DNA of 64,000 nucleotides, taken from contig DULL01000066.1 of assembly GCA_012840395.1 (NCBI GenBank), forward strand, positions 1-64,000. The letters are read 5' to 3'. The translations under genes were made by a program, and so were the position numbers. The notes below the pieces were generated by a model, which saw only the letters and a list, made by a program, of their open reading frames with translations, did no database searches and was not told the origin of the DNA. This document shows positions 1-64,000 of the stretch, piece by piece; within the stretch, counting starts at the first letter, position 1; each line of letters starts with the position of its first letter. Source of the DNA: Clostridiaceae bacterium (GTDB lineage Bacteria > Bacillota > Clostridia > Acetivibrionales > DULL01).

Positions 1-67
1 CTTCCCTTAAGACCTCAATCACTATTTTTGCTTTTTCTTCCGGTGTAAAATTTCTTCTCTTTTCCAT
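1..67 (-). CDS. IS3-type transposase OrfA, N-terminal fragment
   Basis: On the minus strand the reading frame starts with ATG at 67 and runs off the window edge. The 22 visible residues begin MEKRRNFTPEEKAKIV, the typical N-terminus of the helix-turn-helix OrfA protein of IS3-family elements (for example IS2/IS150-like), which binds the element ends. OrfB would lie outside the window. The ribosome site is weak (GGAAC just upstream), which is common for IS genes. The element end must lie somewhere between 67 and about 125, but the terminal repeat cannot be fixed with only one end visible. Confidence 0.72.
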   Translation of the reverse strand, partial: MEKRRNFTPEEKAKIVIEVLRE

Positions 68-104
68 AGTTCCATTCTAACTTATTTTGGCCGTTTTGTC
101 TGTC

Positions 105-248
105 TTAATTTCTGGTATCATTATAAGTAGTGTTTTTTAGTGGAGTTATATTAATATAACTAACTGCATTAGGCTTATATGGATTTAAGATGTTTCCATC
201 TTCATCAGTCAGAAAACAAATAATTTTTGATGACCTAGTGCAAGACAT
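105..248 (-). pseudogene. small ORF probably truncated by the IS end
   Basis: This is a 47-residue frame starting at 248 with a good ribosome site (GGAGTG, 6 nt before ATG). It starts [19 protein letters not shown] and contains an [16 protein letters not shown] stretch. Its last codons run into sequence that may belong to the IS end, so the native C-terminus is probably lost. It lies 117 bp downstream of the DUF4183 gene in the same direction, so it may once have been part of the same spore-surface operon. I do not recognise the family. The ribosome site and sensible composition argue that it is or was a gene. Confidence 0.45.
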
Positions 249-364
249 CAATTTCACTCCAGGAAAACTTTAATAAGTATTTTTCTATATTCTATTCTAA
301 AGAAATCTTTAAAGTTACTTAAAAAAAAGTAGGGTGTGCCAGATAGCCCACCCATAATTAATAA

Positions 365-748
365 TTAAGTTTTTACTGTAGTATCAGAATTTGCTTCTGG
401 CTGGAAGTTTGTTACTACTAAAACAATTGGCGAATCTACCTCAATGCTGCCTGCATCTTGAATTACTACTTCTTCTTCGTCTGTATCAACTGTATATAAG
501 CCATCCTGTTGTAATGCACCATTAATAAACAGTAAATAATATCCATTATTCTCACTGATTGGAGTAATGCTATCTACGGAATCTCCTTGATCATCAACAA
601 AAGCGTTTGCGGGAATAGTTAAGGTTCCTGTTTGATCGTCAAGATGTTGTGTATCAAATTTATAAAAGTATTTTTCCACAGTTGGTTTAGTTAAAACAGT
701 TGTTTGTGTTTCTGCAGTGACTACAAGTTTAATTAATGCGGCTGCCAT
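365..748 (-). CDS. DUF4183 family protein, probable spore surface
   Basis: A 127-residue protein without signal peptide or membrane segment. It is rich in Thr, Val and acidic residues, with the pattern of DUF4183 (a central YFYKFDT then IPANAFVDD, and a GYYLLFINGALQ segment). DUF4183 proteins occur almost only in spore-forming Firmicutes and are often found near coat or exosporium proteins; the molecular role is unknown. The start is fixed by an AAAGGAGGT site 7 nt upstream. A sigma-K-like promoter lies about 30 nt before the start codon, which fits expression in the mother cell late in sporulation. The coat role is inference from family and promoter. Confidence 0.8.
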   Translation of the reverse strand: MAAALIKLVVTAETQTTVLTKPTVEKYFYKFDTQHLDDQTGTLTIPANAFVDDQGDSVDSITPISENNGYYLLFINGALQQDGLYTVDTDEEEVVIQDAGSIEVDSPIVLVVTNFQPEANSDTTVKT

Positions 749-783
749 ATTCCGACCTCCTTTGCAATTGATTTATTATACTC

Positions 784-811
784 TATAATATGTACTTTAC
801 ATAATTTATGT
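784..811 (-). promoter_or_regulatory. sigma-K-like promoter of the DUF4183 gene
   Basis: Read on the minus strand: AC (811-810), 17 nt, then CATATTATA (792-784). This matches the sigma-K consensus AC-N16/17-CATANNNTA exactly and would start transcription about 29 nt before the ATG at 748. The same -10 sequence occurs before the cupin gene at 14662. Confidence 0.6.
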
Positions 812-941
812 GATTTTCCATGGTAAACTGGTCAAATTCACGTTATTACATCATAATTTCAAAAAATAATCTATATATATTAATTAAAAATGTAATTATA
901 AAAAAACTTAACGTGTCATAAATTAAAGGTGTGGCAAATAA

Positions 942-1895
942 ATGCTGATAATAGCAAATATAGTAAAAGGTATTTATTATTTGGAGGATGAATTGTTATT
1001 TCACAAGGAGTATGATGTTCATCTTAAAGATAATAAAATCATGAAAAATATTATATCTTGCGAATTAAAAAATATAAAAGATTATTCCTTCTATTATAGT
1101 ACAAGAATCAATATTGATATTACTTTTGATGTGCTACTATTATATGAATTTGAAGATTGTGAAACAACAAAAAGAAGCTATGATATTATTGTAGAAAAGG
1201 TGAAAAAAACCTTTCAAATTAATGCAAATGTATATGGCGCTTCCACACTAGATATAACCGACCTTAAGCTAATCAACCATATAAAAAAGGTTAAATATAA
1301 GGTTGATACATCCCCCAATCAGGAAAAGTTTATTGTGTTTATGTCAGGGTTTATAGATAGTTACCTTGCGAAGGAAGAACTTATATCTTTAAATGATTTT
1401 TCGGAAAAACATGAGGATGAGTTAATTATTAACATTCATGATAGTACTAGACTTCCAATATTAGAACAGAAAGAGAAGGAATATGGCAGCGACGTTGCGG
1501 GAAGCCTGGCAAAAGCTGAAATGAGTCTGTGTGATGCAATGAACAAAGTTGTTAATTTATACAACACAAATTCTGACCTCAGGGAAAAATTGATCAGTAA
1601 AGAAAAACAAATAGAGTATTCTGAGAGAACAATAAAATCTCTTAAGGAATCCAACCAGGAGCTACAGAGGAGTTTTAATGAATTAAATATGGAATTAAAG
1701 GAGTTAAAACAAAAAATAAACAATCAGGACAAAGTTATAATAAAACTTGAAGAAGATTTATCTTTAAAGGAAAAATCTTTAAAAGAATTGACAGATGAAA
1801 ATTCAAAACTAAAGGAGAAAATTCAGGGTATGCGGGATAAAAAGGCAAACAGGATTATGGAAAGATTTAAGATGAAAATGCAGAATATTATATAG
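942..1895 (+). CDS. unrecognised protein with long C-terminal coiled coil
   Basis: A 317-residue protein of unknown family. Residues 1-150 look globular and beta-rich, with alternating hydrophobics around INIDITFDVLLLYEF. That is loosely like SPOCS/DUF3794 domains of spore proteins, but this is only an impression. Residues about 180-300 are Lys/Glu-rich heptads, a clear coiled coil, ending in a basic tail. There is no signal peptide or membrane segment. The ribosome site is AAAGGTGTGG before ATG. The gene diverges from the DUF4183 gene and converges on the 2001-2804 gene, with a hairpin terminator between. The context suggests a spore-structure role, possibly as a scaffold. Confidence 0.7.
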   Translation: MLIIANIVKGIYYLEDELLFHKEYDVHLKDNKIMKNIISCELKNIKDYSFYYSTRINIDITFDVLLLYEFEDCETTKRSYDIIVEKVKKTFQINANVYGASTLDITDLKLINHIKKVKYKVDTSPNQEKFIVFMSGFIDSYLAKEELISLNDFSEKHEDELIINIHDSTRLPILEQKEKEYGSDVAGSLAKAEMSLCDAMNKVVNLYNTNSDLREKLISKEKQIEYSERTIKSLKESNQELQRSFNELNMELKELKQKINNQDKVIIKLEEDLSLKEKSLKELTDENSKLKEKIQGMRDKKANRIMERFKMKMQNII

Positions 1896-1918
1896 TTGTG
1901 AAATTTTATATCAACCAT

Positions 1919-1950
1919 AAAAGGATGTACTATTATTTGTACATCCTTTT
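1919..1950. terminator. bidirectional hairpin terminator
   Basis: A perfect 12-bp stem (arms 1919-1930 and 1939-1950) with an 8-nt loop. A/T runs at both outer edges let it work for the convergent genes on both sides. Confidence 0.75.
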
Positions 1951-2000
1951 ATGGCTAATTACAATATCCTTTAATACTAATTTGTATCTTTTTGCATTAA

Positions 2001-2804
2001 TCAATCTTCACATTCCAGTTCAGGTTCGCCTTGTACCAATATATCTTGGTCAATTCCAAGTTTGTCGATTATGTCTTCAGATACTGATAAATCAACCTCT
2101 GATACAGACAATTGAACAGCCTGGTTATTAACTATATCTGTTGCATCTAAAGTAATTACATCGACGACATCAACATCATATGAAAGACTCTTCAGCAATA
2201 TATATGACTGGAGTGTCGGGTCTGCCAATTCACAAGGTCTAAGCTGATTATCAAATTCAGTAAAAGGTATTGTTACTGAATAATTAAATGATGGATAGTC
2301 GTTAACCCCATTGCTGTTGATAATTAATGTTTCATATGGAACTACTTTGTTCTGGCGCTGGAGCTGAGGAACACCTTGACTGTTTATAACACTACCTACA
2401 ACAAATGCTTTTGTAGTATTAGGATTATACTGAGACCTATTTGATAAATCATTTGGTAGTGTAAGAATATCAAATGTATTATCTGCATATTCCACCAAAA
2501 ATATCAACTGGAATCTTAAGGTAACTTTTGACTTTGAATTACATATTATTGTGTTTTGAGGATATCCTTCAAGAATTACTCTTCTGCACAGTTTTAAGCA
2601 TCTTACAGGTATTGGTTCATTATTTGCATCAAGCTTGTTAATAATGTAAATCTTAAGCGGAACTTTTTCTCCAGTAGGTGTATTGTCTACGACGTTTTCT
2701 TGGAATACCACTTGATATTGTGTTAAAGTTTTCTTTGCCAAAATACGTTTAATAAAAATATCCAGAACTTGCGGATTTGGAAAATGCTTTACAGCTTCAC
2801 TCAT
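2001..2804 (-). CDS. unrecognised spore-region protein
   Basis: A 267-residue protein with no family I can name. There is no signal peptide or membrane segment. It is beta-rich, with two hydrophobic-alternating blocks (around residues 88-125 and 165-190). One contains SVTIPFTEFDNQ, a pattern seen in repeated domains of spore-associated proteins, so a SPOCS-like fold is possible but unproven. It has several Cys (LKLCRRVILE, IICN, PCELAD) and a C-terminus that is very acidic and ends CED. The ribosome site is GGAAAGGTGG. Its position between two genes with sigma-K-like promoters suggests a coat or exosporium role. I found no convincing sigma-K site directly upstream of it. Confidence 0.7.
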   Translation of the reverse strand: MSEAVKHFPNPQVLDIFIKRILAKKTLTQYQVVFQENVVDNTPTGEKVPLKIYIINKLDANNEPIPVRCLKLCRRVILEGYPQNTIICNSKSKVTLRFQLIFLVEYADNTFDILTLPNDLSNRSQYNPNTTKAFVVGSVINSQGVPQLQRQNKVVPYETLIINSNGVNDYPSFNYSVTIPFTEFDNQLRPCELADPTLQSYILLKSLSYDVDVVDVITLDATDIVNNQAVQLSVSEVDLSVSEDIIDKLGIDQDILVQGEPELECED

Positions 2805-2929
2805 AAACTTACCACCTTTCCATTTATAATTTCATAAATATAATTCTAGGATTTATTTAGCTGATGTCAGATATTTGTTATGTAAGCTTAACATAGACTT
2901 GTAGACAATCCATATTGCCTTACACCAGT

Positions 2930-2975
2930 TATCTCACATCGGCTTTATTAAATTATGTAGTACATAATATGAGAT
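2930..2975. repeat. hairpin with perfect inner palindrome
   Basis: The inner 17-nt palindrome (8-bp arms around one base, 2952-2968) is flanked by matching ATCTCA and TGAGAT arms. It lies between the stop of the 3025 gene and the start of the 2001-2804 gene, both read leftward. It may therefore be the terminator of the first or an operator of the second. Confidence 0.4.
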
Positions 2976-3024
2976 GGTTTATATATTGGTTCCATAATAT
3001 TTTCTTTTGCCAGTAACAAAGATG

Positions 3025-3393
3025 CTAATTAGCACTGGATTTTCTGCTGAAAAGTTTTTTTATTCTTGAAGGCTTTTCTTCAGTTTTCTGAGTATTCATT
3101 TCCAAAATCAGCGATATTAAGGTGTTTAATTCATTGATTATATCATCAAGTTTTTTATTTATTTGATTATTGTAGTTTTCAAGTTGCGACAATACAGCTG
3201 ACATATCCTGATACTGGGCAGCTGAATTATTGTCATCATTTTTTGGATGTTTAATATTCTCATTAATTTTTTTGCTTGCGTGGGGATTAAGTGATACGTT
3301 ACCGGGTAAGGGCAGATGATCTGCATTTTCCCGTATTACCGGCTTCCATCCACTTTTATATCCAACGTCATCTATTTCATTAACTTTCACCAT
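3025..3393 (-). CDS. small uncharacterised protein, sigma-K-like promoter
   Basis: A 122-residue protein. The ATG at 3393 is preferred because AGAGGTG sits 6-7 nt upstream; a GTG at 3414 would extend it by 7 residues but lacks a site. The N-terminal half is polar with motifs YKSGWKPVIR and LPLPGNVSLNPH. Residues about 60-100 form a short amphipathic coiled coil (QLENYNNQINKKLDDIINEL). The C-terminus is basic (RIKKLFSRKSS), so it could bind acidic partners or nucleic acid. A sigma-K-like promoter lies 28-30 nt before the start. Family unknown; a mother-cell sporulation protein is the best inference. Confidence 0.65.
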   Translation of the reverse strand: MVKVNEIDDVGYKSGWKPVIRENADHLPLPGNVSLNPHASKKINENIKHPKNDDNNSAAQYQDMSAVLSQLENYNNQINKKLDDIINELNTLISLILEMNTQKTEEKPSRIKKLFSRKSSAN

Positions 3394-3427
3394 AATAGAC
3401 ACCTCTGTGACCACCTAATTCCAGTAT

Positions 3428-3455
3428 CATTATATGAAAGGCTGAAGAAAATGGT
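3428..3455 (-). promoter_or_regulatory. sigma-K-like promoter, one mismatch
   Basis: On the minus strand: AC (3455-3454), 17 nt, CATATAATG (3436-3428). It differs from CATANNNTA only at the last base. The distance to the ATG at 3393 is nearly the same as in the DUF4183 and cupin cases. Confidence 0.45.
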
Positions 3456-3612
3456 TATACAATATGAGCCTTTTAACAGATAATTATTATTTTAATCTTT
3501 TTAATAAACAAGGCATTGTAACAACTATTCATGACTTTACATAATTTATATATATATAAATAAAAAAGATAGTAAAAAGTTTAAAACTTATTATTATAGA
3601 GGATGTGGTCAT

Positions 3613-4335
3613 TTGGAAAATGTTGATATTATACTAGACGCAGGACATGGAGGAAATGATCCTGGAGCTATAGGTCCCACAGGTTTAAAAGAAAAAGATG
3701 TAAATCTGAAGATAGCATTAAACGTGGGTAAAATGCTTGCAGACAGGGGCTTAAAAATATCTTATACCAGAACAACTGATATACTACTTGGCAACACAGT
3801 AGCGGAAGATTTAGCTGCCAGAGTCCAGCTTGCCAATAATTTAAAAGCAAAATATTTCGTTAGCATTCATAATAACAGCTTTAATAATAATGAAGCTAAA
3901 GGCACAGAGACTTATGTATATACAAAAGGCAGCGAGGCGGAAATACTAGCGAAATCAGTACAAAGAAATCTTGTACAAATAACGGGACTAAATGACAGAG
4001 GTATAAAAGTTGCTAATTTTTATGTATTAAAATATACTGTGATGCCCGCAATCTTGGTTGAAGCAGCCTTTATCTCTAATCCGGAAGAAGAACAATTACT
4101 GAAAGACGATATATTTATACAAAAGGCAGCAACAGGGATAGCAAAAGGAATTATGGAGTATTTGGACAAGAACTGGATTGATGTACCTGTTAATAATGTT
4201 CCTGATGAATGGGCAAAAGAAGCATGGAATTGGGGGATAGAAAAAGGAATTACTGATGGAAGTAACCCAAAAGCATATGCTACAAGGCAGGAAGTTATTA
4301 CCATGTTATATAGAAGTAGAAATCTTCTACGATAA
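3613..4335 (+). CDS. N-acetylmuramoyl-L-alanine amidase with partial SLH tail
   Basis: Residues 3-185 are an Amidase_3 domain, which cleaves the MurNAc-L-Ala amide bond of peptidoglycan. Zinc ligands are visible as H12 (LDAGHGG), E27 and H86 (SIHNNS), with the catalytic E150 (VEAAFISNPEE). Residues about 195-240 resemble one incomplete SLH/wall-binding module (WAKEAWNWGIEKGITDG). There is no signal peptide, as in CwlC, which is released by the mother cell during lysis. The start is TTG, with GAGG about 8 nt upstream. A stem-loop follows at 4393. It is probably a sporulation or mother-cell lysis enzyme, given the neighbouring genes. Confidence 0.9.
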   Translation: MENVDIILDAGHGGNDPGAIGPTGLKEKDVNLKIALNVGKMLADRGLKISYTRTTDILLGNTVAEDLAARVQLANNLKAKYFVSIHNNSFNNNEAKGTETYVYTKGSEAEILAKSVQRNLVQITGLNDRGIKVANFYVLKYTVMPAILVEAAFISNPEEEQLLKDDIFIQKAATGIAKGIMEYLDKNWIDVPVNNVPDEWAKEAWNWGIEKGITDGSNPKAYATRQEVITMLYRSRNLLR

Positions 4336-4392
4336 CAGTGATAGGTCAATGAGAGAAATATCCAATGAAGTGTTGTAAAGACGAATTTTTAT

Positions 4393-4424
4393 AATAATGT
4401 TCGAGTTGTTACTCGAACATTATT
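4393..4424. terminator. stem-loop after amidase gene
   Basis: A perfect 13-bp stem (4393-4405 with 4412-4424) and a 6-nt loop, 57 bp after the amidase stop. No long T-run follows, so efficiency is uncertain. Confidence 0.55.
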
Positions 4425-4557
4425 GTTAGTAGATTCAAAACTATGCCTCAGTTTATATAGACTTAAAGCTAAGCCAATTTTGTCAGCCAAAATAGCATTA
4501 TAAACGATCATAATGGAATAAATGATCATAATGGACTGCTAATACTGCTCAGAATAC

Positions 4558-4746
4558 TTAAACGTTCTTCTTATAATCTCTATAGAGATTTTCAATTGAC
4601 CTATCATATGTTTTTTCACCAGCTTTAGAAAAGAAACATCCTGGAACTTCTCCAAATCTGCGGTGGTATGCGACACATTCACAGCATTTGCTGTGTCGAG
4701 AACAGGAATATGTACAAGTGCAATTAATAGTATTGTTGCAAGCCAT
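4558..4746 (-). CDS. DUF6485-like cysteine-rich small protein
   Basis: A 62-residue protein starting MACNNTINCTCTYSC, with Cys clusters CxCxxxC and CCEC followed by AYHRRFGEVPGCFF. This pattern fits DUF6485, small clostridial proteins that probably bind metal. The function is unknown. The start at 4746 is chosen because GGAGGG lies 6-7 nt upstream; a longer frame from 4785 lacks a site. A vegetative promoter (TTGAAA, 17 nt, TATAAT) lies upstream at 4820-4792 on the minus strand, unlike the sigma-K-like promoters of the neighbours. Confidence 0.8.
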   Translation of the reverse strand: MACNNTINCTCTYSCSRHSKCCECVAYHRRFGEVPGCFFSKAGEKTYDRSIENLYRDYKKNV

Positions 4747-4791
4747 TTCAAACCCTCCGTGACATAAATTTGCCATATAATTCACATAATC

Positions 4792-4820
4792 ATTATAGAA
4801 GAAAGCCAGTTAGGTTTCAA
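4792..4820 (-). promoter_or_regulatory. sigma-A promoter of the DUF6485 gene
   Basis: TTGAAA (4820-4815), 17-nt spacer, TATAAT (4797-4792) on the minus strand, about 45 nt before the start codon. Confidence 0.6.
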
Positions 4821-5125
4821 TATATAAAACATTAAACTCTTTTTTATAAATTGCATGTTTAAGTAATGTAGTGCAGTTTACAAATCATTCATTTTATCTT
4901 CATAATATCTTCACATTTACTTACTATAATAAGGCATAAGAGAAACGAAATTATATGATAAAATAGCCCAAATGGTTCAGAACAGAATTTACAAAAAGAC
5001 AGGCAGAGATACCAAGAAAATGAATAATCCTTTGGAAAGAGTTCTCTTGACTGATGTCAGCTAAACCGGCCAAGCGGCAGGAGTAAAAAATAGGATTTAA
5101 GTAATCCTTGCACAGGAGGTATTGA
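4821..5125. other. intergenic, no gene seen
   Basis: An AT-rich left part, then a less AT-rich stretch (about 4970-5100) that leads into the HMA fusion gene. I see no open frame with a ribosome site and no riboswitch motif I can support. Confidence 0.5.
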
Positions 5126-6955
5126 ATGGAGCAGTGGTTAATAAAGAAAATTCTTCAAATAGAGGGTATGACATGTACAAGCTGTGAAATGAGAATAGAG
5201 AATGCTCTGAAAAAGCTTGACGGAATAGAGGCAATCAAGGCAATTTTTAGCAGTTCCAATGTTTACATTACCTACGATGCAAATGTTATAGGGCTGGAAC
5301 AAATTATTGAAAAGATAGAAAAGCTGGATTATGTAGTCAAGAATAAACCTGGTGCTGCGGATATTCCAAAACCAAATATAAAAAAAGCAGCAGAAGATAA
5401 AATGTCAATCAATCAACTGTTGGGAATAGGGATTATATTGTTTGCCCTCTACATTATAGTTAAGAACACAGTGGGGTTTAACTTTATACCTGAGATTAAT
5501 CAATCAATGGGATATGGAATTCTGTTTTTTGTTGGATTGCTGACTTCACTGCATTGTATAGCTATGTGTGGAGGAATAAATTTTTCTCAATGTGTTTCAT
5601 ATAAGGTTGACAACGGGAACACCAGCAGGCTTTCAAAATTAAAACCAAGTTTGCTTTATAACAGCGGCAGGGTGATATCCTATACAATAATCGGAGGTAT
5701 AGTAGGAGGCTTAGGTTCCAGCATAAGCTTTTCAGGTGCCGCAAAGGGAATTGTGGCTATTATATCTGGTGTATTTATGGTAATAATGGGGTTAAATATG
5801 CTCAACATATTCCCATGGCTAAGGAAATTTAATCCGGGAATGCCTAAAATATTTGGCGATAAAATACACAATAACAATGGAAAATATGGACCTTTTTATG
5901 TTGGATTGCTCAATGGCTTTATGCCGTGCGGCCCTCTTCAGGCAATGCAGATTTATGCTTTAGGGACCGGAAGTTTCGCAGCGGGAGCATTATCCATGTT
6001 TATGTTTAGTATTGGAACAGTGCCTTTAATGTTTGGATTTGGGGCAGTGAGTACAATACTAAGTGGAAAATTTACCCATAAGATGATGAAAGTAAGCGCT
6101 ATGCTGATAATCATACTTGGAGTGGTTATGACAAATAGAGGTCTGGCATTGTCAGGCTTTTCAATCCCATCTGCAGCATTTGGTGCAAACAGCGGCACAC
6201 AGGGCAGCAATGTTGCAATAATACAAGACGGTGTTCAGATAGTTACTACAAAGCTGTCTTCAGGCAGGTATGAACCTATTACAGTTCAAAAAGGTATACC
6301 CGTGAGGTGGACTATAAAGGCACAAAATAGTGACATTAATGGCTGTAATAACAAAATAATAATACCCAAATTTAATACAAGCAAAAAGCTTGAGGCAGGA
6401 GACAATATAATAGAGTTTAACCCAACTGAAACCGGTACATTTGGGTACAGCTGCTGGATGGGTATGATCAGGAGTAAAATCACTGTAGTTGATGATGTTA
6501 ATAATTTTAATGTATCCGGCACTGGTGGTAGTGTTCAAAAGTCAGATAATAAAATACCTACAGACAAAATTGCTGTATCAAGAATAGTGGACGGAAAACA
6601 TTTTGTTGAAATAAGCATGAAAGAAAACAGGTTTTCTCCGGCAGTAGTGGTAGTACAAAGAGGAATGGAAACAACATGGAATATTCAAGGTATTGGAATA
6701 AATGACAGCAGCAGAACACTAATTTTTCCTAAGTATAACACCAAAATAGATATGCGGGAAGGGGATAATGAAATCCTTTTAATTCCTGACATCGACTTCG
6801 ATTTTAGTACTGCTGATAACACATTCTACGGCTATGTAAAAGTTGTTGACGATATTAACGAAATTGATATTGATGCAATAAAGAATGATGTAAATCAATA
6901 TATTCCGGCTATACAAGAATTTATAGATAATAGCGGACTACCTTCATGTCATTAA
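5126..6955 (+). CDS. HMA / DsbD-like membrane / cupredoxin fusion protein
   Basis: A 609-residue protein. Residues 8-70 are a heavy-metal-associated domain with the GMTCTSC metal site (C17, C20). Residues about 95-335 are a polytopic UreH/DsbD-like (SafE-related) membrane domain with CIAMCGG and FMPCGPLQ motifs. Residues about 365-455 and 470-580 resemble two cupredoxin-like domains outside the membrane. The first keeps a Cys/Met-rich copper-type loop (SCWMGM); the second lacks it. It probably moves or scavenges copper or provides reductant for metal centres at the cell surface. The ribosome site is AGGAGG, 6-7 nt from ATG. The gene appears monocistronic. Confidence 0.85.
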   Translation: MEQWLIKKILQIEGMTCTSCEMRIENALKKLDGIEAIKAIFSSSNVYITYDANVIGLEQIIEKIEKLDYVVKNKPGAADIPKPNIKKAAEDKMSINQLLGIGIILFALYIIVKNTVGFNFIPEINQSMGYGILFFVGLLTSLHCIAMCGGINFSQCVSYKVDNGNTSRLSKLKPSLLYNSGRVISYTIIGGIVGGLGSSISFSGAAKGIVAIISGVFMVIMGLNMLNIFPWLRKFNPGMPKIFGDKIHNNNGKYGPFYVGLLNGFMPCGPLQAMQIYALGTGSFAAGALSMFMFSIGTVPLMFGFGAVSTILSGKFTHKMMKVSAMLIIILGVVMTNRGLALSGFSIPSAAFGANSGTQGSNVAIIQDGVQIVTTKLSSGRYEPITVQKGIPVRWTIKAQNSDINGCNNKIIIPKFNTSKKLEAGDNIIEFNPTETGTFGYSCWMGMIRSKITVVDDVNNFNVSGTGGSVQKSDNKIPTDKIAVSRIVDGKHFVEISMKENRFSPAVVVVQRGMETTWNIQGIGINDSSRTLIFPKYNTKIDMREGDNEILLIPDIDFDFSTADNTFYGYVKVVDDINEIDIDAIKNDVNQYIPAIQEFIDNSGLPSCH

Positions 6956-7206
6956 ACATTACATTGTATTACAGGAAATGTATCAGATATATGTAGAAAG
7001 CGAATTTAGATTATATTACGGATTTGCTTGAGAAATATATAAAAGATTATGTCAAAAAAATTGGAGGAGAAGAAAATTTTCATCACAGATAATTGACTTT
7101 AGAAACAGAAAAATAAAAAAATAAATGAGAGTGAAAGGTGTGAGACGGTGAAATAGAAAAAAGAAGCAATATGGCAATAATCAAAATATATCAGAAAGAA
7201 GTGATA
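6956..7206. other. intergenic, no gene seen
   Basis: An AT- and purine-rich stretch with no open frame of note. A GGAGGAG string near 7064 is not followed by a usable start codon. The region ends in the hairpin at 7207. Confidence 0.5.
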
Positions 7207-7254
7207 TTAAGCCGAAGCAAAGTATATAAAGTATATTTATATGCTACGGCTTAA
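7207..7254. terminator. hairpin terminator after hemerythrin gene
   Basis: An 8-bp outer stem (TTAAGCCG at 7207-7214 with CGGCTTAA at 7247-7254), extended by AGC/GCT. It lies just past the stop of the leftward hemerythrin gene. Confidence 0.55.
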
Positions 7255-7257
7255 AGT

Positions 7258-7659
7258 CTATAAACTTTTTACATAAAGTCCTATTTTTTTGTCCATAGTT
7301 GAGATATGTTTGGTTAACCAGTTGCTAACCAGATGATTGGCATTTATAATCAGGACAATATTGCCACCAGACTGCTGGTATTCCTGCCTTAACTTAGAAA
7401 TTTCTGCTATAAAATCTTTATGAAGCTTTTTATGTTGTTCGAGATCAGGATAATTAATTTTTGCCATATAGGCTTCTTCGTCTCTGAAATGCTGCTTAGT
7501 ATATTCATCCAGAAAATTAAGCATTTCGGCAATGACTTCTTTTGATTTTCGGTTTTTTCCTGCTTCAAAAAGGTCATTGGCTTTTTCAAATAACAGCTTG
7601 TGCTGAGAATCAATGTATTCTACCCCGACTGATAAATCTGAAGTCCACTTGATAGCCAT
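7258..7659 (-). CDS. bacteriohemerythrin
   Basis: A 133-residue protein, the usual length for single-domain bacterial hemerythrins, which bind O2 at a di-iron centre in the cytoplasm. All expected ligands are visible: H20, H57, E61, H76, H80, H118 and D123 in the classic spacing (DSQH, QHFRDEE, EQHKKLH, HISTMD). In anaerobes such proteins sense or buffer oxygen. It is transcribed divergently from the GyrI-like gene. The ribosome site is GGAGC before the start. Confidence 0.93.
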   Translation of the reverse strand: MAIKWTSDLSVGVEYIDSQHKLLFEKANDLFEAGKNRKSKEVIAEMLNFLDEYTKQHFRDEEAYMAKINYPDLEQHKKLHKDFIAEISKLRQEYQQSGGNIVLIINANHLVSNWLTKHISTMDKKIGLYVKSL

Positions 7660-7762
7660 AAAACTGCTCCTTTCATGTATAAGCTTATTCAGAACTATAT
7701 AATTTATTTTTTATAATTGCAAGTAAAATAATGGAAATTTTCAAATGCATATATTATCCTGT

Positions 7763-7790
7763 TTGACAGACAAAACGGAGACAATATAAA
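7763..7790 (+). promoter_or_regulatory. sigma-A promoter of the GyrI-like gene
   Basis: TTGACA (7763-7768), 16-nt spacer, TATAAA (7785-7790), 25 nt before the start codon. Confidence 0.6.
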
Positions 7791-7814
7791 ATAGGAAGAA
7801 AAAGGAGAGATTTT

Positions 7815-8459
7815 ATGGCTGCATTTGATTTTAAGAAGGAATATAAGCACCTGTATTTACCCAAGAATGAACCGAGTATAATTGATGTGCCAACCATGCG
7901 TTTCATTATGGTTGATGGAAAGGGTGATCCAAACACTTCAGCTTCATATAAAGAAGCTTTGGAAGTATTGTATGGTTTGTCTTATTCCATAAAAATGAGC
8001 AAGATGGGCGGTGTTCAGCCGGAGGGGTATTTCGATTACGTGGTTCCGCCCCTGGAAGGACTATGGTGGTTCGAAGAAGATAAACCTTTTGACGGCAATG
8101 TTATCGGAAGGAAGAATGAATTTTGCTGGATAATGATGATCCGTCAACCTGAGTTTGTTACACCTGAAGTTTTTGAAGCAGCAAAGACAACCTTATTAAA
8201 GAAGAAACCGGAGATTGATACTTCAAAAGCACGCCTGGAGGATTTCACAGAAGGCCTATGTGCTCAGATAATGCATATTGGTCCCTATGACGATGAACCT
8301 GCTACTGTTGCAGTACTGGAAGACTTCATAAAATCACAGGGGTATAGAACAGAGATGTCTGGTTTGAGGCAGCATCACGAGATTTATCTTAGTGATCCGC
8401 GAAAAACTGCACCCGATAAGCTAAAAACCGTAATCCGGCATCCGATTGTGAGAGTATAA
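7815..8459 (+). CDS. GyrI-like small-molecule-binding protein
   Basis: A 214-residue, stand-alone GyrI-like protein: no DNA-binding domain is present, only the ligand-binding fold. Signature pieces are PTMRFIMVDGKGDP near residue 30 and CAQIMHIGPYDDEP near 150. Relatives bind or hydrolyse hydrophobic cationic compounds, so a detoxification role is plausible. The ribosome site AAGGAGAG lies 6 nt before ATG. The truncated DUF1905 gene follows after 3 nt, so the two were one operon. Another GyrI-like domain is fused to an AraC domain at 49719. Confidence 0.85.
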   Translation: MAAFDFKKEYKHLYLPKNEPSIIDVPTMRFIMVDGKGDPNTSASYKEALEVLYGLSYSIKMSKMGGVQPEGYFDYVVPPLEGLWWFEEDKPFDGNVIGRKNEFCWIMMIRQPEFVTPEVFEAAKTTLLKKKPEIDTSKARLEDFTEGLCAQIMHIGPYDDEPATVAVLEDFIKSQGYRTEMSGLRQHHEIYLSDPRKTAPDKLKTVIRHPIVRV

Positions 8460-8462
8460 ATT

Positions 8463-8615
8463 ATGAACATAAAAGTCTACGAATATGAAGCCATTATTCA
8501 GAAAGTACCCGACATAGATGGAGCATATGTTGAATTTCCATATAATGTGAAGAAGGAGCTTGGTAAGGGCAGGGTAAAAGTCCAAGTAACTTTTGACGGT
8601 GAACCCTTGTGTTAA
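8463..8615 (+). pseudogene. truncated DUF1905 gene
   Basis: 50 residues starting [24 protein letters not shown], which is the N-terminal half of DUF1905, a small beta-barrel family usually near 95 residues. The frame ends abruptly after FDGEPLC, where the family normally continues into its second half. That half cannot be found in the next 80 bp in any frame. It starts 3 nt after the GyrI-like stop. It is probably a 3'-deleted gene rather than a functional mini-protein. Confidence 0.7.
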
Positions 8616-8703
8616 AAGGATTTGGCATAATAGAGTTTATAAAAGATTGAGAAGGAGGAGCCACGAAGAATAAAAGCCGATATTCCTGGTGGCTGGCAAA
8701 GTT

Positions 8704-10041
8704 ATGTGTGATACAATTGTTGCATTAGGAAATTCTACAAAAGATGGGTCTGTGATTTTTGCAAAAAACAGTGACCGTCAACCAAATGAACCTCATATAA
8801 TTATAAGAATACCTAGGAAGAAATATAAAGCAGGAGAAAAATTAAAGTGCACATACATTGAAATAGATCAGGCGAAAGAGACATATGAAGTACTGCTGTT
8901 AAAACCATCCTGGATATGGGGTTGTGAAATGGGCTGCAACGAATACGGGCTAAATATAGGGAACGAAGCAGTGTTTACGAAAGAAAAATACGGAAAAGAG
9001 GCTTTAATTGGCATGGATATGGTCCGTATTGCTTTGGAACGCTGTGCTACAAGTAATGAAGCCCTTGAGATGATAATTAGTTTATTGGAAAGATACGGAC
9101 AGGGTGGTAACTGTGGCTACGAAAAAAAGTTTACATATCATAATTCCTTCTTGATTGCAGATAAAGAATCAGCATGGGTTCTGGAAACTGCCGGAAAGTA
9201 TTGGGCAGCCGAAAAAGTGGCAGATGTGAGAAGCATATCCAATTGCCTTACAATTGGAAGTAAAATGGATAAGAGTCATCCTGAACTCATTAAACATGCT
9301 GTAGATAAAGGCTGGTGCAAGAATGAAAAGGATTTTAATTTTTCCGGATGCTATACCGATTCTCTAATAACAAAATTAAGTGGTGCGCTGGAAAGAATCA
9401 AAACGACCAGCAGCATTATAGAGAATGCCAAAGGGAATATTACTGTAGGAACAATGAAAAACATACTTAGAGCTCACCACGGGAGTATGGAAAAAAGTTC
9501 TTTCAGAAGACACTCCCTAAAAAGTGTTTGTATGCATGGAGGATTCATCTATGGTGATCATACGACGGGAAGCTATATTGCATCCATAGGTAAGAAAATT
9601 CAGACTTATTGGGTTACTGGAAGTTCAACACCATGCATATCCATTTTTAAACCTTTATGGCTTATACCTGGCGAGAATCTTACATTTAGTGAAGAGCAGC
9701 AGGATAAGGCAGTTGAGTTTTGGAGAAAGAGAGAGATAGCTCACAGATACATATTAGAAAATAGACTTACAAGTTTGGAATCCTTCTTAAGTGAAAGAAA
9801 TGAAATCGAGGAAGAATTAGAAAGCTTGGTTGATAATCTTAATAAAGATGATACCGGTATTGATAATAATAAGCTTATTGAAATAATGAACTATGCATTG
9901 GCAAAAGAAGAAGAGTTAATTACAAATATAATTAAATCCTGTGAAAACAATTCACCAAAAATAAAGGGAAATTTCTATTTCAAATATTATTGGAAAAAAG
10001 TAAACAAGCGTTTTTATCTTAATAAACATAATATTAGATAA
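8704..10041 (+). CDS. C69-family dipeptidase, secernin-like
   Basis: A 445-residue N-terminal-nucleophile hydrolase of the peptidase C69/secernin group. I place the start at ATG 8704, so that Cys2 (MCDTIVALGNST) becomes the nucleophile after Met removal, as in close relatives; a GTG at 8689 would bury it. Other family features are FAKNSDRQPNEP (residues 20-31), WGCEMGCNEYGLNIGNEAV and a GGFIYGDHTTGS block. The C-terminal 100 residues are charged and helical. The ribosome site is weak (GGTGG). The likely activity is cytoplasmic dipeptide hydrolysis. Confidence 0.87.
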   Translation: MCDTIVALGNSTKDGSVIFAKNSDRQPNEPHIIIRIPRKKYKAGEKLKCTYIEIDQAKETYEVLLLKPSWIWGCEMGCNEYGLNIGNEAVFTKEKYGKEALIGMDMVRIALERCATSNEALEMIISLLERYGQGGNCGYEKKFTYHNSFLIADKESAWVLETAGKYWAAEKVADVRSISNCLTIGSKMDKSHPELIKHAVDKGWCKNEKDFNFSGCYTDSLITKLSGALERIKTTSSIIENAKGNITVGTMKNILRAHHGSMEKSSFRRHSLKSVCMHGGFIYGDHTTGSYIASIGKKIQTYWVTGSSTPCISIFKPLWLIPGENLTFSEEQQDKAVEFWRKREIAHRYILENRLTSLESFLSERNEIEEELESLVDNLNKDDTGIDNNKLIEIMNYALAKEEELITNIIKSCENNSPKIKGNFYFKYYWKKVNKRFYLNKHNIR

Positions 10042-10208
10042 ATATAGTATATATGTTTTGTTTTTGCCGGGTTTTATGACAAATATCAATAATAAGCCTT
10101 CTAATTCACTTCACTTTGTAAAAAATAGCCGTAGAAATAAATATATTATTCTGATATAATCCTTTTTGTACTTCTGGCTTAATAGTACTTAAAGGAAGCG
10201 TATTTTTT

Positions 10209-11606
10209 ATGGCTTTACAAAAAAATGAAATGGATATGTGCAGCGGACCGCTGTTTAGTAAAATATTGATTTTTTCATTGCCTATTATGGCGATGAACAT
10301 CCTTCAGCTTCTGTTCAATGCAGCCGATATGATAGTTGTAGGCCGCTTTTCAGGAAGTAAGGCACTGGCTGCAGTGGGTGCGACAGGTTCTTTAATTAAT
10401 CTTTTGGTCAATTTGTTTATAGGTTTGTCTGTTGGCACCAGTGTAATAGTAGCCCAAGATTATGGAGCTGGTAAACCAGATGCTGTGAGCCGGTCAGTTC
10501 ATACTTCTATTGCCATCAGCATTATTTGCGGAATAATTGTTATGATTATGGGTTTTATTTTTTGTGAACCAATGCTGAAAATTATGGGTACCCCGGAGGA
10601 TATTATAGACTTATCAGTACTATATATGAAAATCTACTTTACGGGTATACCGGCGACCATGGTATACAACTTTGGAGCTGCCATACTACGTGCAATAGGT
10701 GACAGCCGCCGTCCCATGTACTATCTTGTCATTTCAGGAACTGTGAATGTTATGTTTAACCTATTCTTTGTTATTGTGTTGCATATGAGTGTAGACGGTG
10801 TGGCATGGGCTACTGTAATTTCCCAGTATCTTTCAGTATTTCTGATTATGATATGTCTTTACAGGAGCCATAGTGCCATTCGGTTTATACCTCAGAGTAT
10901 GCATATTGACGGTTATAAGCTGAAAAATATTATAAAGATCGGTCTGCCTGCAGGTATGCAGAGTTTGTTGTTTTCGATTTCCAATGTAATGATTCAGTCA
11001 GCTGTCAACTCATTTGGATCTACTATGGTGGCAGCCAGTTCAGCTGCAAGCAACGTAGAAGGATTTGTAGCCACTCCTCTTAATGCATATTATAATGCTG
11101 CTATTACCTTTACCGGACAGAATATGGGCGCGAAGAAGTACGATCGCATTGACACTGTTGCCAAGGTGTGCACTGTACTAGTATTAGCAACATGGTTTAT
11201 TCTTGGTGGAGCAACCTTACTCTTTGGCAGACAATTACTTGGATTTTATACATCCAGTGAAGAGGTTGTTGAATTAGGAATGTTGCGCATGGTTGTGATG
11301 ATGACTACGTATTTTACTTGTGGAATAATGAACGTGTTTCCAGGGATAACCCGTGGGATGGGTTATTCAGTATCGCCTATGATTTGCACACTGGTAGGTG
11401 CCTGCCTTATGAGAATAGTTTGGCTGGCTACATTTTTCACCTGGTATCCTACAATGATTATGCTTTTTGCCTGCTATCCCATTACCTGGACTCTGGCAGG
11501 AATCGGGCAGGTGGGTTGCTTTTTCTATGCTCGGCATCAGATTCGAAAGCGTGAAGTTTCAGAAGCTGATAGTGTCGTTCCAGAAGTTGAGTGTGCAAAA
11601 TTATAA
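10209..11606 (+). CDS. MATE family efflux transporter
   Basis: 465 residues with about 12 hydrophobic segments in two repeated halves. Features are the MATE opening PLFSKILIFSLPIMAMNILQ, DMIVVGRFSG and the RAIGDSRRP loop near residue 165. These proteins export cationic or organic compounds using a Na+ or H+ gradient. The ribosome site AAAGGAAG lies upstream of ATG. It is the first of three MATE genes within 6 kb. The C-terminus is a short acidic tail. Confidence 0.93.
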   Translation: MALQKNEMDMCSGPLFSKILIFSLPIMAMNILQLLFNAADMIVVGRFSGSKALAAVGATGSLINLLVNLFIGLSVGTSVIVAQDYGAGKPDAVSRSVHTSIAISIICGIIVMIMGFIFCEPMLKIMGTPEDIIDLSVLYMKIYFTGIPATMVYNFGAAILRAIGDSRRPMYYLVISGTVNVMFNLFFVIVLHMSVDGVAWATVISQYLSVFLIMICLYRSHSAIRFIPQSMHIDGYKLKNIIKIGLPAGMQSLLFSISNVMIQSAVNSFGSTMVAASSAASNVEGFVATPLNAYYNAAITFTGQNMGAKKYDRIDTVAKVCTVLVLATWFILGGATLLFGRQLLGFYTSSEEVVELGMLRMVVMMTTYFTCGIMNVFPGITRGMGYSVSPMICTLVGACLMRIVWLATFFTWYPTMIMLFACYPITWTLAGIGQVGCFFYARHQIRKREVSEADSVVPEVECAKL

Positions 11607-11734
11607 AGCCTTATTTCTAATTTTATAATTCTTATTTTTCTAAAATATGGCATTGTTTGAGCTAAAATCAAAATGTTTCTTATTTATGACAAGTACATAC
11701 ATAATCAAGGTTTGAGGTTTTTCCTCATAAAAGC

Positions 11735-11763
11735 TTGGCTTAGAATTTGATAAATGGTATACT
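11735..11763 (+). promoter_or_regulatory. probable promoter of second MATE gene
   Basis: TTGGCT (11735-11740), 17-nt spacer, TATACT (11758-11763), about 90 nt before the start codon. Confidence 0.45.
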
Positions 11764-11854
11764 AAAAAAGTATTGCTAAACAAAAGTGATGTATAATAAA
11801 GTGAAAATTAATCAGACTTAGGTATATATAAAAAATTTCGAGGGTTCGTTATAC

Positions 11855-13297
11855 ATGTCAGCCGTAATATGTGAGAAGCGTATGGAAATAAAAAAAGAAA
11901 ATCCTTTAGGGTATTTTCCGGTAGGAAGATTATTAAAAAGATTTGCAATACCTAGTATTATTGCTATGCTTGTTGGTGCTCTTTATAATATTGCAGATCA
12001 GTTTTTTATAGGCAGAAGCATTGGTGAATTAGGAAATGCGGCTACAAATGTAGCATTTCCTCTTTCTATATCCTGTACGTCAATAGCTTTATTGTTCGGA
12101 ATAGGAGGAGCTGCCGCATTTAACCTTACATTAGGTGCAGGAAATAAGGAAAAAGCCGTTTATTACGTTGGAAATGCTTCAGTAATGCTATTCGGTATCG
12201 GTACGATTTTAAGTATAATTGTTCAACTTTTCCTGACACCTTTGATGAGTTTTTTTGGTTCCCCGGAGAACGTACTGGATTATGCAAGAACTTATACAAG
12301 TATTACCTCTATTGGGTTCCCCTTCTTAATACTGACTATTGGGGGAGGGCATCTGATAAGGGCGGATGGAAGTCCAAAATATACTATGTTCTGTAATCTG
12401 TCAGGTGCAATTATTAATGTTATTTTAGATCCGATATTCATTTTTAGTTTTAATATGGGAATGGCTGGTGCTGCTCTGGCAACAATAATAGGACAGATAT
12501 TTTCTGCCTGCCTGGCAATTTGGTATCTATGTCATTATAAGACAGTAAAAATAGAGAAAAAGCATTTAATTCCCAGGGTGGAATATACCTTCAGAATTAT
12601 GTCTTTGGGTGCCGCCTCTTTTTTAAATCAAGTTGCCATGATGTTAGTCCAGATAGCAATGAATAAATCTCTTGCTTATTACGGAGCTTTATCTCCTTAC
12701 GGTCAATCCATACCCTTGGCTTGTGCAGGTATTATTACCAAGGTCAATCAGTTATTTTTCTCAGTCGTAATAGGACTAGCTCAGGGACTGCAACCTATCG
12801 CAAGTTTTAACTATGGTGCAAAACAATATGATAGGGTGAAAATGGCTTATTCACTTGCTATACGCTGCGGACTTATAATATCTTCGGTGGCATTTTTCCT
12901 GTTTCAGCTTGTACCACGGCAGATCATGGCTTTGTTTGGTTCTGGTTCAGAATTATATTTCCAGTTTGCAGTTAAATATTTCAGGATATATTTACTTTTT
13001 ACATTCATAAACTGTATTCAACCTATATCATCAACATTTTTTACAGCAATAGGAAAACCGAAAAAAGGCATTTTCTTATCACTGACAAGACAAATATTAT
13101 TTTTACTCCCTTTAATAATTATTTTCCCTATTTTTATGGGCATCAACGGAATTATTTATGCGGGACCCATTGCGGATTTCATTGCGGCAACGGTAGCTAT
13201 AATGATGATATTCGTTGAACTGCGCAAAATGGAAAAAGAGTATGAATCTCATAAAGGAGTATATAAATTGGCAAAAATGAATGACCAAGAAGATTAG
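11855..13297 (+). CDS. MATE family efflux transporter (MepA-like)
   Basis: 480 residues, 12 hydrophobic segments. The sequence NPLGYFPVGRLLKRFAIPS and NIADQFFIGRSIG is typical of the MepA-like branch of MATE drug/Na+ antiporters; the HLIRADGSPKYTM loop is also characteristic. GAGGG lies about 10 nt before the chosen ATG; a second ATG 10 codons in is a possible alternative. It is probably cotranscribed with the YciI-like gene 52 nt downstream, ending at the terminator at 13735. Confidence 0.92.
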   Translation: MSAVICEKRMEIKKENPLGYFPVGRLLKRFAIPSIIAMLVGALYNIADQFFIGRSIGELGNAATNVAFPLSISCTSIALLFGIGGAAAFNLTLGAGNKEKAVYYVGNASVMLFGIGTILSIIVQLFLTPLMSFFGSPENVLDYARTYTSITSIGFPFLILTIGGGHLIRADGSPKYTMFCNLSGAIINVILDPIFIFSFNMGMAGAALATIIGQIFSACLAIWYLCHYKTVKIEKKHLIPRVEYTFRIMSLGAASFLNQVAMMLVQIAMNKSLAYYGALSPYGQSIPLACAGIITKVNQLFFSVVIGLAQGLQPIASFNYGAKQYDRVKMAYSLAIRCGLIISSVAFFLFQLVPRQIMALFGSGSELYFQFAVKYFRIYLLFTFINCIQPISSTFFTAIGKPKKGIFLSLTRQILFLLPLIIIFPIFMGINGIIYAGPIADFIAATVAIMMIFVELRKMEKEYESHKGVYKLAKMNDQED

Positions 13298-13349
13298 TAT
13301 TTTTATATATTAAATATATTAGTATGTTATAAGTTAGGAGGAATTTGGT

Positions 13350-13655
13350 ATGCAGTTTATTGTTATAGCTTATGATGGTACTGATGAGAAAGCTATGGAG
13401 AGAAGGCTAAAAGCCAGGGAAGAGCATCTTAAGTCAATTGAAAAAAGATTTAAAGCTGGAGAGCATTTATACGCTGCAGCAATACTTGATGATGACGGAA
13501 AAATGATAGGTTCGATGATGGTAGTGGATTATCCTTCAAGAAAAGAACTGGATGAATGGTTGAAAAATGAACCTTATGTAGTGGGAGATGTCTGGAGAAA
13601 AATTGAGATTAAACCTTGCAAGGTGCCTCCGATGTTTATGGAACTATATAAATAA
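13350..13655 (+). CDS. YciI-like protein
   Basis: A 101-residue YCII-domain protein (ferredoxin-like fold) starting MQFIVIAYDGTDEKAMERR. It has the typical GEHLYAAAILDDDGKMIGS and VVDYPSRKELDEWLKNEPY segments. Members are small enzymes or binding proteins of mostly unknown substrate. The ribosome site is AGGAGG, 7-8 nt before ATG. It probably shares a transcript with the MATE gene before it. Confidence 0.85.
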   Translation: MQFIVIAYDGTDEKAMERRLKAREEHLKSIEKRFKAGEHLYAAAILDDDGKMIGSMMVVDYPSRKELDEWLKNEPYVVGDVWRKIEIKPCKVPPMFMELYK

Positions 13656-13734
13656 AACTCATTTCTGTCAGAACAGTATAGTTTATAGAATAATAGGATA
13701 ATTTCAAGAGATAATATATGATAGTATTACTGTT

Positions 13735-13766
13735 AAGTGGGGGGTTACAAAGCCCCCACTTTTTTC
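13735..13766 (+). terminator. intrinsic terminator
   Basis: A GC-rich 9-bp stem (AAGTGGGGG at 13735-13743 with CCCCCACTT at 13753-13761) followed by TTTTTT. Confidence 0.9.
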
Positions 13767-13817
13767 TTAAGCAAAGCAAGTTTGCTAAACAGTTGAAGCA
13801 TGAGGAGGACAGAGAGT

Positions 13818-14024
13818 ATGTATACTACTACAGAAGTAATGGAAGATATTCTGGCACAAAGATTCGATGATAATGGTAATTTAGTTGAGGAAGTTACCAT
13901 ACCCAAAGGAACAAAAATTACAATTATTGATATGGGAGATTGTGCAGAAATAATATCTCCCGATAAATATAAGGGTCTTATGTTTACTGACGGTTATGAA
14001 GCCGACCCCGATGAAGAAAATTGA
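13818..14024 (+). CDS. small hypothetical protein
   Basis: 68 residues, acidic, starting MYTTTEVMEDILAQRFD. It includes an IPKGTKITIIDMGDCAEII stretch that looks like a small beta-barrel. I do not recognise the family. The ATG at 13818 is preferred to one at 13800 because AGGAGG lies 9 nt upstream of it and inside the longer frame. It ends 50 bp from the convergent cupin gene. Confidence 0.7.
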   Translation: MYTTTEVMEDILAQRFDDNGNLVEEVTIPKGTKITIIDMGDCAEIISPDKYKGLMFTDGYEADPDEEN

Positions 14025-14076
14025 TTAACCAGCTTTCCAGGCAGTTACAGATAATTAATAATCTTATTTCCAAAGC

Positions 14077-14622
14077 CTAATGCCCATGGTGCTCTTCTGC
14101 ATCTTGTTTTGTTTTATGAACTGTGCCATGGGGATGGGCTGGGGGTGCATATATAGAATATAACTTAAGTGGTATACGACCTGTATTATATACATTATGC
14201 CATTTACCAGCCGGTATGATTATTATGCAGTTACTATAAACTCTTTGCCGAAAATTCAAATTATTTTTGCTGTCACCCATCATAACCAGTCCCTGGCCTT
14301 GTTCAACGCGCAAAAATTGGTCAAGTTCCGGATGAATCTCTAAGCCTATATCTTCTCCAACACCAATGCTCATTAAAGTAAGCTGAAGATGTTTTCCTGT
14401 CCATAAAGCAGTGCGGAAAGTTTCATTCTGTAAGGTTGCCTCTTTAATATCAATCACAAAAGGATTGGGACCATAATCCCTTAACATAATAGGCTGCTTC
14501 ATATAACCAGGTATATACGTAGGAGTAGTAGTCCAATAAGGGCAAAAATAACCATGGTAGGGGTTCTGCGTTGGTATATTACAGTCATGATAGCCGGCAA
14601 ATGTTTTATATTCATTAAACAT
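14077..14622 (-). CDS. cupin-domain protein, probably sporulation-expressed
   Basis: 181 residues. The N-terminal 50 residues are Tyr/Pro/Cys-rich (DCNIPTQNPYHGYFCPYW), as in coat-associated proteins. Residues about 75-165 are a cupin barrel with GLEIHPELDQFLRVEQGQG (His and Glu metal ligands) and PAGKWHNVYNTG. The tail is His-rich. Similar single-domain cupins are often annotated as mannose-6-phosphate isomerase-like. The ATG at 14622 is preferred because AAAGGA lies 9 nt upstream of it but directly abuts the ATG at 14631. A consensus sigma-K-like promoter precedes it. Function unknown. Confidence 0.82.
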   Translation of the reverse strand: MFNEYKTFAGYHDCNIPTQNPYHGYFCPYWTTTPTYIPGYMKQPIMLRDYGPNPFVIDIKEATLQNETFRTALWTGKHLQLTLMSIGVGEDIGLEIHPELDQFLRVEQGQGLVMMGDSKNNLNFRQRVYSNCIIIIPAGKWHNVYNTGRIPLKLYSIYAPPAHPHGTVHKTKQDAEEHHGH

Positions 14623-14661
14623 AATACTCATTCCTTTATCAGGCTATTTATTATTTGTTAA

Positions 14662-14688
14662 TATAATATGCATAATGACTCAAAAGGT
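14662..14688 (-). promoter_or_regulatory. sigma-K-like promoter of the cupin gene
   Basis: On the minus strand: AC (14688-14687), 16 nt, CATATTATA (14670-14662). It fits AC-N16/17-CATANNNTA and has the same -10 as the DUF4183 promoter, with the start codon about 40 nt downstream. Confidence 0.55.
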
Positions 14689-14893
14689 GAATTAATTAAG
14701 GGCTTGGTAATATTTTGGCAAATAAATGATTTTTGACAATTGAATTATATAAATAAATCTATTATAATTACTTTTTATTCTACAATAATTACTCTTTATG
14801 TAAACAAATTTATGCTTAATATGTAAAAGTTTGAGCTAGAGATGCTTGCAAAGATGTTATAGCAAAGTTATTAAGAATGGATGAAGAATAAAA

Positions 14894-16252
14894 ATGGATA
14901 CAGAATTAAGTAATAGCAATAATTATATTTTCACTAATAAGAGACTGATGAAGTTAATTTTGCCGCTGATGGTTGAACAACTGCTTGCAATAACAGTAGG
15001 ATTGGCCGATTCCATTATGGTGGCAAGTATTGGTGAAAGTGCAGTATCTGCAGTTTCACTGGTGGATTCAATAATTATATTGCTATTTAATATTTTTGCC
15101 GCTCTTTCTGCCGGAGGAGCGGTAATTGTAGGTCAATATATCGGCCAGAATCGTCCTGATATGGCACGGAAAGCAGGAGAACAACTACTTGTATTTGTAG
15201 CATTAATCTCTGTTTTTGTTATGGTTCTTATGCTTTTTGGCAGAAGTTTTATTCTTAACGTAATATTCGGAAAAATTGAATATGATGTAGAAGCTTATGC
15301 TAATACATATATGCTTATTGTTTTTACAAGTATACCTTTTATGGCCCTCTATAACGGCGGTGCAGCGTTATTTAGGGCCATGGGCAACTCCAGAACAACC
15401 ATGATTACTTCAATTATTGTTAATGCTGTCAATGTGATGGGTAATGCTATCTTTATATATGGATTTCATATGAAAGTAGAAGGTGCAGCAATACCAACAC
15501 TTATTTCAAGAGTGGTTGGTTCTGTAATAATTATAGTACTTCTTATGGATAAAAACCTGACAGTTCACATTAGCAGGCCATTTCGCTATAAGTTTGACAA
15601 GAGACTTGTAATCAGGATACTGGGTATAGGGATTCCAAATGGTATAGAAAATAGTATGTTTCAGCTTGGTAAAATTGTATTGCTGAGTGTTATTTCCACA
15701 TTTGGAACGGCTTCAATAACAGCTAATGCAGTAGGAAATGTAGTTTCTACTTTCCAGATTATTACCGGTGCAGCCATAGGATTGGCACTAATAACTGTGG
15801 TAAGTCAGTGCGTTGGGGCAGGCGATTATGAGCAAGTAAGATATTATACAAGAAAGCTGATGAAAATTACATATATATCATTATTAATTGTAAATTCAGT
15901 AATAATACTTTCAATGCCATTAATATTGAGAATATATAACCTCTCATCAGAAACTGCTGAAATGGCAAGACAGGTTATATTATTGCATGGGATATGTTCG
16001 TGCATAGTATGGCCATTTTCTTTTACACTACCTAATACCCTCAGATCTTCAAATGATGTACGTTATACCATGATGGTTAGCGTAGGTTCTATGTGGACTT
16101 TTAGGATAATTTTTGGCATAATAATGGGCAAATATTTTAATATGGGACTATTAGGTATTTGGCTGGCAATGATTATAGACTGGATTGTGAGAGGTACCTT
16201 TTTTATAGGAAGATATAGAGGGCACAAGTGGGAAATTAAATGTGATTTATAA
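14894..16252 (+). CDS. MATE family efflux transporter
   Basis: 452 residues with 12 hydrophobic segments. MATE signatures are LILPLMVEQLLAITVGLADSI, GGAALFRAMGNSRTTM and AAIPTLISRVVGS. It is more distant from the other two copies than a recent tandem duplicate would be. The ribosome site is weak (GGATGAAG). The M20 peptidase gene follows after 57 nt and may share its transcript. Confidence 0.92.
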   Translation: MDTELSNSNNYIFTNKRLMKLILPLMVEQLLAITVGLADSIMVASIGESAVSAVSLVDSIIILLFNIFAALSAGGAVIVGQYIGQNRPDMARKAGEQLLVFVALISVFVMVLMLFGRSFILNVIFGKIEYDVEAYANTYMLIVFTSIPFMALYNGGAALFRAMGNSRTTMITSIIVNAVNVMGNAIFIYGFHMKVEGAAIPTLISRVVGSVIIIVLLMDKNLTVHISRPFRYKFDKRLVIRILGIGIPNGIENSMFQLGKIVLLSVISTFGTASITANAVGNVVSTFQIITGAAIGLALITVVSQCVGAGDYEQVRYYTRKLMKITYISLLIVNSVIILSMPLILRIYNLSSETAEMARQVILLHGICSCIVWPFSFTLPNTLRSSNDVRYTMMVSVGSMWTFRIIFGIIMGKYFNMGLLGIWLAMIIDWIVRGTFFIGRYRGHKWEIKCDL

Positions 16253-16309
16253 AATTTAAGTATAAAATATGGTTTATTAATTTGATTTGCAGAGAGGAGA
16301 GAATTTCCC

Positions 16310-17422
16310 ATGCAAAATAATGCTATTATTGAAGAATTTATTGAGCTAACCAGTATTAATTCTCCATCACGTGGTGAAAGACGGATGGCAGACATTCTAA
16401 AAAAGAAATTGACTGAAATCGGCTGTGATGTGTATGAGGATGATACTGCCGGAAAGATTGGCGGTACAGCAGGCAATGTGATTGGGATACTCAGGGGTAA
16501 AGTGGGGAAACCTGTAATCCTTGCTGCTCATATGGATCGGGTGGCTAATGGAGATAATATTCGTCATGTTGTAACCAATGAGAAAATTACATCTGATGGG
16601 ACAACCATATTGGCTGCTGACGATGTTAGCGGTATTGTCAGTATACTTGAAGGTTTGCGCCGAATAAAAGAAAGTGGGGAAGAGCATTGCAACGTTGAGG
16701 TAGTTTTTACAGTATGTGAGGAAGACTCTATTAAAGGCAGCGAATTTCTTAATTATGATCTGTTAACCGCAAAACACTGCTATTGTTTAGATTCTCCTGG
16801 ACGTATTGGCAGAATTATTAATGCAGCACCATATAAAGTAAAGTTATTTATAAATGTTTATGGTAAGACCGCACATGCGGGACAAGCACCGGAAAAGGGA
16901 ATAAATGCCCTGAAAATAGCGGCAAAGGTTCTGTCAGATATTGAAGAAGGGCGTATTGATAGTGAGACTACTGCTAACTGGGCACTTATAACAGCCGGTA
17001 AAACTACCAATGTTGTCTGTGATTATGTACGTATCGGCGGAGAGGCACGTAGCCATAATCCGAACAAACTTGGACAATATATTAGTTATGTAAAGCAGCA
17101 CTGTGAAGAAGTAATTTCAGGAACTGGCGCAAAATTTGAGGTTCAGACCGAGTTTTGCTTTGAAGGGTTTGAGATTCCTGAGGAGGATGACTTGATAGTA
17201 ACCCTTAAAGATGTTTTAAGTGATATTGGTATTGATGCTTATGTTCAAGGCGGAGGAGGCGGAATGGACGCTAATAGATTTAATTCTAAAGGAATTAAAA
17301 GTATTGGCGTGGCAACTGGCTATCTCAATAACCATAGTACTTATGAAGAAATATATATAAATGATCTAATAAAAGCAGGCGAAATGGTTGCAGGACTAAT
17401 CAGATACTATTCCAGGAAATAA
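16310..17422 (+). CDS. M20-family metallopeptidase, PepT-like
   Basis: 370 residues. Metal-site residues of the M20 family are visible: H74 (AAHMDRV), D104 (LAADDVSG), E137-E138 (CEED), D161 (CLDSPG) and a late His (NNHSTYEE). The dimerisation domain sits around residues 180-290 with GKTAHAGQAPEKG. The order and length match the tripeptidase T-like branch, a cytoplasmic di-zinc aminopeptidase. The ribosome site is GAGAGGAGAG. It ends at a strong hairpin shared with the convergent YjbQ gene. Confidence 0.88.
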   Translation: MQNNAIIEEFIELTSINSPSRGERRMADILKKKLTEIGCDVYEDDTAGKIGGTAGNVIGILRGKVGKPVILAAHMDRVANGDNIRHVVTNEKITSDGTTILAADDVSGIVSILEGLRRIKESGEEHCNVEVVFTVCEEDSIKGSEFLNYDLLTAKHCYCLDSPGRIGRIINAAPYKVKLFINVYGKTAHAGQAPEKGINALKIAAKVLSDIEEGRIDSETTANWALITAGKTTNVVCDYVRIGGEARSHNPNKLGQYISYVKQHCEEVISGTGAKFEVQTEFCFEGFEIPEEDDLIVTLKDVLSDIGIDAYVQGGGGGMDANRFNSKGIKSIGVATGYLNNHSTYEEIYINDLIKAGEMVAGLIRYYSRK

Positions 17423-17450
17423 AATCGCCGGATGGTACCATAAAACAAAA

Positions 17451-17494
17451 GGGATGTTACCTTTACCATCACTATGATGTAAAGCAAACATCCC
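17451..17494 (-). terminator. terminator between convergent genes
   Basis: A two-part stem: GGGATGTT (17451-17458) with AACATCCC (17487-17494), and CTTTAC (17461-17466) with GTAAAG (17479-17484). The T-rich tail is on the minus-strand side, so it mainly serves the YjbQ operon. Confidence 0.75.
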
Positions 17495-17544
17495 TCTCAA
17501 TGATCTGGTTTGCTCAGATTTACATATATTACGTTACTATTCTG

Positions 17545-18042
17545 TTATTCACCAATTATATGTACAGTAACAGTGCGTTCACGGGCACGGGTCTGGTCAA
17601 AATCTATAAAATGGATATGGCCAAAACTTCCCAGTTCCAGTTTGCCGTTGTCAATGGGGATGGTTACGCTGCGCCCAATTATTGAAGACCTTAAATGTGC
17701 ATCGGTGTTTAGTGTTCCCGGCTTGTCTTCACCGTGCTGAGCTGCAAACTCAGTAAGCTTTGGACCGGGATGCATATACTGTCCTTCCTTACGGCAGGTA
17801 GGAATAATTTTCTCAAGGACATCTACTAAATCCTGTTGGAGGAACTCCAGACCTGAGTAGGCTTCATCAAAGGAGCATTCTTCTATCATAACAGAACAAG
17901 TTGTATGGCGTGAAAAAACTACACATATACCGGATTTAACACCTGAACGGTCAACAATTTCCTGAACTTGATTAGTAATTCTATGGAAGGTAGGACGTAA
18001 ACCGGTTGATTTTACCTGGAAGGTTTCTCTAATATTTTTCAT
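17545..18042 (-). CDS. YjbQ family protein (UPF0047)
   Basis: 165 residues, somewhat longer than the usual 130-140. Characteristic pieces are VVFSRHTTCSVMIEE near residue 45, HGEDKPGTLNTDAHLRSSIIG near 105-125 and a C-terminal GSFGHIHFIDFD. YjbQ proteins are annotated as secondary thiamine-phosphate synthases on the basis of weak activity; the physiological role is uncertain. It lies 19 bp downstream of the TIM-type isomerase gene with a GGAGG site, so the two form an operon. Confidence 0.88.
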   Translation of the reverse strand: MKNIRETFQVKSTGLRPTFHRITNQVQEIVDRSGVKSGICVVFSRHTTCSVMIEECSFDEAYSGLEFLQQDLVDVLEKIIPTCRKEGQYMHPGPKLTEFAAQHGEDKPGTLNTDAHLRSSIIGRSVTIPIDNGKLELGSFGHIHFIDFDQTRARERTVTVHIIGE

Positions 18043-18061
18043 TTTTTTATCCTCCTACAAA

Positions 18062-18766
18062 TTACTTATTCTTTTTCGCCAGATCATCTGCTGCTTTCCG
18101 TACAGCTGCAACCATTTCCTCAAGTTTGGCAAATGGGTCATCTGACAGAAGGATTCCGGAAGCAGACCCTGCACCTTCAGATCCTGCCATTATAAAGTCA
18201 TAAACCTGTTGTCCGGTGGTTATACCAGCCGCTTGCTCAACTAAAATATTAGGATTGATAGATTTAATTGCTTTTACAGATTCCAAGACATAACTCAAGT
18301 CACTAGCGGTTCCACTGCCGATAAGTTCGGTTGGTTCCGGGTTAATGATATCCGGATTTAAATGCGCGATAGCTTTCATTTCAGCAACGGAGTCAGCGCA
18401 AGCAAATGCTATCATATCCAGTTCGTGAGCTCTTTCAATGGTCTTCTTAATAGCAGATAGAGTCATGGGACGTTCGCAGTGATTAACCACTACACCTACG
18501 GCACCGGTCGCTTTAATTGCTTCTGGAAGTATGTCGGCCATTCCGCGTCCGGGACGAAGGGTGTCCATGTAGGGTGCCAAAACGATCAGGTTATCAGTAT
18601 TTTCTACAATCCTTCTAAGCTCTGTATACGGAGCAATAAAAAGCACATCTATATCGTACTTTTTCGCAGCAGCATCAGCTGCTTTTGCTAATTCAAGCAC
18701 TGCATCACCGTAGATATAGTTCTTTGTGCCAATTTCAAAAAATGGAGTTCTAATTTTTGGTTTCAT
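18062..18766 (-). CDS. triosephosphate isomerase-like protein, archaeal type
   Basis: 234 residues, shorter than the usual bacterial TpiA (about 250). It keeps the TIM layout: an N-terminal Lys region (FFEIGTKNY), a catalytic-His region VVNHCERP, and the catalytic-Glu region EPTELIGSG. The sequence resembles archaeal-type TIMs more than glycolytic bacterial TpiA. It may isomerise a different sugar phosphate. ATG 18766 is preferred to a GTG 9 nt upstream because AAAGG is too close to the GTG. It is the first gene of a two-gene operon with yjbQ. Confidence 0.78.
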   Translation of the reverse strand: MKPKIRTPFFEIGTKNYIYGDAVLELAKAADAAAKKYDIDVLFIAPYTELRRIVENTDNLIVLAPYMDTLRPGRGMADILPEAIKATGAVGVVVNHCERPMTLSAIKKTIERAHELDMIAFACADSVAEMKAIAHLNPDIINPEPTELIGSGTASDLSYVLESVKAIKSINPNILVEQAAGITTGQQVYDFIMAGSEGAGSASGILLSDDPFAKLEEMVAAVRKAADDLAKKNK

Positions 18767-18965
18767 ATGTAGCACTGCCTTTCTAACAGTTTTTATTGTT
18801 GTATGTTAAAAGCTATGTACTCCGAGAATGTATGCATTTATCCTTTAATGCAGCATGTAACCTCGTTTCCTTTTTTAGTATATGTTTTTTTTATCCATAA
18901 GTCAACCCTACCTCAAAGCAGGGTATGGGCTGCCAGAATCCATGGATTCATTGTATAAAGTTGAT

Positions 18966-19679
18966 TCATTTTATATCCGGCATCTGCTTGACAAATTCAT
19001 ATAAATCTTCCAGGGTGCCCTGATAATTTGGCTTAAACTGAGGGTTTCCACGATCAATCATGTAATCGGTAACAAGAAATGTGCCCATACCGATGCTACT
19101 TGCTATCATATCATCCTGAACATCATTTCCAATCATTAGGCAATTATTTGGAGATACATTTAGTATATGACATATATCCTTATAATAATTTATGTTTGGT
19201 TTGCAGTAATAGCTGTTTTCATAGGTAGTAATAAAACGCCACGGAAATTTATCAACACCAACCCAGGACATCCTTTCCAACATTGCCGAAAGGGGAAAGA
19301 CAGGATTTGAAGCCAGAACAATATTATAACCTTTTTCAACCAGATTCTGAACAATCCGAGATGGTAACGAAGAATAATTAGCAATAGACTTAAGTTTGGG
19401 AAATTCCTTCTCGTAAAATTTGAAAAAATGGCCATACATCGCTTCCTTGTCTTTACCTATGGCAGGGATAAAGCTATTCATAAAAGCTTCTTCATTTGAC
19501 ATGTTCCCTTGGTTTTTCATCATGATATCTATAGAATGCATAAAATGTTTAAAGAAAACTTCAGGTTCAATCATATCTTTAAAATAACTAGTTATATCTT
19601 TAAAATACTTACTAATAAATTCATCTGTATCCCATGGTAATAAAGTTCCATCTAAATCAAATAAAATGACATTGTGCAA
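18966..19679 (-). CDS. HAD-superfamily hydrolase
   Basis: 237 residues. Motif I is FDLDGTLL (residues 7-14) with the nucleophile Asp, motif II is in LASNPVF, and motif IV is MIGNDVQDDM. A helical cap lies between residues 20 and 110. It is probably a small-molecule phosphatase; the substrate cannot be told. It stands alone, leftward, separated from the TIM gene by 200 bp. Confidence 0.88.
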   Translation of the reverse strand: MHNVILFDLDGTLLPWDTDEFISKYFKDITSYFKDMIEPEVFFKHFMHSIDIMMKNQGNMSNEEAFMNSFIPAIGKDKEAMYGHFFKFYEKEFPKLKSIANYSSLPSRIVQNLVEKGYNIVLASNPVFPLSAMLERMSWVGVDKFPWRFITTYENSYYCKPNINYYKDICHILNVSPNNCLMIGNDVQDDMIASSIGMGTFLVTDYMIDRGNPQFKPNYQGTLEDLYEFVKQMPDIK

Positions 19680-19803
19680 AATAATTCACCCCAAAATTGA
19701 TATTTAAGATTCATATTAATCTATAAAAATTTATGTCCATTGTAATGTTATCATGGATTTAACCTTCTGTTAAGTTATAAAAGGAAAAGACATATCAGTA
19801 AAA

Positions 19804-19813
19804 TTTTCGAAAG
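19804..19813. promoter_or_regulatory. TCGA-centred near-palindrome, site 1
   Basis: TTTTCGAAAG. Similar sequences occur at 20294-20303 (inside the promoter spacer) and 20439-20448 (leader). They may be operators for the ABC importer operon, although this copy is 480 bp away and may be chance. Confidence 0.25.
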
Positions 19814-19879
19814 TTTTCATAATCCAAATGTAATGAAAGTGAAAATAAAATAATTAATTATTAAAACATTTTTTATTAG

Positions 19880-20047
19880 TTGCATCGCTGGTATGAATCT
19901 CTTAAAGCTGGCAGTTTAACTACTTATTCAACTGCAGCTTCAGCAAAAGACCTGTTAAATAAACTTTCAAGAAGTCCCTCGCTTCTACAAGGGGAAGTTA
20001 AATTGATGCGAAACTATTATAACAATCTCGCGAAGCGATTTTGCTGA
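19880..20047 (+). pseudogene. unidentified 3' gene fragment
   Basis: A 55-codon open stretch directly after a stop codon. It encodes protein-like sequence (HRWYESLKAGSLTTYSTAAS, later KLMRNYYNNLAKRFC) within an otherwise non-coding AT-rich area. It has no ribosome site or ATG at its beginning and is less AT-rich than its surroundings, so it looks like the end of a lost gene. I do not recognise the family. A small hairpin (TCGC-GAA-GCGA, then TTTT) overlaps its end. Confidence 0.4.
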
Positions 20048-20284
20048 TGAATAGTAACAGGAGAATTATTAATTAAGAATTAAGAATATAGTAATATTCA
20101 GCAAATTAGTAATACCTGCGTCATATAATTTAGTAAGTGGTTTTGCTTTGCGAAAAGATTAATGAAATTACATATGCATATATTAAGTAAATATTAAAAT
20201 ATAATTACATATTCATTTCATAATAAATGACACATAATATTTAAATGTAAAAAATAAATTGTATTGGTTAACACAAATTGAATA
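20048..20284. other. gene-poor AT-rich stretch
   Basis: This is the rest of an 860-bp gap between the HAD gene and the ABC operon. It is very AT-rich with no supported reading frame, and leads into the promoter at 20285. Confidence 0.5.
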
Positions 20285-20312
20285 TTGACAAAGTTGTCGA
20301 AAATGATATACT
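20285..20312 (+). promoter_or_regulatory. sigma-A promoter of ABC importer operon
   Basis: TTGACA (20285-20290), 16-nt spacer, TATACT (20307-20312). The spacer contains a TTGTCGAAAA site. The leader to the first gene is about 220 nt. Confidence 0.7.
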
Positions 20313-20438
20313 AAATTCATAAAAATAATTTATTAAAAAGTATTGGTTTTATTGTATAGACTATTTATTATCATTTCTGCAGAGAGATTTACAGACTATT
20401 TAGAACCCGCAAGGAGTATTTCAATAATTATGAATAAG

Positions 20439-20448
20439 TTTTCGAAAA
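20439..20448. promoter_or_regulatory. TCGA-centred palindrome in ABC operon leader
   Basis: A perfect TTTTCGAAAA palindrome about 120 nt past the likely transcription start, similar to the site within the promoter spacer. It is a possible repressor operator. Confidence 0.35.
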
Positions 20449-20459
20449 TATGAATATAT

Positions 20460-20499
20460 TTGCCTGAACATTTTTCAAAAAGAAATATGCTGCAGGCAA
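20460..20499 (+). promoter_or_regulatory. leader stem-loop
   Basis: TTGCCTG (20460-20466) pairs with CAGGCAA (20493-20499), 40 nt upstream of the substrate-binding gene. It may stabilise or regulate the leader. Confidence 0.4.
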
Positions 20500-20538
20500 T
20501 AAAATAAAAATAAAAAAACGTATTAAGGGGGAAACACA

Positions 20539-21945
20539 ATGAAAAGAGTCATCTCTATTCTCTTAGTTGTAGTTATGCTGCTTAGTTTTGCTGGTTGCGG
20601 CAAAAAAGAGACTCCTGGTGGTACTGACGACAAAGCAAGTACAGGTACTAGCACTGACAGCACATCTCAAAAGAAAGTTGAAGAAGTCTATTTCTTCTCA
20701 TCCATTGGCGCATATAAAACTTTGCTTGAACAGGAAATAGAGAAATGGAATAACGGTGAAGGCGCTCAAAAGGGTGTGCGCATAGTAATGGAAACAAATA
20801 TTGACAACTATGGTACTGCGCTTGAGACCATGATACAGGCCGGCACATATCCTGATTTGGCTGATATGTATGCAAGAGTTGATATGTTGAAAGCTGGTTA
20901 TGCACGTAACTTGTATGAGATTAAAGAAATTCAAGACTTAGTAGAGCGTTTTAAACCCTACCTTTCACAAGGTATTAACCTCCAAGGCGACAAGCTGTAC
21001 TCTCTGCCTCTTGAATTAGTTCCTCTCAAGATGGTTTATAATGCAGAGATTTTTAAAGAATGTGGATTGACTGAACCTCCCAAGACTTGGGACGAAATGG
21101 CTGATTATGCAAAAATCATTACTGAAAAAGGAAATGGAAAGTACTATGGTTTTGGATGGACAACAATGTGGACTGCTTCCTTCCAACGCCTTGCAATGAA
21201 AGCTACAATAAGCAGCACTGGTGTTGGTTGGTTCAACAATAATACAGGAACTTATGACTTCAAACCATTCGAAAAGGTTATTAAGGCGATTGCAAGAATG
21301 TATCAGGAAGGTTCAATGTTCCCGACTCCACTTGATCAGCACATTGACCCCATTCGTAACAGATTTGCTGAAGGGTTAGTTGGTATGGAAATTGCTCCTT
21401 CATATGACGTATCAGTTTATACCAGCCAGTTCCCGGCTAAATTTGACTGGAGAGTTTGCGAAGTTCCTGCAATAACTGAAGAAGGTTTAATATACAACGG
21501 AATAGCACTCAACCGTGGAAATATTTCCATTACCAAGTGGGTTGAAGAAAGCAGATTGCCTGCTGTTATAGAAGCTTTCAGATTCATGCACAGCAAGGAA
21601 CTCTACAAGAAACTCTATTCCAACAGCGCTATTATTCCTCATGAAATGGAATTAATCGAAGAAGTTAAAAAAGCAGGTTTTGAATACGAAATGCCCAACT
21701 GGTCTGTAATGTCTGATATAACTTATTATGTAGGAGAACCTGTAAGACCTGATAGGTTACTTACTCTTGATGGTGATAATTACCATACAGTATTTACCAA
21801 TATAATGTTGGGTGAAACTACTTGGGAAGCTGAAATCGATGCTCTTAACAAACGCTACAATGATGCATATAAAAAGGCAAAAGATCAAGGGCTTATAGAT
21901 GTATCAATCTATGAAGCACCATGGGATCCTGGCAAGAGGAAATAA
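20539..21945 (+). CDS. ABC importer substrate-binding lipoprotein, family 1
   Basis: 468 residues. The signal peptide ends in a lipobox (LSFAGC) with the lipidated Cys20, then a Gly/Thr/Ser linker. The mature part has the two-lobe fold of sugar-binding proteins, with motifs such as YPDLADMYARVD and KMVYNAEIFKECGLTEPPKTWDE. It is probably an oligosaccharide or sugar receptor; the ligand is not predictable. The ribosome site is AAGGGGGAA. Two permease genes follow after an intercistronic hairpin. Confidence 0.93.
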   Translation: MKRVISILLVVVMLLSFAGCGKKETPGGTDDKASTGTSTDSTSQKKVEEVYFFSSIGAYKTLLEQEIEKWNNGEGAQKGVRIVMETNIDNYGTALETMIQAGTYPDLADMYARVDMLKAGYARNLYEIKEIQDLVERFKPYLSQGINLQGDKLYSLPLELVPLKMVYNAEIFKECGLTEPPKTWDEMADYAKIITEKGNGKYYGFGWTTMWTASFQRLAMKATISSTGVGWFNNNTGTYDFKPFEKVIKAIARMYQEGSMFPTPLDQHIDPIRNRFAEGLVGMEIAPSYDVSVYTSQFPAKFDWRVCEVPAITEEGLIYNGIALNRGNISITKWVEESRLPAVIEAFRFMHSKELYKKLYSNSAIIPHEMELIEEVKKAGFEYEMPNWSVMSDITYYVGEPVRPDRLLTLDGDNYHTVFTNIMLGETTWEAEIDALNKRYNDAYKKAKDQGLIDVSIYEAPWDPGKRK

Positions 21946-22001
21946 ATAATAAGTTGTAATTATTAGGGCATTATTAGGACGCATCTTATGAATTCGGCTA
22001 A

Positions 22002-22030
22002 TAGGGGGCGAATTATGAAATCGTCCCCTA
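22002..22030 (+). terminator. intercistronic hairpin in ABC operon
   Basis: A 10-bp stem (22002-22011 with 22021-22030, one G-U pair) with a 9-nt loop, between the binding-protein gene and the permeases. Such hairpins commonly let the binding protein be made in excess. Confidence 0.65.
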
Positions 22031-22075
22031 TATTTGTATAGCCAACGTTTAATGCAGTAAACAGGAGGCGATTTA

Positions 22076-22993
22076 ATGAAAGGAAAAAATGCTCTTACTT
22101 TGAGGAGAAAAGAGATAATTCAGTCGTATGTTATGATCGCTTGCAGTGTAATAGGCCTTTGTCTGTTTGTTATATATCCTATAGGCTGGACCTTCAGATG
22201 GTGCTTGTATAACTATAGCGGTATTCTTGCACCTGTATATGTAGGATTTGAAAATTTTGCAAAGATTTTCGGAGAAACCGGTACACGTTTTTGGCAAGCT
22301 GTAGGTAATACATTTGTATTTGCCATAGGAAAGCTGGCGGTAGAATTGCCTTTGGCGTTGGTCCTTGCATATATACTGGCAAGTAACCTTAAAGGTAAAG
22401 ACTTTTTCAGGACCATATATTTTCTGCCTTCCATGCTTTCAGTAGCAGTCATAGGTATAGTTTTCTTTTATCTGTTTGGTTCTTATAATGGTGTTGTCAA
22501 TGAAGTGTTGGTGGCGTTTGGAGGGAAAAGAATATCTTGGTTCACCAACGGTACTCTTGCAATGATTGTTTTGATGATTACATCCATATGGCAGAACTTT
22601 GGAATAAATATGCTGTTTTTTATGACGGGACTTCAGAGTATACCTGTTGAATTATATGAATCTGCCGCAATTGATGGGGCAAGTTCTGCTCAGAGATTCT
22701 TTAAAATTACAATACCAATGCTAGGACCTGTAACTCAGATGGTTGTTATGAACGCATTGCTTGGCTCCTTGAAGGTTACCGATCTTGTTCTTGTTATGAC
22801 AAACGGTGCACCAAATGGTAAGACGGAGGTTATGATGAGCTATATATATAAGCAATTCTTTAGCAGTGTACAGGCAGGAACTGCCAACAACTATGGTTAT
22901 GCTTCTGCTTTGTGTATTATTACTGCAGGTATACTGGGTATTATAACTTTAATCTATCTCAGAATGACTAAAAAGAGCAGCGAGATTTATTAA
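22076..22993 (+). CDS. ABC sugar permease, MalF/UgpA-like
   Basis: 305 residues with six membrane segments. The cytoplasmic EAA loop that docks the ATPase is clear (YESAAIDGASSAQRFFKITIP). It forms a heterodimeric channel with the next gene product. The ribosome site is AGGAGGCG before ATG. The stop is 15 nt before the second permease. Confidence 0.94.
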   Translation: MKGKNALTLRRKEIIQSYVMIACSVIGLCLFVIYPIGWTFRWCLYNYSGILAPVYVGFENFAKIFGETGTRFWQAVGNTFVFAIGKLAVELPLALVLAYILASNLKGKDFFRTIYFLPSMLSVAVIGIVFFYLFGSYNGVVNEVLVAFGGKRISWFTNGTLAMIVLMITSIWQNFGINMLFFMTGLQSIPVELYESAAIDGASSAQRFFKITIPMLGPVTQMVVMNALLGSLKVTDLVLVMTNGAPNGKTEVMMSYIYKQFFSSVQAGTANNYGYASALCIITAGILGIITLIYLRMTKKSSEIY

Positions 22994-23008
22994 GGGAGGT
23001 AAAGATAG

Positions 23009-23893
23009 ATGGCTACAACAAGTAATTTATTCTGGAAAATCGTCCTGTACCTCTTCCTGTTAATTATGGTATTTATTACGCTGGTTCCAATTGTATATAC
23101 CGTATCAGCATCTTTTAAACCAAATACAGAAATCCTGAGCGGTGGTGCACATATTATACCTAAGAATTTCACAGTAGATAACTATATTATCGCCTGGACC
23201 ATGGGCTCTTCAGGTGGCTCAGCAGTAGGGCGTAAGGTAGTTACCTTTGCTGACTATACAGTAAACTCAATAATACTGGCTTCTATTACTGTTGTCGGTA
23301 CAGTAATATTTACCTCTATGAGTGCATACTGTTTCCAAAGAGGTGATTTTCCGGGGAGAAAGTTATTATATAATATTTTCCTGGCTACAATGTTTATTGC
23401 TGCAGGTTCAATTACTATCTTTCCGGTAGTGAAGCTGGCATCAATTTTTGGTATGAACAACCTTTACGGTGCCTCCATTGTGCAAATATTCACGACATCT
23501 GCTGCCAACTTGTTCCTAACCATGGGATATATGAGAACAATAGACAAAGAGATTGATAACGCTGCGAAGATTGATGGCTGTTCATTCTTCCGGACTTATT
23601 ATAATATAATTTTACCATTGTGTAAGCCCATACTTGCTACCATTGCTTTAATGAGCTTCCGACATGCATGGAATGATTATCTGCTTCCAATGGTGTTTAC
23701 ATTGGGGAAACCTGCACAGTATCCGCTGGTAGTAGGAGTAGTTGCGCTTAAGAGTTTCGGCGGCGAAGGTGCAGCACAATATAACCTGCTTATGGCAGGA
23801 ACAATGTTCTCACTTGTTCCTATAGTTGTCATATATCTGGCATTAAACAGATACTTTATTGCCGGTATAACTCAAGGAGCAGTAAAAGGTTAG
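23009..23893 (+). CDS. ABC sugar permease, MalG/UgpE-like
   Basis: 294 residues with six membrane segments. The EAA loop is DNAAKIDGCSFFRTYYNIILP. The MalG-type C-terminus ends in a short GAVKG tail. The ribosome site is GGGAGG. No ATPase gene follows; such importers in Firmicutes usually share an MsmX-type ATPase encoded elsewhere. A strong hairpin terminates the operon at 24104. Confidence 0.94.
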   Translation: MATTSNLFWKIVLYLFLLIMVFITLVPIVYTVSASFKPNTEILSGGAHIIPKNFTVDNYIIAWTMGSSGGSAVGRKVVTFADYTVNSIILASITVVGTVIFTSMSAYCFQRGDFPGRKLLYNIFLATMFIAAGSITIFPVVKLASIFGMNNLYGASIVQIFTTSAANLFLTMGYMRTIDKEIDNAAKIDGCSFFRTYYNIILPLCKPILATIALMSFRHAWNDYLLPMVFTLGKPAQYPLVVGVVALKSFGGEGAAQYNLLMAGTMFSLVPIVVIYLALNRYFIAGITQGAVKG

Positions 23894-24103
23894 AAGAAAG
23901 AGCATATAACCTATATATGATATATAGCCTATATATGGCGGACTTTAAATAAGGAATAGAACTCTTTTGATCAGCATAAATATGCACGATTATGATATAT
24001 ATTTATGCATAATGTGGTATTTGTTTTATTTTATTTTAATGTATAGAATTGTAAAAAATTGAATATAAGCGTTGATGTTAATAGCGCTTCAATTATAAAG
24101 TCT

Positions 24104-24139
24104 TATTAAACTGCAACAGTATTTTGTTGCAGTTTAATA
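24104..24139 (+). terminator. ABC operon terminator
   Basis: A perfect 14-bp stem (24104-24117 with 24126-24139) and an 8-nt loop followed by an AT-rich tail, 210 bp after the last permease. The rest of the gap 23894-24329 shows nothing I can name. Confidence 0.75.
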
Positions 24140-24329
24140 CATTTATTATATATATACAATTTAGTATAATTTGTTCACTTGCATACTTCTTGATAATAAA
24201 AGTTATATAATTCATAATAGTTATTAAACTGAGAATAGTTTAGCAGTTTTTTGTTTTTAATTTTTTCCGGCTTTTAAGTAAGTGCCATATAAGAACATCA
24301 GACTTAAATATATGAAGAGGAGGAGAAGA

Positions 24330-25415
24330 ATGGCTTATATAAAATTTAATTATAGTGATTTGCAAGTTTTTTGTGTAGACGCATTTGAAAGATTTGGATT
24401 TTCAAAAGAGGACAGCAAAATTATAACAGATAATTTGCTTTTATCTGATCTTTATGGTATTGAAAGCCATGGAATGCAAAGATTAGCTAGATATCATAAA
24501 TGCATTAAGAGCGGTATGATTAAAGTAGAAGCAAAACCTGAAATTGTCTTTGAGACGCCTATTTCTGCCGTAATTGACGGACATGACGGCATGGGACAGC
24601 TTATAGGGCACTATTGTATGGAAATTGCCATTAAAAAAGCTAAAGAAAGCGGAGCCGGTTTTGTTATGGCTCGGAATTCCAATCATTATGGGATTGCGGG
24701 ATATTATGCGAAACAGGCTTGTGATGAGGGATTTATTGGAATTTCATTTACCAATTCAGCTGCCATAATGGTTCCAACCTTTGGGAGAAAAGCTATGCTG
24801 GGCTCAAACCCAATTGCAGTAAGCATACCGGCAGATCCCTATCCTTTCTTTTTTGACGCTTCAACAACAGTTGTAACCAGAGGGAAACTTGAAGTATACA
24901 ATAAAATGGAAAAGCCTCTTCCGCTTGGTTGGGCACTGGATGCGCAGGGACATGATACTACTGATGCTGCAGATGTATTAAAGAATATAGGTAATAAAGC
25001 TGGAGGAGGGATAGTACCTTTAGGAGGGTCCACAGAGCAAACTGGGAGTCATAAAGGTTATGGATTTGGCTTGATTTGTGAGATATTTTCTTCAATTTTA
25101 TCTTTAGGTACAACCTCCAACGATACATACAATGGAAATAAATGCGGAGTATGTCATGGCTTTATAGCAATTAATCCTAGTATTTTCGGAAATGCTGATG
25201 ATATTAAGGCCCACCTTTCTAATTATTTAGAGGTTCTTCGAAATTCTGAAAAAGCTGAAGGCCAGTCTCGTATTTATACTCACGGGGAAAAGGAAATAGA
25301 GGCTTCCATCGACAGAATGAAAAATGGTATTCCGGTAAATGATAAAACTGTTAAAGAAATGCAGGATCTTTGTAAAGACCTTAATATGGATTTTGGAGCT
25401 TACTTTAGGAAATAA
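24330..25415 (+). CDS. Ldh-family (malate/L-lactate) dehydrogenase
   Basis: 361 residues of the type II malate/L-lactate dehydrogenase family (NAD(P)-dependent 2-hydroxyacid or imine oxidoreductases). Key segments are LLSDLYGIESHGMQRLARY with the catalytic His, ARNSNHYGIAGYYA, and GSNPIAVSIPAD. Members act on malate, lactate, ureidoglycolate, 2,3-diketogulonate and others, so the substrate is open. The ATG at 24330 is chosen for its GAGGAGGAG site; longer frames upstream have none. It may be monocistronic. Confidence 0.9.
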   Translation: MAYIKFNYSDLQVFCVDAFERFGFSKEDSKIITDNLLLSDLYGIESHGMQRLARYHKCIKSGMIKVEAKPEIVFETPISAVIDGHDGMGQLIGHYCMEIAIKKAKESGAGFVMARNSNHYGIAGYYAKQACDEGFIGISFTNSAAIMVPTFGRKAMLGSNPIAVSIPADPYPFFFDASTTVVTRGKLEVYNKMEKPLPLGWALDAQGHDTTDAADVLKNIGNKAGGGIVPLGGSTEQTGSHKGYGFGLICEIFSSILSLGTTSNDTYNGNKCGVCHGFIAINPSIFGNADDIKAHLSNYLEVLRNSEKAEGQSRIYTHGEKEIEASIDRMKNGIPVNDKTVKEMQDLCKDLNMDFGAYFRK

Positions 25416-25467
25416 CCGGAAAATATTATAAAATAAATAAAAAATTTAATGTTAGTGTAAAAAACTA

Positions 25468-25498
25468 TTGACATTAACGTTACGTCAATGTGTATAGT
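25468..25498 (+). promoter_or_regulatory. MerR-type promoter with 19-bp spacer
   Basis: TTGACA (25468-25473), 19-nt spacer, TATAGT (25493-25498). The spacer region carries a TTGAC/GTCAA inverted repeat (25468-25472 and 25484-25488). An overlong spacer with an internal dyad is the hallmark of MerR-activated promoters, here pointing at the regulator's own gene. Confidence 0.75.
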
Positions 25499-25519
25499 GG
25501 ACTTAAAGGAGGTGGGTCC

Positions 25520-26284
25520 ATGGAATACACCATTAGGAAACTAAGTCAGTTGGCAGGTATAAGTACCAGAACGTTAAGATATTACGATGAAATTGAACTT
25601 CTTAAGCCGGCAAGGGTTAATTCGTCAGGATATCGAATCTATGGTAAAAAAGAAGTAGATAAACTGCAGCAGATACTTTTTTACAGAGAATTAGGTGTAA
25701 GCCTGGATAAAATTAAAGAGATAGTAAATGCACCTTCTTATGATGAAATGGCAGCACTTAGAGAACACCGTGAAAAGCTTCTTGAGAAAAGGGTACAACT
25801 GGATATTCTTATTGCTAATATTGACAGAACAATATTGGAAAAAGAAAGGGGCATTGCTATGGATGATAAAGAAAAATTTATAGGCTTTAAGAAAAAGCTC
25901 ATTGAAGAAAATGAAAAAAAATATGGTAAGGAAGCACGTGAAAAGTACGGCGATGAGGCAGTTGAAAAATCAAATAGAAAGTTAATGAATATGACCCAGC
26001 AGGAATATGATGAGCTTTCCAGACTTTCAGAGGAAATTATAAGAAAGCTTCATGAGGCTTATAAAACAGGTGATCCTGCTGGTGAACTGGCTCAGGAAAC
26101 AGCGGATTTGCATCGCAGGTGGCTGAGCTTCTATTGGGATAACTACAGTAAAGAAGCTCATGCAGGTCTGGCAAGAATGTATGTAGAAGATGAAAGATTC
26201 AAAGCATATTACGATAAAGATGTACCCGGAGCTGCAGAGTTCCTGAGAGATGCCATTCTTATTTACACAGGTATGAAGGATTAG
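25520..26284 (+). CDS. MerR regulator with TipAS-like domain
   Basis: 254 residues. Residues 1-70 are a MerR winged helix (IRKLSQLAGISTRTLRYYDEI). Residues 75-115 are the dimer coiled coil. Residues about 135-254 are a TipAS-type antibiotic-recognition domain (YWDNYSKEAHAGLARMYVED). TipA-like proteins bind drug or peptide ligands and activate their own promoter by untwisting a long spacer. The start is fixed by AAAGGAGG before ATG 25520. No exporter gene is adjacent; three MATE genes lie 9-15 kb upstream. Confidence 0.9.
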   Translation: MEYTIRKLSQLAGISTRTLRYYDEIELLKPARVNSSGYRIYGKKEVDKLQQILFYRELGVSLDKIKEIVNAPSYDEMAALREHREKLLEKRVQLDILIANIDRTILEKERGIAMDDKEKFIGFKKKLIEENEKKYGKEAREKYGDEAVEKSNRKLMNMTQQEYDELSRLSEEIIRKLHEAYKTGDPAGELAQETADLHRRWLSFYWDNYSKEAHAGLARMYVEDERFKAYYDKDVPGAAEFLRDAILIYTGMKD

Positions 26285-26288
26285 AAAC

Positions 26289-26361
26289 ACAGGGACGGTT
26301 CTCCTGAAGCACAGGGACGGTTCTTTTGCTTCCGCTTTGATGGAAGCAAAAGAACCGTCCC
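26289..26361. repeat. REP-like repeat with 20-bp perfect hairpin
   Basis: ACAGGGACGGTTCT occurs twice in direct orientation (26289-26302 and 26311-26324). The second copy opens a perfect 20-bp stem (26314-26333 with 26342-26361) with an 8-nt loop. I recall GGGACGGTTCTTTTGC-type sequences as recurrent in clostridial genomes, sometimes with REP-associated transposases; none is visible here. It may also terminate the MerR gene. Confidence 0.75.
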
Positions 26362-26436
26362 GGCATTTCCATCCAACTGTATACACTTCCCTGACTTTCT
26401 GCATATATTGTAAGTAAAGGTAAGGGAGGATTTTTT

Positions 26437-27849
26437 ATGATTATACATGTTGTGAGTTCAGGAGAAACGCTGTGGCAGATATCAAACCGCTATGGTGTTT
26501 CTGTTTCAGAAGTTATATCAATAAATCAGCTTTTAAACCCAAACCGGCTGGTTGTAGGGCAGGCTCTTGTAATTCCCATAGAGGCTACAGTCTACATCGT
26601 ACAACCGGGAGATGCTTTGTGGAGAATTGCCCAGCAATATGGAACAACAATCCAAACAATTGTTCAATATAATCAGATTACAAATCCTAATAACATATAC
26701 CCTGGTTTAAGATTAATTATTCCTGCGCAACGTCATATTGTGCGGCCTGGGGAGACTTTATTTCAAATTGCCGGATTATATGGCGTTACTTTACAGGATA
26801 TTATAAAAGTAAACAGAATTGAAAATCCCGATATTATTTATCCCGGAACAGTACTTGTTATTCCTGTAAAGCCAAGACCTCCCATAGATGTAAATGGATA
26901 TATATACATCTTGGGTCAGGAGGCAGTACCAATAGTAGAAGAAGTGGGAGAATATTTAACATACTTAAGTCCTTTTGCCTACTTAATAAGAGAGGATGGA
27001 AGTCTTCAGCCAATAGGGGATGAACCGGCAATCCAGGCAGGAAGAAACAGAGGGGCTATACCCATGATGTCAATAACAAACTTCACATCCACAGCAACAG
27101 GTGCAAATCTTGCCCATATTGTGCTGAGCACACCTCAAATAGTCGAGAGATTGCTTGATAATGTAATTAATATAATGAGAACTAAAGGTTATGAAGGACT
27201 GAATGTTGATTTTGAGAATGTTCTTCCGGAAGACCGGCAAAATTATAATAATTTTCTTACTAGGACAGTTGAACGGTTGCATCCTTTAGGTTATTTTGTA
27301 TCTACAGCAGTTGCTCCAAAAACAAGCGGTACTCAGGTTGGACTGCTCTATGAAGCTCACGATTACGAAGCTCACGGAAGAATTGTAGATTTTGTTATTT
27401 TAATGACATATGAATGGGGATATAGGAAAGGGCCACCCCAGGCTATTTCACCCTTAAATCAGATTATTCGGGTTCTCAACTATGCTGTTTCTGTAATACC
27501 CAGGGAAAAAATCTTTTTTGGATTCCAAATATATGCAAGGGATTGGCGCCTGCCATTTGTACAAGGCCAGGAAGCTGAGACATTCAGTGTTCAGGAGGCA
27601 ATACAAAGAGCAATAAGATATGGAGCAGTTATACAATATGATATCCCAACTCAGTCACCTTTTTTCAGATACACCGATGAACAGGGAGTAAGGCATGAAG
27701 TATGGTTCGAAGATGCACGAAGTGCCCAGGCCAGGTTTGACACAGTAAAAAACTACGGATTAAGAGGAATCAGTTACTGGGCTTTAGGTTATCCATTTCC
27801 ACAAAACTGGGTTCTTCTTGAAGACAATTTTACCATACGGAAAGGATGA
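26437..27849 (+). CDS. spore cortex-lytic GH18 enzyme with three LysM domains
   Basis: 470 residues. Three LysM peptidoglycan-binding repeats (about 2-47, 53-96, 100-143) precede a GH18 barrel (150-470). The catalytic Glu is E260 in GLNVDFENV. The architecture is that of YaaH/SleL, N-acetylglucosaminidases that degrade cortex fragments during germination. There is no signal peptide, as expected for proteins built into the spore coat from the mother cell. The ribosome site is GGGAGG. A two-LysM relative lies at 37975 and an SLH version at 30890. Confidence 0.92.
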   Translation: MIIHVVSSGETLWQISNRYGVSVSEVISINQLLNPNRLVVGQALVIPIEATVYIVQPGDALWRIAQQYGTTIQTIVQYNQITNPNNIYPGLRLIIPAQRHIVRPGETLFQIAGLYGVTLQDIIKVNRIENPDIIYPGTVLVIPVKPRPPIDVNGYIYILGQEAVPIVEEVGEYLTYLSPFAYLIREDGSLQPIGDEPAIQAGRNRGAIPMMSITNFTSTATGANLAHIVLSTPQIVERLLDNVINIMRTKGYEGLNVDFENVLPEDRQNYNNFLTRTVERLHPLGYFVSTAVAPKTSGTQVGLLYEAHDYEAHGRIVDFVILMTYEWGYRKGPPQAISPLNQIIRVLNYAVSVIPREKIFFGFQIYARDWRLPFVQGQEAETFSVQEAIQRAIRYGAVIQYDIPTQSPFFRYTDEQGVRHEVWFEDARSAQARFDTVKNYGLRGISYWALGYPFPQNWVLLEDNFTIRKG

Positions 27850-27873
27850 TTAATATCAGTTCTTTATTTTTCG

Positions 27874-28767
27874 CTATTCCACTGCAAACTCCTGGCCATA
27901 TGCGGCTAAGCTAAAAGCTTTTTCTGCATCTGAAAGCTGCAGACCCTGGATATTCATTTTCTCGACATCTCCGATACCAATATTGATGTTTTTCAGATCC
28001 CACAGGTATCGGACCGCTTGATTTTTAAAGCCCAATAATCTTGCCCCCACGGTATCTACGGCCACAGGATCGGTTCCACTGATAACAATTCCTGTATGCT
28101 TCGGGATTCCGGTATGGGGGCCGGTTCCTATCATTGCAGGATTTGCGCTCACAATAGAAAGATCAATAGGTATCTTTTCAGCCATCGCTCGTATAAATCC
28201 ATGGAGATCATTGTGAATTCCAAGATTTTTCTTGGGATGTCCATGTTCTTCAGTAGGGGGCCATCCTAATGCAATATTCTTAATTGCTGCTGTTATGGTG
28301 GCTTCACTGTGCAACTTTAATTGAGCAAAAGAAATGAGAAAAGTCATCTCATCATACAATTTATTTAAGTTAGTAGCATTCGGAGAATTATGATTTAAGC
28401 TGATCCTTGTAAAGGGACCATGATTCAGGTCCACAAATTCCACTTGTTCTTCCTGGATTATTTTTTCGTAACCTACCTGGTTCATTACCTCCGCAGTGCT
28501 TTTTCCGGCAGAACCGGTAGCTACAACAATACGCCGGGGATTATTTTCTTTTGCAAACCGGATTACCGTTCTTAAACTTTCCTGACCAACTGTATCAGCA
28601 GTTTCAGGACCTTTAGGCAATACCCAGTTTGGGGTTATCACTACTACATCATTTGAATTAATAAGATTGCCAGCATGAATTAAGCGTAAGGATTCAAGTA
28701 TTGCCGCATTTTCATTACTATTTATAGCTATACCTATATCAGCACAATTTCTGCGCCTTTGTCTCAT
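27874..28767 (-). CDS. DUF362 domain protein
   Basis: 297 residues of DUF362, a family related to proteins of nickel/iron-sulfur handling, of unclear activity. Typical pieces are DVVVITPNWV near residue 40, LISFAQLKLH near 145, and ISGTDPVAVDTVGARLLGF near 235-255. This copy has no 4Fe-4S ferredoxin tail, unlike many relatives. The ATG at 28767 is chosen for GGAGGTG 6-7 nt upstream. It is convergent with the LysM-GH18 gene, 25 bp from its stop. Confidence 0.83.
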   Translation of the reverse strand: MRQRRRNCADIGIAINSNENAAILESLRLIHAGNLINSNDVVVITPNWVLPKGPETADTVGQESLRTVIRFAKENNPRRIVVATGSAGKSTAEVMNQVGYEKIIQEEQVEFVDLNHGPFTRISLNHNSPNATNLNKLYDEMTFLISFAQLKLHSEATITAAIKNIALGWPPTEEHGHPKKNLGIHNDLHGFIRAMAEKIPIDLSIVSANPAMIGTGPHTGIPKHTGIVISGTDPVAVDTVGARLLGFKNQAVRYLWDLKNINIGIGDVEKMNIQGLQLSDAEKAFSLAAYGQEFAVE

Positions 28768-28993
28768 GAAGCACACCTCCAGCACACATTTTCTCTAATT
28801 ATTTAGATTTTATTCTCAAAAACAAACAGAAATATATAAAGTTATGATATAACAATTAATTACAGGTAACATAAATATGGCAGCAGTTTATCAGAAAGAC
28901 TATAAAATATCCTTTTTCAATAGTATAATTAAGGCAAGGCCGTCCGAAAGATACTTTTTAATTATTTTTTACAAGGAAAGGAGTGCAAGTTTT

Positions 28994-29869
28994 TTGAGTG
29001 GAGGGAACGTTATACAAAACTGGTTAAAAACCATAAGGCTTTTTTTTCAGACTGGAAGCTATTTAATAGTAGGAGGCAAGATATTAAAGATTTTAATTAT
29101 TGCTTTTGTATCAAAAGTAATCATACAGGTTGGTAGAAATCTCATAAAAAGAATGTTTGATAAGCAAATAAGTATTATACCTCATGCAAGAATTGATGAA
29201 AGAAAGAATAATACACTAAAAAGTTTAGTTCAAAGTATTATGACTTATGTAGTATATTTCATAGCAATATTAATAATCCTTGGGGAATTAGGAGTTCAGA
29301 CCACATCAATTTTAGCAACTGCCGGTATCGGAGGCCTGGCAATTGGCTTTGGAGCTCAAAACCTGGTAAAGGATATAATAACCGGTTTTTTCATTCTTTT
29401 TGAAGATCAATATGCAGTGGGTGATTTTGTTACTATTGGCGACATCTCAGGAACAGTAATGGAAATTGGACTTAGAGTAACTAAGATAAGAGGTTTTAAA
29501 GGAGATATAAATATAATACCAAATGGTCAGATAACTCGGGTAACAAATTTTTCCAGAAGCAACTCGCTGGCTATAATAGATATGAATATTTCCTACGACA
29601 CCGATGTAAGTGAGGCAGTGAAAATTATGGAGGATACAGCCAATAAATATGCAGAAGGAAATCAGGATATTGTAGAAAAACCACAGGTATTAGGAATAAC
29701 AGAGTTTGGAGATTCTAAAATTACTATAAGGGCAATTGTACGTACATTACCTCTTAAACACTGGGGTGTTGAAAGGGAGCTAAGAAAACTGATGAAAGAA
29801 GCTTTTAACAAAAATGGAATTGCTATGCCTTTGCCTGTAACAGTTGTCATACATAATAATAAATCATAA
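28994..29869 (+). CDS. small-conductance mechanosensitive channel (MscS family)
   Basis: About 291 residues from TTG 28994, which has AAAGGAG about 10 nt upstream; an ATG at 28877 would add 39 residues but has only a poor site. Membrane segments lie around residues 20-45 and 75-100, followed by the pore helix TAGIGGLAIGFGAQNLVKDI. The cytoplasmic beta domain has GDISGTVMEIGLR and IPNGQI motifs. It opens under membrane tension to release solutes. A hairpin terminator follows at 29921. Confidence 0.92.
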   Translation: MSGGNVIQNWLKTIRLFFQTGSYLIVGGKILKILIIAFVSKVIIQVGRNLIKRMFDKQISIIPHARIDERKNNTLKSLVQSIMTYVVYFIAILIILGELGVQTTSILATAGIGGLAIGFGAQNLVKDIITGFFILFEDQYAVGDFVTIGDISGTVMEIGLRVTKIRGFKGDINIIPNGQITRVTNFSRSNSLAIIDMNISYDTDVSEAVKIMEDTANKYAEGNQDIVEKPQVLGITEFGDSKITIRAIVRTLPLKHWGVERELRKLMKEAFNKNGIAMPLPVTVVIHNNKS

Positions 29870-29920
29870 TTGGGAAGATATAATAATGTATTTATTAATT
29901 ATTACAAAAAATACTTTTTT

Positions 29921-29952
29921 AACCCTCTCCTTCTATAAAGAAGAAGAGGGTT
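29921..29952 (+). terminator. terminator of MscS gene
   Basis: A 13-bp stem with one mismatch (29921-29933 with 29940-29952) and a 6-nt loop, followed by TTTCTT. The rest of the gap up to 30212 is AT-rich with no supported feature. Confidence 0.75.
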
Positions 29953-30212
29953 TCTTATATAAGTGAGTTTTTAAGTTAGTTTTAAGTCTCATATTAATAT
30001 AGTAAATATCAAATTAATATTTTTATTATTAGTTATTTTATCAAGCAGAATATCTTGAATTTTGGTATACTATATATCAGGATATTTTGCTGCAAAAAAA
30101 CATTTTTTAGAAATAAATGAAGTATATTAGTGAATTTTTACGATGATAATAATGAGTGATAAAATATTAATGTTTAATACATTTGTTCTTGACAGAGAAA
30201 GCTGGTGATAGA

Positions 30213-30770
30213 ATGAAATTTTTTAACTCTGTTCAAAAAAATATGAATTTTAAAGATGTAATAAAAAGCATTGAGTTTTTTATTAAATCTAATCCCGACA
30301 GCAAGTACCGGATAGCAGTGGGAACCGATTCTCAGGTTTGCGGAGAATATACATGCTTTGCTACAGGTATTCATATACACAGGATTGGACAGGGAGCCTG
30401 GTGCTGCATAAGTAGAAATTTTGAGAAAAAACAATACAATAATCTTAAGGAGAAAATATCAAGAGAAACATTAATAACATATGAAGTAGTATATAAGCTA
30501 AATGAGGAGCTGGTAGATTCTTTATGCAAATTTATGGAAAAATATAAGAATTTCGACTGTAAGTTGGAGGCACATATTGATGTTGGAACAAACGGAGAAA
30601 GCAGAAAACTCATAAGAGAAATGGTATCATATTTTCAGGGCCTGGATATCGATGCAAAGATCAAACCGAATTCATTTGTGGCAAGCTGCTATGCAAACAG
30701 GTACAGCAAGAGCCTTCCCAAGTTCTTAAAGAAAAGATCTGCTCATAAAAAGCAAATCAATGTAGTTTAA
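30213..30770 (+). CDS. YkuK family RNase H-like protein (DUF458)
   Basis: 185 residues with an RNase H-like beginning (YRIAVGTDSQV, with the first acidic residue) and later EAHIDVGTNGESRKLI and IKPNSFVASCYANRYSK. This fits the YkuK/DUF458 family of Bacilli and Clostridia, whose function is unknown and which may be linked to sporulation. The ATG at 30213 is used because GGTGA is upstream; an upstream TTG lacks a site. No partner gene is adjacent. Confidence 0.82.
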   Translation: MKFFNSVQKNMNFKDVIKSIEFFIKSNPDSKYRIAVGTDSQVCGEYTCFATGIHIHRIGQGAWCCISRNFEKKQYNNLKEKISRETLITYEVVYKLNEELVDSLCKFMEKYKNFDCKLEAHIDVGTNGESRKLIREMVSYFQGLDIDAKIKPNSFVASCYANRYSKSLPKFLKKRSAHKKQINVV

Positions 30771-30889
30771 AATACCAATCATCCATCATTTCCATTTTTT
30801 CGAAACAAATATACATCAATTAGTAAAAATGCTATAATATTAAGCACAATATATGCTTTTATCTATTTTTCTGGGGGACAAATAACAAA

Positions 30890-32668
30890 ATGACAAATAA
30901 GAAAAGTAATCAAAGAACAGTATTCAAAAAGCTAAAGAATATTTTAAGCTTTATTTTGGTAATAGTATACATATTTGTTTTATTTCCTGTATATGCCACT
31001 GAAAGTCAGGAAGCCAGGTTTATAGATGTACCTGAGGGACATTGGGCTGAAGATGTTATTCACAGGCTTCGAGAACTCAAAATTACTAATGGTATTGGCA
31101 ATAATGAATTTGGATTAGGTTTAACCATTGCCAGAAGTGAATTTGTAACCTATTTGGTAAGACTTATGCAATGGGAATTGATATATCCTGAAAAAGGGAG
31201 CTTCATTGACAACACAGATACCTCAAAGTGGTATTACTCATATATAGAAACAGCTCTGAAAAACGGAGCAATATCCGGGAATGAAGAAAAATTCCGCCCG
31301 GAGGAGCCTATTACCCGTGAAGAAATGGCTGTAATGATTGTGAATACATTGGGATATGATTCACTTGCAAAGGAAATGGGTTATTTGGGCAAACCCTTTG
31401 AAGATGTGGAACAAAATACAGGTTATATTACTATTGCAAAGGATTTTGGAATAATTAACGGAGTAGGGGATAACCTGTTCAAACCCTGTAATACTGCCAC
31501 AAGAGAAGAAGCTGCGGCAATGATGATTCGAATGTTCAATAAGATGCATCAGTATTTTGAAGAATTAAATGCTTTTTATGCAATACAATCGGTTGGACAG
31601 ATGGATTTAATCGAAAAGCTTGATTCGGTATGTTTCGGTTGGAGCCGTTTGGAATATGACCAGGAAAATGATCAGGTTATTTTAAATACAACAAGGAAAA
31701 ATAATAATGAATTTGCTTTTCCTATTGATTTTTCAGAGCCCATAAAAAAGGCTAAAGAAAGTAATGTAATAGCGCAGTTGATGGTATATGCAGATAATGG
31801 TACATTAATTAGTCCTGATAAAGAAAAAAAGGTTCCTCTGCTTGAATACATACTGTTTAATTCCGAACAGCGTATACAAGCGGTGAATTCCATTATTGAA
31901 CAAGTTAATGATGTGATTGTGGAAAATGAAAAGATTTCCTTTGATGGAGTAGTCATAGATTTTGAGAGCATGAAAGGAGAGGAGCTTAGTAAGTCTTTTA
32001 ATATATTCCTTCAGGAATTAAAAAAGGAACTTGACAAGACAAATAAAAAACTCTTTGTAGCAGTACATCCTCGCAGAAAGCCGGGACTTGAATTTTATGA
32101 CGGTTATGACTACAGGACTATTGGAGAAATTGCAGACAGGATCATATTAATGGCGCATGATTATTATGCCAAAAGCCTTAATAGTAAAGAAAAGGATAAT
32201 GGGTACACGCTTACTCCTCTTTCACCTTTGGATGAAGTATATTTTGCCTTGAGAGCTATTACAGATAAGGACACAGGTGTTCAGGACCTCGATAAAATTT
32301 GGTTGCAAATTTCCTTTGATACAGTGCAATGGAAGCTTAAAAATGGAAAAGTAGATAATCAATATCCTTATAAGCCAAGCTATGATGCAGTCAGACAAAG
32401 GCTCCTGAAAGGTGCAGTAATAAATTATGGGAAATTAAGCCGGAATCCATATGCTACTTTTTACGACAGCCAGGATGAAACTGACAATGTTCTTTGGTAT
32501 GAAGATTCACGCAGTGTACAAGCCAAAATAGACCTTGCCAGAATGTTTGGCATAAAGGGGCTATCTCTGTGGCGCCTGGGCAATATACCGAATTATGGTG
32601 AAAATGGTACAATAGAAATATATCTGGATGTGTGGCAGCAAATTCTTGGTAATTATACAGAAAAGTGA
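30890..32668 (+). CDS. secreted SLH-domain GH18-like glycosidase
   Basis: 592 residues. An N-terminal signal peptide (basic start, hydrophobic 18-36) is followed by three SLH repeats (about 43-100, 103-160, 163-222) that anchor proteins to the cell wall. A GH18-type domain (230-590) follows, with the catalytic E359 in FDGVVIDFES. It probably trims peptidoglycan or chitin-like glycans at the cell surface. It is followed after 6 nt by recD2. An extended -10 (TGCTATAAT, near 30830) precedes it. Confidence 0.88.
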   Translation: MTNKKSNQRTVFKKLKNILSFILVIVYIFVLFPVYATESQEARFIDVPEGHWAEDVIHRLRELKITNGIGNNEFGLGLTIARSEFVTYLVRLMQWELIYPEKGSFIDNTDTSKWYYSYIETALKNGAISGNEEKFRPEEPITREEMAVMIVNTLGYDSLAKEMGYLGKPFEDVEQNTGYITIAKDFGIINGVGDNLFKPCNTATREEAAAMMIRMFNKMHQYFEELNAFYAIQSVGQMDLIEKLDSVCFGWSRLEYDQENDQVILNTTRKNNNEFAFPIDFSEPIKKAKESNVIAQLMVYADNGTLISPDKEKKVPLLEYILFNSEQRIQAVNSIIEQVNDVIVENEKISFDGVVIDFESMKGEELSKSFNIFLQELKKELDKTNKKLFVAVHPRRKPGLEFYDGYDYRTIGEIADRIILMAHDYYAKSLNSKEKDNGYTLTPLSPLDEVYFALRAITDKDTGVQDLDKIWLQISFDTVQWKLKNGKVDNQYPYKPSYDAVRQRLLKGAVINYGKLSRNPYATFYDSQDETDNVLWYEDSRSVQAKIDLARMFGIKGLSLWRLGNIPNYGENGTIEIYLDVWQQILGNYTEK

Positions 32669-32674
32669 GAGCCT

Positions 32675-34810
32675 ATGGATTATCTTAGCGGAGTTGTTGA
32701 AAGAATTACATATTCAAATGAAGAAACAGGATTTTCGGTTATAAAGATAAAATCCAAGGGGTTTTCAGATCTTGTAACAGTAGTGGGAAATCTTGCTGCT
32801 GTCAACGTGGGCTCTACAATTAAGCTTAAAGGTGAATGGAAATACGATAGTAAATATGGCAGGCAGTTTAATGTTATTGAGTATACTGAAGTGATACCTG
32901 CCACAATCGCAGGAATTGAAAAATACCTGGGGAGCGGCCTTATAAAAGGGATAGGGCCTGTATATGCCAAAAGAATTGTTCGTTACTTTAAAGAGGATAC
33001 TATAAGAGTTATTGATGAGGAACCTGACCGTCTTACAGAGGTAGAAGGAATAGGGGAAAAGCGGTTGGAGATGATAAAAAAAGCATGGAAAGAACAGAAA
33101 GAAATAAAGAATGTTATGCTGTTTCTGCAGAGCAACGGAGTTTCAACAGCTTTTGCCGTGAAAATATATAAGACTTATGGGAATCAGAGTATCAATATGG
33201 TAAAAAGCAATCCATACCGACTGGCTGATGATATTTGGGGCATAGGATTTAAAACGGCTGATAAAATTGCCTTTCAGCTTGGCTTTGATAAAAACTCCTA
33301 TGAAAGGTGCCGTTCAGGAATTATTTATATCTTGAATGAGTTTTCAAATGATGGTCACTGTTATGCTGAAAGAGAGCAATTAATATCTGAGTGCAAAAAA
33401 ATTCTAGAACTGGAAGAAGAATTAATTGAAAGTACTCTGAACAGATTGATTGAAGAAAAACTGGTTATATTGGATAAGGATAATATAATTTATCTTCCGC
33501 CTTTCTATTACAGTGAGGTTGGTGTTAGCAATAGAATTAAAGATATACAGGTGTTTCAGGCTATAATATCAAATATTGATATAGACCGGTTAATTTCTCA
33601 AATTCAAAAGGAATATGGTATAAAATATGATGAGATACAACTTCAGGCAATAAAAACAGCTGTCAATTCCAAGTTTATGGTGCTTACAGGAGGTCCCGGA
33701 ACAGGAAAAACAACTACTACACTAGCTATCATCAAAATATTTCAAAAATTGGGTAAAAGAGTATTGCTGGCAGCTCCCACCGGCAGGGCTGCAAAAAGGT
33801 TGTCAGAAACTACAGGTATGGAAGCAAAAACTATTCACCGTCTACTGGAATATAAACCTCCTGAAGGATATAAGATAAATGAGAAAAACCCTCTGGACTG
33901 TGATGTGCTTATCGTTGATGAAACCTCCATGGTTGATATAATTCTGTTTTATAACCTGCTTAAAGCTGTAACAAATGATACGGCAGTAATACTAATAGGA
34001 GATGTTGATCAGTTGCCTTCAGTAGGTGCAGGTAATGTTCTCAGAGATATTATAGATTCAGGAGTAGTGAATGTTGTAAGATTAGAAAGAATTTTCAGGC
34101 AGGCTATGGGAAGTGCAATTATTACCAATGCCCATCGTATAAACAAAGGTCAAATGCCAATTCTAAAAAATTTGAAAAACAAGGATTTTTTCTTTATTGA
34201 AGAGGAAGAACCGGATAAAATACCAGAAATCATAAAAGACCTTTGCACAAAAAGGCTGCCAGGATATTATAAAATAGATCCCATAAATGATATTCAGGTT
34301 TTATGTCCGATGCAAAAAGGTGATGCAGGAGCACAAAATATGAATATTGTACTGCAGGAAGCCTTAAATCCAACAGAAGTTTGCATAAAGTACGGAGGTA
34401 TAGTATACCGGCTTAATGACAAAGTAATGCAGATAAAGAATAATTATGATAAAAATGTATTTAATGGAGATATAGGTACTATTGTTGAAATTGATATGGA
34501 GGACAAAACACTGGTAATACGTTTTGATGAAAATAATGTAAATTATGATGTCACTGAACTCGATGAAATAGTTCTAGCTTATGCTACTACTGTACACAAG
34601 AGCCAGGGAAGCGAATATAAAATTGTCATTGCGCCTTTTACGATGCAGCATTATATAATGCTGCAAAGAAATCTATTATACACTTGTGTAACAAGAGCGA
34701 AAAAAGTATTTATTCTGATTGGTTCAAAAAAAGCTGTAGCTATTGCTGTTTCAAATAATAAAATACAGCGCCGGAACACCCGGCTTTCAGCCAGACTTAC
34801 TGAAAAATGA
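32675..34810 (+). CDS. recD2: RecD2-type ATP-dependent DNA helicase
   Basis: 711 residues, close to the family's 720-750. N-terminal OB-like region (1-75), helix-hairpin-helix modules (85-200), then the superfamily 1B helicase core with Walker A GGPGTGKTTT (339-348), Walker B LIVDETSMVD and the late VHKSQGSEY motif. RecD2 acts alone in DNA repair and fork restart, unlike RecD in RecBCD. It begins 6 nt after the SLH-GH18 stop, so transcription is probably shared although the functions differ. Confidence 0.94.
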   Translation: MDYLSGVVERITYSNEETGFSVIKIKSKGFSDLVTVVGNLAAVNVGSTIKLKGEWKYDSKYGRQFNVIEYTEVIPATIAGIEKYLGSGLIKGIGPVYAKRIVRYFKEDTIRVIDEEPDRLTEVEGIGEKRLEMIKKAWKEQKEIKNVMLFLQSNGVSTAFAVKIYKTYGNQSINMVKSNPYRLADDIWGIGFKTADKIAFQLGFDKNSYERCRSGIIYILNEFSNDGHCYAEREQLISECKKILELEEELIESTLNRLIEEKLVILDKDNIIYLPPFYYSEVGVSNRIKDIQVFQAIISNIDIDRLISQIQKEYGIKYDEIQLQAIKTAVNSKFMVLTGGPGTGKTTTTLAIIKIFQKLGKRVLLAAPTGRAAKRLSETTGMEAKTIHRLLEYKPPEGYKINEKNPLDCDVLIVDETSMVDIILFYNLLKAVTNDTAVILIGDVDQLPSVGAGNVLRDIIDSGVVNVVRLERIFRQAMGSAIITNAHRINKGQMPILKNLKNKDFFFIEEEEPDKIPEIIKDLCTKRLPGYYKIDPINDIQVLCPMQKGDAGAQNMNIVLQEALNPTEVCIKYGGIVYRLNDKVMQIKNNYDKNVFNGDIGTIVEIDMEDKTLVIRFDENNVNYDVTELDEIVLAYATTVHKSQGSEYKIVIAPFTMQHYIMLQRNLLYTCVTRAKKVFILIGSKKAVAIAVSNNKIQRRNTRLSARLTEK

Positions 34811-34874
34811 AATTATTACAAGTATGGGACTTCCTTATTCAACAAAGAATAATAATGAAGGAGGAAGTCACATA

Positions 34875-35687
34875 ATGGAAGAAAATAATCAGTTGTCAAT
34901 AATTGAATCAATAGATATTCAAAATATTCCTGCAATTATGCAGAAAATAAATGCCATGCAGGCAATTGTCCAGAAAACTCTCAGAAAAGATCATGATTAT
35001 GGAGTTATTCCAGGAACAAATAAGCCAACACTTCTAAAACCTGGTGCTGAGAAAATATTATTAATGTTCGGGCTTACTTCCGAATATGAACTATTGGATA
35101 AAATAGAAGATTTCGGGAGAGGTTTTTTCAGCTACTCGGTAAAATGCCTCTTAACAAAAAACGGGAAGAAGATTACCGAGGGAGTCGGCCATTGTAATAC
35201 CTATGAATCAAGATATCGTTGGAGATGGGTTAGAGAGAATGATGTTCCGGAAAATATGAATAAAGATGACCTCATATCCAGAACGGACAGATTTGGACGA
35301 AGAATATTCAAAATAATCAATGATGATCCATATACTCTGGCTAATACTGTACTGAAGATGGCTAAAAAAAGGGCTCAAATTGATGCGGTACTTACAGTAG
35401 CGAGTCTGTCGGAAGTCTTTACCCAGGATCTTGAGGATATGGCCGAATATGTTCGTGATGATGAAGAAATACCAGTAATGGATACTGCGGAAGCAGAATC
35501 AATAAGAATTACTTTCGGAACAAAACATAAAGGCGACACTTTGGGAGAAATTTACAGAAATGACAGGGGTTATTTTGATTGGTTGATGAAAAATGAGAGA
35601 ACAGACCCTGTCATAAAAAAGGCATGTGAGACTATTTTGTATAATTATGAATCAAGCCCGGATAACACTCAAATGCCTCCTTCATAA
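34875..35687 (+). CDS. phage-like protein with ExoX-like C-terminal domain
   Basis: 270 residues from ATG 34875 (GAAGGAGGAAG site). Residues about 30-60 (KDHDYGVIPGTNKPTLLKPGAEKI) match a motif common in uncharacterised phage recombination-region proteins. The C-terminal 50 residues (GDTLGEIYRNDRGYFDWLM) fit the ExoX-like C-terminal domain, which is separate from the nuclease. No nuclease domain is present. It lies 64 nt after recD2 in the same direction, so a DNA-repair or recombination accessory role is plausible. Confidence 0.72.
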   Translation: MEENNQLSIIESIDIQNIPAIMQKINAMQAIVQKTLRKDHDYGVIPGTNKPTLLKPGAEKILLMFGLTSEYELLDKIEDFGRGFFSYSVKCLLTKNGKKITEGVGHCNTYESRYRWRWVRENDVPENMNKDDLISRTDRFGRRIFKIINDDPYTLANTVLKMAKKRAQIDAVLTVASLSEVFTQDLEDMAEYVRDDEEIPVMDTAEAESIRITFGTKHKGDTLGEIYRNDRGYFDWLMKNERTDPVIKKACETILYNYESSPDNTQMPPS

Positions 35688-35741
35688 TCAAAGAAAGCCT
35701 TATGTTGTTTATATTAATATCTTATGGTTTTAAATAAAATA

Positions 35742-35768
35742 AAGGATATATTTCTAGAATATATCCTT
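35742..35768. terminator. terminator between convergent genes
   Basis: A perfect 11-bp stem (35742-35752 with 35758-35768) and a 5-nt loop followed by AATTTTATTT, between the ExoX-C gene and the malic enzyme gene. Confidence 0.8.
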
Positions 35769-35865
35769 AATTTTATTTAATTCATACTTAATTTCATAAT
35801 GAGTTATATCTAATTTTAGTTAACGTAACTTTTCTTGTATACAAAAATATTGATAAAGTTATTGC

Positions 35866-37050
35866 TTACAGTCTTGCTACTCCAGACTTTCTTGCTGCTT
35901 CTGCCACTGCTTTTGCAACTGCGGGTGCAACTCTTTCATCAAAAGGAGCAGGGATGATATATTCAGGAGACAATTCTTTTTCATCAATTAAATTTGCGAT
36001 AGCATATGCTGCAGCAATCTTCATATCATCGTTAATATCAGAAGCACGTACATCAAATGCACCACGGAAAACACCTGGGAAGGCAAGTACATTGTTAATC
36101 TGGTTTGGAAAATCGCTTCTGCCTGTACCAACTACTTTAGCTCCGGCAGCAATAGCTTTATCAGGCATAATTTCAGGTATAGGATTTGCCATGGCAAAAA
36201 CAATAGCGTCTTTATTCATTGACTTTACCATTTCTTCTGTTAGCGTATCAGGTCCGGATACTCCAATAAATACATCGGCACCTTTAATTACATCTCCAAG
36301 AGAACCTTTCTTCATCATTCTATTAGATATAGCTGCCATTTCTGCTTTAATTGGATTTAAATCTTCACGGCCTTCATATATAGCTCCTTTGCGGTCGCAA
36401 AGAACCACATCCTTAAGGCCGAGAGCCATAAGAAGCTTGACTATAGCAATACCGGCTGCACCTGCTCCGTTACATACAACACTTATTTCATCAATCTTTT
36501 TACCGCAAATCTTAAGAGCATTTACTAAAGCTGCCAATGTAACAATAGCTGTTCCATGTTGATCATCGTGGAAAATCGGAATATCACAACGTTCCTTAAG
36601 TTTCTTTTCAATTTCAAAGCAGCGGGGAGCTGAAATATCTTCAAGATTTACTCCGCCAAAGCTTCCGGAAATTAACACTATAGTATTGACAATTTCATCT
36701 ACATCCTTGGATTTTATACAAAGAGGGAAAGCATCTACATTACCGAAAGTTTTAAAAAGAACACATTTTCCTTCCATAACCGGCATTCCTGCCTCCGGTC
36801 CGATGTCTCCAAGACCAAGAACAGCAGTACCGTCAGTTACCACTAGAGCCATGTTCCAACGTCTTGTTAGTTCATAAGATTTATTAATATCTTTTTGTAT
36901 TTCGAGACAAGGAGTAGCTACTCCAGGGGTGTATGCCAAGGATAGATCATGCTTATCCTTTACTGATACAGTAGGAACTATTTGAATTTTACCTTTAACG
37001 TTATAATGCAGCTGAAGACTTTCTTCTGCAATAGTCATCTTTTTATCCAT
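35866..37050 (-). CDS. NAD(P)-dependent malic enzyme
   Basis: 394 residues, the size of small bacterial malic enzymes that convert malate to pyruvate and CO2. Visible are the N-terminal SLAYTPGVATPC, VVTDGTAVLGLGDIGPEAG (Tyr and catalytic region), FHDDQHGTAIV with metal-binding Asp residues, and a Rossmann GAGAAG. The ribosome site is GGAGG before ATG. It is monocistronic, reading leftward, with its own terminator. Confidence 0.95.
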   Translation of the reverse strand: MDKKMTIAEESLQLHYNVKGKIQIVPTVSVKDKHDLSLAYTPGVATPCLEIQKDINKSYELTRRWNMALVVTDGTAVLGLGDIGPEAGMPVMEGKCVLFKTFGNVDAFPLCIKSKDVDEIVNTIVLISGSFGGVNLEDISAPRCFEIEKKLKERCDIPIFHDDQHGTAIVTLAALVNALKICGKKIDEISVVCNGAGAAGIAIVKLLMALGLKDVVLCDRKGAIYEGREDLNPIKAEMAAISNRMMKKGSLGDVIKGADVFIGVSGPDTLTEEMVKSMNKDAIVFAMANPIPEIMPDKAIAAGAKVVGTGRSDFPNQINNVLAFPGVFRGAFDVRASDINDDMKIAAAYAIANLIDEKELSPEYIIPAPFDERVAPAVAKAVAEAARKSGVARL

Positions 37051-37360
37051 TTATGTACTCCTCCAATCATATGTAATTATTTCTAAATATATCATTTTGG
37101 CATGTTTTATTCAAGTTATGTATGAAACAGATCAAAATTATTTTTGTTTGCTTATAACAACATTTTAATTATACTCAGCCGTTTTGTGGTAAATAAATAT
37201 ATAGAGGTTGGGGAACTTATACTTAATTCGTTGTGCTAACTTTATAAAGGTATATGCGTTATTTATTAATAACATGAGTTTCGTTTAGCGCAAGTAACTG
37301 TGTATTAGGTATATTATTTTAAGCTTTTTTACCTAATTATGAAGCAAGGAGGTTATAGAT
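37051..37360. other. intergenic, no gene seen
   Basis: An AT-rich gap between the divergent malic enzyme and ATP-cone genes. It should hold both promoters, but I cannot point to a convincing pair. No open frame is supported. Confidence 0.45.
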
Positions 37361-37777
37361 ATGGAAAATAGTGTATATGAACAGCTTGTTAATTTTATTG
37401 TTGAGATTTGTAAAAGCAAAAATATTAAGGCTCCTGAAGCAGCAGAGTTATTTGAAAGGCTTAGGATTGACGTATTAGAAAAGCTTTTGGAAAACTCAAA
37501 TGTTTTCTATGTTTTAAAAAATGACGGCAGGCTTGAGGTTTTTGATGAAGAAAAACTTTTTATTAGTATAGCCAATGCATCTGATGAAATAAACCAGCCA
37601 TTGACAAAAAGTGATATAAACAATGTGGTTGCTATGATAGTTAATTCTGCAGTTAACGGAAATAACCGCAGCAGGATTATTACATCTAAAAAAATACGTA
37701 AAGCAGTTCTGGAATCTCTAAATAACATGGGCTTCCAAAATGTCGGCAGAAGCTTTAGTAATTATATAAAGGTATAA
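37361..37777 (+). CDS. ATP-cone domain protein
   Basis: 138 residues. Residues about 48-135 (VLKNDGRLEVFDEEKLFISI through IRKAVLESLNNMGF) resemble an ATP-cone, the nucleotide-sensing module of ribonucleotide reductases and NrdR. The N-terminal 45 residues are helical. There is no zinc ribbon, so it is not NrdR itself. A stand-alone nucleotide sensor is plausible; targets are unknown. The ribosome site AAGGAGG is strong. A large hairpin follows. Confidence 0.72.
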   Translation: MENSVYEQLVNFIVEICKSKNIKAPEAAELFERLRIDVLEKLLENSNVFYVLKNDGRLEVFDEEKLFISIANASDEINQPLTKSDINNVVAMIVNSAVNGNNRSRIITSKKIRKAVLESLNNMGFQNVGRSFSNYIKV

Positions 37778-37783
37778 AATATC

Positions 37784-37899
37784 AGGCATGGGAAATAGCA
37801 TTGGGAAGATTCCGGGGAAGATCTTATGTCTAAACTGATTTTGCCTGTACTGCCGGTTTTTTTGTTACCCGGATTTAGTGAGCTATTCCTGCCATGCCT
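37784..37899. repeat. 116-nt nested hairpin, possible structured RNA
   Basis: Three nested paired segments: AGGCATGG (37784-37791) with CCATGCCT (37892-37899), AATAGC (37794-37799) with GCTATT (37882-37887), and a TCCGGG/CCCGGA pair (37811-37816 with 37868-37873). It sits between the ATP-cone gene and the leftward LysM-GH18 gene. It could be a terminator, a structured RNA or a decayed mobile repeat. Confidence 0.5.
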
Positions 37900-37974
37900 T
37901 TATTTGAGGAGGTTAAAGTATGCATGAAGCCTACTTCAGGAATATATGGTTTTAATTACAATTAAATACAAAAT

Positions 37975-39255
37975 TTATAAGACTTTAACTATATCAAATA
38001 CAGAGCTCAACACAAGCCAGTTCTGTGGGAAGTACCGGCCAATGGTCCAGTAACTCAGACCGCCAACTCTAAATCTGTTTGCCAGTGTAAATTTTGCAAG
38101 CATGCTGTTTGCGTCCTCAAACCATACTACATGCTGCCTGCCGTTGCTGTCATAATAGTAAAAGAATGGCGCCTGGGATATGGCATCATACTGTATATTG
38201 GCGCCTACCCTTGCTGCAAGATCAACAGCACCAACATTTGAGATTACCTGTGCAGCCGTTCCCGGAGTAAAAGGCAGAGTCCAGTCATATCCATAGTTTG
38301 GTATTCCCATAAAGATTTTTTCGTTAGGTATTTCGGTAACTGCGTATTCAAGGACTCTTCTTACTTCGTTAATTGGAGCTACCGCCATGGGAGGACCATA
38401 AGTATAACCCCATTCGTATGTCATAAGTATTACATGATCTACCAGAAGACCGTGAACAGGATAATCATGCGCCTCATATAGCAATCCTTGCTGGCTTGCT
38501 GATATTTTGGGGGCAAGAGCTGTTGTTATCTGATACCCCAGTGGCCTTAGGGTATTTACAATTCTTCTGAGAAAATTGTTATAACTTTCTCTGTCATAGG
38601 GATATATATATTCAAAGTCTATATCCAGGCCATAGTAATTTTTGTTTCTTAGAGTTGTAAGTATATTGTTTACCAGATTATCCTGAGCAGTGGCATTAGT
38701 AAGTACAGAATGAGCAATATCACTGTTGAATCCAGCACCTTCTTCAGTATTGGTTATAACCATCAACGGCGCGGTACCTGCTGCTCTTGCGGCATCTATC
38801 AAAGGTTGATCAGGAATTGTTGAGAGGCTTCCATCTTCACGAACCGAATAGCTGAAAATACTTAGATAAGTCAGATAAGGCAGTGTTTTTCTGAGTACCT
38901 CCCGGTCAGTTCCCGGATAAGCATAACCATTTACTTCAATAGGACCAAACTTAATATTTGTTGCAGGAATAATAATAACCTGGCCTACATATATCTGAGC
39001 GGGATTAGTAATATTAGGATTAGCAGACAAAATTGCATTCATGCTGACGCCAAATCTTCTGGAAATAGAGTATAATGAATCACCTGGCATGACAGTGTAA
39101 TTCATATCACCATTTAGTATAACAATGGTTTGCCCTACTACAAGCCTGTCAGGATTCTGCAATTCATTATCAGAAATAATCTTTTGGGCAGATACTCCAT
39201 ACATTCTCGAAATAGAATATATACTATCTCCTGGCCTAACTACATGAATTCTCAA
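37975..39255 (-). CDS. spore GH18 enzyme with two LysM domains
   Basis: 426 residues from a TTG start (AGGAGTG 8 nt upstream; a GTG 9 nt further up is too close to that site). Two LysM repeats (about 2-47 and 51-97) and a GH18 barrel (105-426) with the catalytic E215 in GLDIDFEYI. It resembles the three-LysM enzyme at 26437, with the same overall plan (for example VREDGSL and LLYEAHDY). A SleL/YaaH-like role in spore wall or cortex hydrolysis is likely. Confidence 0.9.
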   Translation of the reverse strand: MRIHVVRPGDSIYSISRMYGVSAQKIISDNELQNPDRLVVGQTIVILNGDMNYTVMPGDSLYSISRRFGVSMNAILSANPNITNPAQIYVGQVIIIPATNIKFGPIEVNGYAYPGTDREVLRKTLPYLTYLSIFSYSVREDGSLSTIPDQPLIDAARAAGTAPLMVITNTEEGAGFNSDIAHSVLTNATAQDNLVNNILTTLRNKNYYGLDIDFEYIYPYDRESYNNFLRRIVNTLRPLGYQITTALAPKISASQQGLLYEAHDYPVHGLLVDHVILMTYEWGYTYGPPMAVAPINEVRRVLEYAVTEIPNEKIFMGIPNYGYDWTLPFTPGTAAQVISNVGAVDLAARVGANIQYDAISQAPFFYYYDSNGRQHVVWFEDANSMLAKFTLANRFRVGGLSYWTIGRYFPQNWLVLSSVFDIVKVL

Positions 39256-39384
39256 GGAAATCACACTCCTATTCTCTTTAGTTTATTATATTCAGGTTGA
39301 CAATAAATAGTTACCTTCCTCAGTCTGTATTTGGGTTATTTGTGAAGAGCAAAAAAAGTTCTTCAATATTTTTCAATAATAAGG

Positions 39385-39431
39385 TATAATATTTCTGTAA
39401 TTATTATAAGGTAATAATACCAGGTATTATT
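39385..39431 (+). promoter_or_regulatory. -10 box and FapR-like palindrome, first acyl-CoA ligase
   Basis: TATAAT (39385-39390) is followed by the palindrome AATAATACC-A-GGTATTATT (39413-39431). As I recall the Bacillus FapR operator (ATTAGTACCTAGTCTTAATT), 14 of 20 positions agree. A second such site precedes the paralogous ligase. Confidence 0.5.
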
Positions 39432-39471
39432 TTTATTTATTATATCTTACTCAGAGTAGGAGGAGATTATA

Positions 39472-41322
39472 TTGGATAAGGGTATAAGCATTTATTATCA
39501 GGACGGAAGAAAAATAGTTAAGGGATTAGGATACTATGAGGCTTCAGGAGTAAAAGACCTTAAAGAACTTGTAAAAAAGAGCGCAAAAAAATATGGTAAT
39601 TCTGTTGGTTTTAAATTTAAGGATAGTAATGGCAGAATAGTAGGAAAAACTTATAATGAGTTCGATCAGGATGTGGATACCCTAGGTACAGCTTTGATTT
39701 CTTTAGGACTGAAAGAGAAACATATAGCAATCATAGGTGAAAACAGGTATGAATGGGCTGTTTGCTATTTTTCTGTAGTTAACGGTACCGGTGTAGTTGT
39801 ACCGCTTGATAAAAATCTTCCCAAAAATGAAGTAGAGAATCTAATTGAACGTGGGAAGATTGAAGCTATTTTTTACAGCAGAACTTTCCACTCTATGATG
39901 ATAGAAATTGCTCAGGTAAATAGCAGAGTAAAATATTTTATTTGTATGGATGAAATACCAGATATAAATAATAATGATTCAAAGTTCGTTACCTTAAATA
40001 CTCTTAAAGAAAAAGGAAAAACTCTACTTGAATCAGGGGACAGGAACTTTGTTGATGCTGAAATTGACAGAAACAAGATGTCTCTGCTTTTTTTCACGTC
40101 AGGTACAACAAGCATATCAAAAGGAGTTATGCTGTCCCATGCTAATGTTGCCAGCAATGTAACAAGTGTAACAACTGTTATTCATGCGGATCAAAATGAT
40201 GTTTTTCTTTCGATTCTGCCACTTCATCATACCTATGAAAACACTGTGGGCATGCTGGCCATGATAAATTTTGGCACTTGTATAGCCTATTGTGAAGGGA
40301 TAAGATATATAGCCCAGAATATATTAGAATTTGGAGTAACTATACTAATAGGGGTTCCTGCAATATTTGAAGCAATATACAAAAAGCTTAATGAAGGAAT
40401 TAAAAAATCAGGAAAAGCAGGTCTGATAAAAGTATTGTTAGTAATATCGGAAACACTTAGATTTTTTGGAATTGATATAAGAAGAAAAATTTTTAAGCCA
40501 ATATTCGATAAACTTGGCCCTAAATTAAGACTTGGAGTAAGCGGTGCCGCTCCTATAGATCCCAAAGTTATAAAAGGTTTTAATGCATTAGGATACAATC
40601 TTATGGAAGGATATGGCCTTACAGAAGCTTCTCCTATTGTTGCAACAAATAATGACTTTGTTAACCGCCCCGGAACCATAGGATATCCAATGGGAGGAAT
40701 TGAAGTCGCTATAGATAATCCTGATGAAAATGGAATTGGAGAAATTATAGTCCGTGGGGATAATGTAATGTTAGGTTATTACGAAGAGCCGATTGCTACG
40801 CAAGAAGCCATTGATAAAGACGGATGGTTAAGGACAGGTGATGTAGGATTTATTGACAAGGACGGATTTATTAAGATTACCGGCCGTATTAAATCCATGA
40901 TAGTTCTGACTAATGGGAAAAAAGCATTTCCTGAGGAATATGAAATATTGCTTAATAAACTTCCAGGAGTCAAGGAATCTTTTGTTTGGGGAAACAAAGC
41001 ACCTGATGGAGATATACAGGTATGTGCAAAATTGGTAGTTGATAAAGAAAGAATGGTACTTGATAAAGGGTATATGCCCTCAGAGGAAGAGATGGCCAGA
41101 GAATATGAAGCTGCTATCAAGGAAATTAACAAGAGAATACCCCAATACAAAATAATACGTTATTTCTTAATCACTTATGAAGAACTTGTGAAAACAACTA
41201 CTCTTAAAACCAAGAGGTCTGTTGAGCAGGAAAAAGTAAAAGCAATGTTGGAGAAAGCAGGATTGGAAATCAGAAAGGCTTCAGGCAAAGTAATAGAAAA
41301 ACTATGCGGTGATACGCAGTAA
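39472..41322 (+). CDS. long-chain acyl-CoA synthetase-like AMP ligase
   Basis: 616 residues of the ANL superfamily. It has the P-loop-like LLFFTSGTTSISKG motif near 205, GYGLTEASP and WLRTGDVGFIDKDG. This branch activates long-chain fatty acids to acyl-AMP and then acyl-CoA. The start is TTG with GGAGGAG. Its first 35 residues and whole length align with the gene at 42053, so the two are duplicates. A FapR-like palindrome lies in its leader. Confidence 0.92.
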   Translation: MDKGISIYYQDGRKIVKGLGYYEASGVKDLKELVKKSAKKYGNSVGFKFKDSNGRIVGKTYNEFDQDVDTLGTALISLGLKEKHIAIIGENRYEWAVCYFSVVNGTGVVVPLDKNLPKNEVENLIERGKIEAIFYSRTFHSMMIEIAQVNSRVKYFICMDEIPDINNNDSKFVTLNTLKEKGKTLLESGDRNFVDAEIDRNKMSLLFFTSGTTSISKGVMLSHANVASNVTSVTTVIHADQNDVFLSILPLHHTYENTVGMLAMINFGTCIAYCEGIRYIAQNILEFGVTILIGVPAIFEAIYKKLNEGIKKSGKAGLIKVLLVISETLRFFGIDIRRKIFKPIFDKLGPKLRLGVSGAAPIDPKVIKGFNALGYNLMEGYGLTEASPIVATNNDFVNRPGTIGYPMGGIEVAIDNPDENGIGEIIVRGDNVMLGYYEEPIATQEAIDKDGWLRTGDVGFIDKDGFIKITGRIKSMIVLTNGKKAFPEEYEILLNKLPGVKESFVWGNKAPDGDIQVCAKLVVDKERMVLDKGYMPSEEEMAREYEAAIKEINKRIPQYKIIRYFLITYEELVKTTTLKTKRSVEQEKVKAMLEKAGLEIRKASGKVIEKLCGDTQ

Positions 41323-41415
41323 GACCATGAGAAATAAAATATGAAGTAATATAAATAACATCAGGAATTTTATTGAAATATTAGGAATATTTTTTATTAA
41401 ATTTGAAAATATTTA

Positions 41416-41444
41416 TTGTATTACTGTTATATTTGTGTTATAAT
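41416..41444 (+). promoter_or_regulatory. sigma-A promoter of zinc-ribbon gene
   Basis: TTGTAT (41416-41421), 17-nt spacer, TATAAT (41439-41444). It implies a leader of about 110 nt, long for a 63-codon gene. Confidence 0.6.
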
Positions 41445-41493
41445 ATCTTAGCTAAGTACTCAGTATTAGCATTGGATTAATTTTCAGACAATG

Positions 41494-41554
41494 CCTCCTT
41501 AAATAAATGGAGCAAAGTGTCAAGAAGAATTAATTCCAAATATATTTAAGGAGG
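41494..41554 (+). promoter_or_regulatory. leader sequence that can mask the ribosome site
   Basis: CCTCCTTAAATA (41494-41505) is the exact reverse complement of TATTTAAGGAGG (41543-41554), which contains the ribosome binding site of the zinc-ribbon gene. Pairing would close a 12-bp stem with a 37-nt loop and hide the site. Translation could therefore depend on temperature, a ligand, an RNA chaperone or a trans-acting RNA. Confidence 0.6.
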
Positions 41555-41562
41555 TATATAGA

Positions 41563-41754
41563 ATGGCTGATAAGAAAATTATATGCAAGGATTGTAATAG
41601 TGAGTTTATATTCACAGAAGGTGAACAGGCTTTTTACAGGGAAAAAGGTTTTGAGAATGATCCTCAAAGATGTCCTGAGTGCAGGAGGGCAAGAAAACAG
41701 CAAAGAAATAGCTTTAACAGTAACAGAAGCAAAAGTTATGGCAATAGATGGTAA
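41563..41754 (+). CDS. small zinc-ribbon protein
   Basis: 63 residues with two CxxC knuckles (C8-C11 in ICKDC and C37-C40 in RCPEC), a typical treble-clef or zinc-ribbon of the zf-trcl type, and a basic Asn/Arg/Ser-rich tail. Such proteins are common in Firmicutes, and a nucleic-acid-binding or stress role is plausible. The ribosome site AAGGAGG is optimal but can be masked by the leader. A terminator (41762-41785) ends it. It is sandwiched between two duplicated ligases. Confidence 0.85.
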   Translation: MADKKIICKDCNSEFIFTEGEQAFYREKGFENDPQRCPECRRARKQQRNSFNSNRSKSYGNRW

Positions 41755-41761
41755 TGGAGCA

Positions 41762-41785
41762 AAAGAGAGGGTAAAACCTCTCTTT
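41762..41785 (+). terminator. intrinsic terminator of zinc-ribbon gene
   Basis: A 9-bp stem (AAAGAGAGG at 41762-41770 with CCTCTCTTT at 41777-41785) and a T-run. Confidence 0.85.
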
Positions 41786-41932
41786 TTTATATTGTACTAG
41801 TTATTGATCATGAGGTTTTAATATGAATTTCATATAATTTTAGTGTAAAAAATTTTCAAAAAATTTTTAAAAATCTCTTCAATATTTATCGAGTTTAAGG
41901 TATGATATAACATAATAAAATTATTATAAGAT

Positions 41933-41952
41933 AATAGTACCAAGTAATAATT
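41933..41952 (+). promoter_or_regulatory. FapR-like site before second acyl-CoA ligase
   Basis: AATAGTACCAAGTAATAATT agrees with the remembered Bacillus FapR operator at 16 of 20 positions. A homologous stretch surrounds it and the first ligase's site (ATTATTATAAG on the left of both), so promoter and operator were duplicated together with the gene. Confidence 0.5.
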
Positions 41953-42052
41953 TTGTTTATTATTATCTGTTTATGGGTATATAACTGAAAATATGAAAAA
42001 ATTGCCATTAGGTATTAAATTAGAGTTTTATAGGTAGAAAGGTTGGTTTAAT

Positions 42053-43924
42053 TTGGTAAGAGGTATAAGTATTTCAATTGAAAACGGAAGAAGAATAATA
42101 AAAGGCTTAGGTTATTATGGCAAAAAGAACATAAGAGACCTTAAAGAAGTAGTAAAATCCAGTGCAAAAAAGTATGGAGACGCTGTAGGATTTAAGTTTA
42201 AGAATAAGGATAATAAGATTGTAACTAAAACTTATAAAGAGTTTGATGAAGATATAGATGCATTAGGTACAGCTTTAATATCACGGGGACTTAAAGATTC
42301 TCATATAGCAATAATAAGTGAAAACAGGTATGAATGGGCTGTATGCTATTATTCTGTAGTAAACGGAACCGGAGTGGTGGTTCCATTAGACAGAAACCTT
42401 CCTTCCAATGAAGTCCGAAATCTTATTGATAGAGGAAAGATTGAGGGTATTTTTTATAGCGGTGATTTCCATCCCATGATGATAGAAATTGCAAAAGTAA
42501 ACAATACAATAAGATACTTTATATGTATGGATGATTACTCTGTTGCTGGTAATGCTGATAAAAGGTTTGTTTCTTTAGGCACATTGATGGAAGAAGGGAA
42601 ATCTTTACTTCAGTCAGGAGATAAATCATTTGTTGAGGCTCCCATTGACAGAAACAAAATGTCCATGCTGTTGTTCACTTCTGGTACAACGAGCACCTCC
42701 AAAGGAGTTATGTTGTCTCATGCAAATATAACAAGCAATATTGCAGGAGTAGCTGCTTCAGTATATGCGGGAATTGGAGATGTGCACCTTTCTCTTTTAC
42801 CGCTTCATCATACCTATGAAAATACATTGGGAATGTCACATATGATCTACCGTGGAGTCTGTATAGCCTACTGCCAGGGAATAAAACATATTGCCCAGAA
42901 TATTAAAGAATTTGGAGTAACTATATTAATTGCTGTTCCGGCGATTTTTGAAGCGATATATAAGAGGTTGAACGATGGAATAAAAAAATCCGGGAAAGAA
43001 AAGCTTGTGAATGCCCTTATTAAGGTGTCAGAGGCATTGCGGTTTGTGAAAATTGACTTGAGAAGAAAGCTGTTTAAAAGCATTTTCGACCAGCTGGGAC
43101 CAAAATTAAGGCTTGGTATCTGTGGCGCAGCTCCACTTAACCCAGAGATTATCAAAGGTTTTGATAAATTTGGTTTAAGAATATTAGAAGGATATGGGCT
43201 TACGGAAACATCCCCTCTTGTTTCAGGGAACAATGACTTTGTAAACAAACCAGGTACTGTAGGTTATCCTATAGCAGGAGTGGAAGTTGCAATTGATTCT
43301 CCTGATGAAAATGGAGCAGGTGAAATAATTACCCGCGGAGAGAGTGTAATGCTGGGCTATTACGAAAACCCTGAAGCAACTGCTGAAGTTATTGATAAAG
43401 ATGGCTGGTTTAGGACAGGGGATGTAGGAATTATTGACGAAAGTGGAACAATGAAAATAACAGGCAGAGTTAAGTCTATGATAGTATTGTCAAATGGTAA
43501 AAAGGCATTTCCTGAGGAATATGAAGAGCTGTTGAAGAATCTGCCGGCTGTAAAAGAGTCTTTTGTCTGGGGTAACCAATCTTCCAATGGTGAAGTTCAA
43601 GTATGTGCCAAATTGGTAATAGATAAAGAAAAACTGCAGCAGGAAACAGGACATATACCCTCAGAGGAGGAACTGGCTCTTCATTATGATGCCGCTATCA
43701 GGGAAATTAACAAGACCATGCCTCAGTATAAGATTATACGTTACTTCGTAATTACTTTTGAAGATCTTGTAAAGACAACAACATTGAAAATAAAAAGGTC
43801 TGTGGAGTATGAAAAAATAAGGACAATACTGGAAAAGACAGGTCTGGAGATGAGGAAGGCATCGGGCAGAGTTATAGATACTTTAATTAATCAAAATAAA
43901 AGTGCTGTTGAAACAAATAATTAA
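42053..43924 (+). CDS. long-chain acyl-CoA synthetase-like AMP ligase (paralogue)
   Basis: 623 residues, alignable with the 39472 gene over its whole length (LLFTSGTTSTSKG, EGYGLTETSP, WFRTGDVGIIDES). The start is TTG with AAAGGTTGG. Differences concentrate in the 150-200 and C-terminal regions, so substrate preference may differ. The product is probably acyl-CoA from fatty acids. The GlpP-like gene follows at 43978, which may share its transcript. Confidence 0.92.
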   Translation: MVRGISISIENGRRIIKGLGYYGKKNIRDLKEVVKSSAKKYGDAVGFKFKNKDNKIVTKTYKEFDEDIDALGTALISRGLKDSHIAIISENRYEWAVCYYSVVNGTGVVVPLDRNLPSNEVRNLIDRGKIEGIFYSGDFHPMMIEIAKVNNTIRYFICMDDYSVAGNADKRFVSLGTLMEEGKSLLQSGDKSFVEAPIDRNKMSMLLFTSGTTSTSKGVMLSHANITSNIAGVAASVYAGIGDVHLSLLPLHHTYENTLGMSHMIYRGVCIAYCQGIKHIAQNIKEFGVTILIAVPAIFEAIYKRLNDGIKKSGKEKLVNALIKVSEALRFVKIDLRRKLFKSIFDQLGPKLRLGICGAAPLNPEIIKGFDKFGLRILEGYGLTETSPLVSGNNDFVNKPGTVGYPIAGVEVAIDSPDENGAGEIITRGESVMLGYYENPEATAEVIDKDGWFRTGDVGIIDESGTMKITGRVKSMIVLSNGKKAFPEEYEELLKNLPAVKESFVWGNQSSNGEVQVCAKLVIDKEKLQQETGHIPSEEELALHYDAAIREINKTMPQYKIIRYFVITFEDLVKTTTLKIKRSVEYEKIRTILEKTGLEMRKASGRVIDTLINQNKSAVETNN

Positions 43925-43977
43925 CCTAATTCCGGATGAATAATTGCAGGCTGGTTATAGGATAGAAGGTGGGAAAA

Positions 43978-44547
43978 GTGGATAGAAATTTGCAGGAAAA
44001 AATCCTGGCAGAGTCGCCGGTTATACCGGCAATAAAGGATTACCAGGGTTTGGAAAGATGTATCGAGTCAGAAAGCAACATGGTTTTTATTTTATTCGGC
44101 GATATTTGCAGTATTTCTGATATTGTAACTAAGGTTAAAAACTCAGGTAAATATGCAATTGTACACATTGATTTGATAGAAGGGCTTTCTTCCAAGGATG
44201 TAGCTGTGGATTTTATAGTCAAATATACTAAAGCTGATGGCATAATATCTACAAAAAATAATTTAATCCGATATGCAAAAAGTAAAGGATTAATTACTAT
44301 ACAAAGATTTTTCCTGATTGATTCATTAGCTTTTTCAAACCTTTCAAAACATGCTTCCTATGAAGATGCAGACCTTATTGAAATACTGCCTGGTGTAATG
44401 CCAAATGTAATAAGCAAAGTTGTAAGGATTAGCAAGGTACCTGTCATCGCCGGAGGATTAATTACTGAGAAAGAGGATATTATCAGTGCTCTTTCAGCAG
44501 GTGCAACAGCAGTATCTACCACCAACTCTAAGGTTTGGTTTTTGTAG
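43978..44547 (+). CDS. glpP: glycerol-3-phosphate responsive antiterminator (GlpP family)
   Basis: 189 residues with the GlpP pattern: an N-terminal ESPVIPAIKD, VHIDLIEGLS near residue 65, the ADGIISTKNNLI block and C-terminal VIAGGLITEKEDIISALSAGATAVSTT. GlpP is a TIM-barrel-like protein that, with glycerol-3-phosphate, binds leader RNA and prevents termination of glycerol genes. A GTG at 43978 (AGGTGGG upstream) is preferred to a GTG at 43969. A candidate target leader lies 1.7 kb downstream. Confidence 0.88.
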   Translation: MDRNLQEKILAESPVIPAIKDYQGLERCIESESNMVFILFGDICSISDIVTKVKNSGKYAIVHIDLIEGLSSKDVAVDFIVKYTKADGIISTKNNLIRYAKSKGLITIQRFFLIDSLAFSNLSKHASYEDADLIEILPGVMPNVISKVVRISKVPVIAGGLITEKEDIISALSAGATAVSTTNSKVWFL

Positions 44548-44598
44548 AGTATATTATACAAACAACTCCAGGAATCAGTTGCTTACAGCAAATATTTA

Positions 44599-44639
44599 GC
44601 AAGAAATCTCCCATCCTTTGTAGATGGGAGATTTCTTGC
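44599..44639 (+). terminator. strong hairpin after glpP
   Basis: A perfect 17-bp stem (44599-44615 with 44623-44639) and a 7-nt loop. There is no long T-run, but the stem is exceptionally stable. It abuts the UroD remnant. Confidence 0.7.
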
Positions 44640-44641
44640 TG

Positions 44642-44776
44642 ATGCTTATGTTAAAAGAAAAATTCAGTGGAGGATATTTCTTTAGCCCATCTCATAGAAT
44701 TCAACCTGATACTCCTATAGAGAACATTATAGCTATGTATGAGACGGCAAAAAATTATTGTCCATATGGAACATAA
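44642..44776 (+). pseudogene. uroporphyrinogen decarboxylase family, 3' remnant
   Basis: 45 codons to a TAA whose translation contains GGYFFSPSHRIQPDTPIENI and AMYETAKNY. This is the typical C-terminal end of UroD/methyltransferase family proteins, which are about 340-370 residues. The rest of the gene is missing, and a hairpin abuts its 5' side. There is no ribosome site. It is most likely a deletion remnant. Confidence 0.75.
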
Positions 44777-44839
44777 ATAGTAATACTTTTAGATTGTTTC
44801 GTAGAGGATATTTTGAATGCATCTTGGAGGAAAATGAGA

Positions 44840-46180
44840 ATGGGTCCTGAAAACAGATATTTTGAGCTAAGACCGAAGATAGTGCTTGCAGATACTGAAG
44901 CCACCATTAGTATTAGAGCATTACATGTAAGGTTTAAGGAAGAAGCCGAGTATGAGATAAACTATTATCCTTTGGAAAGATATTCTCAAACAGGAGAATA
45001 CAAATATCAGGAGATTCAAAAAGTTAAGCCCGAAAATGGAGTTATCATCTTTAAGCAGTTTTTTAAAGGCGAGCAGGAGCATGTTTTGAGATTAAAGGAA
45101 ACTCTAGGGGAAAAATCAAGATTATATGAATTTCGAATATATTCTTTAGAAAAGGATCTTTTTGACAGAAAGCCATATAAGGGAGATCTTCATATGCATA
45201 GTTATTATTCTGACGGAAGAGAATCTCCCGGGTTTATCGCAGCCTCCTGCAGGAGAATAGGAATGGATTTTATGGCTATTACTGATCACAATAACTATCA
45301 ACCATCAATAGAAGCCCAGGATGTTTTCGAAGATGTAGAACACGATTTGTTAATCTGCCGCGGAGAGGAGATACATCCTCCTGGTAATCCTGTTCATATG
45401 GTTAATTTTGGTGGAAACTTTAGTGTTTATGATTTGATTAAAAATGATAAGGATAAATACTTTAATGAGGTTAAGGAAATAGAGAATACAATCAAAAATG
45501 TTTCGGATCCTGACGCAATCTACCAGTGTGCTTCATGTATATGGTGTTTTAATAAAATACGTGAAGGAAATGGGCTTGGCATATTTTGTCATCCATACTG
45601 GCAAATAAATACCGGATACTATATATCAGATTCAGTAATCACATATATGTATGAACACCAGCCCTATGATGCTAACGAAGTCATTGGGGGCTATAATAAA
45701 CCAGATGTGGACTCAAATACCCTTCAGGTTGCGCGCTACAATGAAGAAAGGGCAAAGGGCAGGAAAATACCTATTGTAGGGGTTAGCGATGCTCATAGCT
45801 CCAGAGAAGGAGTGTATTCTTTCGGATGGCACTATACAATTGTGTTTTCATCAAAAAATGAAAAAGATGATTTGATTAATAGTATAAAGAATCTGTACAG
45901 TGTTGCAGTGGAGGCAATTGAAGGAGAGCCTAAAAGGGCATACGGGCCTTTCAGACTTGTCAAATATGCACAGTTTTTGTTCAGGGAAGTGTTTCCGCTG
46001 CATGACGAGCTTTGTTTCCTGGAAGGAGAATTCATGAGGTTGTATATAGAAGGATATGAGGAGGCTGCAAACATACTTAAGAAATTAAAAGGGCAAACAG
46101 CGCGGTTATATGACGCTTTTTATGGGACCCCGGAATATGAATTCCGATATTTTAACGTAAAGCTAAATTTATTGCTTTAA
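44840..46180 (+). CDS. PHP-domain protein
   Basis: 446 residues from ATG 44840 (GGAGG 9 nt upstream; a TTG at 44813 is also possible). The first 110 residues are a beta-rich extra domain. The PHP phosphoesterase core begins with GDLHMHSYYSDG and continues with DFMAITDHNNY, FCHPYWQ and VGVSDAHSS, which supply the metal-binding His and Asp residues. The C-terminal part is helical. It is probably a metal-dependent phosphohydrolase of unknown substrate. Confidence 0.82.
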   Translation: MGPENRYFELRPKIVLADTEATISIRALHVRFKEEAEYEINYYPLERYSQTGEYKYQEIQKVKPENGVIIFKQFFKGEQEHVLRLKETLGEKSRLYEFRIYSLEKDLFDRKPYKGDLHMHSYYSDGRESPGFIAASCRRIGMDFMAITDHNNYQPSIEAQDVFEDVEHDLLICRGEEIHPPGNPVHMVNFGGNFSVYDLIKNDKDKYFNEVKEIENTIKNVSDPDAIYQCASCIWCFNKIREGNGLGIFCHPYWQINTGYYISDSVITYMYEHQPYDANEVIGGYNKPDVDSNTLQVARYNEERAKGRKIPIVGVSDAHSSREGVYSFGWHYTIVFSSKNEKDDLINSIKNLYSVAVEAIEGEPKRAYGPFRLVKYAQFLFREVFPLHDELCFLEGEFMRLYIEGYEEAANILKKLKGQTARLYDAFYGTPEYEFRYFNVKLNLLL

Positions 46181-46199
46181 ACATTTTTTATGCTATAAT
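46172..46199 (+). promoter_or_regulatory. promoter for glpA-like leader
   Basis: TTGCTT (46172-46177), 16-nt spacer, TGCTATAAT with TATAAT at 46194-46199. The start would be near 46207, giving a 130-nt leader that contains the terminator at 46266. Confidence 0.6.
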
Positions 46200-46265
46200 A
46201 GATATATAATTTAGTTTAAATACTTACAAAAGTAAATATAGTTGATTGTTTCAGTGAGATTTGAG

Positions 46266-46310
46266 AGCGAAACTTTTACAACCATATGGTTGTTTATGTT
46301 TCGCTTTTTT
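46266..46310 (+). terminator. leader terminator / likely GlpP-controlled attenuator
   Basis: AGCGAAAC (46266-46273) pairs with GTTTCGCT (46298-46305), followed by TTTTTT. The loop contains a second 16-nt palindrome ACAACCATATGGTTGT (46278-46293). It stands 29 nt before the glpA-like start, inside the transcript, which fits an attenuator. Confidence 0.7.
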
Positions 46311-46338
46311 ATTTTATGTATATTTAAGGAGGCACATT

Positions 46339-47787
46339 ATGTATGATGTAATAATTATAGGTTGTGGAATTGTAGGAACAGCTGCAGCTTATGAATTATC
46401 AAAATACAATTGTTCAGTTGCAGTCCTTGAAAAGGAGAATGATGTTGCATGCGGAACTACAAAAGCAAATAGCGCAATTATCCACTCGGGATATGACACA
46501 AAACCAGGTACTTTAATGGCACGATTAAATGTTGAAGGGGCTAAACTGGCAAAAGAACTGTGTAGACGTCTGGATGTCCCCTATAAGCAAATCGGATCAC
46601 TTGTCCTTGCTTTTTCACAGGAAGACTTATCCATATTGAAAAAGCTTTATGATCAAGGAATAAGAAATGGTGTACAAGGATTGGAATTGTTGACTGCAGA
46701 ACAGGTAAAGAAAATGGAACCGAATATAAGTCCTGATATACTCGGGGCACTATATTCACCTACCGGTGCAATTGTCACTCCATGGGAATATGCTCTGGCT
46801 ATGGCAGAGACAGCTGTGAGAAATGGAGTAGATTTGTATTTAAATAGTGGAGTATATGCTATTGAGAAAATTGGAAATGGTTACAAAATCGCAACACAAT
46901 CAGGAGAATTCCATGCAAGATATGTTTTAAATGCAGCAGGTGTTCATGCAGACAAAATACACAATATGGTGGCAGAACCTGAGTTTTCAATTAAACCTGT
47001 TAAGGGAGAATACTACCTTCTTGATAAATCTGAGGGAACACGAGTGTCACATACTATATTTCAGTGCCCGGGTAAAATGGGTAAAGGAGTTTTAGTTTCA
47101 CCTACAGTTCACGGCAATCTTATAGTAGGTCCCAATGCTGAGAATATTTCTGATGCTGAAGATGTGTCTACCAGTAGTCATGGTCTGTCTTTTGTGGCAG
47201 AAATGGCTCTTAAATCAGTTCCATCAATTAATTTCCGCCAGGCAATCAGAAATTTTGCAGGTGTGAGAGCGACATCAGATATTGATGATTTCATTATTGC
47301 AGAATCTAAAACAGCAAAAGGATTTATTAATCTCGCAGGTATTAAGTCCCCCGGCCTTACTGCGGCTCCTGCAATTGCCAGAATGGCGGTTGAACTATTG
47401 CAGACATCCGGACTGAATTTTGTAAAAAAGGAAGATTTTATAGACACCAGACATCAGATCAGGTTTAATCAACTTCCAATTGAAGAAAAAAGATTACTTA
47501 TCGAAGAAAACCCTTTATATGGCAGGGTAATATGCCGGTGTGAAACTATTACTGAAGGTGAGATTGTAGATGCACTGCACTCTCCTATACCACCCAGGTC
47601 ACTGGATGGTGTAAAACGCCGAGCAAATGCGGGAATGGGCCGCTGCCAGGGGGGATTTTGCGGTCCCAGGGTGCTGGAGATAATTGCACGTGAACTGAAG
47701 CTGCAGCCGGAGAAAGTACTTTTGGATAAAGAAGGTACATACATACTTACAGGTGAAACAAAAACAGGAGGTGGATGCAATGAGTGA
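46339..47787 (+). CDS. GlpA-like FAD oxidoreductase with BFD-type Fe-S domain
   Basis: 482 residues from ATG 46339 (AGGAGG). Residues 1-370 are a DAO/GlpA-type FAD-binding domain (IIGCGIVGTAAAYEL and GTTKANSAIIHSGYD). Residues about 400-460 form a BFD-like [2Fe-2S] domain (VICRCETITEGEI, then CQGGFCGP). This is the usual catalytic subunit of anaerobic glycerol-3-phosphate dehydrogenase, making dihydroxyacetone phosphate. It overlaps the next gene by 8 nt. Confidence 0.9.
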   Translation: MYDVIIIGCGIVGTAAAYELSKYNCSVAVLEKENDVACGTTKANSAIIHSGYDTKPGTLMARLNVEGAKLAKELCRRLDVPYKQIGSLVLAFSQEDLSILKKLYDQGIRNGVQGLELLTAEQVKKMEPNISPDILGALYSPTGAIVTPWEYALAMAETAVRNGVDLYLNSGVYAIEKIGNGYKIATQSGEFHARYVLNAAGVHADKIHNMVAEPEFSIKPVKGEYYLLDKSEGTRVSHTIFQCPGKMGKGVLVSPTVHGNLIVGPNAENISDAEDVSTSSHGLSFVAEMALKSVPSINFRQAIRNFAGVRATSDIDDFIIAESKTAKGFINLAGIKSPGLTAAPAIARMAVELLQTSGLNFVKKEDFIDTRHQIRFNQLPIEEKRLLIEENPLYGRVICRCETITEGEIVDALHSPIPPRSLDGVKRRANAGMGRCQGGFCGPRVLEIIARELKLQPEKVLLDKEGTYILTGETKTGGGCNE

Positions 47788-49180
47788 ACAAGTATATGAT
47801 CTTATAGTAATAGGAGGAGGTCCTGCCGGCCTGGCAGCAGCTATAGAAGCACACAAAGCAGGCTTGAAACGTATTCTTATAATTGAGCGCGATCAATATT
47901 TAGGAGGTATACTCAATCAATGTATCCACAATGGTTTTGGATTACATTACTTTAAAGAAGAACTTACAGGTCCTGAATATGCTGGAAGGTTTATATCCAT
48001 GCTAAAGGATTCAAGCATAGAAGTGAAGCTTGATACAATGGTACTTGAAATTACAAAGCAAAAGGAGATACACGCAGTAAACTGTAAAGAGGGATATCAA
48101 ATATTAAAAGCCAAGTCAATTATTTTGGCTATGGGATGCCGGGAACGCACCAGGGGCGCAATAGGCATACCCGGAGACCGCCCCTCGGGAATATTTACAG
48201 CAGGTACTGCCCAGAGGTATGTAAATATAGAAGGATACATGGTTGGTAAACGCGTAATTATACTTGGTTCAGGCGATATAGGACTTATCATGGCAAGAAG
48301 GATGACTCTTGAAGGAGCAAAAGTACTTGCCTGTGTAGAAATCATGCCTTACTCGGGAGGATTGAACCGGAATATTGTTCAGTGTTTGCATGATTATGAT
48401 ATTCCGCTTTATTTATCCCATACTATTACTAACATTAAGGGTAAAAAACGAGTAGAAGGAGTAACTATATCAAAAGTAGATGAAAACAGACGGCCTATAC
48501 CAGGAACTGAGAAATATTTTGATTGTGATACCATTCTTTTATCAGTAGGACTTATTCCTGAAAATGAACTTAGTAAAAGTGCAGGTATTGAAATCGATAG
48601 CCGTACAGGAGGCACTGTAGTTTTTGAAAATATGGAAACCTCTGTTCCAGGAATATTTGCATGCGGGAATGTAGTACATGTACACGATTTGGTAGATTAT
48701 GTGACAGCTGAAAGCCAGAAGGCAGGCAGAGCTGCTGCGAGCTATGTTTTAAGCTGTGATATGAAGGGACAGGAAAAAGAGGATAAATCAATAATTCAGC
48801 TTAAACAGGAGAAAGAAGGCAGCCTAAATTCATCTAGTCTTAACATAAATAATGGACAAGATGCACAAGAAATAAAGGATGATAAGTTTACTGAGAAAAT
48901 TTATAAGCAAGAAATCCGGATTTTAAATGGAAGAGGTATTTCATACACTGTTCCTCAAAAATTGCGGCAAGGCAATATCGAAAAGAATGTGGAAATATTT
49001 TTCCGTGTTAATAAGGTGTTTGGTGAAAGCACTATTCAGTTACGTTCTGAGAACACATTAATTGCAAAATATTCACGGGAACGCATGGCCCCCGGCGAAA
49101 TGGAGCGTATTATTCTGCCTCTTAAACTGTTAGAAAAAGTTAAAGATGATAGTATTACAATTATGGTAGAGGAGAAATGA
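47780..49180 (+). CDS. FAD-dependent oxidoreductase (GlpB-like partner)
   Basis: 466 residues from ATG 47780 (AGGAGGTGG). Two Rossmann folds: the FAD motif VIGGGPAGLAAAIEA near residue 8 and a second nucleotide-binding motif VIILGSGDIGLIMARR. A C-terminal 80-residue beta-rich tail (about 385-466) is an extra that many homologues have. The start overlaps the preceding stop, implying translational coupling. It works with the GlpA-like subunit in glycerol-3-phosphate oxidation. Confidence 0.88.
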   Translation: MSEQVYDLIVIGGGPAGLAAAIEAHKAGLKRILIIERDQYLGGILNQCIHNGFGLHYFKEELTGPEYAGRFISMLKDSSIEVKLDTMVLEITKQKEIHAVNCKEGYQILKAKSIILAMGCRERTRGAIGIPGDRPSGIFTAGTAQRYVNIEGYMVGKRVIILGSGDIGLIMARRMTLEGAKVLACVEIMPYSGGLNRNIVQCLHDYDIPLYLSHTITNIKGKKRVEGVTISKVDENRRPIPGTEKYFDCDTILLSVGLIPENELSKSAGIEIDSRTGGTVVFENMETSVPGIFACGNVVHVHDLVDYVTAESQKAGRAAASYVLSCDMKGQEKEDKSIIQLKQEKEGSLNSSSLNINNGQDAQEIKDDKFTEKIYKQEIRILNGRGISYTVPQKLRQGNIEKNVEIFFRVNKVFGESTIQLRSENTLIAKYSRERMAPGEMERIILPLKLLEKVKDDSITIMVEEK

Positions 49181-49182
49181 AT

Positions 49183-49530
49183 ATGAAGCATCTGATTTGT
49201 ATTGTTTGTCCTAAAGGATGTCATCTTCAGGTAGATGAAAATAATAATTATGAAGTGAGAGGAAATTCCTGCATACGTGGAGAGGAATACGGTAAAATCG
49301 AACTTACTAATCCAACCAGAACCATTACTTCCACAATTAGGGTCTCAGGCGGAAAGCAACGTCGCTGCCCGGTTAAAACAGACAGACCAATACCCAAGAG
49401 TTTGATTTTCGATGCCATGAAACTGCTTGATGGGATAATTATAGCAGCTCCGGTTCATGCAGGAGAAAAAGTAGTTCAGGATATTTTGGGAACAGGCGCT
49501 AATTTTATTACTACAAGGGATATAGATTAG
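49183..49530 (+). CDS. DUF1667 protein, third subunit of the dehydrogenase
   Basis: 115 residues with CIVCPKGC near the start and CIRGEEYG, which supply Cys residues for a probable iron-sulfur site. The core continues with TRTITSTIRV and CPVKTDRPIPK. DUF1667 regularly follows GlpA/GlpB-type genes. ATG 49183 is favoured (GAGGAG 8 nt upstream); ATG 49177 overlaps the preceding stop by 4 nt. It is likely the electron-transfer subunit, replacing GlpC. Confidence 0.88.
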   Translation: MKHLICIVCPKGCHLQVDENNNYEVRGNSCIRGEEYGKIELTNPTRTITSTIRVSGGKQRRCPVKTDRPIPKSLIFDAMKLLDGIIIAAPVHAGEKVVQDILGTGANFITTRDID

Positions 49531-49718
49531 AGAAAAGAAAAAGGATAAATTATCATGATGTTATATAATCATAGATTATCTTATGATAAAATAATTTCAA
49601 AGAAAATATGATAATTACAATTTTATGGTAATTTGGAAATGTGTTGAAGGATATTATGAGCAATATAAGTCAAGAATTTTATATTTGTTTGTAATATCCT
49701 TTTTTTGGAGGTAATTAA

Positions 49719-50630
49719 GTGGAACACTGGGAAAAGATAAGTGCGGTGCAACGTATGCAGGATTATATTGAGGAGCATATAACGGATCATATATCTCTTC
49801 AGATGCTGGCTAATGTAGCAAAATATTCACCATGGCACTGTATAAGAATCTTTAGGGAACTAACAGGGAAGACTCCGTTTGAATACATCAGAGCCCTTAG
49901 GTTGTCAAAGGCTGCTGAGAAACTTCAGAATACAGGCAAAAGAATAATTGATGTGGCTTTGGATTTTGACTTCGACTCACATGAAGGTTTCACAAGAGCA
50001 TTTTCCAGGCAGTTTGGTGTAACGCCCCGTGTATATAGTAAAAATGCTCCTCCCATTAAGCTTTTCATGCCCGTACGTGTCCGAGATTATTACCTTAAAC
50101 TTCAAAAAGGAGAGATTAAGATGACAAAAGATGCTATCCCAAAAACTGTCTTTGTGCAGGTAATTGAAAGACCTGCAAGAAAATTAATCCTTAAACGAGG
50201 GATTAATGCTACTCATTATTTTGAATATTGTGAAGAAGTAGGTTGTGACGTGTGGGATGTACTGACAAACATAAAAGAGGCTATTTATGAACCTTTTGGA
50301 ATGTGGCTTCCTGAAAACATGCGAAAACCCGGTACATCAACATATGCCCAGGGTGTTGAGGTATCTTTGGATTATTCGGGAGAGATACCGGACGGATTTG
50401 ATGTAATTGAATTGCAGCCGTGTAAAATGATGGTTTTTCAAGGACAGCCATATGAAGATGAGAATTTTCAAGAAGCAATAAGTGAACTATGGGAAGTGAT
50501 GAATAATTATAATCCTGAGATTTATGGTTATCAATGGGCAGATGAAGATGCGCCCAGGATTCAACTTGAGCCTTTGGGGTACAGAGGATACATCGAAGCA
50601 AGGCCTGTCAGGGAGATAAATAAAAAATAG
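49719..50630 (+). CDS. AraC regulator with GyrI-like effector domain
   Basis: 303 residues. Two AraC helix-turn-helix motifs occupy residues 10-108 (ISLQMLANVAKYSPWHCIRIF and ALDFDFDSHEGFTRAFSRQFG). A GyrI-like ligand domain follows from about 140 to 300. This Rob/SoxS-like layout senses hydrophobic or cationic molecules. The start is GTG with GGAGG. A terminator follows at 50648. The target genes are not evident; it is one of two GyrI-like proteins here. Confidence 0.88.
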   Translation: MEHWEKISAVQRMQDYIEEHITDHISLQMLANVAKYSPWHCIRIFRELTGKTPFEYIRALRLSKAAEKLQNTGKRIIDVALDFDFDSHEGFTRAFSRQFGVTPRVYSKNAPPIKLFMPVRVRDYYLKLQKGEIKMTKDAIPKTVFVQVIERPARKLILKRGINATHYFEYCEEVGCDVWDVLTNIKEAIYEPFGMWLPENMRKPGTSTYAQGVEVSLDYSGEIPDGFDVIELQPCKMMVFQGQPYEDENFQEAISELWEVMNNYNPEIYGYQWADEDAPRIQLEPLGYRGYIEARPVREINKK

Positions 50631-50647
50631 AAGGAACGTTATAGAAC

Positions 50648-50677
50648 AGAGGCTGGAACCTAACGGCCTCTTTTTTT
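50648..50677 (+). terminator. intrinsic terminator
   Basis: AGAGGC (50648-50653) pairs with GCCTCT (50666-50671), followed by seven T residues. Confidence 0.85.
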
Positions 50678-50904
50678 ATCTCTTTAAAAGCAAATAAAAT
50701 AAGATGCTCAATATTAATAAATATAAAATATTCAATATAATATTGACTCTTTTAGAGTGGATAAATACTCGAACGATAATTTCAATATTTTCGATTAAAG
50801 TAGAAAATATAAATCTTTTCCATGTGCCAAATTTGTAGTAATATTAACAATTATAGCGTATATATGACGTTGCTTAAACTAACAAACATTATAGGATAAG
50901 AACT

Positions 50905-52062
50905 ATGGCACATACACGGCAGCTTTTTTTGAAAACAAGTAATAACACAGCGCACGCTCAGTTTATTACCAAACTTTTTATAAATGATCCTGTATTTTTA
51001 ATATCTTTGATACTGGCTTTATTAAGCTGTTTTTGGGCTTCTCCCAAAATTGAATATATAGATTTTAAAGTCCTGGCATGCTTGTTTAATCTTATGATAG
51101 TAGTGAAGGCTTTTGAGGAACTACAGCTACTGGATAAATTTGCAGTCAGTATAATAAACAGATGTACAGACAGCCGGAAAGTATCTTTGGTAATGATTTT
51201 ATTAAGTTTTTTCTCTTCAATGGTTATTACTAATGATATATCACTAATTACACTGGTACCCCTGACTCTTATTATTAGCAGAAAATCTGGCATGAATGTG
51301 CTGTTAACTGTAGTTTTGCAAACCCTGGCTGCTAACATAGGAAGCAGTTTAACACCCATAGGCAATCCTCAAAATTTGTATATTTTTTCTTATTATAATC
51401 TTACTGCCTCTCAATTTTTTGCTTCTATAATTTTATTTGCTGTACTTGGGTTAATATGGCTATGCTTATTAAATTTTAAAAATGCCAGACTAAGCTTGGA
51501 ATTATCCCTTAGTCCCATAAAAACCAAGGATAACAATAAGATTTGCTTATGGGCGGTACTGTTTGGAGTTGTAATACTGTCTGTTTTTGAAGCAGTAAAC
51601 TACATTTTGGTTTTGTTGCTTACTGTAACAGTAACATTTTTTGTGAACAAAAAGCTATTCTTAAAAGTAGATTATCCTCTGCTGATAACATTTGTCTGCT
51701 TTTTTATTTTTATCGGAAATATATCAAGTATACCTGCTGTAACTGACTTCATGAAGACTAACCTTAACAGTTTTGAGTCAACATACTTTTCTTCTATAAT
51801 ACTGAGCCAGGTTATCAGTAATGTCCCATGTGCGGTTTTCCTTTCAAAATTTTCTTCTTATTGGAGGGAATTACTCCTTGGAGTGAATATAGGCGGAATG
51901 GGGACAATCATTGCTTCCCTTGCAAGTGTAATATCTTATAAGCTATTTATAAAAGAAAATCCGGAATGCAGCAGGGAATACATAATTAAATTTAGTATAT
52001 ACAATATTGTAAGTTTAGCTTTATTTACCTTTATTAACTACTTTGCTATAATTCGAAGGTAA
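50905..52062 (+). CDS. SLC13/ArsB-type anion transporter
   Basis: 385 residues with about ten hydrophobic segments and no long loops. Repeat-like Gly/Asn/Pro motifs of the CitMHS/ArsB/NhaD superfamily appear near residue 150 (GSSLTPIGNPQNL) and near 330 (GGMGTIIASLASVIS). Members carry citrate, dicarboxylates or arsenite; the substrate here is open. The ribosome site is AGGATAAG, moderate. Confidence 0.82.
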   Translation: MAHTRQLFLKTSNNTAHAQFITKLFINDPVFLISLILALLSCFWASPKIEYIDFKVLACLFNLMIVVKAFEELQLLDKFAVSIINRCTDSRKVSLVMILLSFFSSMVITNDISLITLVPLTLIISRKSGMNVLLTVVLQTLAANIGSSLTPIGNPQNLYIFSYYNLTASQFFASIILFAVLGLIWLCLLNFKNARLSLELSLSPIKTKDNNKICLWAVLFGVVILSVFEAVNYILVLLLTVTVTFFVNKKLFLKVDYPLLITFVCFFIFIGNISSIPAVTDFMKTNLNSFESTYFSSIILSQVISNVPCAVFLSKFSSYWRELLLGVNIGGMGTIIASLASVISYKLFIKENPECSREYIIKFSIYNIVSLALFTFINYFAIIRR

Positions 52063-52197
52063 GTACAGGAAATTAATGCATAGACAGTTATGAATTTAGC
52101 AAAAGACTCATTTTGCTAATAACCTGATATATAAGAATAACCTATCCCAAAGGTAAGTAAAATAATCTAGATTACACAGATTACAGAGGTAATATTG

Positions 52198-53082
52198 ATG
52201 GGACCTGTATCAATGAAACCTATTATTTCAGATAGGCAGAAAAAGCTAAATAAGTCACCAACACTATATCTGCCTCCTATGGCCAAATTATTGATAATAA
52301 TAACTGTGATGTTTATTATTCTTATTGGCTATGGTTTTTTTGAAGCCTTTTGGATTCAAATCAAGGTTACTAAAATAACTGATGCCGATGTTCCGCCATC
52401 TTTTAAAAATACCAGAATAGTATTCATTACAGATATTCACTATAAAGAAAACTTTGCAAGAGAACAAATAAGAAAAGTAGTTGAAAAGGTTAACAGCCTT
52501 AATCCGGATATTATTCTATTAGGCGGTGATTATGTAAGCTATAGCCAGGACCATATAAAACCTTGTTTTGAAGAATTGGCCAGATTAAAGGCTTCTATAG
52601 GGAAATATGGTGTTCTTGGCAATCACGACCATCGGGAAAATGAGAGATTAACGAAAGAATGTATGAGGAAAGCCGGAATAGTGTGTCTTGACAATGATTC
52701 CCTATGGATATATAAGAATAAGGACAGGATCAAGATAGGTGGTGTAGGAGATTACTGGGAAGACCTGACAATAATCCAAAACACCATTCACGATGTGGAT
52801 GAATCAGATTTTGTAATAGTATTGTCTCATAATCCGGACTTTGCTGAGACACTGAAAACAAATAAAGTAGATTTAGTACTTAGCGGTCATACACATGGAG
52901 GGCAAATAACATTCTTTGGTCTATGGTCTCCCTTCGTACCTTCACAATATGGACAAAAGTACAGAACTGGGTTAGTGAAGACAGAACACACACAAGTCTT
53001 AATATCTAACGGTGTTGGTTTTGCAAGTAATTATCCAATAAGGTTTTTTGCACGGCCGCAGATAAATGTTATTGAGCTGTAA
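52198..53082 (+). CDS. membrane-anchored metallophosphoesterase
   Basis: 294 residues from ATG 52198 (AGAGG about 8 nt upstream). A membrane segment (about 28-52) is followed by a calcineurin-like phosphoesterase with the five motifs FITDIHY, GGDYVS, GNHDH, LSHNPD and SGHTHGGQ. The order fits YkuE-like phosphatases that act on the outer side of the membrane, perhaps on UDP-sugars or phospholipids. Confidence 0.9.
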   Translation: MGPVSMKPIISDRQKKLNKSPTLYLPPMAKLLIIITVMFIILIGYGFFEAFWIQIKVTKITDADVPPSFKNTRIVFITDIHYKENFAREQIRKVVEKVNSLNPDIILLGGDYVSYSQDHIKPCFEELARLKASIGKYGVLGNHDHRENERLTKECMRKAGIVCLDNDSLWIYKNKDRIKIGGVGDYWEDLTIIQNTIHDVDESDFVIVLSHNPDFAETLKTNKVDLVLSGHTHGGQITFFGLWSPFVPSQYGQKYRTGLVKTEHTQVLISNGVGFASNYPIRFFARPQINVIEL

Positions 53083-53271
53083 GACATAAAAATGTTAAAT
53101 AAAAATTAACAAGATTTTTACAAAGCTTTAATTTTAATATATTATTTTATAAAATAAAATATGAAGGAAGCAGTTAAGATGCAAGAATGGGAATAATGGA
53201 TTGTAGTTCACTGAGAATATGAATCCTGAGTATATTTGTGACTGAAATATTTGTGGATGAAGGGATACAAC

Positions 53272-53844
53272 ATGAAATTAGTAAAAGAAATACTGGACTG
53301 GACATGTCATATATTAATTGCCTTTGTAATGGCTTTAGTAATTGTAGTATTTGTTATACAGCCCACACAGGTGGAAGGGCAGTCAATGGAACCGACCTTG
53401 CATGACAAAGACAGGATTATAATTAACAAGCTATCCCATCACTTAAAAAAAGATATCAATTATGGGGACATTGTAATAATTGACAGCAGAATTGACAGGA
53501 AAAGAACTCTAAAGGACGATATTATTGATGCATTGAAATATAATTTAATAACTTACAAGCTTTTTGATAATTCTTATGAATCTAGAATATACTGGGTGAA
53601 AAGAGTAATTGCAAAAGAAGGAGATGTACTTGATTATAAAGACAATAACCTATACTTAAATGGTATACTTATGGAAGAAAACTATGTGAAGGATTTGATG
53701 ATGTATTTTCCTGAAGGGAAAATAAAAGTACCTGAAGGACATGTTTTTGTAATGGGAGATAACAGAAATAATAGTACTGACAGCAGGCACATTGGATTTA
53801 TACCCATTGACCATATTGTAGGGACACTGTTTATAAAGTTTTAG
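53272..53844 (+). CDS. type I signal peptidase
   Basis: 190 residues from ATG 53272 (AAGGGA upstream). An N-terminal membrane anchor (12-32) is followed by the catalytic Ser38 in EGQSMEPT, the general-base Lys110 in VKRVIAKEGD and the MGDNRNNSTDSR box. It cleaves signal peptides on the outer membrane face. A terminator lies just downstream. Confidence 0.93.
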   Translation: MKLVKEILDWTCHILIAFVMALVIVVFVIQPTQVEGQSMEPTLHDKDRIIINKLSHHLKKDINYGDIVIIDSRIDRKRTLKDDIIDALKYNLITYKLFDNSYESRIYWVKRVIAKEGDVLDYKDNNLYLNGILMEENYVKDLMMYFPEGKIKVPEGHVFVMGDNRNNSTDSRHIGFIPIDHIVGTLFIKF

Positions 53845-53902
53845 GTTAATATAAATTATAACAATGTTTATTACTCAGTAATAAAGTGTTAAGCATATTT
53901 AT

Positions 53903-53934
53903 AAACCCCTGGATTAACAATCTGTGGGGTTTTT
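53903..53934 (+). terminator. intrinsic terminator
   Basis: AAACCCC (53903-53909) pairs with GGGGTTT (53926-53932), with a 16-nt loop and a T-run. Confidence 0.85.
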
Positions 53935-53982
53935 GCATATAATACAAAAGGATGCAAGAGATTATGTAAAGGAATATTGCTT

Positions 53983-54666
53983 ATGGCAAATATTTATGTA
54001 TATAATAACCGGACTAACAGCATGGAGTATTATGTTCTTGGGGAAACTGATGCAATGCCCTATAACGTTGGAAGAACACTGACTGTCGGTGAATTCAGGG
54101 GAAGCTCCAGGGCTAACACTTTATGGACAACCAGACGGGCAATGGAAGCCTTCAATACTACAAGAAGCCTATGGGGACGTCCCATATATGTGGGATATGC
54201 CTTCAAGCGTATATGGGAGGGCGGCCATGCAGCTATGTCACAGCATTATGCAGGAGTAGCTTTCGATGTTGGCCAGAATTTAGACAACAATACAAGAAAT
54301 CAGCTTCGGAATACTGCAATACAATCAGGAGTATGGACTTATGTAGAACCAGCATATCTGACACCAACCTGGGTACATTTTGATGCCCGCCAGAGCCCTC
54401 CGGCCTGCGCTGCAGGAGGTTATCCACTTATACGAACAGGAAGTGTAGGCGTTTATGTACTTGTACTGCAGGATGCACTTAATGCTCTGGGTTTTTCTGG
54501 TTCAGGACTTGATGGATATTTTGGACCAGGAACACGGAATGCCGTAATTAACTTTCAGCGTTCAATGGGACTTACTCAGGATGGCATTGTGGGTTGTAAT
54601 ACATGGGAAGCTCTTACAGAAGCTGCAGTATCAATCGGACGTACACCTACAGTAGTTAATCCTTAG
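53983..54666 (+). CDS. M15-type peptidase with peptidoglycan-binding domain
   Basis: 227 residues from ATG 53983 (AAAGGA). Residues about 10-140 look like an M15/DD-carboxypeptidase fold with zinc-ligand motifs SQHYAGVAFDVG and WVHFDAR. Residues about 150-220 are a PG_binding_1 domain (GSVGVYVLVLQDALNALGF). There is no signal peptide, so it may act in the spore or mother cell like the amidase and LysM enzymes, or be exported otherwise. Confidence 0.85.
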   Translation: MANIYVYNNRTNSMEYYVLGETDAMPYNVGRTLTVGEFRGSSRANTLWTTRRAMEAFNTTRSLWGRPIYVGYAFKRIWEGGHAAMSQHYAGVAFDVGQNLDNNTRNQLRNTAIQSGVWTYVEPAYLTPTWVHFDARQSPPACAAGGYPLIRTGSVGVYVLVLQDALNALGFSGSGLDGYFGPGTRNAVINFQRSMGLTQDGIVGCNTWEALTEAAVSIGRTPTVVNP

Positions 54667-54726
54667 TAAGCCATACCATTACCCTTATTAAGTTACTTTC
54701 TTCATTTATTTATCATATATATTGAT

Positions 54727-54746
54727 AAGGCCATAGGGCCTTTTTT
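54727..54746 (+). terminator. intrinsic terminator
   Basis: AAGGCC (54727-54732), a 4-nt loop, GGCCTT (54737-54742), then a T-run. Confidence 0.9.
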
Positions 54747-54915
54747 GTTTTTATATAACTTTCTGTGTATATTAGAAATAATTATGATAAAATGTTATTA
54801 AATTAAAGTAATAAATAATAAAAAAATAATTTAAACATAAGATACGGTATTTACCTTTAAAGGAAATTTTAAAGAAGATTTATCATGTAATGATTTGGAA
54901 TATCCTGGAGGTATT

Positions 54916-55410
54916 ATGAAAAACATAGTTTTAATAGGAATGCCGGCATCAGGAAAGAGTACAATTGGCGTTATTCTTGCAAAAACAATGGGCATGGACT
55001 TCGTTGATACAGATTTGCTGATTCAGAAGAAAGAAAACAAATTATTGCAAGATATTATTACAGAAAAAGGTATTGACAGTTTTATTCAGATAGAAGAGGA
55101 AATAATATTAGAGCTTAATTGCAACAATCATGTTGTTGCAACCGGAGGAAGCGTTATATACAGCCATAAAGCAATGGAGCACCTTAAACAAAATGGAATT
55201 TTAGTATATTTAAATACCAGCTATGATGAAATAAAAAGAAGACTTACAAACATTACTTCAAGAGGTATTGTTTTTGGGAAAGAACAGGATTTACAGGGCT
55301 TATTTAATGAAAGAACACCTTTATACGAAAAATATGCAGATATTATATTAGATTGTACTGGTAAAGAAGTAGAAGAAATAGTCAATTTAATAAAGGATAA
55401 ATTATCTTAA
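54916..55410 (+). CDS. aroK: shikimate kinase
   Basis: 164 residues from ATG 54916 (GGAGG). A P-loop GMPASGKST (8-16), the FVDTDLLI Asp motif and VVATGGSVIYS motif identify shikimate kinase, which phosphorylates shikimate at O3 in aromatic amino acid synthesis. It is isolated from other aro genes. The next gene starts 196 nt downstream. Confidence 0.9.
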   Translation: MKNIVLIGMPASGKSTIGVILAKTMGMDFVDTDLLIQKKENKLLQDIITEKGIDSFIQIEEEIILELNCNNHVVATGGSVIYSHKAMEHLKQNGILVYLNTSYDEIKRRLTNITSRGIVFGKEQDLQGLFNERTPLYEKYADIILDCTGKEVEEIVNLIKDKLS

Positions 55411-55606
55411 AGCCTTGCATATTTATTCATGAAGCTATAAGCCTGTAACAGGTAATTATCGCGATTTCACTCATAGCTGCCCTGTTCTTGACTATAGTAA
55501 AAAAAGTTGATAATGTATGACTTGAGAATAATTCTTATTAATATAAATATGATATTTTAATTATTATTTTCACCGCCTTTATTCTTAAGCAGGGAGTGTG
55601 GCAATT

Positions 55607-55912
55607 ATGAATTCCAAGTTGAAGGATAAGTTAATAGATAGGTTATTTGAGGCTATACTATTATTGGAAAACGTGGATGAGTGTTACAGTTTTTTTGAAG
55701 ATGTTTGCACTATTGCGGAAATAAAAGCTATGGCTCAAAGGCTGGAAGTAGCAAAAATGTTGAGAAATAAAAAGACCTATCAGGAAATCAGTGAAGAAAC
55801 TGGAGCAAGTACGGCCACAATCAGTAGGGTAAACAGGTGCTTAAATTATGGTGCAGACGGATATAGATTAATATTGGAAAGGCTTGAATCGGCATATAAT
55901 AAGGAACAATAA
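55607..55912 (+). CDS. YerC/TrpR-like regulator
   Basis: 101 residues of the YerC/YecD family, related to TrpR. A helix-turn-helix is visible as MLRNKKTYQEISEETGASTATISRV (55-80). The ATG at 55607 is used because AGGGAG is about 10 nt upstream; a GTG 9 nt earlier is too close. Family members are DNA-binding but the regulon is not known. It precedes secA by 53 nt. Confidence 0.88.
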   Translation: MNSKLKDKLIDRLFEAILLLENVDECYSFFEDVCTIAEIKAMAQRLEVAKMLRNKKTYQEISEETGASTATISRVNRCLNYGADGYRLILERLESAYNKEQ

Positions 55913-55965
55913 CGGAACATGATATCATGAGAAAAAGATAATGCAATAATTTTGGAGGAACGTAA

Positions 55966-58704
55966 ATGCTTAAAATAATAGAAAAAATATTTGGCAGTTA
56001 TAGTGACAGAGAAATAAAGAAAATAATTCCCATAGTGGATAGAATAGAAGCTCTCGAAGAAAGTGTAAAAGCTTTGAGCGATGATCAGCTAAGAGGGAAG
56101 ACAGGTGAATTTAAAGATAGGCTTGCTAAAGGTGAAACCCTTGATGATATTCTTCCCGAAGCATTTGCTGTAGTCAGGGAAGCTTCCAGAAGAGTACTGG
56201 GAATGAGACATTTTAGAGTTCAATTAATTGGAGGAATAGTACTCCATCAAGGCAGGATTGCCGAGATGAAAACCGGTGAAGGAAAGACCTTGGTAGCCAC
56301 ACTCCCAGTTTACCTTAATGCGCTGGAAGGCAAGGGAGTTCATGTTGTGACGGTTAATGACTACCTGGCAACCCGTGACAGCGAGTGGATGGGTAAAATA
56401 TATAAGTTTTTAGGGCTTTCTGTTGGTTTGATTGTTCATGGCCTTGACAGTGTGCAAAGGAAAAGAGCATATAATAGTGATGTTACTTATGGAACAAATA
56501 ACGAATTTGGATTTGACTATTTAAGAGACAACATGGTCATTTATAAAGAAGATATAGTTCAAAGGGAATTGAATTATGCAATAGTTGACGAGGTTGATAG
56601 TATCCTTATTGATGAAGCAAGAACACCTCTAATTATTTCAGGAGCTGGTGATAAATCCACAGATTTATATAAAAAGGCAGATGCATTTGTAAGAAGGCTC
56701 AAAGCAAGAGTGTTTACCCAGTTAGACAATAAACAGGATATAGATGACGAAATTGAAGAAGACTACATTGTTGATGAAAAGGCTCATACCGCTACACTGA
56801 CGGCTAAAGGCGTAAAAAAAGCCGAACAGTTTTTTGGTATAGAAAATCTTTCAGATCCCGAGAATCTTACAATTTCCCATCATATTAACCAGGCATTGAA
56901 AGCTCATGGTTTAATGAAAAAAGACAGGGATTATGTGGAAAAAGATGGAGAAATAATTATCGTTGATGAATTTACAGGTAGGTTAATGTATGGCAGAAGA
57001 TACAGTGACGGCCTTCATCAGGCAATAGAAGCTAAGGAAGGGGTAAAGGTTGAACGTGAAAGTAAAACCTTGGCTACTATTACTTTCCAAAACTATTTCA
57101 GAATGTATAAAAAACTGGCAGGTATGACAGGAACCGCTCAAACTGAGGAAAATGAATTCAGAACAATTTATAATCTTGATGTAGTTGTTATTCCCACGAA
57201 TAAGCCCATGATACGTAAGGATTATCCTGATTGTGTCTATAAAACCGAGATGGGAAAATTCAACGCGGTCATCAACGAAATAGCCGACTGTTATTCCAGG
57301 GGACAGCCGGTTCTTATAGGTACAATATCCATTGAAAAATCAGAGTTGTTAAGTTCCATGCTTAAAAAGCGTGGAATAAGCCACCAGGTTCTTAATGCAA
57401 AATACCATGAAAAGGAAGCTGAGATAATAGCTCAGGCTGGAAAATATAAAGCAGTTACCATCGCAACAAATATGGCTGGAAGAGGAACGGATATTGTTCT
57501 TGGTGGGAATCCTGAATTTATGGCTAAACAGGAGATGAGGAAAAAGGGTTATTCAGATGAATTAATAAATAAAGCTACAGGGTTTGAAGAAACCAATGAT
57601 GAAATAATTCTTGAAGCCAGAAGAACTTTCCGAAATATATATGAAACTTTTAAAAAGGAAACAGATGCTGAAAGAAAAAAAGTAGTGGAACTTGGAGGCC
57701 TTCATATTATTGGTACTGAAAGGCATGAATCCAGACGTATTGATAATCAGCTCCGCGGCAGATCCGGACGTCAGGGTGACCCGGGTTCTTCAAGGTTTTA
57801 TATTTCCCTTGAAGACGATTTAATGAGATTATTCGGCAGCGACAGGTTGACAGGAATTGTTGATGCCCTTGGGCTGGAGGAGGATCAGCCCATTGAGCAT
57901 AAGATGCTTTCCAATGCTATAGAAAATGCACAAAAAAGAGTTGAAGGCAAGAATTTTGATATAAGGAAGCATGTGCTTGAATATGATGATGTAATGAACA
58001 AGCAAAGGGAGATAATATACTCCCAAAGGAAATCTGTTCTTAATGGAGATAACTTAAAAGACAATTATATAAAAATGATAGAAGGTGTGGTAGAGAGGAT
58101 TATATCCACTTACTGCAGTGAAAGTCCATATCCGGACAACTGGGATTGGAACGGCATTATAGAATATGCTGAGAATATATTATTGCCCAAGGGAACTCTT
58201 AAGGTAAACAGAGAGAATATGGAAGATATAACTAAAGAATCTCTCAAAGAAACCATACTCAGTAATGCATTGAAGGCATACGAGGCAAGAGAACAGGAGC
58301 TTACACCTGAATTAATGAGGGAATTTGAGAGAGTGGTTCTATTGCGTATGGTCGATGAAAAATGGATGGATCATATTGATGCAATGGATCAGTTAAGGCA
58401 AGGCATCGGCCTTAGGGCTTATGGCCAGAGGGATCCGGTTATAGAATATAAATTTGAAGGGTTTGAGATGTTTGAGGAAATGATAAGGAACATCCAGGAG
58501 GATTCACTGAAGATACTTCTTAAGTCAAGGATAGATAAGGAAAGGGCTGTCAAGAGGGAAAAGGTTGCAGAACCGGTTACTGCCAGCCATGGGGATGAGG
58601 TAAGAAAACCAGTAACCAGATCCAGCGAGAAAGTTGGAAGAAATGATCCCTGTCCCTGCGGAAGTGGCAAAAAATATAAAAAATGTTGCGGTGCTAATAA
58701 TTAA
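55966..58704 (+). CDS. secA: preprotein translocase ATPase SecA
   Basis: 912 residues. Walker A is MKTGEGKTL (101-109), Walker B is [14 protein letters not shown], and the helicase C-terminal arm contains [16 protein letters not shown]-terminal zinc motif ([15 protein letters not shown]) is present. SecA drives proteins through SecYEG. The ribosome site is TTGGAGG. The neighbours are unrelated in function, apart from possible cotranscription with the YerC-like gene. Confidence 0.98.
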
Positions 58705-58796
58705 ATTTTAAAATAATTCATATGAAGAAATATATTATTTAAAAATACAATGAAATTTTCTAATAAAAATTTTTATTATACTTGTGAGGAAAGACT

Positions 58797-60080
58797 ATGG
58801 ACTACCAGGAAGCGTTAAATTATATACATGGCACTCATAAATTTGGAAGTAAACTTGGATTAAAGAATATTACCAGACTATTGGAATTAATGGGCAATCC
58901 GCAAAGAAAATTAAAATATGTCCATGTGGCTGGAACAAACGGTAAAGGTTCTACGTCTGCATTTATTAGCAGTATTCTTATTGAATCGGGTTATAAAGTA
59001 GGAATTTTTACTTCTCCATATCTTGAGCGTTTTACCGAAAGAATAAAGGTAAATGATGAGGAGATTAAAGAAGAAGATATTGCCAGGCTAACTGGACTGA
59101 TTAAGGCAAATGTTGAGAAGATGCTGGCTGAAGGCGAAAACCATCCTACAGAATTTGAGATTATAACTGCCATGGCTTTTCAGTATTTTGCTGAAGTTAA
59201 CTGTGATATTGTAGTACTTGAAGTTGGTCTTGGAGGAAGATTCGATTCAACAAATGTGATAGACAAACCAGAGGTGGCAGTGATTACAACTATAAATTAT
59301 GACCATATGGACCGACTGGGAAATACTCTTCCAGAAATTGCCTTTGAAAAGGCTGGAATAATAAAAAATGATTGTGATGTTGTAATATATCCTCAGGTTG
59401 AAGATGTCAGAGAAGTATTTGAAAAAGTATGCAAGGATAAAAATGCAAGGCTCCATTGGGTTGATTTTTCAGGAATCAGTAGTATAGAGTTTGGTGCTGA
59501 TGGACAAGCCTTTAATTATAAAGATTATGGAAATGTTAAGATTTCTCTGATTGGCTCTCACCAGATTAATAATGCAATAGTAGCAATTAAAACTGCAGAG
59601 GTGCTGAGGGACAAAGGTTTTGCAATAAATCAGCAATCAATATTAAAAGGGCTGATTAAGGCCAGGTGGCCGGGGAGATTGGAAATTGTTAACAGGGAGC
59701 CATTGTTCTTAATAGATGGTGCTCACAACATTGAAGGGGCAAAAGCACTTCATGATGCATTAAACCTATACTTTCCTGACAGGAGAAAAATATTTATTAT
59801 AGGCGTTTTAAAAGATAAAAAATACAGAGAAATGATTGAAGCTGTTTCACCTATAGCGGATAGGTTTATAACAGTAACCCCTAACAGTGACAGAGCCCTG
59901 GAAGCGGAAGAGACTGCTGAAATTATTAGATTCTATTGTAGTAATGTAACAGCCAGCCCAACAATAAAAGAAGCAATTGAAAAAAGTTTGCGGGAAGCAG
60001 AGCCCGGAGATGTTATCTGTGCTTTCGGTTCACTGTACTATATTGGTGAGGTAAGAAATTATTTTAAAAATAATAAGTAA
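58797..60080 (+). CDS. folC: folylpolyglutamate / dihydrofolate synthase
   Basis: 427 residues, of Mur-ligase-like type. The P-loop is VAGTNGKGSTS (44-54). VLEVGLGGRFDSTNVI and LIDGAHNIEGA are also typical. It adds glutamate to folates, and often makes dihydrofolate too. The ribosome site is GAGGAAAG. Confidence 0.94.
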   Translation: MDYQEALNYIHGTHKFGSKLGLKNITRLLELMGNPQRKLKYVHVAGTNGKGSTSAFISSILIESGYKVGIFTSPYLERFTERIKVNDEEIKEEDIARLTGLIKANVEKMLAEGENHPTEFEIITAMAFQYFAEVNCDIVVLEVGLGGRFDSTNVIDKPEVAVITTINYDHMDRLGNTLPEIAFEKAGIIKNDCDVVIYPQVEDVREVFEKVCKDKNARLHWVDFSGISSIEFGADGQAFNYKDYGNVKISLIGSHQINNAIVAIKTAEVLRDKGFAINQQSILKGLIKARWPGRLEIVNREPLFLIDGAHNIEGAKALHDALNLYFPDRRKIFIIGVLKDKKYREMIEAVSPIADRFITVTPNSDRALEAEETAEIIRFYCSNVTASPTIKEAIEKSLREAEPGDVICAFGSLYYIGEVRNYFKNNK

Positions 60081-60231
60081 AAGCCGATAATTTGTATAGT
60101 TAATTTATTATTTATATTTATTAATGTATTTATATTAGATGTATTTGGGTATACTGCAATAGAATTTATATTAGGTTATATATTATAATCTTCAAATAGT
60201 AAATGATTTGTATGAGATAGGAGGTGCTTCC

Positions 60232-61401
60232 ATGATTGATCTCAAGGAGGAATTGAAGAATTACAGTCCGATTGATATGAAGATATTGGAAGATGAAGGC
60301 GCAGATCTTCCTGATAATATTAAGAATTCGATAATTCTTTATAATAAAGCACTGGAAAGTTTGCAGAATGGAAGCGAAGATATTGCAGTAATTGAGCTTA
60401 GGAAAGCAATAGCACTGAATCCTGATTTTTATGAAGCTGTAAACCTTCTTGGAGTATGCTACTCTTACTTAAATGACCAGCAAAAGGCAATTGAAATGTT
60501 TGAAAGAGTAGTAAATGCCGAGAACAACGGTGTAAGAGCTCTCTCGTACATAAATCAGATAAAGAGCGGACAGGACGGAGATGCTGCAACTGCTTCAAGT
60601 AAGAAAAAAGGAGCGGTAAATAAAAAAAAGCTTGGGAAAAGTAAAGAACCAAAAGAGATAGCGCAACCCAGCCTCAAAGCAGAACAATATCCGGGTAAAC
60701 AGCAAAATCAAAATAAAAATAAAATACCATTGTTTAATGATAGTTACAAAATAAAGCTGATGGCAGTGTCTTTTATAGCAGGTTTAATATTACCACTGCT
60801 AATTGTGATACCTGTTATAAAAGGGAACAGTACAAAAGAGATAGCAAAAATCAGCGGGGAAAAAGATGAATTATTAAGTCAGATTGAAGAACTTAACGAT
60901 AAATATGATCAATTATCCGAAACCAATAAGAATCTGGAAAAAGATTTGCAGGAAGCCAATTCAAATATAGATTATTATAAATTTACCCTTAAGCTTTTTG
61001 AAGTTAAGGAACTGGCAGACAACAAAAAATATGAAGATGCGGCAGATATGCTTATACTGTTGAAAACATTTGATTTTCAGGATGAAGAAAAATCAAAGTT
61101 TGAAGAAATGTATAAAAATATTATGCCCCTTGCGGCTGAGAGTGCTTATAACAAAGCATATGCCAAGTACATAAACAGAGAATATGAAGAAGCATTGAAG
61201 CTATTTGAAAAAGTACGGTTATATGATGAAAAATATTCACGAATTGATGCTACTTTGTATTATATGGGAAGATCTTATAAAGAACTGAATAATTCAAGAA
61301 ATGCCATTGCCATGTTCCAGCAGATACTTGATAACTATCCAAACAGTTATTATTATTCGTATGCAAAGTACAGGATAAATGAATTAACCCAGATGCCTTA
61401 A
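60232..61401 (+). CDS. TPR protein with internal membrane anchor
   Basis: 389 residues from ATG 60232 (GGAGGTG). An N-terminal TPR region (about 35-110) precedes a Lys/Gln-rich linker (120-168). A single membrane helix (175-197) is followed by a coiled coil (205-250) and a second TPR-like helical domain (260-389). TPR modules thus sit on both sides of one membrane helix. It is probably a scaffold; the partners are unknown. A terminator follows. Confidence 0.82.
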   Translation: MIDLKEELKNYSPIDMKILEDEGADLPDNIKNSIILYNKALESLQNGSEDIAVIELRKAIALNPDFYEAVNLLGVCYSYLNDQQKAIEMFERVVNAENNGVRALSYINQIKSGQDGDAATASSKKKGAVNKKKLGKSKEPKEIAQPSLKAEQYPGKQQNQNKNKIPLFNDSYKIKLMAVSFIAGLILPLLIVIPVIKGNSTKEIAKISGEKDELLSQIEELNDKYDQLSETNKNLEKDLQEANSNIDYYKFTLKLFEVKELADNKKYEDAADMLILLKTFDFQDEEKSKFEEMYKNIMPLAAESAYNKAYAKYINREYEEALKLFEKVRLYDEKYSRIDATLYYMGRSYKELNNSRNAIAMFQQILDNYPNSYYYSYAKYRINELTQMP

Positions 61402-61466
61402 TTACTTTTAATATTAAAAACTAATCTACTTATGTTAAATATAGTCAATTTAAATGATAAAGTTTA

Positions 61467-61492
61467 AAAGGTAGCATTTATGCTGCCTTTTT
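61467..61492 (+). terminator. intrinsic terminator
   Basis: A 10-bp stem with one G-U pair (61467-61476 with 61481-61490), a 4-nt loop and a T-run. Confidence 0.85.
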
Positions 61493-61571
61493 CATATTAT
61501 ATAGCAGTATTTATTAATATGAGTCAATAGAATAAACCGATATAAGGTTTATTTTTATTGGGGTGAGTCTT

Positions 61572-62702
61572 TTGAATCCTAAATTAAGTAAAATAAATAT
61601 TGCGCTTGGAGGCGGAGGAGTAAGGGGCATAGCATATATTGGCGTTTTTGCAGAAGCCTATGACAGGGGATACAAATGGGGTAACATAGCCGGAGTATCA
61701 GCAGGAGCATTAGCGGGGTCCTTCCTTTCAGCAGGGATGAGTCCATATGAAATGTGGAAAAACCTTAATGAGTTCGATTTTGAAGAAGTACAGTTCAGTA
61801 AGATACCTAAAAAAGTACCGGTGATCGAAAGATACTTAGAGTTTGTTCACAGGACCAGAACTACAGGTGAAGAAAGTATTAAGAATTTTTTTAGCAGAAA
61901 ATATAATTTTGATGATTTTGTTAATGAAGATGAATCTGATCAGGACCAGTATTTAGAAAGAAGTAATTTCTTTAAAAATATTGCCACATTTGCAAAAGAG
62001 GGTAGTCTTTTTGACGGAGACTATCTGGAGGAATGGATATCAATATGTCTGAGAAAAAAAGGTATCAGGACTTTTGGTGATTTAAGAGGAGGAACAGTTG
62101 ATAAACAAAATCCGAAAGGATATAAATTAAGAGTTACAGGAGTTGATTGCACCAGGGCAAAGTTGGTAGTTTTACCTGATGATCTTGAGTTTTATGGCAT
62201 TAATCCTGATGAGTTTGAAGTGGCTAAAGCAATCAGAATCAGTACCTGCAATCCTTTTGCTTTTAAGCCGGTAGAGATTAAGAAGACAGAAGGGAAAAAA
62301 ACCAAAACCTACTACCTTATTGATGGAGGAGCACTTGATAGTTTTCCTCACTGGGCTATCAATGCTGAAACAGCCAAAGCAGTAGGCTTTGTCCTCAAAG
62401 ACGGTAATAAAAAACCTGGATTTTTTAGCCTGAATACGGCTCTTGATATTCTAAAGAGCATTATATCTGCCATTCATGATCCCGGTTTACCTAAAGATAA
62501 AGAAATTAAAATAAAATATATTGGGGAAATATTAATTAGTCCAAAAATATCAATGCTGGATTTTAACCTGAGCAATGATGATAAAGTTCATATGTTTAAT
62601 GCGGGAAAAAATGAAGCCTATAAGGTATTTAACAAGATGGAAAGGGATTTGATGAGATATAGGAGAGGATTTTTCTACCCTTTCAGTTTTTTTAGATATT
62701 AA
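61572..62702 (+). CDS. patatin-like phospholipase
   Basis: 376 residues from TTG 61572 (GGGG 7-8 nt upstream); a GTG at 61563 is possible but too close to that site. The patatin dyad is intact: an oxyanion motif GGGGVRG (13-19), nucleophile Ser43 in GVSAG and Asp in YYLIDGGALD. There is no signal peptide. It probably hydrolyses membrane lipids or acts as a cytoplasmic lipase. Confidence 0.9.
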   Translation: MNPKLSKINIALGGGGVRGIAYIGVFAEAYDRGYKWGNIAGVSAGALAGSFLSAGMSPYEMWKNLNEFDFEEVQFSKIPKKVPVIERYLEFVHRTRTTGEESIKNFFSRKYNFDDFVNEDESDQDQYLERSNFFKNIATFAKEGSLFDGDYLEEWISICLRKKGIRTFGDLRGGTVDKQNPKGYKLRVTGVDCTRAKLVVLPDDLEFYGINPDEFEVAKAIRISTCNPFAFKPVEIKKTEGKKTKTYYLIDGGALDSFPHWAINAETAKAVGFVLKDGNKKPGFFSLNTALDILKSIISAIHDPGLPKDKEIKIKYIGEILISPKISMLDFNLSNDDKVHMFNAGKNEAYKVFNKMERDLMRYRRGFFYPFSFFRY

Positions 62703-62802
62703 CCCCCTAATTTCCAGGAAATAATCATTAGGTCAAGTTCTTTAATTTCCGGAGTATTTGTTGTATTATATATATAATATACTTACAGCACATATTTACT
62801 TT

Positions 62803-62832
62803 GGGCAATTAGTATTGCCCAGGGCCTATTTT
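62803..62832 (+). terminator. hairpin upstream of thrC
   Basis: GGGCAAT (62803-62809) pairs with ATTGCCC (62814-62820), followed by a short GC stretch and a T-run. It terminates the patatin gene or may attenuate thrC. Confidence 0.65.
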
Positions 62833-62852
62833 TTTGTGCAAGGGGGATTATT

Positions 62853-64000
62853 ATGCTATATGAAAGTACCAGAGGTGGTTTAAAGTCAATAAACTCTGCA
62901 CAAGCCATAAAAATGGGTATTGCTCCGGATGGAGGTTTGTTTGTTCCTGAAAAGGATATAGTAATAAGCTTTGAGCAAATCCAAGAAATGGCAGGTATGA
63001 GTTATCAGGAAAGAGCTTGTAAAATTCTGAAATATTTTCTAAGTGATTATACAGATGAAGAAATAAAAGAATGTGTAAATAATGCTTACCAATCCAGTAA
63101 GTTCAGTAATACCAATATTGCTCCGGTTGTGGCGCTTAATGGAAACCTTTATGTACTGGAATTGTGGCATGGGCCTACCAGTGCTTTTAAGGACATGGCT
63201 TTACAAATAATGCCTCATTTACTGGTTAAAGCAATTGAGAAGACGGGAGAAACAAAAGAAATAGTAATTCTGGTTGCAACATCGGGTGATACTGGTAAAG
63301 CAGCCCTGGAAGGATTTAAAAATGTTAAGGGGACAAAGGTTATAGTGTTTTTCCCGGAAAATGGTGTCAGTCAGGTTCAAAAAAAGCAGATGGTTACTCA
63401 AGAGGGTAATAATGTCTGGTCGGTCGCCGTAGAAGGTAATTTTGATGATGCCCAAAGTGGTGTAAAAAAGATATTTGCAGATAAAGAGCTAGAGAAGAGA
63501 ATGTCAGAGGGGGGACATGTTTTTTCTTCTGCAAACTCAATTAACTGGGGAAGGCTGGTTCCTCAGATTATTTACTATTTTTCTGCATATGCCGATCTCT
63601 TGAAAGAAGGAAATATCAAGGCCGGAGAAAAAGTAAACATTGTGGTTCCTACAGGTAATTTCGGCAATATACTGGCTGCTTATTATGCTATGAAAATGGG
63701 ACTTCCTGTAAATAAACTTATTTGTGCATCAAATGAAAATAATGTATTGACAGATTTTATAAGGACCGGAATATATGATATCAGAAGAGAATTCAAAAAG
63801 ACTATATCACCATCAATGGATATACTTATATCCAGTAACCTGGAAAGACTTCTTTATGAAATAACAGAGCATAATTCGGATATGATAAATATGTGGATGA
63901 AAAAACTCATGAGCGACGGCATATACTTCATAGATGAAGAAACCCATAAAAGAATTACTTCCGTTTTCTGGGGAGGATATACTAATGAGAGTGAGACTTT
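62853..64000 (+). CDS. thrC: threonine synthase, 5' part
   Basis: Visible residues 1-382 start MLYESTRGGLKSINSAQAI and run off the window edge. The pyridoxal-phosphate Lys113 is in GPTSAFKDMAL, with SGDTGKAALEGF downstream. It converts phosphohomoserine to threonine. The ribosome site is GGGGGA, 6 nt from ATG. Confidence 0.95.
   Translation, partial: MLYESTRGGLKSINSAQAIKMGIAPDGGLFVPEKDIVISFEQIQEMAGMSYQERACKILKYFLSDYTDEEIKECVNNAYQSSKFSNTNIAPVVALNGNLYVLELWHGPTSAFKDMALQIMPHLLVKAIEKTGETKEIVILVATSGDTGKAALEGFKNVKGTKVIVFFPENGVSQVQKKQMVTQEGNNVWSVAVEGNFDDAQSGVKKIFADKELEKRMSEGGHVFSSANSINWGRLVPQIIYYFSAYADLLKEGNIKAGEKVNIVVPTGNFGNILAAYYAMKMGLPVNKLICASNENNVLTDFIRTGIYDIRREFKKTISPSMDILISSNLERLLYEITEHNSDMINMWMKKLMSDGIYFIDEETHKRITSVFWGGYTNESET

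Follow-up and report, generated by a model that had tools for sequence, protein, structure and literature searches.

Translational riboswitches with an anti-SD platform operate by strand exchange between anti-SD/SD pairing and anti-anti-SD pairing. Alternative folds are also found in the mRNAs of cold-shock proteins: the E. coli cspA mRNA adopts an SD-open form when transcribed in the cold and a closed form at 37 °C (PMC9947658), and in the Firmicute thermoswitches of S. aureus cspB and cspC and of L. monocytogenes cspA, refolding of the mRNA exposes the SD and translation rises in the cold (reviewed in PMC8155936). The leader considered here precedes the gene of a small zinc protein of the zf_Tbcl family (PF13451), and was analysed within a window of 64,000 nucleotides from a Clostridiaceae bacterium (contig DULL01000066.1). 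Like that of E. coli cspA, it belongs to the gene of a small protein of RNA-binding type and possesses alternative SD-open and SD-closed folds; unlike it, the leader controls another protein family and is shorter, its length being about 110 nt if counted from the inferred start, with no sequence relation detected between the two, Rfam giving no match that reached gathering score. The S. aureus and L. monocytogenes elements serve genes of the CSD family, whereas the element here controls zf_Tbcl. With the riboswitch platforms it shares the same kind of strand exchange, although it has neither an aptamer domain nor a conserved unpaired core and serves one kind of gene. By analogy, the leader would at most work like a cspA-type thermoswitch, without being a member of that group or homologous to it.

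The ribosome-site complement and the layout of the leader

A sequence-only reading of this locus had pointed to an exact complement of the ribosome site and its flank in the leader of the zinc protein gene, the two arms being separated by a 37-nt loop. This was confirmed: CCTCCTTAAATA (41494-41505, + strand) is the exact complement of the SD-arm stretch TATTTAAGGAGG (41543-41554), with the loop at 41506-41542. The element is real and larger than first described, as the helix extends to 15 bp between ATGCCTCCTTAAATA (41491-41505) and the SD arm (41543-41557), with 14 Watson-Crick pairs and one G·U. Over 40 shuffles of the upstream region, the best helix covering the SD had a mean of 3.4 Watson-Crick pairs and a maximum of 8, compared with the 14 observed, and the folding z of the 136-nt leader is -2.96, an equal stability being attained by 2 of 200 shuffles. 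What weighs decisively against a chance origin of the complement is the conservation of the pairing in relatives, described below.

The sequence-only reading missed a second fold which excludes the first; with this fold present, the element is no mere lock but a switch. The leader and its gene, all on the + strand, are made up as follows.

41436-41444, +: putative extended -10 promoter element (TGT-TATAAT), read from the sequence
41472-41485, +: 5' side of the outer helix of fold A (P1 and the start of P1b), pairing with 41524-41539; part of the covarying fold in which the SD is kept open
41487-41490, +: 5' side of the inner part of P1b in fold A (GACA), pairing with TGTC at 41518-41521
41491-41505, +: anti-SD arm, pairing with 41543-41557 in fold B; in fold A, 41492-41498 pairs with 41509-41514 (P2)
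41509-41514, +: GGAGCA, 3' side of the P2 hairpin in fold A; the stretch 41508-41512 has 41534-41538 as its partner in fold B
41518-41539, +: TGTCAAGAAGAATTAATTCCAA, which supplies the 3' strand of P1b and P1 in fold A and whose TTCCA part re-pairs with 41508-41512 in fold B
41543-41557, +: SD arm TATTTAAGGAGGTAT, free in fold A and sequestered in fold B
41563-41754, +: zf_Tbcl (PF13451) gene of 63 amino acids, Pfam score 86.2 bits
41761-41786, +: intrinsic terminator with a 10-bp stem and a T tail (one found, 0.1 expected)

Fold A thus consists of P1, P1b and P2 within 41472-41539, with the anti-SD inside the P2 hairpin and the SD free. Folds A and B are mutually exclusive, the anti-SD strand pairing either with the GGAG of P2 or with the GGAG of the SD; similarly, the TCC strand of P1 finds its partner in the GGA on the 5' side of P1 (fold A) or in the GGA of P2 (fold B). 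The promoter is no more than putative, because a consensus scan at this place gave no full sigma-70 site, and the transcript would begin near 41451-41453. Since the intrinsic terminator directly follows zf_Tbcl, a transcript carrying this single gene is suggested.

One could also imagine that a trans-acting sRNA base-pairs with the anti-SD arm and thereby releases the SD; the arm is A/U-rich and, when exposed, could serve as a seed. Given that a conserved alternative partner for this arm is already present in cis, such an sRNA is the least credible of the explanations considered here.

Conservation of both folds

The zf_Tbcl leaders of many Clostridia display a common layout with an anti-SD, P1/P1b (TGGATT...TTTTTGA with TCAAGAA...NATCCA) and a P2 enclosing the anti-SD, P2 being present in nearly all leaders with pairing registers that differ slightly among relatives. 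On a sequence-only alignment of 22 leaders, 93% of the cells of fold B are paired as opposed to 39-72% when slid, and its covariation was reached by none of 500 shuffles; on the same alignment, fold A is paired in 85% of cells as opposed to 35-59% when slid, with seven two-sided pairs. A covariance model built from P1 and P1b only gathered 81 distinct Clostridia leaders, among which two-sided changes occur in all 14 pairs of P1 and P1b (92 two-sided cells against 36 in shuffled alignments, reached by 0/500), bearing in mind that this fitted alignment (A2) leans to P1/P1b by construction and that the unfitted fold tests are free of that lean. The B helix, to which the 81-leader alignment was not fitted, is paired there in 85% of cells as compared with 37-69% when slid, again unmatched in 500 shuffles. 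Lack of conservation had been named in the sequence-only reading as the outcome that would speak against the pairing; the pairing is in fact conserved, with compensatory changes, and the regulatory reading, in which the SD of a small zinc protein's leader is sequestered, is supported accordingly. Judging by these alignments, both folds are under selection.

Column conservation amounts to 0.94 for the bases that take part in both folds, 0.95 for the SD and 0.75 for the bases in neither, and a conserved unpaired core sought by the same measure was not found except for the SD-to-start spacer. These values bear on the possibility that the leader is a riboswitch for a metabolite or an ion and that fold A is the state with ligand bound; in favour of this, the two-state logic of an expression platform and the downstream zinc protein, making Zn a thinkable ligand, may be cited. 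We regard such a riboswitch, which had also been among the earlier proposals, as improbable: a ligand-binding core of conserved unpaired bases would be expected, whereas conservation is lowest in the columns that neither fold uses, and nearly all conserved bases belong to the two competing helices and not to loops (an argument that covers compact aptamers less firmly); furthermore, only one kind of gene is controlled, no Rfam riboswitch appears at gathering score, and positive evidence for a ligand did not emerge.

A further helix, P3, formed by CTATATAT before P1 and GTATATAG after the SD, was considered as a general part of the leader and rejected, because it gave p = 0.80 in the window, where it is not present, and p < 0.05 in just 9 of 82 leaders. 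P3 is limited to a clade, where it apparently covaries and joins the stretch upstream of P1 to the SD-to-start spacer; examples are CTATATAT/GTATATAG, CTAAATAT/GTATTTAG and GTCGATATAT/GTATATTGAC, located 8-15 bases before P1 in L018, L022, L075, L149, L127 and others.

Folding computations and the proposed mechanism

When the window RNA was folded at successive nascent lengths, fold A came out as the minimum for transcripts ending between about 41536 and 41552, and fold B took its place from 41553 onwards, once the SD had been made. Fold B wins at equilibrium at 37 °C by about 11-12 kcal/mol; in a few relatives (L005, L006 and L060), fold A roughly equals fold B in stability, or surpasses it, at this temperature. 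The computed barriers from A to B, which are crude path estimates, mostly fall between 14 and 20 kcal/mol at 37 °C and are higher at 10 °C in most, not all, leaders.

The earlier suggestion of a thermometer, if taken as a classic heat-responsive element of the ROSE or fourU kind whose SD helix melts within the physiological range as the temperature rises, is in keeping with the sequestered SD but is very improbable. In the model of the window transcript, the probability of an unpaired SD does not exceed 0.006 from 5 to 75 °C and fold B lies far ahead, which speaks against simple melting as the mechanism; the 15-bp duplex is devoid of the mismatches typical of ROSE or fourU, and the conserved competing fold A would be left unexplained.

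A kinetic order of events is proposed instead. During transcription, fold A would form first and hide the anti-SD in P2; the SD would thus emerge free in the nascent RNA, so that translation could start. The finished leader, being more stable in fold B, would then allow the anti-SD to capture the SD and translation would stop, the GGAG strand of P2 and the TCC strand of P1 swapping partners at the change. Fold A would accordingly represent a metastable open state decaying to a closed one and, because A would come first and B is the stabler when complete, the output would be set by the speed of the A-to-B change or by a factor favouring one fold. The difference E_A - E_B is 16.1 at 10 °C against 11.0 at 37 °C; as the equilibrium therefore favours the closed fold B more in the cold, a switch that is ON in the cold would have to rely on kinetic trapping or on a trans factor. 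The translatable fold A would probably persist longer in RNA transcribed at low temperature, or in RNA acted on by a chaperone, which may be zf_Tbcl itself.

Burial of the SD in zf_Tbcl leaders

The median probability of an unpaired SD is 0.02 in 96 non-redundant zf_Tbcl leaders, compared with 0.51 in 71 control genes drawn from the same loci (p = 5.5e-14), and the number of bases that switch partners between the nascent and the full RNA has a median of 24.5 in the zf_Tbcl leaders and 8 in the controls (p = 4.7e-9). Leaders far from the model behave alike, including those of Clostridium sensu stricto (L083 and L096) and of an Acholeplasmatales genome (L095). That a real, conserved bistable translational element is present we hold with high confidence.

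The zf_Tbcl leaders of another lineage (L061, L062, L064 and L072) contain an unrelated long helix, GATTAGGTAG...CTACCTAATC next to CTTCTTC/GAAGAAG, which lies about 90 bases upstream of the start and also reaches the SD; this is possibly a convergent architecture.

Gene specificity and distribution of the leader

In the 60 related genomes searched, the leader model was found at 68 places, spread over 44 of them; when compared with a protein search of the same genomes, 67 of these abut a zf_Tbcl start codon, the remaining one precedes a decayed zf_Tbcl remnant, and none belongs to a csp gene. The element has in common with the cspA-type cold thermoswitches the two exclusive folds, here computed and covarying, that expose or hide the SD, but not the control of a cold-shock-domain (PF00313) gene. 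In a wider class sample of 291 genomes, all 35 leader places abut zf_Tbcl starts, the zf_Tbcl places having been taken at E <= 3.1e-24 in a class-wide protein search; the seventh row of its query alignment is a sequence from none of the loci, which leaves the conclusion unchanged. A single leader copy is present in the window's genome. The leader was not found to have moved to csp or any other gene in either the 60 related genomes or the 291-genome class sample, and the csp leaders of the tested genomes do not match the leader model. At L142:1079-1300, a well-conserved leader (60.4 bits) stands before a decayed zf_Tbcl remnant with an intact csp gene adjoining, the leader having outlived its gene.

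An Rfam 15 covariance scan of the leader in the window and 20 relatives returned nothing at gathering score, the Rfam cspA thermoregulator included, all matches over the window leader being far below it (SAM-SAH, for example, with 13.4 bits against 40). A literature search found nothing on the function of PF13451 or on its leader; the supplementary lists of large structured-RNA surveys (e.g. PMC8040213) lay outside this search, and an earlier computational detection is possible. Subject to those lists, the leader is a new RNA family with a known kind of logic, absent from Rfam 15. A conserved, gene-specific bistable leader of this sort offers, by virtue of its exact strand exchange, clean mutants.

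The zf_Tbcl protein, csp neighbours and the likely signal

The assignment of the window protein to zf_Tbcl (86.2 bits against a curated cut-off of 24) is accompanied by the expected pairs of cysteines, C8, C11, C37 and C40, which are invariant. Its tail is basic and rich in N, R and S, and the tails of its relatives are rich in R, N and G with almost no acidic residues, resembling RNA-binding proteins in this respect. No fold relative is claimed, because the predicted model (pLDDT 78.9) gave no Foldseek match at E <= 0.001 and a best VIA Z of 3.3, a missing structural match that carries no meaning by itself; a sequence search of solved structures returned weak zinc-finger matches only (best E 0.005).

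Genes of the cold-shock-domain family (csp, PF00313) stand directly beside zf_Tbcl on the same strand in several families (L183, L185, L204, G004:C93, G013:C235, G028:C1, G033:C42, G042:C1 and G016:C29). Seven intact zf_Tbcl genes and one broken copy have a csp gene within 330 bp on the same strand, where about 0.07 pairs would be expected by chance, and one further decayed copy (G037:C74) lies beside csp on the same strand. In the window's own case, zf_Tbcl and the csp gene are not neighbours. The coupling to stress which the sequence-only reading had proposed was only partly right; it is these csp neighbours that lend it support.

The analogy with the cspA mRNA, the csp neighbours and the R/N/G-rich protein tail together make a cold-shock-type switch the most likely reading, and that the leader acts as a bistable translational switch for zf_Tbcl, most likely of this type, is what we favour, by somewhat more than an even judgement. 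Taken by itself, a cold-shock-type signal is, on this analogy, about evenly balanced.

Temperature would not be the primary signal if the leader were instead a candidate binding site for zf_Tbcl (or Csp), which by its own level would stabilise fold A or fold B. Such autoregulation would fit the finding of the leader before zf_Tbcl genes only, the R/N/G-rich tails with almost no acidic residues, and the precedent of E. coli CspA acting on its own mRNA (PMC9947658); it fits less well with the absence of the leader from L177 and L178, the zf_Tbcl paralogues of greater length or divergence that were inspected, and with the want of a conserved unpaired recognition sequence other than the SD-to-start spacer. 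As an explanation in place of the cold signal, it appears rather unlikely; autoregulation by the protein in any form, alone or additional, is a real if lesser possibility, and it may coexist with the two-state cold-shock-type switch.

Returning to the cold-shock-type switch, the RNA-binding-like tail, the csp neighbours and the leader logic suggest that Clostridia possess a second kind of cold-shock RNA chaperone, also in genomes where csp was not found, and they give PF13451, which is a common family of small zinc proteins, its first pointer to a function. In its fullest and rather doubtful form, this proposal would make the leader an uncatalogued Clostridia RNA family, kinetically controlled and cold-responsive, and zf_Tbcl a cold-shock RNA chaperone outside the CSD family, cooperating with Csp or replacing it and regulating its own leader. 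Against the cold-shock reading, the main text of a C. botulinum cold-shock paper names no zinc-ribbon gene. Among the 18 leader-carrying genomes of the class sample, 10 showed no csp gene; zf_Tbcl with its leader and no detectable csp is seen in G063, G155, G223, G243, G263, G283, G318 and G332, all of one family (f23). In csp-less genomes, zf_Tbcl might stand in for Csp.

Minor observations on neighbouring genes and csp leaders

In the window, zf_Tbcl is flanked on the same strand by two acyl-CoA synthetase-like genes of the AMP-binding family (PF00501; 39472-41322 and 42053-43924) that closely resemble each other, which suggests a tandem duplication with zf_Tbcl between the copies, and a glycerol-3-phosphate responsive antiterminator (PF04309, 43969-44547) lies downstream of the second. 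Lastly, the csp genes of L186, L190-L193, L195-L197, L199-L202, L205 and L207 share a different conserved leader (e.g. GATTTAGTAAGAGCAT...ATGCAAGCTAAGTTAAAGTATCAAGTTCAGGAGG), possibly a further element of this sort that no catalogue lists.
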